From assembly GCA_020049495.1 (NCBI GenBank), contig JAIFKU010000044.1, positions 1 to 56,391 on the forward strand: a stretch of 56,391 nucleotides of DNA, in the 5' to 3' direction. A program made the position numbers and the translations under genes. Below the pieces are notes generated by a model that saw only the letters and a list, made by a program, of their open reading frames with translations, had not been told where the DNA came from and made no database searches. Positions 1-56,391 of this stretch are shown here, one piece after another (the first letter of the stretch is position 1; every line of letters starts with the position of its first letter). The stretch comes from Accumulibacter sp. (GTDB lineage Bacteria > Pseudomonadota > Gammaproteobacteria > Burkholderiales > Rhodocyclaceae).

Positions 1-652
1 GCGCCTGCTCAAGTCGCTTGTGCTCGGAAATGTCATGCAGCACCGTGCGCGAATGCAGGAGGTTTCCTCTGGCATCGCAGACCGCCGAGGCGCTCAGACT
101 GACCTCAACCGTGCTGCCGTCCTTGCGCCGCAATTGAAGCTCAACACCGTGCACTTCCCTATCGGACATGAATTTCTGGTGCATGGCACGGACCTGGTCG
201 GCACAATCCGGATGGTAGAGTGTAAACGCCGAGAGACCGACCAGCTCTTCCCTTGAGTAACCCGTGCTGTCAAGCAAGGTCTGATTGCATTCAAGGATTG
301 TTTCTGTCTTGCCATCAACCGACAGGAACATGTCCGGCGCATGGTCATATAGGTCGCGGTATTTCCTGACCGTTTCTTTGCGTTCGTCATGCCGCCGATA
401 AAATAAATACCCGGTGATGGCGAGGAATGAGACAACAACAAGGATAGCTGTGGCAAAAGAGGGGCTGTCCTGTTCGCTGCCGATGACCGGCGTGTCTTTT
501 TGCGCCGCAGTGGCGCCAGGGGATTTTTCGGCGGCAAGACTGGTCTGGCTGGCAGGCGGCGAGGCTTGAACTGCACCGCTCGTTCCCAGGAATAGAAAAG
601 CCGCAACAGCAAAACCGGACAATAAGCTGCAGTAGTTTTGCTTTACTGACAT
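1..652 (-). CDS. Membrane-anchored PAS-domain sensor protein (3' part outside window)
   Basis: The reading frame stays open from an ATG at 652 to the window edge, so only the N-terminal 217 residues are visible. Residues 1-30 look like a signal peptide or first membrane anchor (hydrophobic, ending AVQA). An Ala/Pro/Ser-rich linker follows, then a clear transmembrane helix at about 67-85 ending in the basic stop-transfer YRRHDERK. A PAS domain begins at about 99 (KYRDLYDHAPDMFLSVD) and ends with the typical HDISEHKRLEQA linker. PAS domains of this type precede histidine kinase, GGDEF or chemotaxis output domains; the output here lies beyond the window and cannot be named. The gene reads away from the azlCD side and has no close partner visible. 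Confidence 0.85.
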   Translation of the reverse strand, partial: MSVKQNYCSLLSGFAVAAFLFLGTSGAVQASPPASQTSLAAEKSPGATAAQKDTPVIGSEQDSPSFATAILVVVSFLAITGYLFYRRHDERKETVRKYRDLYDHAPDMFLSVDGKTETILECNQTLLDSTGYSREELVGLSAFTLYHPDCADQVRAMHQKFMSDREVHGVELQLRRKDGSTVEVSLSASAVCDARGNLLHSRTVLHDISEHKRLEQA

Positions 653-984
653 GTGGCCGTAATTTGATGCCGGTAAACAGTCATGATTGTTTTGCTTCAA
701 AACGGTCAGGTTTTGCTCTGCAAGTCACCAACATATCTCCCCGGAAGCGATAATACGTTACACATAATTCAAATACAACGCGCAATGCAGGGCAATTGCA
801 TGAATGTTTTTGTCATGCCGATATGGCTCCATATGGCCAACTTATCCCAAGTAAGTGTCGTCCCGGCGAAGGCCGGGACCCAGTTTGTGCCCCAAAAACC
901 TGGATTCCGGCTTTCGCCGGAATGACGATGCTATCAATCCTGCTCGTACACGATTGCCTGACCACGACAGAGGAAATCCGTGGC
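653..984. other. Intergenic region with partial repeat element
   Basis: These 332 bases separate the start of the PAS sensor gene from the end of azlD. They hold a short perfect hairpin GTTTTG-CTT-CAAAAC at 689-703 and the 145-bp repeat at 788-932. Short open frames here are translations of the repeat and have no coding character. Confidence 0.6.
788..932 (+). repeat. Partial copy of MITE-like repeat (copy 1)
   Basis: These 145 bases match 4906-5050 with a single difference (C at 841 against T at 4959). The copy keeps the left end CAGGGCAATTGCATGAATG, the palindrome-rich middle and two nested hairpins (about 859-880 and 900-925), whose arms are variants of the common GTCATTCCGGCGAAAGCCGG type. 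After 932 it diverges from copy 2: the right terminal inverted repeat is missing and I find no flanking target duplication. It is therefore a truncated or rearranged copy. Confidence 0.85.
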
Positions 985-1305
985 TCAGGTCAGCCAGCGC
1001 AGCAGGCCGAAGACGGCAAAGCTGATGATCACCGCCGTCAGGGTACGGCCGCTCTTCCAGGCGATGAGTCCGGCGACCACGGTGCCGACCAGATACGGAT
1101 TGGTGAGCGCCAGGCTGAGCTGTCCGCCGGGGGCGATGGCCTCGGGAACCACGATGGCCGTCAATACGGCGACCGGCACGTGTGCGAGCGCCTGCACGAC
1201 TGCCGGCGGGAAGCGCAGTTTCTGGCCGAAGACGAGGAAGCTGGCGCGAATCAGGAAGGTTGCGGCAAACATGCCGAGGATGGCGGCCCACAGCGTGTCG
1301 CTCAT
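985..1305 (-). CDS. azlD: Branched-chain amino acid exporter small subunit AzlD
   Basis: The product is a 106-residue, very hydrophobic protein with about four membrane segments (for example LWAAILGMFAATFLI at the N-terminus and AVIISFAVFGLL near the C-terminus). That fits the AzlD family, whose members pair with AzlC as the small subunit of a branched-chain amino acid or azaleucine exporter in the inner membrane. The ATG at 1305 overlaps the azlC stop by four bases (ATGA), so the two are translationally coupled. Longer frames upstream run through azlC and are not real. Confidence 0.85.
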   Translation of the reverse strand: MSDTLWAAILGMFAATFLIRASFLVFGQKLRFPPAVVQALAHVPVAVLTAIVVPEAIAPGGQLSLALTNPYLVGTVVAGLIAWKSGRTLTAVIISFAVFGLLRWLT

Positions 1306-2015
1306 GGCCTGTCCTCGACGGCCACTCGCCGCTGGCGATAATCGAGCATTACTCCCGTTGCCACCCCCGCCAGGGCGGCCAGAAGCAGCCCCAGCTTGTA
1401 GGGCAGCGGATGGGCGAGCCAGGCGACGCTGCCGGCGGCCAAGGCTACCGCAACCGGTGTCGATGTCTTGAGCTGCGGGGCGACCATGGCGGCAAAAGTG
1501 GCGATCATGGCGAAATCGAGGCCAAGGGCGGCGAGCCCGGGAATCTGGTGGCCGACGAGGGCGCCGACGGCGGTCCACAGAATCCAGTTGAGGTAGAAGA
1601 ACAGTGTGGAACCCAGGTAATAGGGCAATGCATCGGCCTCGCCTGCCGTCTGTAGCCGTCGTTCAATGACGGCAAAGCACTCGTCGGTGAGCCAGAAGGC
1701 GGACAGGACGCGCCAGGGCAGGGGCCAGTCCCGGGCCACCGGTTGCAGCGTGGCACTGTAGAGGGCGTGGCGCAGGTTGATGACGAAGGTGGTCAGCCAG
1801 ATCACCGGCAGCGCAGCGCCGCCGCCGATCAGGCTGAGCGAAATGAACTGGGCGGAACCGGCAAAGACGATGGCCGACATGGCCACCGCGGCGATCGGCG
1901 GCAAACCTGCGGCGACGGCCAGGGTGCCGAAGATGATGGCGAATGGCGTCGTCCCGATGGCCAGGGGAAGCGTATCGCGGGCGCCGGCGAGCGCGATGGG
2001 GATCTTTGTTTGCAT
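1302..2015 (-). CDS. azlC: Branched-chain amino acid exporter large subunit AzlC
   Basis: The product is a 237-residue membrane protein with several hydrophobic helices and AzlC-family features: an N-terminal GARDTLPLAIGTTPFAIIFG, then SAIVFAGSAQF and the central INLRHALYSATL. AzlC with AzlD forms an exporter for branched-chain amino acids and analogues. The stop overlaps the azlD start, giving a two-gene operon. The gene is divergent from the MaoC-like gene, with about 200 bases between them. Substrate assignment is by family only. Confidence 0.88.
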   Translation of the reverse strand: MQTKIPIALAGARDTLPLAIGTTPFAIIFGTLAVAAGLPPIAAVAMSAIVFAGSAQFISLSLIGGGAALPVIWLTTFVINLRHALYSATLQPVARDWPLPWRVLSAFWLTDECFAVIERRLQTAGEADALPYYLGSTLFFYLNWILWTAVGALVGHQIPGLAALGLDFAMIATFAAMVAPQLKTSTPVAVALAAGSVAWLAHPLPYKLGLLLAALAGVATGVMLDYRQRRVAVEDRP

Positions 2016-2213
2016 TATTGGGAAGATAACAGAGGATGCAGTAAAGGCGGAATACCGATTCGGATTATCAGGCGTTTGAGGTCGTTGTTTTGTCTATTGA
2101 CTGGGGTAGTGATGGAAAGGATACTTTGAAGCGTGCAATTAGATTCAACGCTTGGCGTTTCACGCCCTGTTGCTGCGGTGATTCATATCTTTTCATTGAT
2201 CGTGAGGATTGGA

Positions 2214-2663
2214 ATGGACACGCGTTACCTTGACGACCTGCAAGCCGGACAGCGTTTTGTCTCGGGCGGCATTACCCTGAGCGAAGCCGAAATCATCGAT
2301 TTTGCCTGGCGCCATGACCCGCAGGCCTTTCATCTGGATGTCAATGCGGCGGCCGAATCGCCTTACGGTGGCCTGATTGCCAGTGGTTTTCAAAGCATGC
2401 TCCTGTGTTTCCGCCTGTTCATCCAGAGCGGGGTTCTCGCCGGATCGAGTCTGGGTTCCCCCGGTATTGACGAACTTCGCTGGCTGGTGCCGGTACGCCC
2501 TGGCGACACGCTGCACAGCGACGTGGAAGTGCTCGAAGTCCGGCCGTCGGCGTCGAAACCGGATCGCGGCATTGCCCGCCTGAAATACCAGGCGGTCAAT
2601 CAGCGCGGTGAAGCGGTGCTCAGTTTCATCATCATTCACCTGCTACGGCGACGGCAGGCCTGA
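2214..2663 (+). CDS. MaoC-like (R)-specific enoyl-CoA hydratase/dehydratase
   Basis: The protein has 149 residues with a single hot-dog fold of the MaoC type. The start is placed at the ATG at 2214, which is preceded by a GAGGATTGG purine stretch; the frame stays open further upstream but that part looks non-coding. The hydratase signature is visible as Asp35 and His40 in WRHDPQAFHLD, followed by GGLIASGFQ, the typical active-site loop. Such enzymes hydrate trans-2-enoyl-CoA to (R)-3-hydroxyacyl-CoA, often feeding polyhydroxyalkanoate synthesis, or act on mesaconyl-type CoA esters. The substrate cannot be told from the sequence, and no phaC or other pathway gene is adjacent. Confidence 0.8.
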   Translation: MDTRYLDDLQAGQRFVSGGITLSEAEIIDFAWRHDPQAFHLDVNAAAESPYGGLIASGFQSMLLCFRLFIQSGVLAGSSLGSPGIDELRWLVPVRPGDTLHSDVEVLEVRPSASKPDRGIARLKYQAVNQRGEAVLSFIIIHLLRRRQA

Positions 2664-2689
2664 GCAGGTCTTGCCCCTTGGCGATTTAA

Positions 2690-4816
2690 TCAGGGCAATG
2701 ATCCCTTGTCTGACGTGCTGTTCGAGCCGGCCTGGATGGCCGTCAGCGCAATGGTATAGACGATGTCGTCGACGAGCGCGCCGCGCGAAAGATCATTGAC
2801 CGGTTTGCGCAGGCCCTGCAGCATCGGGCCGACCGAAACGACATTGGCTGAACGCTGGACGGCCTTGTAGGTGGTGTTGCCGGTGTTGAGATCGGGGAAG
2901 ATGAAGACGTTGGCGTGACCATCGAGCGGGCTGCCCGGGGCTTTCTGGCGGCCGACACTTTCCACCGTCGCTGCATCGTACTGGATCGGTCCGTCGATGA
3001 CGAGTTCGGGACAGCGCTGACGGACGATCGCGGTGGCCTGGCGCACCTTGTCGACATCCTCGCCGGTTCCCGATGCCCCGGTCGAGTAGGAGATCATCGC
3101 CACGCGCGGCTCGATGCCAAAGGCGGCGGCCGAGATGGCTGACTGGATGGCGATTTCGGCCAGTTCGCTGGCCGTCGGGTTCGGGTTGATGGCACAGTCG
3201 CCATAGACCAGTACCTGATCGGGCATGAGCATGAAAAATACACTCGACACGATGCTCGAACCGGGTGCCGTCTTGATCAGTTGCAAGGCCGGTCGTACGG
3301 TAGACGCCGTCGTATGCACGGCGCCGGAGACGAGTCCGTCAACATGGCCCTCGGCCAGCAGCATGGTGCCGAGAACCACGCTGTCCTCGAGATGGACTTC
3401 GGCCTGCGGTGCAGTCAGACCCTTCGCCTTGCGCAACTCGAGCATCGGCGCGACGTATCTGGCGCGCAATGTTGCCGGGTCGAGAATTTCCAGGAAAGGA
3501 CTGGCTTCGGGCAGATCGATACCATGGGTCAGGGCAATGGCCCGAACCTGGTCGGGATGAGCGAGCAGCACGCAACGGGCAATGCCCTTGGCCGCGCAGA
3601 TGACTGCGGCGCGGATGGTACGCGGCTCGTCGCCTTCCGGCAGAACGATTCGCCGTGCGGCGTTTCGGGCATTCTGAATCAGGCGATGACGGAACATGGG
3701 CGGGGTCATGTGGCCCGCACCGCTTCGGTTACCTGTTGTAATCAGAAGTTTCAGATCAACGTGATCGGCGATATGGTCCATGATGCGATCCATGCGTTCC
3801 GGGTCATTGAGCGTGACGCGACGATCCATTGAGGAAATGCGCACGGCGACGTCGTAGGTCTGCAACTCGGTGGTCAGTATCGGCAGATCGCCAAAGCGGG
3901 GGCTCAAAAAGGTGTCGATGGATTTGGCCATCGGTTCGCCACAGGTGAGCAGCAGGCCGGCAATAGGCATGCCACCGGCGCGAGCCAGCGCCGCAGCGAG
4001 GACGAGATCGGAACGATCGCCCGGAGTCACGATCAGGGTACCCGGGCGCAGGCGTTCGACGAGTTTGTCGGCACTGCGCGCTGCCACGATGATCTCATGA
4101 ACCCTGGCCTGTTCGATGTCGCCAGGGCGATCCACCGTGAAGCCGAGATTCTCGGCCACGTCGATCAGGCGAGGGGCAGAGAGTTCGGGGTTGTCGGGCG
4201 ATATGCAGACCAGCGGCGTCTTCAGTCCTGATTCGGCAAGTCCGCTGGCGATATCTTCACGATAGGATGAGGCTTTCGGCACGCGCACGGCGATGGCTCC
4301 CGCCAGCGGACGTCCTCCCTCGCCACCGTAACGATACGAGGCATCGGTGATGGTCTCGACAATGTTGCGTACGCTGGTATTCCGTCCATGCACGAGGACG
4401 ATGACTTCCGCGCCAAGGTTGCGGGCAATGGCGCGATCCAGATCGGTCATCAGGGGGTGATCGTGGCTGGGCGTAATGCCTTCGACGATGACCATGCTGC
4501 ATGTGCCGCGCGCAGACTCGACCAGGGCGACAATTTCTTCCAGCAGACTGGCCTCGTCGCCGGCACGTATCATGTCTTCGGCATGCTTTGCCGGAATCGG
4601 ATCCGGGGTGGAAAGCCCGCACAGGGTGCGGGCAAAGTGCACAGAGCGGTCGGGGCGGCCGGAATCAAGTCCGACGTCGGAAACGGGTTTGGCGAAGCCG
4701 ACCTCGAAGCCTTCCCGCTGGTAGGCACGGATCAGGCCGAGTGCCGTCGATGAAGCGCTGATCACGCCTGAAGCGGGTGCGAGGTAGAGGGTACGAAAAG
4801 CATGTCTTGTGGTCAT
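2690..4816 (-). CDS. pta: Phosphate acetyltransferase, long form
   Basis: The 708-residue product matches the long form of phosphotransacetylase, which interconverts acetyl-CoA and acetyl phosphate in the cytoplasm. It has an N-terminal P-loop-like domain starting LYLAPASGVISASSTALGL, a DRTGG domain in the middle (about 220-330) and a C-terminal PTA_PTB catalytic domain (from about 380) with RIVLPEGDEPRTIRAA, GLVSGAVHTTASTVRPALQ and MISYSTGASGTG. The frame extends to 4882, but ATG 4816 has the AGAGAGGA sequence upstream and the family-like start MTTRHAFRTLYLAP. No acetate kinase gene lies in the window, so its usual partner is elsewhere or absent. Confidence 0.93.
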   Translation of the reverse strand: MTTRHAFRTLYLAPASGVISASSTALGLIRAYQREGFEVGFAKPVSDVGLDSGRPDRSVHFARTLCGLSTPDPIPAKHAEDMIRAGDEASLLEEIVALVESARGTCSMVIVEGITPSHDHPLMTDLDRAIARNLGAEVIVLVHGRNTSVRNIVETITDASYRYGGEGGRPLAGAIAVRVPKASSYREDIASGLAESGLKTPLVCISPDNPELSAPRLIDVAENLGFTVDRPGDIEQARVHEIIVAARSADKLVERLRPGTLIVTPGDRSDLVLAAALARAGGMPIAGLLLTCGEPMAKSIDTFLSPRFGDLPILTTELQTYDVAVRISSMDRRVTLNDPERMDRIMDHIADHVDLKLLITTGNRSGAGHMTPPMFRHRLIQNARNAARRIVLPEGDEPRTIRAAVICAAKGIARCVLLAHPDQVRAIALTHGIDLPEASPFLEILDPATLRARYVAPMLELRKAKGLTAPQAEVHLEDSVVLGTMLLAEGHVDGLVSGAVHTTASTVRPALQLIKTAPGSSIVSSVFFMLMPDQVLVYGDCAINPNPTASELAEIAIQSAISAAAFGIEPRVAMISYSTGASGTGEDVDKVRQATAIVRQRCPELVIDGPIQYDAATVESVGRQKAPGSPLDGHANVFIFPDLNTGNTTYKAVQRSANVVSVGPMLQGLRKPVNDLSRGALVDDIVYTIALTAIQAGSNSTSDKGSLP

Positions 4817-4895
4817 GAAGCTGCAATCCTCTCTGCATGATTGAATCCAGAAAGGATAATGATAGCACTTGCGATCATTCATTCCCGTCGGCGGG

Positions 4896-5085
4896 TACCG
4901 CGATTCAGGGCAATTGCATGAATGTTTTTGTCATGCCGATATGGCTCCATATGGCCAATTTATCCCAAGTAAGTGTCGTCCCGGCGAAGGCCGGGACCCA
5001 GTTTGTGCCCCAAAAACCTGGATTCCGGCTTTCGCCGGAATGACGATGCTCATTGGCATTCATGCAATCGCCCTGTACCGCGATT
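4896..5085. mobile_element. MITE-like element (copy 2) with 10-bp target duplication
   Basis: A 170-bp non-coding element spans 4906-5075. Its ends are 19-bp inverted repeats, CAGGGCAATTGCATGAATG at 4906-4924 and its complement at 5057-5075 with one mismatch. It is flanked by a perfect direct repeat TACCGCGATT at 4896-4905 and 5076-5085, the signature of transposition. The interior carries two hairpins (about 4977-4998 and 5018-5043). There is no transposase, so it would have been moved in trans by an element with the same ends. The 9-13 bp duplication size is like that of IS4/IS1-type elements, but the family cannot be assigned from this. It sits between pta and the sodB terminator. Confidence 0.85.
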
Positions 5086-5191
5086 GCTGCTGCCGGCCAG
5101 CGACGCAAACCAGTCCGGCCTTGCCGGCAGGGACGATGGCCAACAAATTGGACGGCTGATTTTCCGATTCTTTTGCAGCGCCCCGGAAAGC

Positions 5192-5221
5192 AAAAGGGCA
5201 TCCCGAACGGGATGCCCTTTT
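5192..5221 (-). terminator. Intrinsic terminator of sodB
   Basis: AAAAGGGCATCCC-GAAC-GGGATGCCCTTTT-type perfect hairpin with A and T runs on the two sides, so it can terminate in both directions. It lies 35 bases beyond the sodB stop and ends the xseA-sodB transcription unit. Confidence 0.92.
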
Positions 5222-5255
5222 CAGCGCAATCAGTATTTCAATCCGGCAATTTGTT

Positions 5256-5843
5256 TCAGCCGGCGAAATTCTTCTCGGCAAAGGACCAGTTGGCCAGACT
5301 GTTGAGAAAGGTTTCCACGAATTTCGGACGCAGGTTACGGTAATCGATGTAGTAGGCATGTTCCCAGACGTCGATACAAAGCAGCGCTGTATCGGCGGTG
5401 GTCAGCGGTGTTCCGGCGGCGCCCATGTTGACGATGTCTACCGATCCGTCGGCTTTCTTGACCAGCCAGGTCCAGGCGGAGCCGAAGTTGCCGACGGCGG
5501 AGGTCTGGAAGGCTTTCTTGAACTCGTCGAAGGAACCCCACTTCTTGTCGATGGCGGCCGCCAGCGCACCGCCCGGAACGCCACCCCCATTGGGTTTCAG
5601 GCAGTTCCAGAAGAATGTGTGGTTCCATACCTGCGCAGAATTGTTGTAGATGCCGCCGGCCGGAGCCTTCTTGACGATGGCTTCGAGAGAGAGGTTTTCG
5701 TATTCGCCGCCCTTGATCAGGTTGTTCAGGTTGGTGACGTAGGCCTGATGATGCTTGGCATAGTGATATTCGAAGGTTTCCTTCGACATGTGCGGCACCA
5801 GTGCGTCCATGGCGAATGGCAGTTGTGGCAGTTGATGTTCCAT
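5256..5843 (-). CDS. sodB: Superoxide dismutase, Fe type
   Basis: The 195-residue protein is a full-length iron/manganese superoxide dismutase that converts superoxide to hydrogen peroxide and oxygen. Metal ligands are His27, His75, Asp158 and His162, in [16 protein letters not shown] and DVWEHAYY. The start at 5843 ([15 protein letters not shown]) has a good AAGGAG site six bases before it; the frame upstream of this overlaps xseA. The [12 protein letters not shown] and GGG context is typical of the Fe form. It has no signal peptide, so it is cytoplasmic. The gene lies 37 bases after xseA on the same strand and has its own strong terminator. Confidence 0.96.
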
Positions 5844-5880
5844 GATTTCTCCTTGAGTTGCTATGAGTGGGTTGTTGTTC

Positions 5881-7275
5881 TCAGCGAGTCGAACCTTTAT
5901 GCGCCTTCGGCGGGGCTGCTTCATGATTCACCGAAGTAATTGTCGCATCCGCCCGACCACTGTGGAAGGAGACAGTGATCATGTCATTTGGTTCCACTGT
6001 TCGGCTGTCACGCAGGATATTGCCGGCCTGGTCGGTGACGATGCTGTAACCCCGGGCGAGAACGGCGTCCGGGTTGAGGTGGGTGAGGCTGGCGGCTAGG
6101 CAGGCAAGGTCGCCCGCCCTGTCGTCAAGGATTTTTTGCCATCCGCTGTGCAGTTTTGCGGCGCGGGATTCAAGCTGCCGGGCGAACAGACTGGTCCCGG
6201 GTCGCGCCAGCAGCCAGCGCCGGGTCAGGCTGGCAAGCGCATTGCGTCCGCGTGTTCCGGTTTGCCTCAGGCCGCTGTCAAGGCGTCGCTGCAGGTTGAG
6301 CAGGTGTTCGCGCTGGTGCATGAGACCTTGCGCCGGATGCTGCAGTCGATGCGCCAACCCGTCAAGACGTTGATTGCGCTGATCGAGGTCTTGCCATACC
6401 TGTCGGTGCAGACCGCGCCGGCGGGCGACAAGGTCTGCCATTAGCGCAGCACGTTCCGGTGCGGCCAGTTCAGCGGCGGCAGTGGGGGTGGGCGCGCGCT
6501 GGTCGGCGGCGAAATCGGCAATGCTGACGTCGGTTTCGTGTCCGATACCGGTGATGATCGGAATGGCGCTGGCGCGGATCGTCCGGGCCAGCGTCTCGTC
6601 ATTGAACGCCCACAGGTCTTCGAGGCTGCCGCCGCCACGGCAGACGATGAGCACATCGCATTCATGACGTTCATTTGCGCTACGAATGGCCGCCGCAATC
6701 TGCGCGGCAGCCCCTTCACCCTGTACCGGCGTCGGGTAGAGCACAACGTCGATATGCGCAGCGCGACGCGTGAGCGTGCTCAGCACGTCTCTCAGCGCGG
6801 CCGCCTGCAGCGAAGTGACGATGCCGATACATTGTGGGAAGGCCGGTAGTGGGCGCTTGCATTCAGTGGCAAAAAGCCCTTCGCGCTCGAGCTTATCCTT
6901 GCGGCGAAGAAATTGTTCGTAGAGATTGCCGACCCCGGCCTGGCGCGCCGCTTCAACATTGAGCTGGAAGTCGCCGCGTGCCTCGTAGAGCGTCACCAGG
7001 ACGCGGGCTTCGATGTGCTGGCCGTTCTCGAGTCGCCAGCCGAGTAGCTGAGCGCGGTTGCGGAACATCACGCAACGGACCTGGGCGGCGGCGTCCTTGA
7101 GCGAGAAATAGACGTGTCCGGACGTGGCATGGGTCAGATTGGAGACTTCGCCGGAGACCCAGCAGAGTGGAAAGCTGGACTCAAGGCGTTCGCGTGCAAG
7201 CCGGTTGAGCATTGAGACCGGAATGACGGGTGCTGATGGAGCAAGGCTTGCGCCTGAGAAGGTGCTTTCTGACAT
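5881..7275 (-). CDS. xseA: Exodeoxyribonuclease VII large subunit
   Basis: The 464-residue protein has an N-terminal OB-fold (about 20-120, with [27 protein letters not shown]), then the ExoVII catalytic core with [42 protein letters not shown] and [29 protein letters not shown] long helical region follows, and the tail ends in [14 protein letters not shown]. It degrades single-stranded DNA together with the small subunit XseB, which is not in the window. The start codon at 7275 fits the family length. It is divergent from exbB across the DnaA-box region. Confidence 0.97.
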
Positions 7276-7590
7276 GCGCCAATTCTACATCCAAGTCAAT
7301 TCATGCACACCCGGCAAGCGTTTTGGGCCAGGCCTGCGCTGAAAGCCTTGCAGCAGCAGGGGGTCTATATAACATATTGATTTATTGTAGTTATTTAAAC
7401 TGCCTGTTTTTTCTGCAAAGTAAGAAAAAGTCTTTTGCGTACTGTAGTTAGGTCGCGGATTTGCCTTTGATCCACAAACTTATCCACAGATTTTGTGGAT
7501 AATATTTTTGCTATTACTTTTGTATGGGGCTTGCCGCTGGCGCCGGCTCAGGCTAAAGTCTGCGGCTGTAGAAATCATTAGGGGTAAGGC
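7276..7590. other. AT-rich intergenic region between divergent xseA and exbB
   Basis: This 315-base gap has an AT-rich stretch at about 7365-7440 (TATATAACATATTGATTTATTG and A/T runs), then the DnaA-box cluster at 7468-7502 and another AT-rich run at 7500-7525. It must contain the promoters of xseA and of the exbB operon, but no single promoter stands out. Confidence 0.6.
7468..7502. promoter_or_regulatory. Cluster of three DnaA boxes
   Basis: TGATCCACA (7468-7476, one mismatch), TTATCCACA (7480-7488, perfect consensus) and TGTGGATAA (7494-7502, perfect consensus, opposite strand) lie within 35 bases next to AT-rich DNA. Perfect boxes this close together are unlikely by chance. The site could make exbB or xseA expression DnaA-dependent or titrate DnaA. 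No dnaA, dnaN, gyrB or rpmH is nearby, so calling it an origin is not supported. Confidence 0.7.
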
Positions 7591-8199
7591 GTGTTCTCAA
7601 TCATTCTGGCTGCCGGTTGGCCCATCTGGCCTTTGTTGTTTGCGTCGATTATTGCCGTTGCTCTGATCATCGAACGCCTGGTGGCCTTGCGCCGTTCCAA
7701 GGTGCTTCCAGACGGTTTGTTGCAACGTGTGCTGGCCGAGTACCGGCAGAGCGGCGTGAACGACGCGATGCTCGTCAATCTTGAGGCGCAGTCGCCGCTG
7801 GGTCGCGTGCTGGCGGCCGGCTTGCGCAATGTCGGCAGTTCGCGCGAGATCATGAGAGAGTCGATCGAGGAAGCCGGCAGTCTGGTGGCGCATGAGCTGG
7901 AACGCTATCTGACGACGCTGGGGACCATCGCTTCAATCAGCCCGCTGATGGGGCTGTTTGGTACCGTGGTCGGCATGATCGAGATTTTCGGTTCGCAATC
8001 GCCGACGGGAACCAATCCCATGCAACTGGCGCACGGCATCTCGGTGGCGCTTTACAACACCGGGTTTGGCCTGATCATTGCCATTCCGGGAATGATTTTC
8101 TGGCGCCATTTCCGTGCGCTGGTCAATGGCTTCGTGCTGGAGATGCAGCAGCAGGCCGTGCGTCTGGTCGAGGTCTTGCACGGCGAGCGCAAGGTCTGA
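7591..8199 (+). CDS. exbB: ExbB/TolQ/MotA-family proton channel protein
   Basis: The 202-residue protein has a hydrophobic helix at about 5-25 and two more at about 107-135 and 150-175. The family core is seen in LGTIASISPLMGLFGTVVGMIEIF and ALYNTGFGLIIAIPGMIFW. ExbB with ExbD forms the inner-membrane proton-motive-force motor that energises TonB. The start is GTG at 7591 with AGGGGTAAG just upstream. ExbD follows after 10 bases. TonB itself is not in the window; TolQ or a MotA-like role is the alternative, but the pairing with a 138-residue ExbD-like protein before lpxK is a standard betaproteobacterial order. Confidence 0.9.
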   Translation: MFSIILAAGWPIWPLLFASIIAVALIIERLVALRRSKVLPDGLLQRVLAEYRQSGVNDAMLVNLEAQSPLGRVLAAGLRNVGSSREIMRESIEEAGSLVAHELERYLTTLGTIASISPLMGLFGTVVGMIEIFGSQSPTGTNPMQLAHGISVALYNTGFGLIIAIPGMIFWRHFRALVNGFVLEMQQQAVRLVEVLHGERKV

Positions 8200-8209
8200 G
8201 GAGCGGGCG

Positions 8210-8626
8210 ATGAATTTTCAACGCGGTCGCGATCAGGATGTGCCTGAAATCAACCTGATTCCCCTCATTGACGTGTTTCTGGTGATCATCATTTTCCTGA
8301 TGCTGACCACCACTTACGCCAAGTTCTCCGGACTGGAAATCAATCTGCCGACGGCCGACGCCAGCAAGCAGGCTGAACAGCCGAATGAAGTCAGTGTGGC
8401 CGTAACCCAGACCGGGCAGGTGCTGGTCAACAAGGCGCCGTTGACGGCGATCGATGTCCGGTCGATCAGCGAAGCCTTGCGTCGCGCGGCAGGCGATGCC
8501 AAGGATCCGGTCATCGTCATCAATGCCGACGCCAAGGCGACGCATCAGAGCGTGGTCGACATCATGCAGGCGGCCCAGATGGCGGGTTATCCGCATATTT
8601 CATTCGCCACGCAATCGCCCCGCTGA
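8210..8626 (+). CDS. exbD: ExbD/TolR-family biopolymer transport protein
   Basis: The 138-residue protein has a single N-terminal membrane helix (about 16-36) containing INLIPLIDVFLVIIIFLM with the conserved membrane Asp that carries the proton path, followed by a periplasmic domain. It pairs with ExbB to drive TonB-dependent uptake. The start at 8210 has GAGGAGCGGGCG upstream. It is the second gene of an operon running through lpxK, the Trm112-like gene, kdsB and probably adk. Confidence 0.9.
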   Translation: MNFQRGRDQDVPEINLIPLIDVFLVIIIFLMLTTTYAKFSGLEINLPTADASKQAEQPNEVSVAVTQTGQVLVNKAPLTAIDVRSISEALRRAAGDAKDPVIVINADAKATHQSVVDIMQAAQMAGYPHISFATQSPR

Positions 8627-8636
8627 GGGGTCGAAT

Positions 8637-9683
8637 GTGAGTTTTTCCGGCATCGCACGGCGCCTGCCCGGCTGGTGGTACCGGCGACACTTTTCTCTCA
8701 TGTTGCTGCCGCTGTTGCCCTTTTCCTGGCTGTTCCGGCTGCTCGTCGCTTTCCGGCGCGGCTTGTATCGCTTCGGGGTATTGCGTTCGTACGCTCTGCC
8801 GGTACCGGTCATCGTCATCGGCAATCTGACCGTCGGCGGCAGCGGCAAGACGCCGCTGGTGCTCTGGCTGGCCAAACGTTTGGGCGAAAAAGGCTGGCGC
8901 CCGGGAATCATCAGCCGGGGCTATGCCGGAACGGCGGAGAGCGTGCAGGCGGTGACGGCGGATTCAGCGTGCGCCGTGGTCGGCGATGAACCCCTATTGC
9001 TGGCCCGGCGCAGTGCGCTGCCGGTGTTCGTCGGTCGCGATCGTGTGGCGGCCGGACGGGCTTTGCTGGACGTGCATCCCGAATGCACTGTCGTCATTTC
9101 GGACGATGGGCTGCAGCACTATCGTCTGCAACGCGCGGTCGAGATTGCCGTGTTTGACGCGCGTGGCGCGGGAAATGGCCGGCTGCTGCCCGCCGGTCCC
9201 TTGCGCGAGCCCTGGCAACGCCTGGCGGCGGTGACGGCGGTGGTGTGGAATGCCGCGCCTGAAGCGCAGGCACGATGCGCCCCGGTCAGCTCGCCGGAGT
9301 TTACGATGCGTCTTGCCGGTCAGCGTTTCATTGCCCTGTCCGATGCGCAGCACTGCTGTACGGCGGATGACCTGCGCGGCAAAACCTTGCATGCTCTGGC
9401 CGGTATTGGCGACCCGTCGCGCTTCTTCAGGCAGCTTGAGTCCATGGGGCTCGATTTCGCGGCGCACCCTTTCCCCGACCATCACATTTACAGTGCGGCA
9501 GATCTTGCTTTCGCCGATGATGGCGTGCTGCTGATGACCGAGAAGGATGCGGTAAAATGTGCCACACTGACTTCGAACGAAGCATGGGTGTTACCGGTCG
9601 AGGCGCACATTGACATGCCTGCCGGTGGCCCTTCATTGCTCGACACCATTCTGGAGAAACTCGATGGACGCACGCCTGCTTGA
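8637..9683 (+). CDS. lpxK: Tetraacyldisaccharide 4'-kinase (lipid A synthesis)
   Basis: The 348-residue enzyme phosphorylates the 4' position of the lipid A disaccharide at the inner membrane. The Walker A motif [12 protein letters not shown] is at about 62-73, following an N-terminal hydrophobic, basic membrane-binding helix. [30 protein letters not shown] and FPDHHIY are further LpxK signatures. The frame is open far upstream, but that part overlaps exbD; GTG at 8637, just after the exbD stop and with GAGGGG before it, gives the family N-terminus [16 protein letters not shown]. The 3' end overlaps the next gene by 20 bases. Confidence 0.95.
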
Positions 9684-9840
9684 CATCCTTGTCTGCCCGA
9701 TCTGCAAAGCCAATCTCGAATACCGCAAGGCCGCTGCGGAACTGGTCTGCAAACCCTGCAAACTGGCTTTCCCGGTGCGTGACGACATTCCCGTCATGCT
9801 TGAGGACGAGGCGCGCCAGCTTTCTGCAGACGAATCCTGA
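9664..9840 (+). CDS. Trm112/YcaR-family small zinc-binding protein
   Basis: The protein has 58 residues, starts [20 protein letters not shown], and has CPIC and CKPC pairs that form a zinc ribbon, ending [16 protein letters not shown]. This is the Trm112-like (YcaR) family, which almost always sits between lpxK and kdsB in proteobacteria. In other domains Trm112 stabilises methyltransferases; the role of the bacterial YcaR form is not settled. It starts inside the lpxK end, so expression is coupled. Confidence 0.92.
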
Positions 9841-9874
9841 TGCGTTTGACGAATAAGAATTTATCGAAAGGCCG

Positions 9875-10645
9875 ATGATGAAATTCAAAGTCGTTGTTCC
9901 TGCCCGCTACGCCTCCACGCGCCTGCCGGCCAAGCCGCTTCTCGATCTTGGCGGCAAGCCGATGGTCGCCCGGGTGGCCGAACGCGCCATGCTTTCCGGT
10001 GCCGAGGAAATCTGGGTGGCAACCGATCACGCCGACGTGGTGACCGCAGCAGAAAGTCACGGGCTTTCGGTCGTGCTCACGCGGAGCGATCATCCGAGCG
10101 GAACGGATCGCCTGGCGGAAGTTGTCGAAAAACGCGGCTGGGATGATGACACGATCGTCGTTAACGTCCAGGGTGACGAGCCGCTGATCGATCCGGAACT
10201 GATCGCACAGACAGCACGGCAACTCGCACAAAGCGGTGCGGATATTGCCACGGTTGCGCATCCGATTGCCGATGCAGCCGATTTCTTCAATCCGAATATC
10301 GTCAAGGTGGTGTGCAAGGCCGACGGCGACGCCATGTATTTTTCACGCGCAACGATTCCTTATGCGCGTGACCACTTTGCCCGTGCCGGGGGCAAGGAAA
10401 GCCTGCCGTCCGGAATGCTGGCCTACTGGCACATCGGGCTGTATGCCTATCGTGCCCGTTTCTTGCGTGCCTATGCCCGATTGACGCCTTCACCGTTGGA
10501 GAAATTTGAGGCACTGGAGCAGTTGCGGGCCCTGTGGCACGGCTTTCGCATCAGCGTCGTGATTTCCGATCTGCCGCCGATGGTCGGCGTGGATACGCCG
10601 GAAGATGCGGCACGCATGCAGGAATGGTTCCGCAGCAAGGTCTGA
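9875..10645 (+). CDS. kdsB: 3-deoxy-manno-octulosonate cytidylyltransferase
   Basis: The 256-residue CMP-Kdo synthetase activates Kdo for lipopolysaccharide core synthesis. The N-terminal nucleotide-binding motif [25 protein letters not shown], then [26 protein letters not shown] and the C-terminal [12 protein letters not shown] and VGVDTPED motifs are all present. Two ATG codons in a row (9875 and 9878) could both start it. It shares an operon with lpxK, so lipid A and Kdo activation are produced together. Confidence 0.97.
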
Positions 10646-10655
10646 AAACGTTTGA

Positions 10656-11426
<771 letters not shown>

Positions 11427-11556
11427 CTTGCGGACAGGATGAAGCTTTAAACGTGACCTCCCGCAAGAGGAGGAGCGACAGTCAAGTGCAGAGTTGAGTA
11501 CTCCGGCCCCCGGGGAGCCTTTCACAGGTTTCGGGCCATCGTGATAGGGGATGTTC

Positions 11557-13617
<2,061 letters not shown>

Positions 13618-13618
13618 T

Positions 13619-13645
13619 CAACGGGGCAGCCGGGCTGCCCCGTTG
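13619..13645. terminator. Hairpin between convergent hppA and murJ
   Basis: CAACGGGGCAGC-CGG-GCTGCCCCGTTG is a perfect 12-bp stem right after the hppA stop and just before the end of murJ. There is no T tract on either side, so it may work as a weak bidirectional terminator or as protection for the 3' ends. Confidence 0.7.
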
Positions 13646-13654
13646 GCATTGGGA

Positions 13655-15193
13655 TTATTCAGCCGCGCGACGTTTGAAATCGCGTAAACGGAATCCGGTC
13701 AGCCATAGTGTAGTGAAATAAATGGCTGCACCCAAGCTGACGATGAGCGCCAGCCGCAGCAGACGTTCGCTCAGGCTCCAGCGTATCCAGTCGGCCGCCG
13801 CGCCGCCGGCAAACCACAGGGCACTGCCCATGACCAGCATGGCCACGGCGAGTTTGGCGTAGAACACCGGCCAGCCGGGTTGTGGCGTGTAAATCCCGTG
13901 TCGGCGCAGACCGCGATAGAGCAGTAAGGCATTCAGGCAGGCAGCCAACCCGATGGAAAGCGCCAGTCCCGCATGCTTGAGCCAGCCGATCAGCGCCAGG
14001 TTGAGCATTTGCGTGACGAAAAGCGTGAGCAGCGCAATCTTGACCGGTGTGCGAACGTTTTGCCGGGCATAAAAACCGGGTGCCAGCACCTTTACCAGAA
14101 TCAGACCGAGCAGGCCGATACTGTAGGCGACCAGGGCATCCCGCGTCTTGAATACGTCAACAGCAGTGAACGCGCCGTGGTGGAACAGCGTGGTGATCAG
14201 CGGTACGGCGATGATGGCCAGAGCCAGTGCCGCCGGTGCGGCCAGCAGCAGGGTCAAACGCAGTCCCCAGTCAAGCAGCCTCGAGTAGTCGTCGAACTTT
14301 TCTCCGGCGTGGTATTTGGCCAGCGAGGGCAGGAGAATGGTGCCAAGCGCCGCGCCCAGCATGCCGGCTGGAAATTCCATCAGACGATCGGCGTAATAGA
14401 GCCACGAAACACTGCCGGTGCCGAGGAAGGAGGCAAAGATGGTGTTGATCAGCAGGCTGACCTGGGCGACCGAGACACCGAGTACGGCAGGGGCCATCAA
14501 TCTGAGGATGCGGCGTACGCCGGCGTCCTTCCAGTCGAGCGAGAAGCGCGGCAGCATGCCGATGCGTTTCAGGCTGGGCAACTGAAATACCAGTTGCAGG
14601 AGGCCTCCGAGAAACACCGCCCAGCCAAGTGCCAGAACCGGCCGGTCAAAGTAAGGTGTGGCGAACAGCGCCATGCCGATAAAGGAGAGATTGAGCAGTA
14701 CCGGGGTAAAGGCGGGTACGGCAAAACGGCTCCAGGTGTTGAGTATGCCTCCCGAGAGGGCTACCAGCGACATGAACAGGATGTAGGGGAAGGTGATGCG
14801 TGTCAGCTCGACGGTCAGTTCGAACTTGCCGGGGTCGGCGGCAAATCCGGGGGCAGAGATGAAGACAAGCACGGGAGCGGCCGCCATGCCAAGCAGGGTG
14901 ACCACCAGCAGAATGAGGAAGAGCAAGGTGGCCACATGGTCAACGAGTTGTCTGGCTGCCGCTTCGCCGCCCTTGTTCTTGTATTCGCCGAGAATGGGCA
15001 CAAAGGCTTGCGAGAAAGCGCCTTCCGCAAAAAGGCGGCGCAACAGGTTCGGCAGCTTGAAGGCGACAAAGAAGGCGTCGGTCAGCATCCCGGCGCCAAA
15101 AATCCGGGCGATCACGAAATCGCGCACGAAACCGAGGATGCGCGAGAGCAGGGTCATGCTGCTGATTGTGGCGAGAGCTTTGAGCAGATTCAT
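13655..15193 (-). CDS. murJ: Lipid II flippase MurJ (MviN)
   Basis: The 512-residue protein has about 14 membrane helices and the MurJ N-terminus [35 protein letters not shown], followed by [27 protein letters not shown] and [10 protein letters not shown]. MurJ flips the peptidoglycan precursor lipid II to the periplasmic side of the inner membrane. In many betaproteobacteria it is next to rpsT on the opposite strand; here the AAA/DUF4143 gene has come between the two. Confidence 0.96.
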
Positions 15194-15472
15194 TGTTTTT
15201 TGGAGTGCCGGTAAGCCGCCATCTTAGCCGCATTGGGGTGGCGGGGGAAACCAGTGCCGCAGTCGGGTAGGGTGCGCAGCTTGCTGCGCACGCGGGACCG
15301 ATGCTTAAGGAACTGCCAAAGCCAATCAGGCGTCATTCCGGGGCTGCCCGGGAGGGCAGAACCCGGAATCCAGAGTATTTCAGGACAGCGTATTGGTTTC
15401 CGGGTACCGCTTTGCAGTCGAGAAGAGTGGAGTTTGTGGCTAATCAGGAAGCTGATTGTAGTATTGAGTCGC
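15194..15472. repeat. Hairpin-repeat-rich gap between murJ and the ATPase gene
   Basis: Two palindromic units lie here. GTGCGCAGCTTGCTGCGCAC at 15272-15291 is a simple hairpin. At 15332-15373 an outer stem ATTCCGGG (15335-15342) / CCCGGAAT (15362-15369) encloses an inner stem CTGCCC / GGGCAG. The outer arms begin GTCATTCCGG and end CCGGAATCCAG, like the hairpins inside the MITE, so they belong to the same broad REP-like class. No gene is visible. Confidence 0.65.
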
Positions 15473-16774
15473 TTATTCGCGCAGCAGCCAGCGCCAGACG
15501 GGAACGACGCTGATCGTGCCATGCGGTGTTCCGATCTGCTCCTCTTCATCGAGTGTGACGAGTATGGCCGACGAGAGCTTGCGCTCGGCCAACACGGCGT
15601 CAAGTGCGCGCAGTTCGCGCTGGCGGGTTGCCGGTTCGGCGATGCTTTCGGCGACCTGGATGGCGATTGCCTCGCCCTGCACCGGGCGGGCGAGAAAATC
15701 GACCTCGTAGCCCTGTTCGGAGCGGAAGTAGGCGATTTCCATGCCCCGTCGCCGCAGGTCGAGAAACACCAGTGTTTCCAGCAACCGGCCGCGATCCATG
15801 CCCGATCCGTGGCGGAAGGCTTGCGCCAGCCCGGTGTCGATGGGGTAGACCTTGCGCGGATTGACCTGCCGCTGACGTTGCGAGCGCGAGTCCATCTGGA
15901 TGCTCTGTATGAGGTAGGCATCTTCCAGGTAGGCCAGATAGTCGTGCAGGCTGTTCTTGCCGCAGGCGATGCCTTGCGACTTGAGGTCGTTATGGAAGCG
16001 GTTGATGCTGAAGGCGCAGGCCGGCGATCCCAGCAGGTGCCGGATGAGGTAGCGCAGGGGAGTGATGTTGCCGATGCCGTGGCGCTCCACCACATCGCGC
16101 AGGATCACGACGTCGACGTATTCCTGAAGGATGCGGATGCGATAGCGGGGATCAATGCCTTGTACTTCGGGGAAACCGCCTGCCTCAAGGTAGGCGCGCA
16201 GGCGGTTGGCGAGCAGAGCGCGCCGGGCGGCACCGGGCGGCTTGCTGAGGGTGTCGTTCTCTCCCTGATGGCGCATGGCTTCACGGAAACTGAAGGGGAA
16301 TAACTCAGTGGCCAGCGAGCGGCCGCGCAGGGTGGTGGCGATTTCCCGGCTGAGCAACTTCGCCGATGATCCGGTCAGCGTGATCCGGGCGTTTTCGGTA
16401 TCGAGCAGGCGGCGGATGAATCGCTCCCAGCCGGGGACGTTCTGGATTTCGTCAAAGAATAAGTGGCAGTGGCGATGCTTGTTCTCCGGGTTGAGGCGAA
16501 AGAAGGTTTCCGGGATGCGGTGCAGGTCGTCCGCCGTCAACGGGTAGAGTCGCTCGTCGTCGAAGTTGATGTAGAGCAGGCTTTCCTTGGCGACGCCGCT
16601 GGCGAGCAATTCGTTCATGGCCTGGTAGATGCGCCAGCTTTTGCCGGTGCGGCGCATGCCGATCAGGGTGTCAGCTTTGCCGTTGAGCATTGGCATGGCA
16701 ATGTCGCGGCGCGTGGGTTGCGGTAACGCACGTTCCTGAAAGTCGCCGATGATCTGCTCGAAGATGTTGTCCAT
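15473..16774 (-). CDS. AAA ATPase with C-terminal DUF4143 domain
   Basis: The 433-residue protein begins with an AAA_14-type ATPase: Walker A IGMRRTGKSWRIYQ at about 38-51, Walker B HLFFDEIQNVPGWE, and LTGSSAKLLSREIATTLRGR. The second half, with ILQEYVDVVILRDVVERHGI and the restriction-nuclease-like end GYEVDFLARP, is DUF4143. Members of this large family occur in variable copy number in bacteria and archaea; their role is unknown, though the tail resembles PD-(D/E)XK folds. It sits alone between hairpin repeats and an IS-like scar, and separates murJ from rpsT, which suggests insertion. No toxin or antitoxin partner is visible. Confidence 0.88.
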   Translation of the reverse strand: MDNIFEQIIGDFQERALPQPTRRDIAMPMLNGKADTLIGMRRTGKSWRIYQAMNELLASGVAKESLLYINFDDERLYPLTADDLHRIPETFFRLNPENKHRHCHLFFDEIQNVPGWERFIRRLLDTENARITLTGSSAKLLSREIATTLRGRSLATELFPFSFREAMRHQGENDTLSKPPGAARRALLANRLRAYLEAGGFPEVQGIDPRYRIRILQEYVDVVILRDVVERHGIGNITPLRYLIRHLLGSPACAFSINRFHNDLKSQGIACGKNSLHDYLAYLEDAYLIQSIQMDSRSQRQRQVNPRKVYPIDTGLAQAFRHGSGMDRGRLLETLVFLDLRRRGMEIAYFRSEQGYEVDFLARPVQGEAIAIQVAESIAEPATRQRELRALDAVLAERKLSSAILVTLDEEEQIGTPHGTISVVPVWRWLLRE

Positions 16775-17045
16775 GGTTGCTATTTATGTATCCCGATAAG
16801 AGATAAATATATATCAAATTGTCTTCGTAAAGAAGATAAGTTAACGAAAAAGTGGAGCGCTTTTCCTCTGGATCGACGTTACGATAAACATTACAGATGT
16901 CCCTGGTGCATGATACCGGTTACAGATGCGGTGTTTGCGACAACGCAACTGCACACAACTGCAAAACGTCTTGCAACTCCGGATTTATATCTGTAGAATC
17001 ACGCGTTTTCGATTAACGCATTAGCTTTTTTAGGGACAGAAATCC
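16775..17045. other. Intergenic region upstream of rpsT with a possible IS scar
   Basis: After an AT-rich stretch (16795-16850) comes a pair of TTACAGATG direct repeats (about 16892 and 16919) around TCCCTGGTGCATGATACC. This arrangement resembles the end of an IS481-type element, but the match is from memory only. The rpsT promoter follows. Confidence 0.35.
16971..16999 (+). promoter_or_regulatory. Sigma-70 promoter of rpsT
   Basis: TTGCAA at 16971-16976 and TAGAAT at 16994-16999 are separated by exactly 17 bases. The start of rpsT is 47 bases beyond the -10 box, leaving a short leader of about 40 bases. Confidence 0.75.
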
Positions 17046-17312
17046 ATGGCCAACAGCGCACAAGCCCGCAAGCGTGCCCGCCAAGCCGTTAAACAACGCG
17101 CGCACAACGCCAGTCTGCGCTCCTCTTTGCGCACGGCCGTGAAGCGTGTGCAAAAGGCGATTGTCGCTGGCGACAAGGCCGCTGCTCAAAGCATTTATCA
17201 GGAATCCGTATCGGTGATCGATCGTATCTCCGACAAGAAGATCATTCACAAGAACAAGGCCTCGCGCCACAAGAGCCGCCTCTCGTCACAGATCAAGGCG
17301 CTGGCGGCCTGA
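17046..17312 (+). CDS. rpsT: 30S ribosomal protein S20
   Basis: The 88-residue, very basic protein starts [18 protein letters not shown], includes [14 protein letters not shown], and ends [18 protein letters not shown]. This is the full length and pattern of S20, which binds 16S rRNA early in 30S assembly. It is a single-gene unit with a clear promoter and terminator. Excess S20 is known to repress its own translation in enteric bacteria; nothing specific to that is visible here. Confidence 0.98.
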
Positions 17313-17339
17313 TTCGCTTAGCCACGTTCAAGAAACTGG

Positions 17340-17366
17340 AAACGGCGTCTGCGGATGCCGTTTTTC
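17340..17366 (+). terminator. Intrinsic terminator of rpsT
   Basis: AAACGGC (17340-17346) pairs with GCCGTTT (17357-17363), with a run of five T and then CTTT directly after. It lies 27 bases beyond the rpsT stop. Confidence 0.88.
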
Positions 17367-17416
17367 TTTGGTGCGCCGAAAAATAGTAGCTATTTGCAAA
17401 AAAATAGATACTTGGC

Positions 17417-17445
17417 TTGCTTTTGGATAATTTACTGCATATAGT
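17417..17445 (+). promoter_or_regulatory. Probable sigma-70 promoter of the 82-residue protein gene
   Basis: TTGCTT at 17417-17422 and TATAGT at 17440-17445 have a 17-base spacer. The start codon is 30 bases downstream of the -10 box. Confidence 0.6.
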
Positions 17446-17475
17446 CGGTACATCTATCTGATGTAGAGGTGATTT

Positions 17476-17724
17476 ATGCAGCTATCGCCTACGCCAAAAT
17501 ACGGTTTCCGTATCCGCACACGAAGTGGGTCTGTAGTAGACAACCTGCTGATATTTGGCAAAGACGAGCCCGATGCCGAGCGCAAGCTGCGTCAGATCTA
17601 TCTCGGTTGCGTGATTCTCGAAGCAAAACGTCTGGTGGCCCAGACGCAGCGTAATGGCCCGGTGACCTATGAGGACGTTGTTGATCTCATTACGGGGGCG
17701 GATCCGGTTGAATCGGCCCGATAG
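17476..17724 (+). CDS. Small conserved-looking protein of unknown function (82 aa)
   Basis: I do not recognise this family. The 82-residue product is soluble, starts MQLSPTPKYGFRIRTRSG, then has a mixed strand-helix pattern with VVDNLLIFGKDEPDAERKLRQIYLGCVILEAKRL. It has no membrane segment and only one Cys. An AGAGGTGA ribosome site precedes the ATG, and a good promoter lies upstream, so it is very likely expressed. It faces the ParA gene tail to tail with 27 bases between. The GKDEPDAERKLRQIY stretch suggests a small alpha/beta fold. Confidence 0.75.
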   Translation: MQLSPTPKYGFRIRTRSGSVVDNLLIFGKDEPDAERKLRQIYLGCVILEAKRLVAQTQRNGPVTYEDVVDLITGADPVESAR

Positions 17725-17751
17725 CGGTGGCCGAGGCTTACGGCTCTGCAA

Positions 17752-18522
17752 TCAAAACAATCCCTGTAACCGCAGTTCCTCGTAGAGGGCGGCATAGTCC
17801 GCTGCGCCGCTGCTCGAAGCACTATGGCTGAAGACGTCCCGGTTCTTTGACGGGCTTTCAGCGATGGCCACATTCTCCGAAATAACGGTCTGGCATGCTT
17901 CCGAACCATAGCGTTCGCGCAGACGGTTCTGTACATCTTCACTCATTTTGCGGCGGCGATCATAGCGCGTCAGCAAATAGCGACGTTCGACCCGTCGTTT
18001 GATTACCGGTTCGAGAATGCTCAGCGTTCGGGTCATTTGTTCCGCGGCCTGCAATGAGAGGTAATCGGTCGAAATCGGGATGAGCAGCAGATCGCAGGCA
18101 AAAATGGCATTGAGTGCCAGAACGCCAACATAAGGGCAGCAGTCGATGATGGCGTTCTGCGCCGCATTGCCCGGTACGGATTGGTCAATGCTGTCCAGGC
18201 CCAGGCGCAGTTTGTTGAGAATTGCCGGACCCTTGCCGAAGATAGCGTCGACCTTGATCAACTGCTGGTGCGAGGGGATGAGCCGGCCAATTCCGTCCCA
18301 GGGGATTGTCAGTACATCAAGTTCACTGAGGCCCTGATAGAAACCGAAAAGACTACGTCCCGAATCCTGCGGGGTGGATCCATGGATGCTGGAAAGATGG
18401 CACTGCGGATCCAGATCAAGCAACAGAGGCTGCTTGCCGTCACGAACGCTGGCGGCAGCGAGGTTGAGCGTCGTTGTGGTCTTGCCGACGCCACCCTTTT
18501 GGTTGAAAACAGCAATGCGCAT
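17752..18522 (-). CDS. Orphan ParA-family ATPase
   Basis: The 256-residue protein starts MRIAVFNQKGGVGKTTTTLNLA, with the deviant Walker A KGGVGKTT of ParA/MinD ATPases, then LLLDLDPQCHLSS and AIIDCCPYVGVLALNAIFACDLLLIPISTDYLSLQ. The start is set at ATG 18522, since upstream codons in the same frame lie in the argD leader. There is no parB or visible parS site, so it is not a standard chromosome partition pair. Such orphans position cargo (chemotaxis arrays, storage granules, pili). The tail SSSGAADYAALYEELRLQGLF is distinct from plasmid ParA. Confidence 0.88.
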   Translation of the reverse strand: MRIAVFNQKGGVGKTTTTLNLAAASVRDGKQPLLLDLDPQCHLSSIHGSTPQDSGRSLFGFYQGLSELDVLTIPWDGIGRLIPSHQQLIKVDAIFGKGPAILNKLRLGLDSIDQSVPGNAAQNAIIDCCPYVGVLALNAIFACDLLLIPISTDYLSLQAAEQMTRTLSILEPVIKRRVERRYLLTRYDRRRKMSEDVQNRLRERYGSEACQTVISENVAIAESPSKNRDVFSHSASSSGAADYAALYEELRLQGLF

Positions 18523-18606
18523 GACGCATTGTAACGTGTTGGGCCCATCTCGCGCACATCTCCTCTTATATATACAAGCCGGCAGTTTTCCCTTAAAATT
18601 CTCCCC

Positions 18607-18699
18607 CTTGCCTGATCGGTGCGCTAGGCTTTCAGGCAAGTGCCTGCAGGTGCCGATTGGCTACCCATGCGTGATTTATTCCGGCGGCGCAAGCCGCCG
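18607..18699 (+). promoter_or_regulatory. Structured leader upstream of argD
   Basis: Three inverted repeats follow one another: CTTGCCTGA (18607-18615) with TCAGGCAAG (18632-18640), the partly overlapping GTGCCTGCAGGTGC palindrome, and CGGCGGC-GCAA-GCCGCCG (18682-18699), the last ending 34 bases before the argD start. This could be an attenuator-like or protein-binding leader for the arg genes. No ARG box consensus could be made out with certainty. Confidence 0.4.
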
Positions 18700-18733
18700 T
18701 TTCAGTTTCAGGGCCTCCTCAAGGGGTTTGACC

Positions 18734-19906
18734 ATGTCCCACCTAATGAACACCTACGCCCGCCTGCCGGTTGCCTTCAGTCATGGAGACGGAAGCTGGG
18801 TCACCGATACCGAGGGCAAGATTTATCTCGATGCCTTGTCGGGGATCGCCGTTTCCACGCTCGGACACAATCACCCCGATCTGGTGGCGGCTCTTGCTGC
18901 GCAGGCCGGGCGTCTGCTGCACACGTCCAATCTTTACCGCATGCCGCAGCAGGAGCAGTTGGCCGACAAACTGGCCGCGCTGGCTGGCATGGACGAAGTC
19001 TTTTTCTGCAACTCGGGATGTGAAGCCAACGAAGCCGCGATCAAACTGGCGCGTTTCTATGGTCACCAGCAGGGGATCGACAGCCCGGCCATCATCGTCA
19101 TGGAACAGGCTTTCCACGGGCGTACCATGGCTACCCTTTCGGCCACCGGCAACCGCAAGACGCAAGCAGGTTTTGAACCGCTCGTCTCCGGCTTTGTGCG
19201 GGTGCCGTACAACGACCTGCAAGCCATCCGCGGGATTGCCGAGCATAACAAGAATGTCGTTGCCGTCATGATCGAAATCGTGCAGGGTGAGGGTGGTATC
19301 CATTTTGCCGATGTCGGATTTCAGCGTGGGCTGCGTCAGCTTTGTGACGAACAGGGCTGGTTGCTGATCTGCGACGAGGTGCAGTGCGGCATGGGCCGTA
19401 CCGGCACCTGGTTCGGCTTCCAGCATGCCGGCATTCGCCCGGATGTGGCGACCCTGGCCAAAGGACTTGCCGGCGGGGTACCTATCGGCGCCTGCATAAC
19501 CGCCGGCAAGGCGGCTGGTCTTTTCAAGCCGGGCAATCACGGTTCGACCTTTGGCGGCAACCAGTTGGCCACCACGGCCGCGCTGACGACCATCGAAGTG
19601 GTTGAAAGAGATCATTTGATCGCCAACGCCGAGGCAGTGGGGCGCCTGATTCGAGAAGGTCTGGCTCAGGCGTTGTCAGACTCAGCGGGTGTTGTCGATA
19701 TACGCGGTCAGGGTCTGATGATTGGCATAGAACTGGACCGCCCTTGTGGCGAACTGGTGGCCCGTGGACTGGATGCCGGCTTGCTGATCAACGTGACTGC
19801 GGACAAGGTGGTGCGCCTTTTGCCATCGCTGAACTTCAGTGCGGAAGAAGGGCATGAGCTTGTTGCGCGGCTTTCAGTCCTGATCCGTGATTTTCTCTCT
19901 GCCTGA
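18734..19906 (+). CDS. argD: Acetylornithine/succinyldiaminopimelate aminotransferase
   Basis: The 390-residue class III PLP aminotransferase converts N-acetylglutamate semialdehyde to N-acetylornithine in arginine synthesis and often also serves lysine synthesis. The phosphate-binding NSGCEANEAAIKLAR, AFHGRT, ICDEVQCGMGRTG and the Schiff-base lysine in TLAKGLAGGVPIGA are all present. The true start is ATG 18734 (MSHLMNTYARLPVAF); the open frame upstream overlaps the divergent parA leader. It lies 12 bases before argF in a co-directional arginine operon. Confidence 0.96.
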   Translation: MSHLMNTYARLPVAFSHGDGSWVTDTEGKIYLDALSGIAVSTLGHNHPDLVAALAAQAGRLLHTSNLYRMPQQEQLADKLAALAGMDEVFFCNSGCEANEAAIKLARFYGHQQGIDSPAIIVMEQAFHGRTMATLSATGNRKTQAGFEPLVSGFVRVPYNDLQAIRGIAEHNKNVVAVMIEIVQGEGGIHFADVGFQRGLRQLCDEQGWLLICDEVQCGMGRTGTWFGFQHAGIRPDVATLAKGLAGGVPIGACITAGKAAGLFKPGNHGSTFGGNQLATTAALTTIEVVERDHLIANAEAVGRLIREGLAQALSDSAGVVDIRGQGLMIGIELDRPCGELVARGLDAGLLINVTADKVVRLLPSLNFSAEEGHELVARLSVLIRDFLSA

Positions 19907-19918
19907 TCGAGGGCTGCC

Positions 19919-20854
19919 ATGAGCACAGACAAACCAAGCGTCAAACATTTTCTGCAGTTCAAGGATTTATCGCGCGAAGAATTCGACTACCTGTTCGAGC
20001 GTACGCGCTGGATCAAGGAACAGTTCAAGTCCTATAAACGGCACTGGCCGTTAACTGATCGTACCCTGATAATGATTTTCGAGAAGGCCAGTACCCGTAC
20101 CCGACTTTCTTTCGAGGCCGGCATTCAGCAACTCGGTGGTTCGGCAATCTATCTCAATACCCGCGATTCGCAACTCGGTCGTGGCGAGCCGGTCGAAGAT
20201 GCAGCGCAGGTGATGTCGCGCATGAGCGACCTGATCATGATCCGGACCTTCGAGCAGGAAATTGTCGAGCGCTTGGCCTCGAACTCCCGCGTGCCGGTGA
20301 TCAACGGGCTAACCAACGAGTATCACCCGTGCCAGATCATGGCGGATATCTACACCTACATTGAACAGCGCGGCCCGATTCAGGGCAAGACGGTGGCCTG
20401 GATCGGCGATTCGAACAATGTTTGCAATACCTGGCTACAAGCTGCCGAGGTGCTGGATTTCAACGTCCATGTGTCAACACCGCCCGGTTATGAAGTAGAA
20501 GCTGCGCGTGCGGGTCTCTACGGCACCAGTCATTTCATGCAGTTTGCCGATCCGATGGCAGCGGCGAAGAATGCTGACATCGTGACCACCGATGTGTGGA
20601 CGTCGATGGGCTTTGAGGCCGAAAACGAAGAGCGCATGCGGGATTTCGCCGATTGGCAGGTGGATACCGAGATGATGCGTGCGGCTCGTCCCGAAGCGCT
20701 ATTCCTGCACTGCCTGCCGGCACATCGTGGCGAAGAAGTTTCTGCCGAGGTCATCGATGGGCCGCAGAGTGTGGTCTGGGACGAGGCGGAGAACCGTCTG
20801 CACGTGCAAAAGGCACTGATGGAGTATCTGGTACTCGGGCGTAAGAATTCGTAA
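19919..20854 (+). CDS. argF: Ornithine carbamoyltransferase
   Basis: The 311-residue anabolic enzyme makes citrulline from ornithine and carbamoyl phosphate. The carbamoyl phosphate motif STRTR is at about 56-60 ([13 protein letters not shown]), HPCQ in [11 protein letters not shown] binds the carbamoyl group, and [11 protein letters not shown] near the C-terminus holds the ornithine loop cysteine. The length matches the family. It is between argD and argG, so three successive steps of arginine synthesis are grouped, ornithine formation aside. Confidence 0.97.
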
Positions 20855-20868
20855 GAGTGGAGTTTGAC

Positions 20869-22098
20869 ATGAGTGATATCAAGAAGGCAGTTCTGGCGTA
20901 TTCGGGGGGTCTGGATACTTCGGTAATTCTCAAATGGTTGCAGGATACCTACCAATGCGAAGTCGTGACCTTCACGGCCGATCTGGGGCAGGGTGATGAA
21001 CTCGAAGCAGCACGACCGAAGGCGATCAAGTTCGGCATCAAGCCCGAGAACATCTATATCGATGATCTGCGTGAGGAATTCGTGCGCGACTTCGTCTTTC
21101 CGATGTTCCGTGCCAATACGGTTTATGAAGGTGAATATCTTCTCGGTACCTCGATTGCGCGTCCGCTGATCGCCAAGCGCATGATCGACATCGTCAATCT
21201 GACCGGGTCCGAAGCGATCGTGCACGGCGCGACGGGCAAAGGCAACGATCAGGTGCGTTTCGAACTCGGCGCCTATGCGCTCAAACCGAACATCAAGGTC
21301 ATCGCCCCGTGGCGTGAATGGGATCTTCTTTCGCGCGAGAAGTTGCTGGCCTATGCCGAAAAGCATGGCATTCCGGTCGAGATGAAGCACAAGCAGGGCG
21401 GTTCCCCGTATTCGATGGATGCCAACCTGCTGCATATCAGCTACGAGGGTCGTCACCTGGAAGATCCGGCGGCCGAGGCCGAAGAGTCGATGTGGCGCTG
21501 GACCGTGTCGCCGGAAGCGGCGCCCGATGCGGCGGAATATATCGACCTTGAATTCGAGAAGGGCGATCTGGTTTCGATCAACGGCAAGCGCCTGTTGGCC
21601 GATCAGTTGCTGGCCACGCTCAATCAATTGGGCGGCAAGCATGGCGTCGGCCGCATCGACCTGGTCGAAAACCGCTACGTCGGCATGAAGTCCCGCGGTT
21701 GCTACGAAACCCCGGGCGGAACGATTCTCCTGCGGGCGCACCGCGCCATCGAATCGATTACGCTCGATCGCGAGGTCGCCCATCTCAAGGACGATCTGAT
21801 GCCACGTTACGCCAGCATGATCTACAACGGCTACTGGTGGAGTCCGGAACGCCGTGCCCTGCAGACGCTTATCGATCACACGCAGCAGGCGGTCAATGGC
21901 TGGGTCCGGATCAAGCTCTACAAGGGCAACGTCATTGTCACCGGTCGCGATTCGAAGACCGATTCGCTGTTCGACTCGACCATCGCGACGTTTGAGGATG
22001 ATGCCGGTGCCTACGATCAGAAAGATGCCGGCGGCTTCATCAAGCTCAATGCCTTGCGTATGCGCATTGCGGCCAATCTGGCCAGCCGCAAGAACTGA
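20869..22098 (+). CDS. argG: Argininosuccinate synthase
   Basis: The 409-residue enzyme joins citrulline and aspartate with ATP. The PP-loop is [15 protein letters not shown] at about 10-24, and [13 protein letters not shown] and [16 protein letters not shown] are family signatures. ATG 20869 gives the standard [16 protein letters not shown] start with AGAGTGGAG upstream; the GTG at 20857 is in frame but would add four unneeded residues. It lies 14 bases after argF. The argininosuccinate lyase gene argH is not in the window. Confidence 0.97.
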
Positions 22099-22103
22099 TC
22101 TCG

Positions 22104-22316
22104 TTGATTTTCGGGCTGACTGAAGAGCAGGTTTCCGCGTTTGGCATGAGCTTCGGGCTTGTTGCCTTCATGCTCTACATGCTTTTCATCATCGGCGAAC
22201 TGGCATGGAGGGCGAAGGCTGGCAGGGCCGGAACCTTCGTTCTCTTCTTCGTGCTCTCTTTCGGCATGTTCGGCTTTATTGCCAAGGCTGTCTTTCAAAA
22301 ATTGTGGGGAATATGA
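22104..22316 (+). CDS. DUF2788 small membrane protein
   Basis: The 70-residue protein has two membrane helices (about 14-34 and 43-63) in the pattern [31 protein letters not shown] and [19 protein letters not shown], which is that of DUF2788. Its function is unknown. The start is a TTG at 22104, only five bases after the argG stop, so it probably relies on coupled translation. ATG 22146 is possible but would remove the first third. It overlaps ppnP by four bases. Confidence 0.75.
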
Positions 22317-22630
22317 ATATGTCGCAGTTTGATAACGTGAGTGTCGTCAAGCAGGCCAATGTCTACTTTGATGGCAAGTGTGTCAGCCATACAGTCCAGT
22401 TTGCCGACGGGTCGAGGAAGACGGTTGGCGTCATTCTGCCTTCATCGCTGCTCTTCAATACCGGTGCTCCGGAAATCATGGAGGGCGTCGATGGCTCCTG
22501 CCGGGTTCGCCTGAAGGGCGAGAGCGAGTGGAAAGTTTACGCGGCAGGCCAGTCATTCGATGTGCCTGGCAACTCGTCATTCGAGATCACCTGCGACGAG
22601 CCCTACCATTACGTCTGTCATTTCGGTTAA
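22313..22630 (+). CDS. ppnP: Pyrimidine/purine nucleoside phosphorylase (DUF1255 family)
   Basis: The 105-residue single cupin protein has the PpnP hallmarks [38 protein letters not shown] and YHYVCHF at the C-terminus. The family phosphorolyses several nucleosides to free bases and pentose-1-phosphate in the cytoplasm. ATG 22313 overlaps the preceding stop as ATGA; ATG 22319 is an equally good start and gives MSQFDN. It is part of the co-directional run after argG. Confidence 0.88.
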
Positions 22631-22642
22631 GCGGAGACTCTG

Positions 22643-23137
22643 ATGCCATCGTTCGATTTTTCTTCAGAAGTGGACATGGTGGCGCTGAAGAATGCCATCG
22701 ATTTGACCGGGAAAAGAATCATTGGCCGGTATGACTTCAAGGGCACGAGCGCCAAGGTCGAGTTGGGAGACAAGGACAGCATCATCACACTCTTCGCCGA
22801 CTCGGACTTCCAACTCAACCAGATCAAGGACATCCTTTTCCCTGTGATGGAAGACAAGGAGCCGGACAGTACTAAACGCCTGGACGCCCAGACCATACAG
22901 AAAATTTCGGGCGACAAGGTCAAGCAGGAGTTGAAGATCAAGATCGGAATCGAAAGCGAGTTGGCGAAAAAAATCGTCAAGTTGCTCAAGGACTCGAAGC
23001 TCAAGGTGCAAGTGGCCATTCAGGGTGATGCGGTGCGCGTGACCGGCGCCAAACGCGATGTTTTGCAAGATGCTATTGCGCTGGTCAAGAAATCGATCAC
23101 CGACTTCCCGATCAAGCACGGCAATTACCGCGATTGA
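22643..23137 (+). CDS. yajQ: YajQ-family nucleotide-binding protein
   Basis: The 164-residue protein starts MPSFDFSSEVDMVALKNAID and includes KGTSAKVEL and the C-terminal QVAIQGDAVRVTGAKRDVLQDAIALVKK. It has two ferredoxin-like repeats in the YajQ/UPF0234 fold. A Xanthomonas homologue binds cyclic di-GMP and acts in gene regulation, so this could be a second-messenger receptor in an organism that makes the messenger with the GGDEF protein at 34.6 kb. That link is inference only. Confidence 0.94.
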   Translation: MPSFDFSSEVDMVALKNAIDLTGKRIIGRYDFKGTSAKVELGDKDSIITLFADSDFQLNQIKDILFPVMEDKEPDSTKRLDAQTIQKISGDKVKQELKIKIGIESELAKKIVKLLKDSKLKVQVAIQGDAVRVTGAKRDVLQDAIALVKKSITDFPIKHGNYRD

Positions 23138-23182
23138 GTATAGAGTTGAGCCGGAGGAAGTGCCTTCGGGTAATGTGTTCGG

Positions 23183-26100
23183 ATGCCCATGTCGTCAAAG
23201 ACTGTTGAAAGCTCGGAAGAAACAGAACGCATCAATTCTGGCGCGCTTTCCTGGGTGGAAGAGTTGCGGCGCGTCTCGATGGCGGTCAGCAAGACGGCCA
23301 ACAAGGCTTCTTCCGGTCGCAACCAGGTGTTTTATCTCCTGCACTGGACGCACGATGCCGATGCGTTCGGGGTCACCATACACAAGGGACGAGACCCCGA
23401 GAGCGCCGAGCAATGGTGGAGTATTGATCGGGCCCTGATCAAGCCGCCGCCGTTCGTCAGCGAGGAAGACGTCATTATTCTTCGCCTGCTCTGGGCTGAA
23501 AGAACCCATGACAGCGGACTGCGCGCCTTTGGCCTGGGACCGAAGCACGGCGGTGAGGTCTTGCGCCGGATGGCACAAACAGGCCGTCTCTGCCCGGCCA
23601 ATGATTTTTCATCCCTGCTGCTCTCCGAGTCGCGTCCGGCGAGTGTGAATTGGCGACTCGACAGCAACGGGCGTCAACGGCCGTGCTTCAGACCGACGCC
23701 TGAGGCCAGCCTGGTCATTCCGCTGCAGCCCCCGTGGTATGTTGATCTGGATGAAGACCTGATCGGTCCGCTGGAGGTGCCGGGTAACCCTGAACTGATC
23801 GGGCGGCTGTTTGCACTGCCGCCGCTTTCGGTCAAGGAAGCGACACGGGTTGCCGAGGCGCTGACCGGACTCGCGTCTGAATTGCCGATACCTGCCGCTG
23901 ATGCCGATGCCCGTTCTCGCCGCATCGATGTCAGCCCCGTGCCCGTGTTGCGCCTGCAGACGCTGGATACGCATGGCAACAGGGGCTGGCGCGATTATTC
24001 CTCGAGCTATACGGGAGGCCACTTCGACGTGGCACTCCCGATGTTCTGCTATCAGGATGTGGAAATCAAGCCGGACGATATTCGCGAATTCTCTACCTTG
24101 CCCGATGGCGAGACCGTTTGTGTGCTGCGCCGCTACGAACTGGAAAAAGCCCTGATGCAAAGCCTGAATGAATGCGGCTTGCAAAGAATACCGGGCTATG
24201 CCCTGCACACCTTTGGCAGTCCGCCTGACAGTGCGTATGGTCTGGCCAATGAAGCGTGCTGGCCCGGTTTCATGCAGCAGGCCCTGCCTGCGTTACGCAG
24301 TGCCGGCTGGCAGATCGAATTTGACGATGACTTCCGCCATCACGCACTGGAAGTCGAGGCCTGGGAAGCCGAGCTTCTCGAATCGGAAAACGGCTGGTTT
24401 GACCTCGATATGGGCATTATTGTCGAGGGCGAGCGTTTGCCCCTGGCGCCACTGCTCGCTTCCCTGTTCCGCTGGGATGCCCGCTGGCTGGACACGGCCT
24501 TGCTGCAGCGTATCGCCGATGACGAGATGGTCGAACTCAGGACGCCGGACAATCAGCGCATTCGCGTTCCAGCCGCGCGCCTGAAGCCTCTGGCAACGAC
24601 CCTGATCGATCTCTTCGACGGATTTTCAGGCGGAAATACGCTGCGTCTCTCGCGTTTCGATGCGCCGCGTCTGGCTGAGCTCAGCGACACCAGTCGCTGG
24701 CAGTTTCGTGGGCAGGCTGATGTACTGGCTCTTGCCGACCAGTTGTCCGTGGCCCAGGGAATCAGTCACATCGATTCGCCCGCCGGCCTCGGGCTGGAAC
24801 TGCGTTCGTACCAGAAGGAGGGCCTAGCCTGGCTGCAGTTCCTGCGCGAACATAAACTGTCGGGCATCCTGGCCGACGATATGGGTCTGGGCAAAACGGC
24901 GCAGGCGCTGGCACACCTGCTGCTGGAAAAGGAAGCCGGGCGGCTCGATCGTCCGGCACTGATTGTCTTGCCCACGTCACTTGTTTTCAACTGGAAGAAT
25001 GAAGCTGCACGCTTTGCTCCGAGTCTGACCATCCTTTCCCTGCATGGTGCCGAACGCAAAAGCCGGTTTGTCGAGATTACCCAGCATGATGTGGTGTTGA
25101 CCACCTATCCCTTGCTGTGGCGAGATGCCCACGAACTGACCCGGCATCGCTATCACCTGCTCATCCTTGACGAAGCACAGACGGTCAAGAACGCCCGCAG
25201 TCAGGGTGCAGAGGTGGTGCGCAAGATCGACGCCCGACACCGGCTCTGCCTGACGGGCACACCGCTGGAGAACCATCTGGGCGAGTTGTGGAGCCAGTTT
25301 GATTTCCTCCTGCCCGGTTTCCTGGGTGACAGCAATACCTTTACCAAATACTGGCGAACGCCAATCGAGAAACAGGGCGATGCGCCGCGCCGCAATCTGC
25401 TGGCGCGGCGCATACGGCCGTTCATCCTGCGCCGCAAGAAAGAAGAGGTCGCGCGCGAGTTGCCGCCCAAAACGATTATCGTACGCAAGGTTGAACTTGC
25501 CGGCAGCCAGCGCGACCTTTACGAGACCGTCCGCGCGGCGATGGATGTCATGGTGCGCGAAGAGGTTGCCAACAGGGGCTTCGGACGCAGCCAGATTGTC
25601 ATCCTTGATGCGCTGCTCAAACTGCGACAGGTTTGCTGCGACCCGCGCCTGGTCAAGGCGGCTTCGGCGCAGCGGGTGAAGGAGCGCGCCAAACTTGATC
25701 TGCTGATGACCATGTTGCCCGAGCAGGTTGACGAAGGCCGGCGCATCCTGCTTTTTTCGCAATTCACCAGCATGCTGTCACTGATCGAGACCGAACTGAA
25801 ACAGGCCGGGCTTGACTACGTTATCCTGACCGGTGATACCACGGACCGTGAAACGCCGGTGCGGCGATTCCAGGCCGGCGAGGTGCCGATTTTCCTGATC
25901 AGCCTGAAGGCCGGAGGTGTTGGTCTTAACCTCACGGCCGCCGATACCGTGATTCACTACGATCCGTGGTGGAATCCGGCCGTTGAGAATCAGGCAACCG
26001 ATCGAGCGCATCGACTCGGTCAGGACAAGCCGGTGTTTGTCTATAAACTGATCATCGCCGGCAGTATCGAGGAAAAGATTCTGGCCTTGCAGGAACGCAA

Positions 26101-26200
26101 AGCCGAGCTAGCGGCCGGGATTCTGTCGGAGGATCGCAGCATCGACCTGAAATTCGGTGAGGACGATATGGTGGCACTTTTTTCACCTTTACCCGCTTAG
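23183..26200 (+). CDS. SNF2-family helicase/ATPase without the usual SWIM zinc finger
   Basis: The 1005-residue protein has an N-terminal region of unknown fold (1-530) and then a full Swi2/Snf2 motor: Q/I motif YQKEGLAWLQ, Walker A DDMGLGKTAQA at about 565, DEAQ box LLILDEAQTVKN at about 660, LTGTPLENHLGELWSQFDFLLPGFLG, and the helicase C half with LFSQFTSML, LISLKAGGVGLNLTAADTVIHYDPWWNPAVE and DRAHRLGQ. This class remodels DNA-protein complexes. Homologues in related bacteria commonly start with a SWIM zinc finger (CxC...CxH); none is present, and a TAA stop lies just upstream of the start. Start at 23183 or 23189. Confidence 0.9.
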   Translation: MPMSSKTVESSEETERINSGALSWVEELRRVSMAVSKTANKASSGRNQVFYLLHWTHDADAFGVTIHKGRDPESAEQWWSIDRALIKPPPFVSEEDVIILRLLWAERTHDSGLRAFGLGPKHGGEVLRRMAQTGRLCPANDFSSLLLSESRPASVNWRLDSNGRQRPCFRPTPEASLVIPLQPPWYVDLDEDLIGPLEVPGNPELIGRLFALPPLSVKEATRVAEALTGLASELPIPAADADARSRRIDVSPVPVLRLQTLDTHGNRGWRDYSSSYTGGHFDVALPMFCYQDVEIKPDDIREFSTLPDGETVCVLRRYELEKALMQSLNECGLQRIPGYALHTFGSPPDSAYGLANEACWPGFMQQALPALRSAGWQIEFDDDFRHHALEVEAWEAELLESENGWFDLDMGIIVEGERLPLAPLLASLFRWDARWLDTALLQRIADDEMVELRTPDNQRIRVPAARLKPLATTLIDLFDGFSGGNTLRLSRFDAPRLAELSDTSRWQFRGQADVLALADQLSVAQGISHIDSPAGLGLELRSYQKEGLAWLQFLREHKLSGILADDMGLGKTAQALAHLLLEKEAGRLDRPALIVLPTSLVFNWKNEAARFAPSLTILSLHGAERKSRFVEITQHDVVLTTYPLLWRDAHELTRHRYHLLILDEAQTVKNARSQGAEVVRKIDARHRLCLTGTPLENHLGELWSQFDFLLPGFLGDSNTFTKYWRTPIEKQGDAPRRNLLARRIRPFILRRKKEEVARELPPKTIIVRKVELAGSQRDLYETVRAAMDVMVREEVANRGFGRSQIVILDALLKLRQVCCDPRLVKAASAQRVKERAKLDLLMTMLPEQVDEGRRILLFSQFTSMLSLIETELKQAGLDYVILTGDTTDRETPVRRFQAGEVPIFLISLKAGGVGLNLTAADTVIHYDPWWNPAVENQATDRAHRLGQDKPVFVYKLIIAGSIEEKILALQERKAELAAGILSEDRSIDLKFGEDDMVALFSPLPA

Positions 26201-26566
26201 GGTGAGTTCTCATTTAGCGGGGCGTGACCGTCCGTCAAATGAGAACACCCCCTAAATTCTGGCTACTGTTTTTATTGAATACATTGCCTGCCAGATCGCG
26301 TATCTGAAATCCAAAGTTTGACCCGCTAGCCGTGGACGAGGATAATTACGGGTTTTGCAGTTCTCTCACCTGCCTGTTGATTGGTCAAATAAGCCTCGTT
26401 TTCCTGGTTTACGGTTTTTGCTGCGCGGATGAAGGTGCGCTCGAACCGGTCAAATAAGGGTTAGGGATGGTACTTCACTCATTGCAGGTGTGCCAACCAT
26501 GGATTCTGATGCGCAACAAATCAGTCGACAGGCTCGAAGCAGCCTAGAAAACACAGGATTTTATTC
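26201..26566. other. Intergenic region with inverted and direct repeats, possible IS scar
   Basis: This 366-base gap holds a perfect 10-bp inverted repeat, GTTCTCATTT (26206-26215) and AAATGAGAAC (26237-26246), six bases after the helicase stop. It also holds an 11-bp direct repeat GGTCAAATAAG at 26383-26393 and 26448-26458. The first may serve as a terminator, although it has no T run, or may be the end of a lost element. No coding frame is convincing. The region must also contain the promoter of the rquA-like gene. Confidence 0.5.
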
Positions 26567-27277
26567 ATGACCGAGAATCATTCGTCACTTGCTATCGACC
26601 CCTATTACGACGGCGTCCCGGCGTACATGACCGAAGTTTATGACTGGGCCTATGTCGATCCCAAGTGGGTGCGCGCGCTCGATCGCAATTGGGTGGTCCG
26701 GGTTCTCCTGTTTTTGAACGACCAACGCCTGATGCGCGCTTACCTCGACGAAATCAGGGAAGGCATGCGTGTCTGGCAATTGGCACATGTCTATGGTGAT
26801 CTGGTGACGCGTGCGGCGCAGAAAGTCGGTGCCAAGGGCGTTTTCCATCTGACCGACGTGACGCCCGTCCAGATTGAGCACGGTACGCGCAAACTGGCCG
26901 GCATGGACTGGACGAAAGTCATTCGCAGCGATGCGGCTGATTTTGGCGGTGATGATGCGGTTGATTACGATCTGATCTGCAGCTTCTTCCTGTTGCACGA
27001 GGTTCCGGATGAAAAAAAATACGAAATTGTGAATAACATGCTGCAAAAGCTGTCCCGGGGCAGCAAGATCGTTTTCGTCGATTACCATAATCCCGCGAAA
27101 TGGCAGCCGATTCGATACATCCTGAAACTCGTCAATTACTATCTTGAACCCTTTGCCGAAGCGCTCTGGAAAAACGAAATCGAACACTTTGCAAGCAATG
27201 CCGAACAATTTTCCTGGTGCAAGAAAACATTCTTCGGCGGCGTTTATCAGTGCGTGGTGGTCGAGCACAAGGACTGA
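26567..27277 (+). CDS. rquA: Probable rhodoquinone biosynthesis enzyme RquA
   Basis: The 236-residue class I SAM-binding protein fits RquA, which converts ubiquinone to rhodoquinone using SAM as amino donor. Characteristic parts seen are VYDWAYVDPKWVRALDRNW (25-42), LAHVYGDLVTR (72-82) in the place where ordinary methyltransferases have the glycine-rich motif I, LTDVTPVQIEH (95-105), FFLLHEVPDEKK (140-151) and VDYHNPAKWQPIRYILK (171-187). The loss of the GxGxG signature is a known RquA trait. Rhodoquinone carries electrons to fumarate reductase under anaerobiosis. The gene stands alone after a repeat-containing gap. The alternative is an ordinary ubiquinone-type methyltransferase, which I think less likely. 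Confidence 0.82.
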   Translation: MTENHSSLAIDPYYDGVPAYMTEVYDWAYVDPKWVRALDRNWVVRVLLFLNDQRLMRAYLDEIREGMRVWQLAHVYGDLVTRAAQKVGAKGVFHLTDVTPVQIEHGTRKLAGMDWTKVIRSDAADFGGDDAVDYDLICSFFLLHEVPDEKKYEIVNNMLQKLSRGSKIVFVDYHNPAKWQPIRYILKLVNYYLEPFAEALWKNEIEHFASNAEQFSWCKKTFFGGVYQCVVVEHKD

Positions 27278-27354
27278 AGCTTGCAGTGCTGAAACATTGA
27301 CCTGATGACCCTGCGCGATCCTGATGCCGCGTGATTTTTAGTTTGCCGGGTTAT

Positions 27355-28077
27355 TTATGGCTCTCGCCCCTCACCTGCTTCTTCATACGTCTGTCCGTCG
27401 CGGATGTGATAAATCCGCTTGAAGGTGGGCAGGATCTTTTCGTCGTGAGTGACGACGATGATGGCGGTTTTGTGCTGTTCGGCCATACGATTAAGGATGC
27501 GCATGACGCCGAGCGCCCGTTCGCTGTCGAGCGGCGCGGTCGGTTCGTCGGCGAGAATGACCGGCGGCTGATTGGCCAGCGCACGGGCGATGGAAACACG
27601 TTGCTGTTCCCCGCCGGAAAGGCTTGATGGCAGTGCCTTGGCGCGATGCTGGACATCAAGATCGGTGAGCAGTTCGAGGGCGCGGCTTCTTGCTTTTTCG
27701 TTAGCAACGCCGGCCAGCATGGGGAGCAGGGCGACGTTGTCGGTGACATCGAGAAACGGGATCAGGTAAGGGGCCTGAAAGACAAAGCCGATGTTGTCGC
27801 GGCGCAGAGCGCGCAGGTCGCGGTTCAGCCAGCCATTATCGTAGAGAAGCTGATTCCCGAGCCACATCCTGCCTGCAGTCGGTTCGATCACGGCCCCCAG
27901 ACACTTGAGCAGGGTGCTCTTGCCGGAACCGCTAGGGCCTATCAGGCCAACCACTTCACCGGGTGCGACGATCATATTGACGTCGCGTAGAGCTTCGACG
28001 GCCGTGTCGCCTTCGCCGTAACGCTTGCGCAAGCCTTCTATACGGATGCCAAGTGCCTTGTGTGCTGAAGTATTCAT
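27355..28077 (-). CDS. ABC transporter ATP-binding protein (MacB/LolD/DevA type)
   Basis: The 240-residue ATPase has Walker A GPSGSGKSTLLKCLG at about 43-57, the signature LSGGEQQRVSIARALANQP, Walker B VILADEPTAPLDSE and the switch His in VVTHDE. It belongs to the group that powers FtsX-fold permeases rather than channel transporters. It is the last gene of the TetR-adaptor-permease-ATPase operon, three bases after the permease stop. The exported substrate is unknown. Confidence 0.93.
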   Translation of the reverse strand: MNTSAHKALGIRIEGLRKRYGEGDTAVEALRDVNMIVAPGEVVGLIGPSGSGKSTLLKCLGAVIEPTAGRMWLGNQLLYDNGWLNRDLRALRRDNIGFVFQAPYLIPFLDVTDNVALLPMLAGVANEKARSRALELLTDLDVQHRAKALPSSLSGGEQQRVSIARALANQPPVILADEPTAPLDSERALGVMRILNRMAEQHKTAIIVVTHDEKILPTFKRIYHIRDGQTYEEAGEGREP

Positions 28078-28080
28078 TCC

Positions 28081-29286
28081 TCAGCCGCCAATGGCGGCCG
28101 CTGGATCGGCCTTGAGTGCAATGCGGATGGCCAGAACGCTGGCAATCGAGCAAATCAGCATGACCAGAACGAAACCGCGCATGGCGTCGCCTGGTTCCAG
28201 AAGAACGTATTTCGGAAAAATGGGTGCCCAGACCGAGGCCACCGTCTTGCCGACCATGAAACCGATGACTCCGAGCCCGAGCGCCTGTTGCAGGATCATG
28301 CCGGCGATGGTTCGATCGCGTGTGCCGATCAGCTTGAGCACGGCGATTTCGCGAATCTTGCTGATGGTCATAGTGTAGATGATGAAGGCCACGATGGCCG
28401 CACTGACAATGGACAGAATGACGAGAAACAGACCAATCTGCCGGGCTGAGTTGGTGATCAGCTTGGCGATCAGGATTTCGCTCATTTCGGCTTGCGTGTA
28501 GGCCTGCAAGTGTTTCCAGCGCTCGATGTTGCGCGCAACCTCGGTCGCTGAGTGCCCTTCTGCAACACTGACGAGCACGCTATTGACGTTGTGGCTGATG
28601 GTTTGTGACGACTGGATCGCTTCGAGCAGACCGGGCGCTCCCGGGCGGTTCAGCGTCGGGTTGGCGGCGGTACGCGTGCGCTCGTTGCGGATGGCGTCGT
28701 TGTCCTTGAGGAATTGCGTTTCCTGTCCGTCTTTGAGCGGGATGTAGATCATCGGGTCGCCACCCGAAGACACCATGCGCCGGGTTTCACCCACCACGGT
28801 GTAGTCGTGGCGGCGAATGCGGATGCGGTCACCCACGACGAATCCGGTCTTGATGTCAACAACGGCCTCATAGTGGCTGCGCATGATATGCCGGCCGGCA
28901 ACGAGATAAGGCGGTTCGCCGGGCTGACCGGGCTCGAAGCCGACGACCATGACACGCACTTCGTCGCTGCTCTCGCTGCCGCTCTTGCTGACCTGCATGG
29001 TGAGGTAGGTGACGTTCGCCGCGCGTCGCACCCCTGGCAGGCCGAGAATGTCGCGATAGACGTCGTCGCGCAGGCTGGACGATTCAGCGTAGGGGCCGAG
29101 CGTATTCTTCTGCACGACCCACAGATCGGCGCCGCTGTTGGCGAGCAGCGCCTGTGCGTCATCGACCATGCCGCGATAGATGCCGGCCATGCTCAGCGTA
29201 ACACCGATGAGCAGCCCCAGACCCATGCCGGTCAGGACAAACTTGGGCCAGGAATGCAGGATGTCGCGTCCGGCCAGGCTGATCAT
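28081..29286 (-). CDS. ABC transporter permease, FtsX/MacB fold (DevC-like)
   Basis: The 401-residue protein has one N-terminal membrane helix (about 15-35), a large periplasmic domain (MacB_PCD type, to about 270), and three C-terminal helices of the FtsX domain (for example IGLFLVILSIVSAAIVAFIIYTM and GFVLVMLICSIASVLAIRIAL). With an ATPase and an adaptor it would form a mechanotransmission exporter like DevBCA or MacAB. Start and adaptor stop overlap by four bases. Confidence 0.9.
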   Translation of the reverse strand: MISLAGRDILHSWPKFVLTGMGLGLLIGVTLSMAGIYRGMVDDAQALLANSGADLWVVQKNTLGPYAESSSLRDDVYRDILGLPGVRRAANVTYLTMQVSKSGSESSDEVRVMVVGFEPGQPGEPPYLVAGRHIMRSHYEAVVDIKTGFVVGDRIRIRRHDYTVVGETRRMVSSGGDPMIYIPLKDGQETQFLKDNDAIRNERTRTAANPTLNRPGAPGLLEAIQSSQTISHNVNSVLVSVAEGHSATEVARNIERWKHLQAYTQAEMSEILIAKLITNSARQIGLFLVILSIVSAAIVAFIIYTMTISKIREIAVLKLIGTRDRTIAGMILQQALGLGVIGFMVGKTVASVWAPIFPKYVLLEPGDAMRGFVLVMLICSIASVLAIRIALKADPAAAIGG

Positions 29287-30470
29287 TTTCCTGATCCGGT
29301 CAGTTTTGCAACGACCTTGATGCTGCTGTCGGATTTTAGTGCCTGCTCGCTGTAGACCACGACACGTTCGCCCACGGACAAGCCTTCAATGACTTGAACG
29401 CGACCGTCGACGCCCTGGGCCAGCGCTTTCACCGGAACGAACTGCAGCCCGTTGTCGACCAGTTTCCAGACCCCGGTCTGGTTGCCCTGATAACGGAGGG
29501 CGGCGCTGGGAATGACACGCGCTTTGCTGACAGTGGGGAGCTGCAAGGTGATCTCGGCGATCTCGCCAAGCGAAAGCGTGTCCGGGATGTGATCAAAGCT
29601 GACCTGGGCGATGCGTTCCTCGGTAATGCTGTCGGCAATTAGTTCGACTCGGATGACCTTGCCGGCGAACGCGATTCCCGGTTGCGAACGCAGCGTGATA
29701 CTTGCCGGAAGACCGGGCTGCAGGCCGCTCGAACGGCTCTGATCCAGCCTGAGCTTGAGCCACAGGCTGGTGGGGTCGACCATGCGTACGGCGCTTTGTC
29801 CGGCAACGAGGGTCGAGCCGGATTCAGCGTCGCGCGCGGTGATGACACCGGCCACCGGCGCGACAAGGCGGATTTTCGCGCGTTGCACCAGCAGGCCGGC
29901 GTGTTCTGCTCCAAGGCGGGCCTGATCCTGTCGGGCTGCGGCCAGTGTGGCCTCGGCGGCACCGAGTTGGGCCATCGCCGACTGCTCTTCCTGAAGCTTG
30001 CCGTCGACAACGCTGCGCGTAACGAAGGCCTTTTCGCCCAGTTCAACGTAGCGTCTGGCGTTGCTGCCGGCGAGATTGAGTCGAACCTGGGCGTCGCGTC
30101 GTTGCGCGTCGGCGGCGGCAATGGTACTGGCGGCCCGCGCCAATGCAGCGCCTCCGGCGGCTGCACGCTGATCAAGGTCGATCGGGTCCATCTCGACGAG
30201 CACTTGCCCGGCCTTGACGGCTTCACCCACATCCACCGTAACACTTTGCACACGGCCAGCGACGATCGGCCCGATCTGGTAGCTGCGGCGTGCTTCTACG
30301 GTAGCAATTCCAAACAGCACGGGCGCCAGATCGGCTTCGGCCACCTCGGTGACCGTCACCCGGATCGGTGCCAAGGGGCCGCTGCGAGCAACGATCAAGC
30401 CGAAACCGGCGAGCAATGCAAGGACGGCGAGGGTCAGCAGGATTTTCTTCGCGCTGAAAGCTTTGCTCAT
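29283..30470 (-). CDS. Periplasmic adaptor (HlyD/RND membrane-fusion family)
   Basis: The 395-residue protein has an N-terminal membrane anchor (KKILLTLAVLALLAGFGLIVA, about 8-28), a biotinyl-lipoyl half GPIVAGRVQSVTVDVGEAVKAGQVL, a long alpha hairpin rich in Ala and Gln (about 100-190), the other lipoyl half VAPVAGVITARDAESGSTL and beta-barrel domains. It bridges the inner-membrane exporter to an outer-membrane factor, which is not encoded here. It overlaps both neighbours by four bases, so the operon is tightly coupled. Confidence 0.92.
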   Translation of the reverse strand: MSKAFSAKKILLTLAVLALLAGFGLIVARSGPLAPIRVTVTEVAEADLAPVLFGIATVEARRSYQIGPIVAGRVQSVTVDVGEAVKAGQVLVEMDPIDLDQRAAAGGAALARAASTIAAADAQRRDAQVRLNLAGSNARRYVELGEKAFVTRSVVDGKLQEEQSAMAQLGAAEATLAAARQDQARLGAEHAGLLVQRAKIRLVAPVAGVITARDAESGSTLVAGQSAVRMVDPTSLWLKLRLDQSRSSGLQPGLPASITLRSQPGIAFAGKVIRVELIADSITEERIAQVSFDHIPDTLSLGEIAEITLQLPTVSKARVIPSAALRYQGNQTGVWKLVDNGLQFVPVKALAQGVDGRVQVIEGLSVGERVVVYSEQALKSDSSIKVVAKLTGSGK

Positions 30471-31096
30471 GCGGACTCCTTGAGACTGCGCAGAAACAGG
30501 GGAAAGATCTTTTCTGCCGTTTTGTGCATGGCCGGCACGTTGTCGGCGACCATCGATTGCATGACCAGACCTTGAATGGAACCGAGAAAGAGGGTCGTCG
30601 CGGCGATAGCATCGATACTCCGATCAACTTCGCCGCAGACCGCCGCCGCTTCGATCAGGCCGGTGACAAGTTTGCGGTAGCGCTGGAGTAGCTTGCGTAC
30701 CGCAGCCTTGATAGCCGAATCCGCTGGCTGCTGCAATTCGTTGAAAATCAGGCGTGGCACGCCAGGTCTTGCCATAACGAAATCGATATGACTGAAAAAT
30801 ACCGCCTGCAGTCCGTCGATGGGACTAGCCGTATTCTTTGCTGCGGATTCCATTGCGCTGAGAAGGTTTTCCTCAACCCAGTCAATTGCTGCCAACCAGA
30901 CGGCTTCCTTGCTCGGGAAGTGACGAAAGAGCGCACCTTGTGTGAAACCGATCGCGTTGGCTATTTCCTGCGTCGTGATCTGGCCAGGGCTCTGTCTTGC
31001 GGCGAGCGCTATCACCGTTTCGATGATTTGCGTTTGTCTCGTCTCCGAACTGAGACGGGCTTGAGTGGCCATTTTTGATTTCACGGGAATACTCAT
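30467..31096 (-). CDS. TetR-family transcriptional regulator of the export operon
   Basis: The 209-residue protein has a TetR-type helix-turn-helix at about 15-62 (QIIETVIALAAR...TTQEIANAIGFTQGALFRHFPSKEAVWLAAI) and a variable C-terminal ligand domain. As the first gene of the export operon, with a palindrome right in front of it, it most likely represses the operon and itself until an inducer binds. Translation may begin at ATG 31096 or at the second Met (about 31072). Confidence 0.9.
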   Translation of the reverse strand: MSIPVKSKMATQARLSSETRQTQIIETVIALAARQSPGQITTQEIANAIGFTQGALFRHFPSKEAVWLAAIDWVEENLLSAMESAAKNTASPIDGLQAVFFSHIDFVMARPGVPRLIFNELQQPADSAIKAAVRKLLQRYRKLVTGLIEAAAVCGEVDRSIDAIAATTLFLGSIQGLVMQSMVADNVPAMHKTAEKIFPLFLRSLKESA

Positions 31097-31105
31097 TTTT
31101 AGTAA

Positions 31106-31127
31106 AGTAAGTAATTAATTGCTAACT
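31106..31127. promoter_or_regulatory. Candidate operator of the TetR regulator
   Basis: An imperfect 22-bp palindrome with 18 of 22 symmetric positions is centred on AATTAATT. It lies 10 bases upstream of the tetR start, in an AT-rich stretch that probably also holds the promoter. The position is what autoregulation by the TetR protein would need. Confidence 0.5.
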
Positions 31128-31225
31128 AGTGTAGCCATGAAAAACAGAAAGTCAATAGATGCTTATCAACAGGGTTCTACTTGCCTCTTGTGCTTCCGAG
31201 GCGAGTAATTTGGCGGGAACGCCGC

Positions 31226-31954
31226 TCAGTTGCTGATGCAGCCTTTGATCCAGACCGAATACAACTGGTCGGCAAGCAGACGCATGGCCGGGAGACGGGT
31301 CCGTGTTTGCGCCAGCATCTGTTCCGGGGTTTGAACGCTTGCCGGCAGTGGGTCGACGCCGTTTACTTCTGCCCGCCAGGTCTTGCACCACTCGCTGATC
31401 ATTTCAGGATCCATCTCGACATGGCACTGCATGGCCAGATGCGGGCCGAGGGAGAACATCTGGTTGGCGCAGAACTCATTGGTGAAAATCCGTTGCGCGC
31501 CGGAGGGGATGCTGAACGTTTCGCCGTGCCACTGAAAGACATTGGCGAGTCCGCTGCTTTCATCAAGACAACTGCCAAGCCATGGACCTGTGCTGGCGTT
31601 GTTCTCGGCGTGAATAGTTCCCCAGCCGATCTCCTTGACCGGGCTTTGCGTGATGACGCCGCTAAGTGCCTTACTCATCAATTGGCCGCCCAGGCAATGG
31701 CCGATGACCGGGATGCCTCGGTCGACGGCAGAGCAAATCAACGCACATTCCTGATCAATCCACGGCAGCGGATCGTTGACGCTCATCGGCCCCCCCATCA
31801 GACACAGACCGGCGAATGCCTCTGCGCGGGAGGGGATGGATTCGCCCTGGTCAATGGCGATCAGTTGCCATGGAATCGAGCGTTGGTCGAGGAATGTGGC
31901 AAAATAGCCTGGTCCCTCGGTTTTGGTGTGGCGAAAGATGGCGATGGGTTTCAT
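31226..31954 (-). CDS. Class I glutamine amidotransferase-like protein
   Basis: The 242-residue protein starts MKPIAIFRHTKTEGPGYFATFL and has the GATase1 triad: nucleophile Cys in IGHCLGGQLMSKAL and His/Glu in QCHVEMDPEMI. LCLMGGPMSVNDPLPWIDQE is typical of stand-alone amidotransferases of the GuaA-like or gamma-glutamyl-hydrolase type found in many proteobacteria; the acceptor is unknown. The ATG at 31954 shares bases with the start of the divergent protease gene. Upstream in-frame sequence lies in that other gene and is not part of it. Confidence 0.85.
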   Translation of the reverse strand: MKPIAIFRHTKTEGPGYFATFLDQRSIPWQLIAIDQGESIPSRAEAFAGLCLMGGPMSVNDPLPWIDQECALICSAVDRGIPVIGHCLGGQLMSKALSGVITQSPVKEIGWGTIHAENNASTGPWLGSCLDESSGLANVFQWHGETFSIPSGAQRIFTNEFCANQMFSLGPHLAMQCHVEMDPEMISEWCKTWRAEVNGVDPLPASVQTPEQMLAQTRTRLPAMRLLADQLYSVWIKGCISN

Positions 31955-32636
31955 GATTGGTCGATTCCAGATGGCAGGCACGGGTTCAAGGTACGCGGCA
32001 GATTTTACGCGCGCTGCGTTGCTTGGCATAGGCTTGCTCACGTCTTTTGTGCATGCCGCGGATGTGGGTCTGGCCGGACTGTTTCCCGGAAAGGCCCTGC
32101 TCACCATCAACGGCGGCGCACCACGCATTGTTGCGCTGGGAGTCAAAACCGCCGAAGGGGTGCAAGTCATTTCAATCGAGGGGGAAACTGCGACCCTTGA
32201 GGTCGATGGAAAGAAACGGGTGTTGCGCGTCGGACAGAATGTGGCTTCGCAGCCGTCAGGTCGCGGCCAGGCCACGGCCACATTGACCTCCGACGCGGGC
32301 GGACATTTTTTTGTTACGGGCAATATCAACGGCACGACCGTTCGTTTTATTGTCGATACTGGAGCGTCGATGATTTCTCTCGGGTCGGGCGATGCGCGCC
32401 GGATCGGCCTGGATGCCAGCAAGGGGGAGCAGGGACTCGTCAATACCGCCAATGGCCAGACGCGGGTGTCGCGTGTCAAACTGGATACTGTGCGTATTGG
32501 CGAGATTGTTCTTAATAATGTTGACGCTCTGGTGCATCAGAATGATCTTCCGGTCGCTCTGCTCGGCATGAGTTTTTTAAACCGCATGGAAATGCAGCGA
32601 AATGGTGACACCATGACGCTGAAGAAACGCTATTAG
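31953..32636 (+). CDS. Retropepsin-like aspartic protease (TIGR02281 clan AA type)
   Basis: The 227-residue protein has an N-terminal hydrophobic segment ending TSFVHAAD (probably a signal peptide), a PulC-like small domain (GLFPGKALLTINGGAPRIV...GVQVISIEGETATLEVDGKKRVLRVGQ) and a C-terminal single-domain aspartic protease with VDTGAS in FIVDTGASMISL and the closing ALLGMSFLNRMEM. Such proteins form dimers like retroviral protease, here probably in the periplasm. The start at 31953 makes CATG with the opposite gene; ATG 31971 is an alternative. The next gene starts nine bases on. Confidence 0.85.
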   Translation: MIGRFQMAGTGSRYAADFTRAALLGIGLLTSFVHAADVGLAGLFPGKALLTINGGAPRIVALGVKTAEGVQVISIEGETATLEVDGKKRVLRVGQNVASQPSGRGQATATLTSDAGGHFFVTGNINGTTVRFIVDTGASMISLGSGDARRIGLDASKGEQGLVNTANGQTRVSRVKLDTVRIGEIVLNNVDALVHQNDLPVALLGMSFLNRMEMQRNGDTMTLKKRY

Positions 32637-32645
32637 GAGAACGAG

Positions 32646-32909
32646 ATGCCACATCGCGACCAGGAAATAATCATGTTGCGCCGCGAACTTGAAATGCTGA
32701 TGGGCGAGCGGCAAACCCTGTTACGGGTTGTCGGATCGACCGCTGCCCTCATCGCCAGTCTGGACAGCAAGCATCTGCCGGTGGGTGCCGTCGAGTCTGC
32801 CGATCTTGCAGCGACATCGATCAATGCACTCTCCGAAGAAACCTTGCAGGACGCCCTCAATGCCGTTCGCGCCGAAATCGAGGATGAGGAGGCCGGTGAC
32901 GGAAAATAA
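32646..32909 (+). CDS. Small coiled-coil protein of unknown function (87 aa)
   Basis: I do not recognise a named family. The N-terminal third, RDQEIIMLRRELEMLMGERQTLLRVVG, is a strong heptad pattern that should form a coiled coil, and the C-terminal third (EETLQDALNAVRAEIEDEEAG) is an acidic helix. It has no signal or membrane part. AGGAGA precedes the ATG. Its end overlaps the NUDIX gene start by 14 bases, so it belongs to the protease-NUDIX-CobD-like transcription unit. Confidence 0.75.
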   Translation: MPHRDQEIIMLRRELEMLMGERQTLLRVVGSTAALIASLDSKHLPVGAVESADLAATSINALSEETLQDALNAVRAEIEDEEAGDGK

Positions 32910-33528
32910 TTCTTTTTCTGCGGCGAAAAAGTGCACGATTTCCGAGAGCCTTGATTCTGAACGTCTGCGTTCCGTGCTTCATCCGGTTCCTTTGCGAACC
33001 GTTTTTGTCCGCGAGGAAGATGTCGGTGAGGAGGATCTGATACCGGCTGCTGTTCTCTTTCCCATTGTCTTGCGCGAGAGCGGGCCTGCGGTGCTGCTCA
33101 CGCAGCGAACGGCGCATCTCAGAGAGCACCCGGGTCAGATCAGTTTTCCCGGCGGGCGCGTTGAGCCGGAAGATGCTTCCCCTGCGCATACCGCCTTGCG
33201 TGAAACAGAGGAAGAAATCGGACTGACCTCCGCGCATATCGAGATCGTCGGCTATCTGCCCGAATACCGGACCATTACCGGCTTTCGCGTGATGCCTGTG
33301 GTGGGATTGGTGAGGCCGCCTTTTGATTTACATCCCGATCCGAGTGAGGTCGCCGATGTCTTCGAGGTGCCGCTGGCTTTCTTGATGGATTCTGCCAACC
33401 ATCAGCAGCATGCGGTGCACAATCGGGGGAAATTGCGTTACTACTATGCCATGCCTTACGAAGACTATTTCATCTGGGGGGCAACGGCCGGGATTATCGT
33501 GACCCTGGCCCGGGCACTGGCGGCCTGA
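32896..33528 (+). CDS. NUDIX hydrolase, CoA pyrophosphatase (NudL) type
   Basis: The 210-residue protein has the combined signature of the CoA pyrophosphatase group, LLTQRTAHLREHPGQISFPGG, running into the Nudix box GGRVEPEDASPAHTALRETEEEIGL. The family cleaves CoA and its derivatives to 4'-phosphopantetheine and ADP. The start is GTG at 32896, with AGGAGG four bases ahead, which explains the overlap with the previous gene; the longer open frame upstream is the shadow of that gene. Confidence 0.9.
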   Translation: MTENNSFSAAKKCTISESLDSERLRSVLHPVPLRTVFVREEDVGEEDLIPAAVLFPIVLRESGPAVLLTQRTAHLREHPGQISFPGGRVEPEDASPAHTALRETEEEIGLTSAHIEIVGYLPEYRTITGFRVMPVVGLVRPPFDLHPDPSEVADVFEVPLAFLMDSANHQQHAVHNRGKLRYYYAMPYEDYFIWGATAGIIVTLARALAA

Positions 33529-33637
33529 GAGTGTTGCGCCCGTCCTGTTCGGCAAGGGCTGATGAAATATGGTATCTTGAATTTTTCGGCCATCAGGCAG
33601 GTGCGTACAACTCCGCATCTGGCGATCCACCTTCAGT

Positions 33638-34576
33638 ATGAGCCTTTTTTCGCTGCTTGCCGTATTGCTGATCGAGCAGATTCGGCCATTGCCTTATCGC
33701 CGGTTTATTCACGAACCGCTGGCCCGCTTGGCCCGCTTTCTCGAAGACATCTTCAACGCCGGTGAACGCAGTCACGGTCTGGTTGCCTGGCTGACCGCAG
33801 TCGGCGGGCTGGTCCTGGTCGCCGGCGCAGTTTATGCGGCGCTCTATGCAATCAATCCGCTTCTTTCCTGGCTGTGGAACGTTCTGGTTCTTTATTTGAC
33901 GATGGGTTTCCGGCAGTTCAGCCATTGCTATTCTGATATTCAGTTCGCCCTGCGCATGGATGATGTGCCGCACGCACGGAAGCTGTTGGCTGATTGGCGC
34001 GGACGTTCTGCGGATGGCCTTTCGTCTTCGGAAATTGCCCGGCTGTCCATTGAGGAAGCACTTAGAATGTCGCATCGTCACGTTTTTGGCGTTCTCCTCT
34101 GCTTCGTCCTGCTGCCGGGACCGTGCGGTGCCGTTCTTTACCGTGCCGCCGCTTTTTTCGCCGATAGGTGGGGGCGCCGTACCGACGCCGATGCCGGTTG
34201 CTTCGGGAAATTCTCGCAACAGGCGTTTGCCGTCATCGACTGGTTACCCTTGCGCTTTACTGCCTCGGGGTTTGCCATCGTCGGCGATTTCGAAGATGCC
34301 GTTTACTGCTGGCGTACGCAAGCCGACAAGTGGCCGGAAAATCGGTCTGGCAGCGACATTGGCATTGTCCTGGCCAGTGGTGCGGGGGCTCTGGGTGTGC
34401 GTCTTGGCATGCCGGTGATGGAAGCCGGTGAAATTGCCGATCGCGCCGAGATGGGTACCGGAGACGAAGCCGATGTCGATTTCATGCAGAGTGCAGTCGG
34501 CCTGGTCTGGCGTGCCTTGTTGCTGTGGTTGCTATTGCTGCTTTTGTTGGGGTTTGCCAGTCTGGTCGGCGCATAA
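33638..34576 (+). CDS. CobD/CbiB-family integral membrane protein
   Basis: The 312-residue protein has membrane helices at about 1-14, 50-75, 80-95, 145-165 and at the C-terminus (ALLLWLLLLLLLGFASLVGA). WNVLVLYLTMGFRQFSHCYSDIQFALRMDDV and the later DWLPLRFTASGFAIVGDFEDAVYCWR are CobD/CbiB-family blocks. CobD joins aminopropanol phosphate to adenosylcobyrate in cobalamin synthesis, but no other cob gene is near, and this short betaproteobacterial branch may do something else, for example an AmpE-like role. It follows the NUDIX gene by 109 bases. Confidence 0.8.
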   Translation: MSLFSLLAVLLIEQIRPLPYRRFIHEPLARLARFLEDIFNAGERSHGLVAWLTAVGGLVLVAGAVYAALYAINPLLSWLWNVLVLYLTMGFRQFSHCYSDIQFALRMDDVPHARKLLADWRGRSADGLSSSEIARLSIEEALRMSHRHVFGVLLCFVLLPGPCGAVLYRAAAFFADRWGRRTDADAGCFGKFSQQAFAVIDWLPLRFTASGFAIVGDFEDAVYCWRTQADKWPENRSGSDIGIVLASGAGALGVRLGMPVMEAGEIADRAEMGTGDEADVDFMQSAVGLVWRALLLWLLLLLLLGFASLVGA

Positions 34577-34630
34577 CATTGGAATAGCCGGTGCATGTGC
34601 TGACGCCATTACGCGGCAGATGGGGTCGAC

Positions 34631-36529
34631 TCATTTGGCGAAGCGGGCGGCCGGTGGCAGCCGCATTTCAGGGCTGAAGAAACAGATTGTGTTGCGCCCC
34701 GCCGCCTTGGCTTCGTACATGGCGAGATCGGCTTGCTTGAGCAGTTCCAGCGCTGTGGACTGATGGTCGGAGAACAGGGTGATGCCGATGCTGGCCGTGC
34801 TCTGATGTGCGTAAGCCCCGAGGTCGTAAGGCTGGCTGAGTGTTGCGAGGATTTTCTGGCCAACCGTTTCGGCCTGAGAGGCAGTTTCCTCAAGCAGCGT
34901 ACTCAGATCGGCCAGCATGACGACAAATTCATCACCGCCAATGCGCGATACGGTATCGCCTTCGCGAATGCAGGATGAAAGCCTCTGGGCAACTTGTTGC
35001 AGGAGCAGATCCCCCTTGTCATGCCCCTGGGTGTCATTGAGGATCTTGAACTTGTCGAGGTCGAGGAATAGCAGTGCCCCCTGACGTCCGCTGCGGGCGC
35101 TCGACGCAAGCGTCTGCTGCAGTCGGTCAAGCAGCAGGCGCCGGTTGGGCAGGCGGGTCAGCGGGTCATAAAAGGCCAGGTGCCTGATTTCGTCTTCGGC
35201 TGCTTTGCGCTGGGTAATATCGGTCAGCGTGCCGACATAGTGAGTGATCTGTCCGGCATCGTTCTTCACCGCGGTAATGGTCAGCCATTCGGGATAGACC
35301 TCACCGTTCTTGCGGCGGTTCCATATCTCGCCATGCCATGATCCTCTGGTGGCGATGAGAGCCCACATTTCGGCATAAAACACGGCGTCATGGCGACCCG
35401 ATTTGAGCAGGCGCGGCGAGTGGCCGGTAACGTCGGCAACGCTATAACCGGTAACGCGGGTGAAGGCGGCATTGATGCGCAGAATATTCTGGCCGGCATC
35501 GGTGATGACCATGCCTTCCTGCGACTCGAAGGCCGTGGCCGCAATTCTGATCTCCTCTTCGGCCTGTTTCAGACCTGTGATGTCCTGCGTGGTACCCAGA
35601 CAGCGCTTGGGTCGGCCGCTTGAATCGAACTCCAGCTCGGCCCTCTGGCAAATCCAGCGGGTCTTGTCGGCAATCCGGATACGATGTTCGTTGAACAGGG
35701 GCTTCCCCTTGAGGGCTTCTTCCCAGGCACGATTCAGTGCGTGCAGATCGTCGGGATGAACATGTCTCAGATAGTCGCGGCGGGTCGCTATGGTGGCTTC
35801 GGGTACGGCAAAAATACGACAGGTTTCCGCCGACATGACAATCCGGTCGCTGACAAATTCGTACACCCAGCTACCGATATGGGCGACGGATTGAGCCATG
35901 TTCAGGTCAAATGCGATGGCCTGGGCTTCTGCCGTACGTTGAGCCAGGTCGCGGCTCAGCCTTTCCACCTCGTCGAGGCGGCGGCGATGCGAACGCACGA
36001 GAAAAATGATCAGGGCAGCCGAGAAGACAATGCACGAAATCTGGATCAGTGCATACATCGCGGTCGCGGTCGGCGATTGGGCCGGCAGCATTTGCCATAG
36101 TTCGGCCAGAAGCAGGGCAAGGGTGGCCATTGCGGTGATGACAGCCAGAAGTACAGCGCTGCGTATCCCGAACAGCCAGCCACCAAACATGACAATCAGC
36201 GGATAGATGCCGACAATCGTGCCGTGAACACCGCCATAGAAGACGAGAACAACCGTCACAATCGTCAGCGTTGACCAGATTAGAGTGGCCAGAGCCGCAC
36301 GCGCCATGCCCTGCGCGATCAGCAACAGCGCCACCATCGACACCAGAAACTGCAGAGCCGGTCCGATGCTGCGCAGGGGTTGGTCCGGACAGTAATGGTA
36401 GACGATGAGCAGGAAGCCCAGCGAAGCGAACAGTACCAGCCAGGCGGTGAATTTCAGGAAGGCAAGGGGAAGCCCCCATGACATGGGACCATCAGTTGAG
36501 CGCTCAACAGGAGGCGGCTTCTCGTCCAT
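34631..36529 (-). CDS. Membrane diguanylate cyclase, PAS-PAS-GGDEF
   Basis: The 632-residue protein starts with a block of about six membrane helices (about 20-180) that resembles a MASE-type sensor. It continues with a PAS/PAC (SVAHIGSWVYEFVSDRIVMSAETCRIF to TTQDITGLKQAEEE), a second PAS/PAC (ESQEGMVITDAG...GTLTDITQRKAAED) and a GGDEF domain ending the protein. The active-site loop is RIGGDEFVVM at about 528-537 and the inhibitory I-site RxxD is REGD just before it, so it should make cyclic di-GMP and be product-inhibited. There is no EAL domain. It converges on the CobD-like gene. Confidence 0.93.
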   Translation of the reverse strand: MDEKPPPVERSTDGPMSWGLPLAFLKFTAWLVLFASLGFLLIVYHYCPDQPLRSIGPALQFLVSMVALLLIAQGMARAALATLIWSTLTIVTVVLVFYGGVHGTIVGIYPLIVMFGGWLFGIRSAVLLAVITAMATLALLLAELWQMLPAQSPTATAMYALIQISCIVFSAALIIFLVRSHRRRLDEVERLSRDLAQRTAEAQAIAFDLNMAQSVAHIGSWVYEFVSDRIVMSAETCRIFAVPEATIATRRDYLRHVHPDDLHALNRAWEEALKGKPLFNEHRIRIADKTRWICQRAELEFDSSGRPKRCLGTTQDITGLKQAEEEIRIAATAFESQEGMVITDAGQNILRINAAFTRVTGYSVADVTGHSPRLLKSGRHDAVFYAEMWALIATRGSWHGEIWNRRKNGEVYPEWLTITAVKNDAGQITHYVGTLTDITQRKAAEDEIRHLAFYDPLTRLPNRRLLLDRLQQTLASSARSGRQGALLFLDLDKFKILNDTQGHDKGDLLLQQVAQRLSSCIREGDTVSRIGGDEFVVMLADLSTLLEETASQAETVGQKILATLSQPYDLGAYAHQSTASIGITLFSDHQSTALELLKQADLAMYEAKAAGRNTICFFSPEMRLPPAARFAK

Positions 36530-36648
36530 GAGTATTGACGCAATACATCGGTCTTTATCGACTATAGACCAGGATGCTGATCATTGGCGAAAATTATTAC
36601 GTACGTATAGCCACGGCGGCAGCAAACGGGCATTTGTTACCGGATAAA

Positions 36649-37875
36649 TCAATACAGCATGAACTCCGTTCGCGCGGCATTCCAAGCGGCTTCATCTGGC
36701 CGGGTCAGTGCCTCCAGATCAGCGGGCGTTGTCGCCGGATTGTCGACCCACTCGCGCAGCAGCGGGCTGCCATTGATCAGGTCGATGGCCAGCCGTTCGT
36801 GCTCGTATTCGTAGGCGAAGTTGCGCCACAGCGGGTAGTCCGGCTGCAAGCGGCGCAAAGCCTTGAAGGCCAGGCTCTGCACGCGCCACGGACGGAAACT
36901 GGCGTGCTGGTAAGAATCGTCTTCCACGTGGATCTGAATGCCGTTGCACAGCTTGCCGGCGTGCTTGTGGAAGGTCGGTTCGAACCAGCAGTCGCGCAGG
37001 CGGCAACCGGCAAGCCATTGCGGAGCAAGGGCGAGCATTTCGGAGATCAGGGCCCGGGCGTCGATATCCGGTGCTCCGAAGAGCTCGAGCGGGCGGGTCG
37101 TGCCGCGTCCTTCCGAGAGCGTCGTGCCTTCGAGCATCACCGTACCTGCATAGCAGCGGGCCATCGAGAGGTTGGGCGCATTCGGACTGGGGTTGATCCA
37201 TGTCCGTTCGCCAAGCGGCCAGCCATAACCGGGCGTGGCCTCGGGTTTCCAGCCGTGCATGGCGATGACTTTGCAGTCGACATCGAGTTTGAGGGTGGTG
37301 ATGAACCACCGCGCCAGTTCGCCGATGGTCAGGCCGTGGCGCATGGGCAGGGGGCCGGCACCGACAAAGCTCTCCCAGCCACTGCGCAGCAGCAGCCCTT
37401 CGATCGGCCGGCCGGCGGGGTTGGGACGGTCGAGTATCCACACCGTCTTGCCGTATTCGGCGGCGCTTTCGAGCAGGTAGCGCAGAGTGGTGATGAAGGT
37501 GTAGATGCGGCAGCCGAGGTCCTGCAGATCAATCAGCAGAAGGTCGAAGCTGTCCATCATCGCTGGCGTAGGGCGGCGCAGCTTGCCGTACAGGCTGAAC
37601 ACCGGGATGCCGTGCCGTGGATCGATGAAGTCGGATGATTCGATCATGTTGTCCTGCTTGTCGCCACGCAGCCCGTGCTGTGGGCCAAAGGCTGCCGTGA
37701 GACACAGCCCAGGCACTGCGGCCAGCGCGTCGAGGGCGTGTGTCAGATCGCTGGTGACCGAGGCCGGGTGGGCGAGCAAGGCAATGCGCTTGCCGGCCAG
37801 TGGCTTGTGCAGTGCAGCTTCCTTGAGCAGGCGGTCAAGTCCGAAATCCACGGAGGACATGGTCAGTGCTTTCAA
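36649..37875 (-). CDS. NamZ-like (DUF1343) exo-beta-N-acetylmuramidase family protein
   Basis: The 408-residue protein has the DUF1343 hallmarks AFGPQHGLRG, LLIDLQDLGCRIYTFITTL, ILDRPNPAGRPIEG, MRHGLTIGELARWF, EGTTLSEGRGTTRPLELFGAPDI and a C-terminal EPTFHKHAGKLCNGIQIHV. The named member NamZ of Bacillus removes terminal N-acetylmuramic acid from peptidoglycan fragments outside the cell. Here the N-terminus (MKALTMSSVDFGLDRLLKEA) has no signal peptide, so a cytoplasmic recycling role is possible. It overlaps the DOMON-like gene by four bases, so the two are translated together. Confidence 0.87.
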   Translation of the reverse strand: MKALTMSSVDFGLDRLLKEAALHKPLAGKRIALLAHPASVTSDLTHALDALAAVPGLCLTAAFGPQHGLRGDKQDNMIESSDFIDPRHGIPVFSLYGKLRRPTPAMMDSFDLLLIDLQDLGCRIYTFITTLRYLLESAAEYGKTVWILDRPNPAGRPIEGLLLRSGWESFVGAGPLPMRHGLTIGELARWFITTLKLDVDCKVIAMHGWKPEATPGYGWPLGERTWINPSPNAPNLSMARCYAGTVMLEGTTLSEGRGTTRPLELFGAPDIDARALISEMLALAPQWLAGCRLRDCWFEPTFHKHAGKLCNGIQIHVEDDSYQHASFRPWRVQSLAFKALRRLQPDYPLWRNFAYEYEHERLAIDLINGSPLLREWVDNPATTPADLEALTRPDEAAWNAARTEFMLY

Positions 37876-38453
37876 ATGAGCGGCCAGGCCGCCGGAAATT
37901 CAAGAACAAAAGCATCCCGATGGTGAAAATCGGGCCGGGCAGCAGGATGCCTTAGCGCCCAGTAGCTGCGGCAACCCTCCACCGTATCGGTGCTTTCGAT
38001 GACGGCAGACAGGCCAATCTGTAATGAACCCGTGGCGGTAGAGTACAGCAGACTATCGCCAGCGATGAGTGCGGTCAGCTCCAGCCGGCCAGCTGACAGG
38101 CGGGTACTGATCTGTGGCGGCTGTATCGAAAAGGGAGTGGCCTCTGGCTGACGATAGCCGTAGAACGCATACGCTGCCCATTGCCCGGAAGGTGAAAAAT
38201 TGAATTCCCGGTAAGCCGAATTGCCGGCAACGGCGACAAAGGCCTCAAAACAGGTATGTTCCCAGAGGCCGTCACTGCGGGTTTCGCTTGGCGGCTTCGG
38301 AATCAGCAGACGAGCCATGTCACCGCACAGGCGATAGAAAAAAACAAAACAGCCGTCCGCTGAGCGGGATACGCCAGCCTCAACGCTACGTACCATGGGC
38401 GCCGGTGTCAGCGGATGGCAAAGCAGCGCTAGCATCTGGTCAGGGAGGGACAT
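37872..38453 (-). CDS. DOMON-like domain protein
   Basis: The 193-residue protein has a predicted all-beta sandwich with RLLIPKPPSETRSDGLWEHTCFEAFVAV and REFNFSPSGQWAAYAFYGYR, the pattern of DOMON-like carbohydrate- or haem-binding domains in proteobacteria. No signal peptide is visible. ATG 38453 is chosen; a GTG at 38477 would add eight residues. Its stop codon is inside the start of the NamZ-like gene, suggesting that it works with it, perhaps in handling cell-wall sugars; that is inference. Confidence 0.8.
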   Translation of the reverse strand: MSLPDQMLALLCHPLTPAPMVRSVEAGVSRSADGCFVFFYRLCGDMARLLIPKPPSETRSDGLWEHTCFEAFVAVAGNSAYREFNFSPSGQWAAYAFYGYRQPEATPFSIQPPQISTRLSAGRLELTALIAGDSLLYSTATGSLQIGLSAVIESTDTVEGCRSYWALRHPAARPDFHHRDAFVLEFPAAWPLI

Positions 38454-38821
38454 GTTTCGCGCGTTGAAAAATGGCACAGGTTTGTCGATGTGGAGGTATT
38501 GTAATCCAGTTTGCAGCAGGCTTTATGATAGATGCACGCGATGGTTCATGCTGAAACGGGAATTGAAGTAGCCGCTTCAAGCAGTGGGCAAGCGGACTTG
38601 TCATGTCATTTGACAGGGCTGCAGAGGTCGAAGATACTTGCGTACGGAGATATAGTGGCGTGTGTTGTATTCCCTGTCTTTTGTGGCGTTTGGCCAGGAC
38701 GAATCCGGGCAGGAATGTGCCAACTTGATATCCAGCGGCTGGTAACAAACCGGCCTTTTTGCAAACAGGGCTCATTGCATAACACACGATGGACGGCGCA
38801 TGGCGCCGTGAGGAGATTCAG
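38454..38821. other. Intergenic region between the divergent DOMON-like gene and pilJ
   Basis: The 368 bases contain no convincing gene. A short GGCGCATGGCGCC palindrome lies near 38797-38809, right before the pilJ ribosome site. TTGCAA at 38758 could be a -35 box but has no good -10 partner. Otherwise nothing stands out. Confidence 0.5.
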
Positions 38822-40948
38822 ATGGCTGTGCTTGCCGGGATCAGGGGGTTTTTTTCCAAGAAGGACAAACCCCTCAATCAGCTCAATACAATCATGGAAA
38901 AAGTGGATCTGGCGGAAGGCTCGGATGAGAAACTGCTCAAGCCGCTTCCGTTGATCGGCCATTTGCCTACCCGCGTCCAGATGAGTCTGCTGCTGACGGT
39001 GATGATTGTGGCATCGGCACTGTTTCTGATCATTGCCTTCATGGCCTTCCAGAGTGCCAGCCGTTATTCTGGAATGCGCGCCATCGCCACCGAGATGGAA
39101 ATGCTTTCGCAGCGACTTTCGCGCGGTATGGCGCAGGCCATGCTGGGCAGTGCGGAAGGCTTTGAGGTCATGGAAAACGCCTATAACCGTTTCGGTTCAA
39201 ACCTGCAGACGCTGGAAGGAAATACTGGTGTATTGATTGGCAAGGCCAAGGAACTCATTGAGATTCGTGAGATATGGGACAACACCTTCCGCCCCGAGAC
39301 CGGCAAGCTCTCGATTCAATCGCTGATTGACCAGAAAAGCAATCTGGTGTCCCTCGCCAATCGGGTCAGCCAGGCTAACTCGAGCGATGCCCTGGTTAGC
39401 GTGCAAACGCGTGAATTTGCCCAAATGGCAGCGAGCAAGCTGTCTGCCCGGGAGCAGGCCAATGCGGCGCTGCTGCCCTTGTATGCGGCGCAGATGTCAC
39501 GCTATACAAACAGTCTGCTGGCCGGTGAGTCATACAACCCGGAATGGGTGCCGCAACTGGTTGCCAGTATCGACCGCTTTGCCCAATTGGCGAATGCGTT
39601 CAGGCAAGGTGATGCAAGCCAGGGCATTGCGCCGGTCAATGATCTCGATCTGGTGCGCGTGCTGGGTCGTATCATCGAGAATGCCGCCGCCTACAGCCAG
39701 TTGCGCGAGATCGTGACGCGCAATAACCTGGGCATGGTCAATGCGCGTATCGCCAGTATGGCCATTCTGCGCGATTCCGAAACCCTGCTCGATAAAACGA
39801 CCCAGTTGGCTGAAGAATATGAAAGCAGTACCAGTACCCAGATTTCGACCCTGGTAGATTTTCTCCTGGCCGTCGTGGCCCTGGGGTCGCTCTATCTGCT
39901 GGTACGCGTGTTCAATCAGGAAGCTGTGCGTCGGCGTCTGCAATCGGAGAAGGAAAACCGTAACAACCAGGAAGCCATTCTGCGCCTGCTGAACGACATG
40001 GCGGACCTGGCTGACGGCGATTTGACCGTACACGCTGTGGTGACGGAAGATCTGACCGGTGCTATTGCCGACTCCATCAACTATACGATTGAAGAGTTGC
40101 GTACCCTGATTGCCGAAATCAACCGTGCCACCGAGCAGGTGACCCGTGTAACCGGACAGGCGCAGCGGATTTCGAGTGAACTCCTGGCGGCGGCAGAACA
40201 CCAGTCGCATGAAATTGTAGACACCAACCAGGCCGTCAGCCAGATCGTGCAGTCGATTCAGGGTGTATCGGGATCCGCAGCCGAATCCTCCAAGGTGGCC
40301 CATGCTTCACTGTCTGCTGCCGAACAGGGGGCCGAGGCGGTGAATAACCAGATCAAGGGGATGAACGAAATTCGCGAGCAGATCCAGGAGACGGCCAAAC
40401 GAATCAAGCGTCTGGGTGAATCCTCGCAGGAAATCGGCGAAATCGTCGAACTGATCTCGGACATTACCGAACAAACCAACGTGCTGGCGCTGAACGCCGC
40501 CATCCAGGCGGCAGCGGCGGGTGATGCCGGTCGCGGATTCTCGGTGGTAGCGGAAGAGGTGCAGCGACTGGCCGAACGCTCTGGTGAAGCGACCAAGCAG
40601 ATCGGTGCGATCGTCAAGACCATTCAGGCGGATACCCATGACGCCGTGGCAGCGATGGAACTTTCCACCCAGGGGGTGGTTGAAGGGGCCAAGCTGTCCG
40701 ATGCGGCCGGTATGGCACTTTCCGAGATCGGTCGGGTATCGCGCGAACTGGCCCGTCTGATCGAGTCGATTGCCCATGAAACGGAAGGCCAAACCAAGCT
40801 CGCGGCGCGGGTAAATACCTCGATGCACGATATTCTCGGCATTACCGAACAAACGACCAGCGGAACCAAACTGTCGGCGGCGGCGGTGGGGCAGTTGTCC
40901 AGTCTGGCCGCTGAACTGAAGAGCTCGGTTTCCGGCTTCAAGCTATAG
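38822..40948 (+). CDS. pilJ: Type IV pilus chemoreceptor PilJ
   Basis: The 708-residue methyl-accepting-type protein has an N-terminal cytoplasmic stretch, membrane helix 54-76 ([23 protein letters not shown]), a periplasmic region with PilJ repeats ([20 protein letters not shown]), a second helix at about 344-364, a HAMP-like linker and a long coiled-coil signalling domain with the tip [36 protein letters not shown] 38822 follows GAGGAGATTC; an upstream ATG at 38789 is less likely. PilJ senses surface contact for the Pil-Chp pathway in Pseudomonas. The usual neighbours pilG, pilH, pilI and pilL are absent here. Confidence 0.9.
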
Positions 40949-40980
40949 CCGGTTTATGCATTTCTCTCGTCGATGGGAGC

Positions 40981-42231
40981 TTAATCCTCGCTTCCATTGA
41001 CCCAGCGCAGTGACTCTGCGAGGCAGGTGTTGAGCCTGCCCCGATCCAGACCGGATTCGGGGAATTCGCGCAGCATGCGGTCACAGCCCTCGATATCGTC
41101 GGCATCAAAGCACTCGAGCAGCATCAGGATTTTACCCAGGGTGCCCGCATGCGATGAAAGTGCCAGCATGACTTCCGGTTCAAGTGCAATCTGTTCGAAT
41201 ATCTCTTTCATTGGCAGACCAAGAGCCGCCGGCATCATCGACATGATTCCGGTAATGAAAGCCTGGTCCGCCATGTTGCGGTCGTGCCGGCCACCGTATG
41301 TGATCAGCATTTCCATCATCCGCCCACGCAATGCGGCAACCTGAAGCAGCGGCGAACGGCGGGTGTCCGCTGTCGCTCCGGACGGGGTCATGAGCAGCAA
41401 CTGGAGCCAGCGCTGAAGCTGACGTCTGCCGAGTACGGTGATGGCGTGACGCAGTGAGCCGATCCGCCTGGACAGGCCAAAACCGACCGAATTGACGATG
41501 CGCAGCAGATTTACGGCGAGTGCCGGCTCGTGCTTGATTTCATCTTCGATCTTGTCGGTATCGGCATCGCGACCGGCCAGGTTGATCAGGTGAATCAGGC
41601 TGGTCTGGGAAGCGGAGAGGCGGCGTCCGCTGACGATTTCAGGACGGGCAAAATAGTGCCCCTGAAAAAGCTGGAAGCCGATCTTCCGGCAACGCAACAT
41701 TTCTTCTCGCGTTTCCACCCCTTGTGCCAGCAGCTTGAACGGGAGTCTGGCGAGCGGTCCGGCGAGTTCGCCAAGCAGCGCCTCGTCGTGTTGCCGGATA
41801 TCGATTTTTACCACATCGAGCATGGTCAGCAGTGGCCGGCTTCGCTCATCAAGGCCCGTGTAGTTGGCCAGGGCCAGTGAATAGCGCCGGTCGCGCAGGG
41901 CCCGGCAGCGTTCCAGGGTGAGCTCGTCTGGCGCGGCGTCGATATGGAGTTCAAGAACGACCGTGTCGGACGGCAAGGCCTCGATCGCATCGTCGTGAAG
42001 AAAAACCGGATCGACTTGCAGGAACGCCATGCTTCTTCCAAGCGCGCTGCGCAAGCCGAGTTCGGCGTAGGCCGCGCACACCAGCATGGCCGCGCGGGAG
42101 CGGACGTGAGCGGACGGGTCACTGGCGTCTGCTGCCGGCTGGAGAGTCAGCTCGTAACCGATGAGTTCCTGCAACGTGTCGAGAATCGGCTGGCGGCTGA
42201 GAAATGCTTCGTTGATGGATGATTCAGTCAT
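40981..42231 (-). CDS. EAL-HDOD protein, third of a tandem set, EAL motif lost
   Basis: The 416-residue protein has a degenerate EAL domain (1-200) followed by an HDOD domain (about 210-400). It starts with the family's FLSRQPILDTLQELIGYEL, so EALxR reads YELTL and the DDFG region reads LANYTG; catalysis of cyclic di-GMP is not possible by known rules. HDOD is seen in EPALAVNLLRIVNSVGFGLSRRIGSLRHAITVLGRRQLQRWLQLLL. It is the most diverged of the three paralogues, 24 bases after the second. A scaffold or sensor role in signalling is likely. Confidence 0.9.
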   Translation of the reverse strand: MTESSINEAFLSRQPILDTLQELIGYELTLQPAADASDPSAHVRSRAAMLVCAAYAELGLRSALGRSMAFLQVDPVFLHDDAIEALPSDTVVLELHIDAAPDELTLERCRALRDRRYSLALANYTGLDERSRPLLTMLDVVKIDIRQHDEALLGELAGPLARLPFKLLAQGVETREEMLRCRKIGFQLFQGHYFARPEIVSGRRLSASQTSLIHLINLAGRDADTDKIEDEIKHEPALAVNLLRIVNSVGFGLSRRIGSLRHAITVLGRRQLQRWLQLLLMTPSGATADTRRSPLLQVAALRGRMMEMLITYGGRHDRNMADQAFITGIMSMMPAALGLPMKEIFEQIALEPEVMLALSSHAGTLGKILMLLECFDADDIEGCDRMLREFPESGLDRGRLNTCLAESLRWVNGSED

Positions 42232-42255
42232 AAGGAGGAAAGAAAGCCGGAGCGC

Positions 42256-43533
42256 TTATTGCACGATAGTTGTCGTGGCCTGTTCATGGCCGAGATTGTT
42301 TGCCCAGGACAGGGCCTGAGCAAGACAATTGCCGAGGAAGTCGGCATTGATTCCAGACAGTTTGCCGAGCACTTCTTCAAGCGCGGGCAAATCAGTCCGT
42401 TCGGTTAACTCGACGAGTTGCAGCAGTTGACCGTGCTGGCCGCCATAGGCACTCAGCGCCTGCTTGACGCGTTGGGCGACGGGCAACTGGGCGAGGATGT
42501 CCTGCATTGCCATCCCCAGCAGGGCTGGCATCAGCGACATGATGCCGACCATGAAGGCCTGATCCGAAAACTCGCGGTTTCTCGACTGCAGGCGGTCGGC
42601 CAGCAGTTCCATCAGTCGTCCCCGGGTTGCCGCCAGTTGCAGCAGGGGATCAATGTCCTGCGTACTGCCCTGGGGATTAGTGTAAACCAGCAGTTGCAGC
42701 CAGCGCTGTAACTGCCGACGACCGAGAATCGTTATGGCGTGACGCAGTGAAGTGATTTTCGTCCTCAGGCCGCTGCTGACTGAATTGGTCAGGCGCAGCA
42801 TGTTGACGGTCAGTCCCGGTTCAAGTTTGAAGGCGCTTTCGATCGCTGTGGTCTCGGCGTCTTCCATGACCAGGCCTAGCAGACGAACGAGCGACAGTTG
42901 TGCAGGATTGAGTTTCTTGCCGATGATGATCGTCGGTCTGGCGAAGTAGTAGCCCTGAAACAGGTCGAAACCCAGGCTCTGGCACAAATCCAACTGCTCG
43001 GCGGATTCCACCTTTACTGCGAGCAGTTTCTTGCCAAAAGGCTTGAGCTCGGCGACGAGAGCGGGCAAACGTCCGGCATCCATGCCCATGATGTCGACCT
43101 TGATGATATCGGTTAGGACAAGCAGGGGCCGATTGGCATCACTGATCTCGACAATGTCATCGATCGCCAGTGTAAACCCCATGTCATGAAGTTGCCGGCA
43201 ACGCGCGACGGTTTCCATCTTTGGAATGACGCTTTCGAGAATCTTGAGAACCACGCGTTCCGCCGGCAGCGCTTCGATCAGATCACTGAACAGAAAATCG
43301 TGATCGACGTTGATGAATCCGCGATAGGGACCAAGCGAGTCGCTGATCGACAGCTCGGTAAAGGCGTTGGCGATGACCGTTGCCGTGGCGTGCGTCGGAT
43401 CAAGAATGTCGGCACGGTTTCCCGAGGCCATGATGCCGTCGCGGAAAAGCAGTTCGTAGGCAATCAGTTGCTGCTCGCGTCCGAGTATCGGCTGGCGGCC
43501 AAGGAAAATCTTCGTGTTTCGGGTATCAGGCAT
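42256..43533 (-). CDS. EAL-HDOD protein, second of a tandem set
   Basis: The 425-residue protein starts MPDTRNTKIFLGRQPILGREQQLIAYELLFRDG. The EAL-like half keeps a partial DD (TLAIDDIVEI) and VKIL-ES but has AYELLFR in place of EALxR, so it is probably inactive. The HDOD half has LEPGLTVNMLRLTNSVSSGLRTKITSLRHAITILGRRQLQRWLQLLVYT. It is close to the first paralogue in length and sequence, and lies 65 bases downstream of it. The HDOD domain lacks the HD metal ligands. Confidence 0.9.
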   Translation of the reverse strand: MPDTRNTKIFLGRQPILGREQQLIAYELLFRDGIMASGNRADILDPTHATATVIANAFTELSISDSLGPYRGFINVDHDFLFSDLIEALPAERVVLKILESVIPKMETVARCRQLHDMGFTLAIDDIVEISDANRPLLVLTDIIKVDIMGMDAGRLPALVAELKPFGKKLLAVKVESAEQLDLCQSLGFDLFQGYYFARPTIIIGKKLNPAQLSLVRLLGLVMEDAETTAIESAFKLEPGLTVNMLRLTNSVSSGLRTKITSLRHAITILGRRQLQRWLQLLVYTNPQGSTQDIDPLLQLAATRGRLMELLADRLQSRNREFSDQAFMVGIMSLMPALLGMAMQDILAQLPVAQRVKQALSAYGGQHGQLLQLVELTERTDLPALEEVLGKLSGINADFLGNCLAQALSWANNLGHEQATTTIVQ

Positions 43534-43598
43534 CGGTCTTCAGGATTGGCATGAATGATTGGTGGCGAGCCGTTAAACGGGCTTCCTTGAATCGTGGT

Positions 43599-44876
43599 TC
43601 AGCAGGCTCCGCGTGCGAGATTGTTGGCCCAGGCCAGCGCCCGGGTCAGGCAGCCATTGGCATAGCGGGCATCGATTCCGGGCAGGCGGCGCAGGATGCT
43701 GTCGGCCTTCGCACCGTCTTGTTCAAGGGGATCCTCCAGTAACTCGACCAGGCTCAGTAGATCGCCCAGGATACCACTGCGATTGGTCAGGGCTCCGTGA
43801 ACCGGGCTTGCCAGTGGCAACTGAGCGAGGATATCAGGCATGCTGCTGCCCATCATGGTGGGCAGCAGCGACAGGATGCCGACCATGTACGCCTGATCAA
43901 TGAGATTACGGCCGACGTGTCCGGCCTCAGGGGTTCGATCAACCAGCAGTTCCATCAGACGCCCGCGTGTGGCGGCCAGTTGCAGTAGCGGGTTGACCGT
44001 CTGTGTTGCGCCCGATGCGCCACTGTAGAGCAGCAGTTGCAGCCAACGCAGCAGTTGCTGCCCCCCGAGCAGGGTAATGGCATGGCCCAGCGAGCTGATT
44101 TTTGTCGCCATCCCGCTACCCGCCGAGTTGGTCAGACGCAGCAAATTGACCGTCAATACGGGATCCTGCTTGAAGATGTTTTCAATCTCGGCGCTGTTGG
44201 CATCCTGACCGAGCAGTCCGATCAGACGCAGCAGCGCAAGCTCCGAGGAATGCAGGTGTTTGCCATGAATAACCGTGGGGCGAGCAAAGTAGTAGCCCTG
44301 GAACAGATCGCAGCCGATCTGGTGACAAAGTTGCATCTGCGCGAAGCTTTCCAGCTTTTCGGCGATGACCGTTTTGCCCAGCCGTTTGAGATCGCTGATC
44401 CGTTGTTTCAGATGAGCAGGATCGACACGGCTGATATCAATCTTGATGAACTCGGCGAGATTGAGCAGTGGACGGGATGGGGCCGTTGATTCTGACCGTT
44501 GCCTGATGGCCAGAACAAAACCTTGGCTGCACAATTGCTCGCAGCGCGCCAGCATTTCAGCGGTCGGAGTTACGGATTCGAGAATCTCCAGCACTACGGA
44601 ACGGTGCGGGAGAGCATTGATCAGGTCGCTGAACAGGAGTCCATGGTCAACTTTGACGAAGCCTCGATAAGGACCGAGCGCATCAGCCATCGAAAACTCG
44701 GTGAAGGCATTGATGATGACTGTAGCGGTTGCCTGATTGCCATCGAGAAAGCTGGCGAAATTCCCTTGTTCTGCCCTGCTGCTGCGAAAGAGCAATTCAT
44801 AGGCGAACAATTGCTGGCTACGGTCAAGAATGGGCTGGCGGCCAAGAAAGACTTCCCGCTGATCGGTATCGGACAT
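43599..44876 (-). CDS. EAL-HDOD protein, first of a tandem set
   Basis: The 425-residue protein starts MSDTDQREVFLGRQPILDRSQQLFAYELLFRSS. The EAL-like half ends in the family's GCDLFQGYYFARPTVI, and the HDOD half reads DPVLTVNLLRLTNSAGSGMATKISSLGHAITLLGGQQLLRWLQLLLYS. Catalytic positions of EAL phosphodiesterases are missing (LAIRQRSES in place of the DDFG loop). It is the promoter-proximal gene of three paralogues, together about 3.9 kb, that converge on pilJ. Confidence 0.9.
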   Translation of the reverse strand: MSDTDQREVFLGRQPILDRSQQLFAYELLFRSSRAEQGNFASFLDGNQATATVIINAFTEFSMADALGPYRGFVKVDHGLLFSDLINALPHRSVVLEILESVTPTAEMLARCEQLCSQGFVLAIRQRSESTAPSRPLLNLAEFIKIDISRVDPAHLKQRISDLKRLGKTVIAEKLESFAQMQLCHQIGCDLFQGYYFARPTVIHGKHLHSSELALLRLIGLLGQDANSAEIENIFKQDPVLTVNLLRLTNSAGSGMATKISSLGHAITLLGGQQLLRWLQLLLYSGASGATQTVNPLLQLAATRGRLMELLVDRTPEAGHVGRNLIDQAYMVGILSLLPTMMGSSMPDILAQLPLASPVHGALTNRSGILGDLLSLVELLEDPLEQDGAKADSILRRLPGIDARYANGCLTRALAWANNLARGAC

Positions 44877-45338
44877 GGTGATCCTCTATGCGTTCGGGCG
44901 TGGCATCATCGTCACACACAAATCTTAGCATTACCCAAGGGAGAAGGCTTAAGCATCAGGCATGGAGAATCCTGAATTGCCTGATCTGCGGTCAGTTTCT
45001 GGCGTGAGCCAGCGCGCTACGGATGAGGAGGATCCAGCAATGGCGGGGGCAAAGGCCTCGGTTCGGGCCCCTGCGGCCCCATGCAATTTGGAACGAAGCA
45101 GGCCAGTAATCCGGCGAAGCCTGGCTGGGAATAACCAGTTTCGTCACTCCCGCGAAGGCGGGGGGGCCAGGTTATTGATTTTACCTAAAAACCGCAGTTG
45201 AAAGATGATGAACCCTCTAAGGCCCCTTGCCTGCGGGGCATCGAACCATGAGCGGGTTTTAAGCTGTGCAACTGAGTTTTTTAGGATGATCGGGTGATCG
45301 AGGAACGCTGACTGGCCGGACTTGAATCCGGCCTGTCT
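44877..45338. other. Intergenic region with REP-like remnants
   Basis: The 462 bases between the EAL-HDOD set and yheT have no convincing gene. There are short palindromic remnants of the CGTCACTCCCGCGAAGGCGGG kind (about 45143-45166), a GCCCC-TTGCCTGC-GGGGC hairpin near 45222-45240, and a terminator-like hairpin before yheT's end. Confidence 0.55.
45314..45333 (-). terminator. Hairpin after the waaF-yheT operon
   Basis: GGCCGGA-CTTGAA-TCCGGCC is a perfect 7-bp stem starting five bases after the yheT stop. No T run follows, so termination strength is uncertain. Confidence 0.55.
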
Positions 45339-46310
45339 TCAATGACCGTGCCGGAAGAAATGCAGCAGTCGCTGCGGCAGCCAGTCGAGACGTCCGGGCA
45401 GGCTGCCGGAAACAAAGCCGGCGTGACCGCCGTCGCGCGGAAAATCGAGCGTCACACTGGAAGAGACCTGATCGGTTCCCGGTAACGCGTCCGCCGGCAG
45501 GAAGGGGTCATTCTGCGCGTTGAGCACCAGCGTCGGCAGGCGGATGGCGGGCAGCCAGGGCTTGCTTGAAGCACGGCGCCAGTAGTCGTCTGCTCCGGCA
45601 AAACCATGCAGCGGGCCGGTCACCACATCGTCGAATTCATAAACGGTAACGGCTTCGCGCATGCGGCGTTCGTCAAACAGGCCGGGGAAGCGCTTGAGCT
45701 TGGCGGCTGCCGTTGGCTTGAGCGTTTGCAGAAAGTGCCGGGTATAGACACGGTTGAAACCACGCCCAAGATTGTGTCCGCAGGCCGTCAGGTCAAGTGG
45801 TGCGCTGATCGCCGCCGCCGCGCAGAGGCAGAGTGCAGCGGAAGATTCACGTTCACCCAGCCACTTGAGCAAGGCGTTTCCACCCAATGAGACACCGGCG
45901 GCGAAAAGGGGTCGTTCAGGGTGATGCTGTTTCAGCCGGTGCAGTACCCAGTCGATTTCTTCACTGTCGCCTGAGTGGTAGGCACGTGGCAGCCGGTTGG
46001 CATCGCCGGAACAACCGCGGAAATGGACGACCACGCCGCCCCAGCCGATGGCTGTCACGGCGTGCATCAGTGCCAGTGCGTAATGGCTGTTCGAACTGCC
46101 TTCGAGGCCGTGGAAAAGGACGACGAGTGGTGTACGGGTATTGTTCAGCACGCTACCGGCGGCTTCATTCCAGTCGAGGTCGATGAAATCCTGATCCGGT
46201 GTTTCCCAGCGTTCGCGCCGGTAGGGGTGTGACTCGGGCTTGATGAGCAGCGGATAGATCGTCTGGGCGTGGCCGCCGGGGAGCCATTTCGGTGCGTGGT
46301 AAGCGATCAA
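45339..46310 (-). CDS. yheT: YheT-family alpha/beta hydrolase
   Basis: The 323-residue protein of the YheT/UPF0017 group starts with YHAPKWLPGGHAQTIYP, a family marker, followed by LVVLFHGLEGSSNSHYALALMHA, VVVHFRGCSGDANRLPRAYHSG and the nucleophile Ser in GVSLGGNALLKWLGE; the closing His lies in DGGHAGFV. The physiological substrate of the family is not established; esterase or lipase activity is likely. It overlaps the preceding gene by four bases. Confidence 0.92.
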   Translation of the reverse strand: MIAYHAPKWLPGGHAQTIYPLLIKPESHPYRRERWETPDQDFIDLDWNEAAGSVLNNTRTPLVVLFHGLEGSSNSHYALALMHAVTAIGWGGVVVHFRGCSGDANRLPRAYHSGDSEEIDWVLHRLKQHHPERPLFAAGVSLGGNALLKWLGERESSAALCLCAAAAISAPLDLTACGHNLGRGFNRVYTRHFLQTLKPTAAAKLKRFPGLFDERRMREAVTVYEFDDVVTGPLHGFAGADDYWRRASSKPWLPAIRLPTLVLNAQNDPFLPADALPGTDQVSSSVTLDFPRDGGHAGFVSGSLPGRLDWLPQRLLHFFRHGH

Positions 46311-46744
46311 TGCAGTGTCCGCAGTGAACTGCAGTGTGCTTCTCCGCCCGCTTCTACGGCATCGGCGGCGGCCGAAGTGTGGTGCGCGAGCAGTCGCCAG
46401 CCACTGGCGCCGCGCTGAAAGACGTTGGTGGACAGCATCGGCCCGTGCGGCGTCTGTTCGTCGCCAAGATAGAGCGTTTCAATCACGCTATGGACGTCAA
46501 GCAGTACGCCTTTCCAGCGCACGCTGTACTTAACATGCACCGTCAGGCGGGGATTGTTGGCGAAAATGATGCGCCAGCTATCGCGTATCGCCACGTGCCC
46601 GACCAGACGTTGGCCGGTCGGGTGGATACAGACGATTTCCTCGTCATCGGCCCAGACACCCATCAGCGCGTCGAGATCGCCACGGCCGATGGCCTCATAG
46701 AAAGCGTCTTCGGCATCTTCGGCTGAAGTGAAGATGACACTCAT
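46307..46744 (-). CDS. NTF2/SnoaL-like protein
   Basis: The 145-residue protein has the NTF2-like fold pattern: SAEDAEDAFYEAIGRGDLDALMGVWADDEEIVCIHPTGQRLVGHVAIRDSW, then beta strands with TNVFQRGASGWRLLAHHTS. Members are often called nuclear transport factor 2 family or DUF4440; they may be small enzymes or ligand binders. ATG 46744 overlaps the waaF stop as ATGA and is therefore the coupled start. Its own stop overlaps the yheT start in the same way, so waaF, this gene and yheT form one operon. Confidence 0.82.
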   Translation of the reverse strand: MSVIFTSAEDAEDAFYEAIGRGDLDALMGVWADDEEIVCIHPTGQRLVGHVAIRDSWRIIFANNPRLTVHVKYSVRWKGVLLDVHSVIETLYLGDEQTPHGPMLSTNVFQRGASGWRLLAHHTSAAADAVEAGGEAHCSSLRTLH

Positions 46745-47766
46745 GAACAAGCACTCCTCAGTTCTGCAACCAGACAGGCGTCAAGCACGCGCTGTGCGTC
46801 AAGCTTATTCAGGCAGTCCAGGTGGCCGAGCGGGCATTCACGCCTGAAGCATGGACTGCACGCGAGCTTGAGGCTGATGATCCGGGCGTGCGCGGAAAGC
46901 GGCGGCGTAAAACCGGGCGATGATGATCCATAAACGGCAATCAGTGGCCGGTCGAGCGCGGCGGTGACGTGCATCAGGCCGGAGTCGTTGCAGACGACAA
47001 AGCACGATGCCGCGATGAGGTCAATGGCCTGCGTCAGCGAGGTGCTGCCGCAAAGGTTGATGGGCTTTGCGACGGATGCCAGGCGGATGATGTCGTCGCC
47101 AACCCCCTTGTCTTTCGGCGAACCGAGCAGCCAGACGGCGTAACCCCGCCCGGCCAGTTCGTCGGCCAGGGTGGCGAAATGGCGCGCCGGCCAGCGCTTG
47201 GCCGGGCCGTATTCGGCGCCGGGGCAGAATGCCGCGATTTTCTCTGTGCGCATCATACCGAGCGCTGCGAGTGTTGCTGTCTGCTGTTCTGGACTTGAAG
47301 CCAGGCGTGGATTGTGCAGCGGTCTGGGCAGGGGCGCGCCGGGCGCTTCGGCCAGTTGGGCGAAACGTTCGGCCATCTGCGGCAAGGCGTTCCCGTCGAG
47401 GGTGTGGCGGGTGTTGATCAGGCCGTAGCGGTGCTCGCCGGTGAAGCCGATGCGTTCGGGGATGCCGGCGAGAAAGGGGATGAGCGCCGACTTGAGCGAA
47501 TTCGGCAGGACGTAGGCACGCTGGTAGCCCTTGTGCGCTATCTGGCGAGCCAGATGGTAACGTGCGGTGAGCGAGAGTTCGCCGTGCGCGAAGGGGGTAT
47601 TGATGACCTCCCCGATTTCCGGCATGCGCTGCAGCACCGGCGCCACCCAGGATGGCGCCAGCACATCGAGTTGCAGGCCCGGAGTGTGTTCGTACAACCG
47701 CCTGAACAGCACCTGGGCCATGACGGTATCGCCAATCCAGGCCGGGGCGATGATCAGGGCTTTCAT
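46741..47766 (-). CDS. waaF: ADP-heptose:LPS heptosyltransferase II
   Basis: The 341-residue glycosyltransferase of family 9 adds the second heptose to the lipopolysaccharide inner core. Signatures are ALIIAPAWIGDTVMAQVLFRRL at the N-terminus, FCPGAEYGPAKRWPARHFA, LLGSPKD and CNDSGLMHVTAALDRPLIAVYGSSSPGFTPPLS. The start is ATG 47766 (MKALIIAPAWIGD); the long open frame upstream overlaps the zinc-finger gene and is not coding. With lpxK and kdsB, it completes a set of LPS genes spread in the window. Confidence 0.95.
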   Translation of the reverse strand: MKALIIAPAWIGDTVMAQVLFRRLYEHTPGLQLDVLAPSWVAPVLQRMPEIGEVINTPFAHGELSLTARYHLARQIAHKGYQRAYVLPNSLKSALIPFLAGIPERIGFTGEHRYGLINTRHTLDGNALPQMAERFAQLAEAPGAPLPRPLHNPRLASSPEQQTATLAALGMMRTEKIAAFCPGAEYGPAKRWPARHFATLADELAGRGYAVWLLGSPKDKGVGDDIIRLASVAKPINLCGSTSLTQAIDLIAASCFVVCNDSGLMHVTAALDRPLIAVYGSSSPGFTPPLSAHARIISLKLACSPCFRRECPLGHLDCLNKLDAQRVLDACLVAELRSACS

Positions 47767-47857
47767 GATGTGGTGCTCAAAGGCGCTGGGAACTCCCCTG
47801 AACCTCCGGCGCGGTACAGCACGCAGAGGGGCATCCGGCTTTGGCGATGGCCCAGGC

Positions 47858-48046
47858 TCAGTGATGACCCCCGGACACTTTTCCCTTGAAGACGTAGCGC
47901 GTACTGCAGTAGGGGCATACGGCCTCGCCGCTATGCAGAACGTCAAGAAAGACACGCGGATGCTGGCACCACAGTGGCGCGGCGGGCGGTGGGCAGTGCA
48001 GCGGCAGGTCATCAGCCGTTATTTCGATGGTGAGTTTGTCGGCCAT
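47858..48046 (-). CDS. Small zinc-finger (CHCC-type) protein
   Basis: The 62-residue protein reads ITADDLPLHCPPPAAPLWCQHPRVFLDVLHSGEAVCPYCSTRYVFKG, with the Cys-His-Cys-Cys zinc-binding pattern of the zf-CHCC family, related to the mitochondrial complex I subunit NDUFS6. It is typically found beside ilvE and waaF in betaproteobacteria. Its function is unknown. It lies 69 bases after ilvE and probably shares its transcript. Confidence 0.88.
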   Translation of the reverse strand: MADKLTIEITADDLPLHCPPPAAPLWCQHPRVFLDVLHSGEAVCPYCSTRYVFKGKVSGGHH

Positions 48047-48115
48047 GATGCTTTCCCGGTGGGCGTGGAGGTCAATGAGAGGTAGAAGTGGATAGTTGCG
48101 CTTTGCGATCCGCTT

Positions 48116-49036
48116 TCAGACGTAGCTGAGCCAGTCCTCGTGCTCTGGCACCCGGCCATTCACGCAGTCGAAGAACAAGCTCTGCAGCCGGGTCGTGATC
48201 GGGCCACGCTGGCCGGCACCGATCTGACGGTTGTCGAGTTCGCGGATCGGGGTGATTTCAGCCGCCGTGCCAGTGAAAAAAGCTTCGTCGGCACAATACA
48301 CTTCGTCTCGCGTGATGCGCTTTTCGATCACCGGGATGCCGAGTTCGCCGGCCAGCGCCAGTGTTGAAGCGCGGGTGATGCCTTCAAGGCAGGAGGTGAG
48401 ATCCGGGGTATACAGCTTGCCGCCCTTGACAATGAAAATATTCTCGCCGGCGCCTTCGGCAACGTAGCCGTCAACGTCGAGCAGCAGGGCTTCGTCGTAA
48501 CCATCGTTGGCGACTTCCTGGTGCGCCAGGATGGAGTTGGTGTAAGTGCCTACTGACTTGGAGCGGCACATGTTAATGTTGACGTGATGCCGCGTGAACG
48601 ACGAGGTCTTGATGCGGATGCCCTTTTCCATGCCCTCGGCGCCGAGGTAGGCGCCCCAGGGCCAGGCGGCGATAGCAACATGGACGGACAGAGTGCTGGC
48701 GGCGATACCCATCGCTTCCGAACCATAGAAGACGATCGGGCGGACGTAGCAGGACTCGAGCTTGTTGGCGCGCACGACGTCCTTTTGCGCGGCGATCAGC
48801 GTGGCCTTGTCGTAGGGTATCTTCATCTGGAAGATGTGCGCCGAGTTGAACAGGCGGTCGGTGTGCTCTTCGAGACGGAAAATGGCAGTGCCCTTTTCGG
48901 CCTTGTAGGCGCGGATGCCCTCGAAAACGCCCATGCCGTAATGCAGGGTATGAGTCAGTACGTGGGTCGTTGCCTCGCGCCACGGCACCAGTTTGCCGTC
49001 GTGCCAGATGAATCCGTCGCGATCCGCCATAGACAT
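48116..49036 (-). CDS. ilvE: Branched-chain amino acid aminotransferase
   Basis: The 306-residue class IV PLP aminotransferase makes valine, leucine and isoleucine from their keto acids. It starts MSMADRDGFIWHDGKLVPWREATTHVLTHTLHYGMGVFEGIRAY; the PLP lysine is in CRSKSVGTYTNSILA and the closing motifs VAEGAGENIFIV and GITRAS are present. The length is right for the family. It is the first gene of a unit running into the zinc-finger gene and possibly waaF. It is divergent from the NUDIX gene. Confidence 0.95.
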   Translation of the reverse strand: MSMADRDGFIWHDGKLVPWREATTHVLTHTLHYGMGVFEGIRAYKAEKGTAIFRLEEHTDRLFNSAHIFQMKIPYDKATLIAAQKDVVRANKLESCYVRPIVFYGSEAMGIAASTLSVHVAIAAWPWGAYLGAEGMEKGIRIKTSSFTRHHVNINMCRSKSVGTYTNSILAHQEVANDGYDEALLLDVDGYVAEGAGENIFIVKGGKLYTPDLTSCLEGITRASTLALAGELGIPVIEKRITRDEVYCADEAFFTGTAAEITPIRELDNRQIGAGQRGPITTRLQSLFFDCVNGRVPEHEDWLSYV

Positions 49037-49138
49037 GGTTTTCTCTCCGTTTGTCGCCGTTTTAAAAGAGAAATTCTAGCCGATTTTGCTCTCTGGATGG
49101 CGGTAAAATAGGCGTCTTGCTCTATTCAGAAGTCCACA

Positions 49139-49582
49139 ATGATCTGGAAACCCAATGTCACCGTCGCCGCCGTACTTGAGCGCGACGGAAAATTTCTGCT
49201 CGTCGAGGAAGAAACCGACGACGGAGTCCGTTTCAATCAGCCGGCCGGCCATCTTGAGTGCCGCGAGGCACTGACCGCTGCGGTGATCCGCGAAGCGCTG
49301 GAAGAGACCGGCTATACCTTTGCCCCGAAGTATCTGATCGGCATCTACAACTGGCGCAATGAAGCCAGGGACGTGACCTACCTGCGCTTTGCCTTTGCCG
49401 GCGAGATCACCGGCCATGACCCTGGGCGCAAGCTGGATCATGGCATCATTGCGGCACACTGGCTCACCCCGGACGAAATCCGCGCGCTGGAAACCCGCCA
49501 CCGCAGTCCGCTGATTCTTCGCTGCATCGAGGACTGGCAGGCCGGGAAACATTATCCGCTTGAACTGATTACGCATTACTGA
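49139..49582 (+). CDS. NUDIX hydrolase, NudJ-like
   Basis: The 147-residue protein has the Nudix box GHLECREALTAAVIREALEETGY at about 40-62, and a start (MIWKPNVTVAAVLERDGKFLLVEEET) and WLTPDEIRAL block that fit NudJ phosphatases, which act on thiamine pyrophosphate intermediates and nucleoside di- and triphosphates. In many betaproteobacteria it is directly before mnmA; here one secreted-protein gene stands between. The stop overlaps the next start by one base (TGATG). Confidence 0.9.
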   Translation: MIWKPNVTVAAVLERDGKFLLVEEETDDGVRFNQPAGHLECREALTAAVIREALEETGYTFAPKYLIGIYNWRNEARDVTYLRFAFAGEITGHDPGRKLDHGIIAAHWLTPDEIRALETRHRSPLILRCIEDWQAGKHYPLELITHY

Positions 49583-50160
49583 TGAAGTGGCTGGCGTGCA
49601 TCCTGCTGCTGTTTGCGCTGTCGGCAGGGGCCGTGGAACGCATCTCCGTGTGCTACAACTACGCTTGTTACAGCACAGCGACGGTCTCTTTCAGCAAGCG
49701 CCAACTGCATGAAGTGCGGGATCTGCTTGACGATGCGGTGAACGCTGCGCAGGAGCGCGCGCTGATCGCGCTGGCGATTGGCCGCCTGCTGGGCTGGGCG
49801 GGAGAACAGTCGCCGATTTCGGCGGACAAGGGCGGCAACTACGCCGACGATGGGGTGAATGGGAAGATGGACTGCATCGACCATTCCACGACGACAACGC
49901 TGTTGCTGAAAATGTTGGCGCGACGCGGGTGGTTGCACTGGCACCGGGTACTGGATCCGGCGATGAGAACTCGCTTTCTGATTTTTGACCACTGGACGGC
50001 GGTGATCGAAGAAGCGCCGCATGTGCCTTATCAGGATGAACATCCGTTCTCGCGCGTTCGCTATGCAGTGGATAGCTGGTTTAATGATAACGGCAAGCCG
50101 GCCGTGGTGATGCTGCTGGATCACTGGCTGGACTGGGAAGGACCCGATGCGGAGCAATAA
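49582..50160 (+). CDS. Exported protein of unknown function with a possible Cys-His-Asp triad
   Basis: The 192-residue product has a signal peptide ([16 protein letters not shown], 2-17) so it is exported. I do not recognise a named family. Possible catalytic residues are Cys98 in [18 protein letters not shown], His137 in [10 protein letters not shown] and Asp164 in [16 protein letters not shown], in the same order and with similar surroundings as in transglutaminase-like Cys proteases. Three cysteines in total (24, 29 near the N-terminus plus 98) may pair in the periplasm. It is coupled to the NUDIX gene (TGATG) and overlaps mnmA by 14 bases. Confidence 0.8.
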
Positions 50161-51235
50161 GAAAACGGTGATCGTCGGTTTGTCTGGCGGCGTTGATTCG
50201 TCCGTGGCGGCGCTGCTGCTGAAGGAGCAGGGCTGGAACGTGGTCGGCCTGTTCATGAAGAACTGGGAGGACGACGACAATGACGAGTATTGTTCGTCGC
50301 GTCAGGACCTGATCGACGTCATGAGCGTTGCCGACCGGATCGGCATCGACGTGAACTTTGCCAGGGAATACCGGGAGCGCGTGTTCTCGATCTTCCTCGA
50401 GGAATACCAGGCCGGCCGCACGCCGAATCCCGACGTGTTGTGCAACTCCGAGATCAAGTTTCGTGCCTTCCTCGATCATGCGCTGCAGATGGGTGCGGAT
50501 AAAATCGCCACCGGCCATTATGCCGGGGTGCGCGAATTCGACGGCCGCTTCCAGTTGCTGAAGGCCGAGGACGGGACCAAGGATCAGAGTTATTTCCTGC
50601 ATCGGCTGAGCCAGCAGCAGCTTTCCCGGACCCTCTTTCCGCTGGCCGCTTTCTACAAGCGCGATGTGCGCAGGATGGCCGAAGCAGCAGGGCTGCACGT
50701 GGCGGTAAAGAAGGATTCGACCGGCATCTGCTTCATCGGCGAGCGGCCGTTCAAGGAATTCCTGATGCGCTACCTGCCGCCGAAGAAAGGCGAGATTCGC
50801 TGTCTCGACGACAATTGCGTTGTCGGCGAGCACGATGGGCTGACCTACCACACCATCGGCCAGCGCAAGGGCCTGCATGTCGGCGGAACGAAGCAATACG
50901 CCCGCGATGGCGAACACGAAGCCTGGTTTGTGGCGCGCAAGGATATGGCCGGCAACGTGCTCTACGTAGTGCAGGGGCATGCCCACCCAGCGCTGCTCAC
51001 TGATAGTCTGGAGGCCGGCCAGTTGTCATGGATCTCCGGCGAGAGGCCTCACCGGCACTGGGTCTATGCCGCCAAGACCCGCTACCGGCAGGCCGATGCC
51101 GCGTGCGAGATCGAAGCCTTCGACGCCGCAGGCTGCCGTGTCAATTTTGCCGAGCCGCAGTGGGCGGTCACGCCGGGGCAGTCGGTGGTGATTTATGAAA
51201 GTCGGGTATGCCTGGGCGGCGGGGTGATCGCTTGA
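50147..51235 (+). CDS. mnmA: tRNA-specific 2-thiouridylase MnmA
   Basis: The 362-residue enzyme thiolates uridine 34 of tRNAs for Lys, Glu and Gln. The ATP PP-loop is GLSGGVDSS at about 11-19; the catalytic Cys pair is in [12 protein letters not shown] (about 103) and [11 protein letters not shown] (about 200). The C-terminal [18 protein letters not shown] is a family ending. ATG 50147 lies inside the end of the previous gene and gives [15 protein letters not shown]. It is the last gene before a long imperfect hairpin repeat. Confidence 0.97.
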
Positions 51236-51249
51236 GAATATTCAAAGCA

Positions 51250-51360
51250 CTTTCGACACGGAGAGCACAGAGACACGGAGAACACAGAGAGATCAATACC
51301 GATGTTGGAATAATGCTTTTCTCCGTGCACTCCGTGTCTCCGTGTGCTCTGTGTTGAAAG
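51250..51360. repeat. Long imperfect inverted repeat (CACGGAGA type)
   Basis: The left arm (about 51250-51291) and right arm (about 51319-51360) are imperfect reverse complements built from CACGGAG, GCACAGAG and ACACGGAG blocks, with about 27 bases between. The full unit would form one large hairpin after mnmA. Similar units are common between genes in environmental proteobacteria, but their origin is not settled. Confidence 0.75.
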
Positions 51361-51372
51361 AGGTTCAATAAT

Positions 51373-52296
51373 ATGCCTCCGAATCTACCGCTACGCGCCG
51401 TGCTGTGGAGTGTTATGCTGGCAGCGCTTGGCTATCTTGGCCTTTCGCTGTGGGCAGGCTGGCGCGACGTGGTGGCCGCTGTCGTGCAGGTTGGCCCTAC
51501 GGTTCTGATCGGCTTGCTGGCGCTCTCGTTGAGTAATTACCTGCTGCGCTTCCTGCGCTGGACGCGTTACCTGGATTTGCTCGATGCGCCGGTAGCCTGG
51601 CGCATCAATCTCGCTGTCTATTTTTCCGGCTTTGCGCTGACCACCAGCCCCGGCAAACTCGGCGAGATGCTGCGTTCGGTGCTGCTCAAGCCGCATGACG
51701 TTCCGGCAGCGGCCAGCCTGGCCGCCTTTTTTGCCGAACGGGCCAGCGACCTACTGGCCATCCTTGTCCTTGCCGCCTTTGGCTTGTGGGCCTACGCGCC
51801 GGCACGGCCGGTGGTCGGGCTGGCATTGGCCGCCGTCGCGGCTGCCTTGTTGCTGGTGCAGTGGACCGCGATGATTGCAGGCATCGACCGCTGGGCGCTG
51901 GCCAGACCGCAGAAGTGGGCCAGGTTTCTGGTCAGGCTGTGCGAGATCGTCCTGCATTTTCGTCGCTGCTTTTCTCTGCCGGCGATGGCTATGGGACTGG
52001 CGCTTGGCGTTATCGCCTGGTTTGCCGAGGGCTTCGGTTTCTGGTGGCTGCTCGCCGCACTCGGGCATCCGTTGCCGCTGACGACGGCGATATTCATCTA
52101 CGCCTTTGCCATGCTGGTCGGCGGCCTTTCCTTTCTGCCCGGTGGTCTGGGCAGCAGCGAAGCGGTGATGATCGGTCTGCTGGCCTGGCACGGTTTCCCC
52201 GAAGCCGCCGCCGTAACGGCAACGCTAATCTGCCGCTTGGCGACGCTGTGGTTTGCCGTCGGGCTCGGTGCCGTTTTCCTGGCGAGGCAGCGCTGA
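51373..52296 (+). CDS. LPG-synthase-like integral membrane protein (UPF0104)
   Basis: The 307-residue protein has about eight membrane helices and the family core SNYLLRFLRWTRYLDLL, YFSGFALTTSPGKLGEMLRSVLL and FLPGGLGSSEAVMIGLLAWHG. This superfamily holds the flippase domain of MprF and many transporters linked to polyprenyl-phosphate sugars. The stop is directly followed by the DprE1-like gene (one base between), so a role in moving or handling the lipid-linked sugar product is a reasonable guess. Confidence 0.85.
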   Translation: MPPNLPLRAVLWSVMLAALGYLGLSLWAGWRDVVAAVVQVGPTVLIGLLALSLSNYLLRFLRWTRYLDLLDAPVAWRINLAVYFSGFALTTSPGKLGEMLRSVLLKPHDVPAAASLAAFFAERASDLLAILVLAAFGLWAYAPARPVVGLALAAVAAALLLVQWTAMIAGIDRWALARPQKWARFLVRLCEIVLHFRRCFSLPAMAMGLALGVIAWFAEGFGFWWLLAALGHPLPLTTAIFIYAFAMLVGGLSFLPGGLGSSEAVMIGLLAWHGFPEAAAVTATLICRLATLWFAVGLGAVFLARQR

Positions 52297-52297
52297 C

Positions 52298-53575
52298 ATG
52301 ACGCTGCGCTCATGGGGACAGTTGCCGGCCAGGCCTGCCGCCGAGGAACGCTGGTGGAATGACCGCGCGGCTTCATTGCCGGGCATAGCCGGGACCATGC
52401 TCGCCTACGGCAACGGGCGCAGCTACGGCGATGTCGGCCTGAACAGCGGCGCGACGCTGCTGCATACGCGCGGCATGGATCGTTTCATTGCCTTCGACGA
52501 GGCCAATGGTGTGCTGACCTGCGAAGCCGGTGTGCTGCTTTCCGAAATACTCGATGTTTTCGTGCCGCGTGGCTGGTTCCTGCCGGTGACGCCGGGAACC
52601 CGCTTCGTGACCGTGGGCGGTGCCATCGCCAACGACGTGCATAGCAAGAACCATCACCGTGCGGGAACTTTCGGATGCCATGTGCGGCGCTTCGAGTTGC
52701 TGCGTTCCGACGGATCGCGCCGCATCTGTTCGCCGCATGAACATGCCGACTGGTTCGCGGCAACGATCGGCGGATTGGGTCTGACCGGCCTGATCACCTG
52801 GGTTGAGCTGGCCTTGAAGCGCATTCCCGGCGTCGGCATCGCCGTCGAAAACACCCGCTTTTGCGGACTGGACGAGTTCTTCGCACTCAATGCCGAGGCC
52901 GAGGCCAGGCACGAATACACGGTGGCTTGGATCGATTGTCTGGCCGATACGCCGCGCGGCATCTTCATGGCCGGAGATCATGCGCAAGGCCGTGGCCTGG
53001 TCATGGCCGCGAAAAGGCCGTTGAGCTTCCCCCTGACACCGCCGCTCTCGCTGGTTAACGGCCTGACGCTGCGCGCCTTCAACCAGGCTTACTACCATCG
53101 CCCTCTGCCGGCGCAGACGGTGATGCCTTACGCGCCGTATTTCTATCCGCTCGACGGTCTGCTGCACTGGAACAGGCTTTACGGCCGGCAAGGCTTCTAC
53201 CAGTACCAGTTTGTCCTGCCGATGGCGGCGCGGGCGGCTCTGGACGACATCCTGCGCAGCATTGCGGCCAGCGGCCAGGGCTCCTTCCTCGCCGTGCTCA
53301 AAACCTTCGGCGACTTGTCCAGCCCCGGCCTGCTGTCCTTCCCGATGCCGGGCGTGACCCTGGCGCTTGATTTTCCGAACCGGGGCGCAGCGACGCTGGC
53401 CCTGTTCGATCGTCTCGATGCCATTGTCAGTGTCGCCGGCGGACGGCTCTACGCGGCCAAGGATGCGCGCATGAGCGGCGAGTTTTTCCGGCGTGCCTAC
53501 CCGCACCTCGACGAATTTCTGCCGTTCATCGATGCGAAGTTCTCGTCCGATTTTGCGCGTCGGGTATTGCCGTAG
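52298..53575 (+). CDS. FAD-dependent oxidoreductase, DprE1-like
   Basis: The 425-residue protein has an N-terminal FAD-binding PCMH domain (about 20-190) with AYGNGRSYGDVGLNSGATLL, TCEAGVLLSEILD and LPVTPGTRFVTVGGAIANDVHSKNHHRAGTFG, then a D-arabinono-lactone oxidase type C-terminal part. The HGKNH-like VHSKNHH and order match DprE1, which oxidises decaprenylphosphoryl ribose as the first step of epimerisation to arabinose. The DprE2-like gene follows after 155 bases with a repeat between. In proteobacteria the lipid carrier would be undecaprenyl phosphate. Confidence 0.85.
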   Translation: MTLRSWGQLPARPAAEERWWNDRAASLPGIAGTMLAYGNGRSYGDVGLNSGATLLHTRGMDRFIAFDEANGVLTCEAGVLLSEILDVFVPRGWFLPVTPGTRFVTVGGAIANDVHSKNHHRAGTFGCHVRRFELLRSDGSRRICSPHEHADWFAATIGGLGLTGLITWVELALKRIPGVGIAVENTRFCGLDEFFALNAEAEARHEYTVAWIDCLADTPRGIFMAGDHAQGRGLVMAAKRPLSFPLTPPLSLVNGLTLRAFNQAYYHRPLPAQTVMPYAPYFYPLDGLLHWNRLYGRQGFYQYQFVLPMAARAALDDILRSIAASGQGSFLAVLKTFGDLSSPGLLSFPMPGVTLALDFPNRGAATLALFDRLDAIVSVAGGRLYAAKDARMSGEFFRRAYPHLDEFLPFIDAKFSSDFARRVLP

Positions 53576-53606
53576 CTGTTGGTAGTTAATCAGGAGCCAA
53601 ACACCT

Positions 53607-53698
53607 ACCGCAAAGACGCAGAGAAGAATAGCAAGATGCGCAAAGAAAATCGGGGGCTATCCTTTGCGTTAACTTTGCCACTTTGCGCCTTTGCGGTT
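53607..53698. repeat. Long imperfect inverted repeat (CCGCAAAG type)
   Basis: The left arm begins ACCGCAAAGACGCAGAG and the right arm ends CTTTGCGCCTTTGCGGTT, an imperfect inverted repeat of about 40 bases per arm. It lies between the DprE1-like and DprE2-like genes and resembles the unit at 51250-51360 in design but not in exact sequence. Confidence 0.7.
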
Positions 53699-53730
53699 GA
53701 TTTTTACAATCCGTTAGTTCGGAGAAGTCC

Positions 53731-54468
53731 ATGCAGAAAATATTGATTATCGGCGCCACGTCAGCCATCGCGGAAGCGACGGCGCGGCTCTGGGCAATTC
53801 GCGGCGATGCGCTGTTCCTGGTCGGGCGCAAGGCGGATCGGCTCGAAGCCATTGCCGCCGACCTGCGCGTACGCGGCGCAGCGTCGGTCGCCTGCCACAC
53901 GATGGATGCCTGCGACACCCATGCCCATGCGACCATGCTCGAAGCGGCCGAACGCGCTCTCGGCGGGCTGGATGTCGCACTCATTGCCCATGGCTCGCTG
54001 CCGGATCAGAAAGCCTGCGAGGCCTCGGTCGAATTGACCCTCAAGGAAATCGACAACAACGGCTTGTCGGTGATCGCGTTGGCCACCCGGCTCGGCGAAC
54101 GATTCGAAAAACAGGGCAGGGGCAGCCTGGCCGTGATCAGCTCAGTCGCCGGCGATCGCGGCCGGCAGAGCAATTACGTCTATGGCGCGGCCAAGGGCAT
54201 GGTCAGCCTTTTTTTGCAGGGTTTGCGCAACCGTCTGGCGAAACAGGGGATACAGGTGCTGACCATCAAGCCGGGTTTTGTCGATACGCCGATGACGACC
54301 GCTTTCCCCAAGGGCCTGCTGTGGGCCAAACCGGAAGACATCGCCAGCGGCATCGTACAGGCGGTTGATAAAGGGCGGGACGAGGTTTATCTGCCGGGTT
54401 TCTGGCGCCTGATCATGCTGATCATCCGGCATGTTCCGGAAATCATTTTCAAACGGCTTTCCCTATAG
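53731..54468 (+). CDS. Short-chain dehydrogenase, DprE2-like
   Basis: The 245-residue SDR has the NAD-binding GATSAIAEATARLWA (8-22), in the form (GATSAIA) typical of DprE2 and related sugar-lipid reductases, the active-site Ser in AVISSVAGDRGR and YGAAK (YxxxK), and a C-terminal hydrophobic membrane-binding tail (FWRLIMLIIRHVPEIIFKRLSL). Together with the DprE1-like enzyme it would reduce the 2-keto intermediate to lipid-linked arabinose. Other short-chain reductions cannot be ruled out. Confidence 0.83.
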   Translation: MQKILIIGATSAIAEATARLWAIRGDALFLVGRKADRLEAIAADLRVRGAASVACHTMDACDTHAHATMLEAAERALGGLDVALIAHGSLPDQKACEASVELTLKEIDNNGLSVIALATRLGERFEKQGRGSLAVISSVAGDRGRQSNYVYGAAKGMVSLFLQGLRNRLAKQGIQVLTIKPGFVDTPMTTAFPKGLLWAKPEDIASGIVQAVDKGRDEVYLPGFWRLIMLIIRHVPEIIFKRLSL

Positions 54469-54500
54469 CCCTGTCAGCTTGCTTCGAGGCGTTCTTTTCT

Positions 54501-55277
54501 TTAGTTCATCTCGATGCCACCGTCGACGTTGAGCGTCTGTCCGGTGATGTAATCGGCGTCTGACGAACACAGGAAGCAGATGGCCGCCGCCATCTCCTCT
54601 TCCGTTCCCGCTCTCTTCATGGGTATCCGCGCGATGAATTCGGTGGATTCCTTTGCCGCGTCGACGCCGAACGATTTCGCCTTGTCGGCGATATTCTGAG
54701 CCCACATCGGCGTCTTGACGACGCTGGGACAGATGGCGTTCACGTTGATGCCGTAGCGTGCGAAGGCGAGCGCGGCCGACTGGGTCAGGCTGATGATGGC
54801 CGCCTTCGAGGCGGCGTACTGCAACTGGTACGCCCGGCCGTGACGCCCGGAGATGGACGAGAGATTGACGATCTTCCCGTTGCAGCGATCGGCGACCTCG
54901 AGATCGCGCTTCTCCGCCGGAATCTGGGCCAACATCTGCGCGCAGGTTTTCTGCAGGCAGAAGGCCGTGCCCTTCATATTGACGTCGACCACGCGGTCGT
55001 AGTCCGAATTCACCTGAATATCAAGCCGCCCCCACAACTTTACCGCGGACGCCGTCATCGCCTCGATCTGGGAAACGTCCGCCAGATCGACCTTGATCGA
55101 TTCTGCCTTTCCGCCCGCTTTCCGTATTTCGTCCGCCGTTTCACTAGCCTTGTCGTCCTGTATATCGGCCACCAGAACGGACGCGCCTTCGCGGGCCAGG
55201 CGCAGCGCGACCGCCTTGCCGATGCCCGAACCGCCGCCGGTCACGATGGCGCCTTTTCCGGCGAATCTTTTCTCCAT
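54501..55277 (-). CDS. Short-chain dehydrogenase (sorbitol dehydrogenase-like) with NNAG segment missing
   Basis: The 258-residue SDR starts MEKRFAGKGAIVTGGGSGIGKAVALRLA (cofactor motif TGGGSGIG) and has SSISGRHGRAYQLQYAASKAAIISLTQSAAL (Ser and YxxxK) and the C-terminal ITGQTLNVDGG. Between WGRLDIQVN and DYDRVVDVNMKGT about 15-18 residues are gone, including the NNAG motif that normally follows LDILV; the frame is kept. The start is ATG 55277, just after an upstream TRAP permease with a 16-base gap, suggesting oxidation of an imported polyol or acid. Because of the gap the enzyme may be inactive or altered. Confidence 0.85.
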   Translation of the reverse strand: MEKRFAGKGAIVTGGGSGIGKAVALRLAREGASVLVADIQDDKASETADEIRKAGGKAESIKVDLADVSQIEAMTASAVKLWGRLDIQVNSDYDRVVDVNMKGTAFCLQKTCAQMLAQIPAEKRDLEVADRCNGKIVNLSSISGRHGRAYQLQYAASKAAIISLTQSAALAFARYGINVNAICPSVVKTPMWAQNIADKAKSFGVDAAKESTEFIARIPMKRAGTEEEMAAAICFLCSSDADYITGQTLNVDGGIEMN

Positions 55278-55293
55278 GATCGGCAGACTCCTA

Positions 55294-56391
55294 TTAATTG
55301 AAAAGCAGGTTGGGCAGGAACAGCACGAGATCCGGCACGTAGGTGATAATGAGGAGAACGATGGAGAGCACGACGATGTACGGCGTGACAACCCTGGCGA
55401 TCCGTTCGAAGGGCACCTTGGAGACACCGGCGAGCACGTAGAGGACCATTCCGACCGGCGGCGTGAGCAGGCCGATCATGAGATTGAGGATCATGACAAT
55501 GCCGAAGTGCACCGGGTCGATGCCGAAGTTGACGACGACCGGCATCAGCACCGGCGTCAGGATCGTGATGGCCGAAATGGTCTCCATGAAGGTACCTGCC
55601 ACGAAGAGCAGAATGTTGATGACGAGAAGCGCGACGTACTTGTTCGGCAAGGTATCCAGAAAGAATGACGCAAGAGCCTGAGGGACCTGGGCACTGGCGA
55701 GAATCCAGGCGAACAGGGAGGCGCAGGACACGATGAGCATGACGCTCACGGTGCTGTTGACCGTTTCGAGCAGGAGGCGCGGAATATCCCTGATGCCGAT
55801 TTCCTTGTAGGCGAAGCTGAGAACGAGCGAATAGATGACAGCGATCATGGCCGCTTCGGTGGGCGTGAAGACGCCGCCGATGATGCCGCCCAGGATGACA
55901 ACCGGCGTCATCAGCGTAAAAAAGGATTCCTGAACGGAGAACACGAGTTCCCTGAAGGTGGCTTTTTTCGTCTTCGGGTAGTTCTTGCGCTTGCTTTCGA
56001 CATAGACAAAGATCCCCATCGCGAAAGCCATGATGATGCCGGGGATGATCCCGGCAACGAAGAGTTTGCCGATCGATACGCCGGCGATGACGCCGAAGAC
56101 GACGGCCGGAACGCTGGGCGGGATGATCGGGCCGATGATCGAGGATGCGCCGGTGATGGCAAGGCTGAAGTCCTCGTCGTAACCGGCGTCCTTCATGGCT
56201 TTGAGTTCGATGGCGCCGAGCCCGCCGGCGTCCGCGATGGCGGTGCCGGACATGCCGGAGAAGATGACGCTGGCCAGGATGTTGGCGTGACCGAGCCCGC
56301 CGGTAATATGTCCGACGACCTTGTTGGCAAAATCGAAAATGCGCCGGGTGATGCCCCCGGAATTCATGATGTTGCCGGCCAGGATGAAGAA
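55294..56391 (-). CDS. dctM: TRAP transporter large permease DctM (5' part outside window)
   Basis: The 366 residues visible continue to the window edge in frame, from FFILAGNIMNSGGITRRIFDFA through GMSGTAIADAGGLGAIELKAM, GIIGGVFTPTEAAMIAVIYSL and FVAGTFMETISAITILTPVLMPV to the stop at 55294. This is the DctM family, the 12-helix permease of TRAP transporters that import organic acids or sugars with sodium ions and a periplasmic binding protein. The small permease DctQ and binding protein DctP should lie beyond the edge. The SDR gene follows in the same operon. Confidence 0.94.
   Translation of the reverse strand, partial: FFILAGNIMNSGGITRRIFDFANKVVGHITGGLGHANILASVIFSGMSGTAIADAGGLGAIELKAMKDAGYDEDFSLAITGASSIIGPIIPPSVPAVVFGVIAGVSIGKLFVAGIIPGIIMAFAMGIFVYVESKRKNYPKTKKATFRELVFSVQESFFTLMTPVVILGGIIGGVFTPTEAAMIAVIYSLVLSFAYKEIGIRDIPRLLLETVNSTVSVMLIVSCASLFAWILASAQVPQALASFFLDTLPNKYVALLVINILLFVAGTFMETISAITILTPVLMPVVVNFGIDPVHFGIVMILNLMIGLLTPPVGMVLYVLAGVSKVPFERIARVVTPYIVVLSIVLLIITYVPDLVLFLPNLLFN

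Follow-up and report, generated by a model that had tools for sequence, protein, structure and literature searches.

Does the open reading frame (ORF) at positions 26567–27277 of the window, the whole stretch of 56,391 nucleotides analysed here, encode RquA, and what would its host do with such an enzyme? A first-pass annotation had proposed a capacity to make rhodoquinone (RQ) and to run fumarate reduction with it, and had described the gene as rare, standing alone and possibly acquired by transfer. We examined the protein, its position in a tree, its genomic neighbourhood and the quinone-related genes of its relatives.

Family assignment and tree position

The rquA ORF lies on the forward strand, runs from an ATG start to a TGA stop at exactly the coordinates first annotated, and encodes a protein of 236 residues. 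The motifs LAHVYGDL, FFLLHE and VDYHNPAKWQPIRY, on which the original identification had leaned, were found letter for letter in the translation. In the NCBIfam search, the best family was the rhodoquin_RquA equivalog NF038261 (295.1 bits against a cut-off of 175, E = 3.3e-88), with positions 1–217 of the 218 in the profile covered by the window protein. The next NCBIfam family, the UbiE equivalog, reached 31.9 bits, far under its cut-off of 378. The five listed Pfam matches were all to methyltransferase domains, each under its cut-off, and no PDB chain matched by sequence at an E-value of 0.01. An AlphaFold2 model built from 32 aligned rows (mean pLDDT 91.9, pTM 0.88) shares with the NF038261 family a predicted S-adenosylmethionine (SAM)-dependent methyltransferase-like fold, and the 50 best rows of a Foldseek comparison of this model to the PDB were other SAM-dependent methyltransferases and their relatives.

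The first-pass annotation had named a tree as one way to refute the assignment. We built one of 89 proteins by a quick method, sampling 48 of the best 80 loci, 30 class- or order-level proteins (12 scoring as RquA and, from the 25 at 143–183 bits, another 18), six of seven UbiE stretches and four UbiG proteins; of the six UbiE rows, two were checked by profile and passed as UbiE (433.3 and 424.3 bits, cut-off 378). The window protein falls in a 52-row RquA clade (support 98) with no UbiE or UbiG inside, and the UbiE and UbiG groups form clades of their own (support 99 each). The protein thus passes the RquA equivalog cut-off and lies in an RquA clade outside the UbiE and UbiG groups. RquA as a whole is not one group in this tree: of the 12 class- or order-level RquA rows, three sit in the window's clade and nine outside it; eight of these join, at a support of 85, an 18-row RquA-like group, and L031 is unplaced. 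The tree drew flags for four long branches and a single warning that long branches meet, namely those of L032 and the 18-row group.

The RquA-like group (L033–L050) is of separate interest. It was drawn from 25 class-level matches at 143–183 bits, which straddle the NCBIfam cut-off of 175, and its 18 rows placed in the tree form a single clade with a support of 100. TEYG-like letters replace VDYH in this group, and 14 of the 18 rows carry Asn at the column of Asp122, a residue discussed below. One member, L034, scores 179.5 bits, over the cut-off, so its automatic naming as RquA is to be expected.

UbiE and UbiG have the same fold class as the window protein and a weak sequence similarity to it, but they keep GTG or GGG at motif I, lie outside its clade and are encoded by separate genes in the genus. 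That an ordinary UbiE- or UbiG-kind ubiquinone/menaquinone methyltransferase was mistaken for RquA, as the weak UbiE match at 31.9 bits and the generic methyltransferase domains under their cut-offs might suggest, is ruled out by the profile scores and the tree, with sister genomes carrying both enzymes as distinct genes (the two UbiE proteins tested by profile, and UbiG in 27 of 28 genomes), and we give it practically no weight. The genus-genome searches showed no UbiE in the genome from which the window comes. By its sequence, the window protein is a genuine, normal-looking RquA, predicted by homology to carry out the SAM-dependent amino transfer that turns ubiquinone (UQ) into RQ. The enzyme family is already known, and nothing changes for the gene family itself.

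Spread and neighbourhood of rquA

The window's genome is a 3.46-Mb assembly of 178 contigs, estimated to be 85% complete, so absences within it prove little. It appears to belong to Propionivibrio in the GTDB sense, the genus of P. dicarboxylicus, some members of which carry the NCBI name Accumulibacter (L053, L065). All 28 genus genomes searched have an rquA over the cut-off, at 282–301 bits, and no other match exceeds 54.6; the close rquA homologues in the 28 genomes contain no internal stops. Beyond the genus, rquA was found in 33 of 121 genomes of the family and 20 of its 68 genera, with some genera mixed. At the class level, 19 of 369 genomes (the window's included) exceed the RquA cut-off, 12 of them at 225–318 bits, and the other seven score near the cut-off and belong to the separate RquA-like group. 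PMC5953543, in the part available, reports rquA in 59 of 946 betaproteobacterial genomes. Thus, the gene is rare in the class, as first described, but not in the genus, and its patchy distribution is borne out within the family. One genus genome carries, beside its full copy, a second partial rquA-like stretch corresponding to residues 1–71 (G004:C221:1351-1563, 69% identical).

We compared gene order around rquA in L051–L130, counting synteny only at a query coverage of at least 50%. Upstream in the window lie a YajQ-like (DUF520) gene (22643–23137, forward strand, Pfam PF04461) and, as the immediate neighbour, a gene for an SNF2-type helicase (23183–26200, forward strand, Pfam PF00176, 225.4 bits). 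The order YajQ–SNF2–rquA recurs in 12 of the best 80 of 559 relatives (L051–L061 and L088), all of the Propionivibrio kind, and SNF2 adjoins rquA in 15 of the same 80. Downstream, a four-gene cassette on the reverse strand (27355–31096), identified by Pfam as an ABC ATPase, a MacB/FtsX permease, an HlyD-type adaptor and a TetR regulator, stands between rquA and an ORF with a class-I glutamine amidotransferase domain (31226–32479, reverse strand, Pfam PF00117). The domain occupies residues 218–358 of this ORF, whose assigned start is probably too early. By synteny, it is the amidotransferase gene that usually comes next after rquA in the genus; it follows within 230 bp and without the cassette in 10 of the best 80 of 559 relatives. 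A NUDIX hydrolase gene (32728–33528, forward strand, Pfam PF00293) is a further neighbour conserved by synteny. P. dicarboxylicus (L060) and L051 have the upstream order in common with the window but not the amidotransferase gene, and three relatives at 64–65% identity (L080, L081 and L086) have only the downstream genes in common with it. Because the neighbour order is conserved, we conclude that rquA occupies its long-standing position within the genus, the cassette being the newcomer.

The 366-bp intergenic gap before rquA (26201–26566) contains repeats, as had been noticed in the first-pass annotation. An imperfect 24-nt inverted repeat (26197–26220 and 26232–26255; 83% complementary, with a perfect 10-nt core) occurs as a single copy in the window, its first arm taking in the last four bases of the SNF2 gene. 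In addition, an 11-mer is present in three copies. The inverted repeat may be a terminator or the remnant of a mobile element. A promoter and terminator scan gave results at about the level of shuffled sequence. The 300-bp regions before 81 rquA genes were also scanned for the FNR consensus. A site with one mismatch or none occurred in four of them (mean 0.5 and largest 3 in 200 mononucleotide shuffles), and a site with two mismatches or fewer in 19 (shuffles: mean 7, largest 14). These counts are above those of the shuffles, but they come from rows that are related to one another, the sites vary in position, and the best one in the window itself has two mismatches; we therefore propose no FNR control. 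A different element, TTGG-N6-TCAA, recurs about 68–110 bp before rquA in twelve relatives (L079, L082, L085, L098, L100, L104–L106, L110, L116, L117 and L120); it does not match the FNR consensus, and a different regulator may bind there.

The history of the gene is best read from these neighbours. A recently transferred rquA, or a contig that entered the assembly as a contaminant, would accommodate its low GC content (0.523, against 0.589 for the window), the repeats in the gap on its 5' side and the copies in Deefgea (Chitinibacteraceae), which are 76–79% identical and, among the matches listed, closer than some genus members at 64–65%. Against this, the conserved YajQ and SNF2 neighbours in the 12 Propionivibrio-kind loci among the best 80 of 559 relatives, the equally low GC content of yajQ (0.515) and the presence of rquA in all 28 genus genomes make such an origin highly improbable, and we reject a recent transfer on the synteny and the genus-wide presence. 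The proposed acquisition by transfer therefore survives only in an older form: the patchy distribution in the family and the Deefgea copies make an older transfer between lineages likely, and it may have been a transfer long ago into the ancestor of the genus. Similarly, the gene stands alone only in the sense that no quinone gene was seen beside it.

Motif I and the conserved aspartates

In the window protein, residues 73–78, AHVYGD (26783–26800, forward strand), replace the glycine-rich SAM motif I, as judged by column comparison. Val75, Tyr76 and Gly77 are present in all 48 named RquA rows and all 12 class-level RquA rows, and the same columns read GTG in six of six UbiE rows and GGG in four of four UbiG rows. 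The named rows were drawn from the best 80 of 559 relatives; since the search patterns asked for [CH]VYG or FFLLHE, counting motifs among these rows is in part circular. A motif I that differs from that of other class I methyltransferases is also described for RquA in the accessible text of PMC5953543.

Two aspartates were of particular interest. Asp97 (codon 26855–26857, forward strand) is the probable equivalent of Asp118 in Rhodospirillum rubrum RquA and is Asp in 60 of 60 RquA rows, and Asp122 (codon 26930–26932, forward strand) is the probable equivalent of Asp143, with Asp in 59 of the 60 rows and Asn in one. These pairs were matched by conservation and spacing, rather than by direct alignment, the distance of 25 residues between Asp97 and Asp122 being that between Asp118 and Asp143. 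According to the available sections of PMC9814641, RQ8 synthesis was abolished when Asp118 and Asp143 of R. rubrum RquA were both changed to alanine. Thus, the window protein resembles R. rubrum RquA (Q2RPC3) and the NF038261 family in its near-whole profile match over the cut-off and its altered motif I, and resembles the R. rubrum enzyme also in two aspartate columns at the same spacing. The remaining columns conserved in RquA are kept as well.

One departure from the NF038261 family is residue 74 (26786–26788), which is His within AHVYGD. His is found here in 47 of the 48 named rows and Cys in all 12 class-level RquA rows, three of which sit inside the window's own 52-row clade.

This substitution bears on whether the protein could be an RquA-like paralogue that has kept the fold and lost the amino-transfer activity, for example because residue 74 is His instead of Cys. 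The division between His in the named rows and Cys in the class-level rows would fit such a loss, as would the Asn in place of Asp122 in the related group at the cut-off, on account of which relatives with another function may exist, and the RquA homologue from a Desulfobacterota genome that gave no RQ in Escherichia coli (PMC13386864, as far as its text is available). However, the other conserved RquA columns are kept, the gene is retained in 28 of 28 genus genomes, and the His form is common to Chromobacterium and Aquitalea, both named in the rquA phylogeny of PMC11707229, a study in which 15 species were tested. We consider a loss of activity very unlikely and hold to the reading of the window protein as an RquA that would make RQ.

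Fumarate reductase, quinone genes and the proposed role of rhodoquinone

A search for fumarate reductase genes, suggested at the outset, found a complete set in the window's genome. The genes frdA, frdB, frdC and frdD follow one another in this order on contig C8 (L135, 3751–7061). FrdA scores 1030.9 bits (cut-off 854) and also passes TIGR01176 (941.6 over 932.7), the iron-sulphur subunit scores 406.2 (cut-off 333) with a model named 'succinate dehydrogenase/fumarate reductase', and FrdD scores 142.1 bits (cut-off 60). FrdC passes Pfam PF02300 (142.4 over 24.2) and misses the NCBIfam equivalog NF003445 (100.2 against a cut-off of 143). The set therefore resembles the E. coli-type FrdABCD in that three subunits pass NCBIfam models and FrdC passes Pfam. 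By PF02300, FrdC was found in 25 of 28 genus genomes, including every one of the 17 whose completeness is 90% or more and whose contamination is 5% or less.

The E. coli-type FrdABCD works with a low-potential quinol, and its usual partner in E. coli is menaquinol. In the 28 genus genomes, the two menaquinone markers searched, menD and mqnA/D, gave no match over the cut-off: menD had weaker matches in all 28 (best 92.5, cut-off 244.2) and mqnA/D in eight (best 24.7, cut-off 26), the best of the latter (L146) looking like a transport protein from its sequence and its ABC-ATPase neighbour. Since neither marker passes, rhodoquinol is the likely partner of Frd here, in contrast to E. coli. The substrate of RquA should be available, since UbiG exceeds its cut-off in 27 of the 28 genus genomes and the window's genome (G000) holds a UbiG fragment of 155.9 bits, over the cut-off, and, where a contig ends, a fragment of UbiU (445.7 bits, cut-off 440). 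On these fragments, the host is predicted to make ubiquinone, and UbiU would probably allow it to do so without oxygen. Ubiquinone-7 is reported for P. soli in PMC11881992, the available text of which does not mention rhodoquinone.

The energy context first proposed for the gene was a pyrophosphate-driven proton pump and a phosphotransacetylase. The latter is present as a phosphate acetyltransferase (2690–4882). The membrane pyrophosphatase (11551–13617) is also present and matches best a model named 'sodium-translocating' (1178.6 bits); since the H+ model TIGR01104 passes too, the pump may move either sodium ions or protons.

Within the window's genome, rquA and frdABCD are on different contigs (C88 and C8), and no frd gene was found in the flanking DNA covered, which extended to at most 5 kb on either side of rquA, in the best 80 of 559 relatives. 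The two are joined elsewhere in the family. L167 is a genome in one contig and belongs to another genus; there, rquA (278.2 bits) ends 91 bases before frdA on the same strand, with frdB, frdC and frdD following on that strand, and L168 from the same genus has the same order. The RquA proteins of L167 and L168 are 33% identical to that of the window, and their FrdA is 79% identical to FrdA here. Across the 121 family genomes searched for each gene, the two sets being assumed identical, rquA and FrdC occur together in 13, rquA alone in 20 and FrdC alone in 14 (odds ratio 3.4, p = 0.013 by genome, with kinship ignored); both are present in eight of 68 genera (p = 0.019 by genus, with kinship ignored). 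The association of rquA with frd is thus real in places and far from strict. The available part of PMC5953543 already describes that in many bacteria rquA lies close to genes of complex II.

Other candidate enzymes were seen in the genus. A higher-scoring SdhA-type protein (about 780 bits), which we take as a succinate dehydrogenase, is present in seven of the 28 genus genomes, some of them incomplete and Ca. P. aalborgensis among them, a species for which PMC4930944, in its available part, lists both SDH and FRD. With this other kind of SdhA in only seven of 28, the same Frd enzyme may run both ways, with UQ and RQ, in most members of the genus. A flavoprotein on contig C81 of the window's genome is an L-aspartate oxidase. 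A FAD_binding_2 flavoprotein of 697 residues (L137, 892–2985, contig C117) is related to the fumarate reductase models and scores far under the frdA cut-offs, and similarly weak matches like it occur in several genus genomes.

The most serious alternative accepts that RquA makes RQ and assigns it a main partner other than FrdABCD. RQ might then serve reverse electron flow, a flavoprotein that resembles fumarate reductase or some other quinone enzyme. FrdC is missing from 20 of the 33 rquA-bearing family genomes, the 697-residue flavoprotein is in the genome, and rquA and frdABCD are on separate contigs, all of which would fit. On the other side stand the rquA–frdABCD cluster of L167 and L168 with its 79% identical FrdA, the FrdC in each of the 17 good genus genomes and the lack of any menD or mqnA/D over the cut-off in the 28. 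We regard a different main partner as possible and rather unlikely, and on balance find it very likely that RquA makes rhodoquinone in this organism and that the product is used with FrdABCD for fumarate reduction, judging from gene content.

The proposed pathway begins with RquA, which by homology to the R. rubrum enzyme would bind SAM as amino donor, with Mn2+, and would exchange one of the methoxy groups on ubiquinone for an amine to give rhodoquinone; the use of SAM and Mn2+ in converting UQ to RQ is described in the available text of PMC9814641. A dehydrogenase such as complex I would then reduce RQ, and FrdABCD would oxidise the rhodoquinol and reduce fumarate to succinate. The portion of PMC13386864 available puts the potential of RQ about 160 mV lower and couples this quinone to the reduction of fumarate. 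Succinate would finally be converted to propionate. Propionate is the product after which Propionivibrio is named. We infer from the genes the catalytic activity, the occurrence of RQ in these cells and its partnership with FrdABCD in the window's organism. With RquA and a fumarate reductase present and no sign of the menaquinone genes searched, rquA probably allows fumarate to serve the cell as an electron sink when oxygen is absent.

The added value of the analysis lies in the genus-wide pattern of rquA and frdABCD without the menaquinone markers searched. Among the open-licence papers that made up the literature searched, no report of a genus-wide link between Propionivibrio and rhodoquinone or rquA was found; in the available text of PMC13310139, rquA appears only in the reference list and rhodoquinone in the title of a reference. 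That rhodoquinone is probably genus-wide in Propionivibrio is a modest new point, and it predicts RQ in a genus that holds both P. dicarboxylicus and a wastewater glycogen-accumulating organism. RQ would be a fitting electron donor for fumarate reduction in cells that have ubiquinone genes and lack the two menaquinone markers. Somewhat more tentatively, we favour the view that throughout Propionivibrio, the wastewater glycogen-accumulating species included, the low-potential anaerobic quinone is RQ, not menaquinone, and that the E. coli-type FrdABCD works with rhodoquinol. The redox-balance model for phosphorus removal in PMC4930944 names fumarate reductase and, in the part of the paper available, no low-potential quinone. 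If the proposal is true, RQ would fill this gap in the redox-balance models of phosphorus-removal plants.
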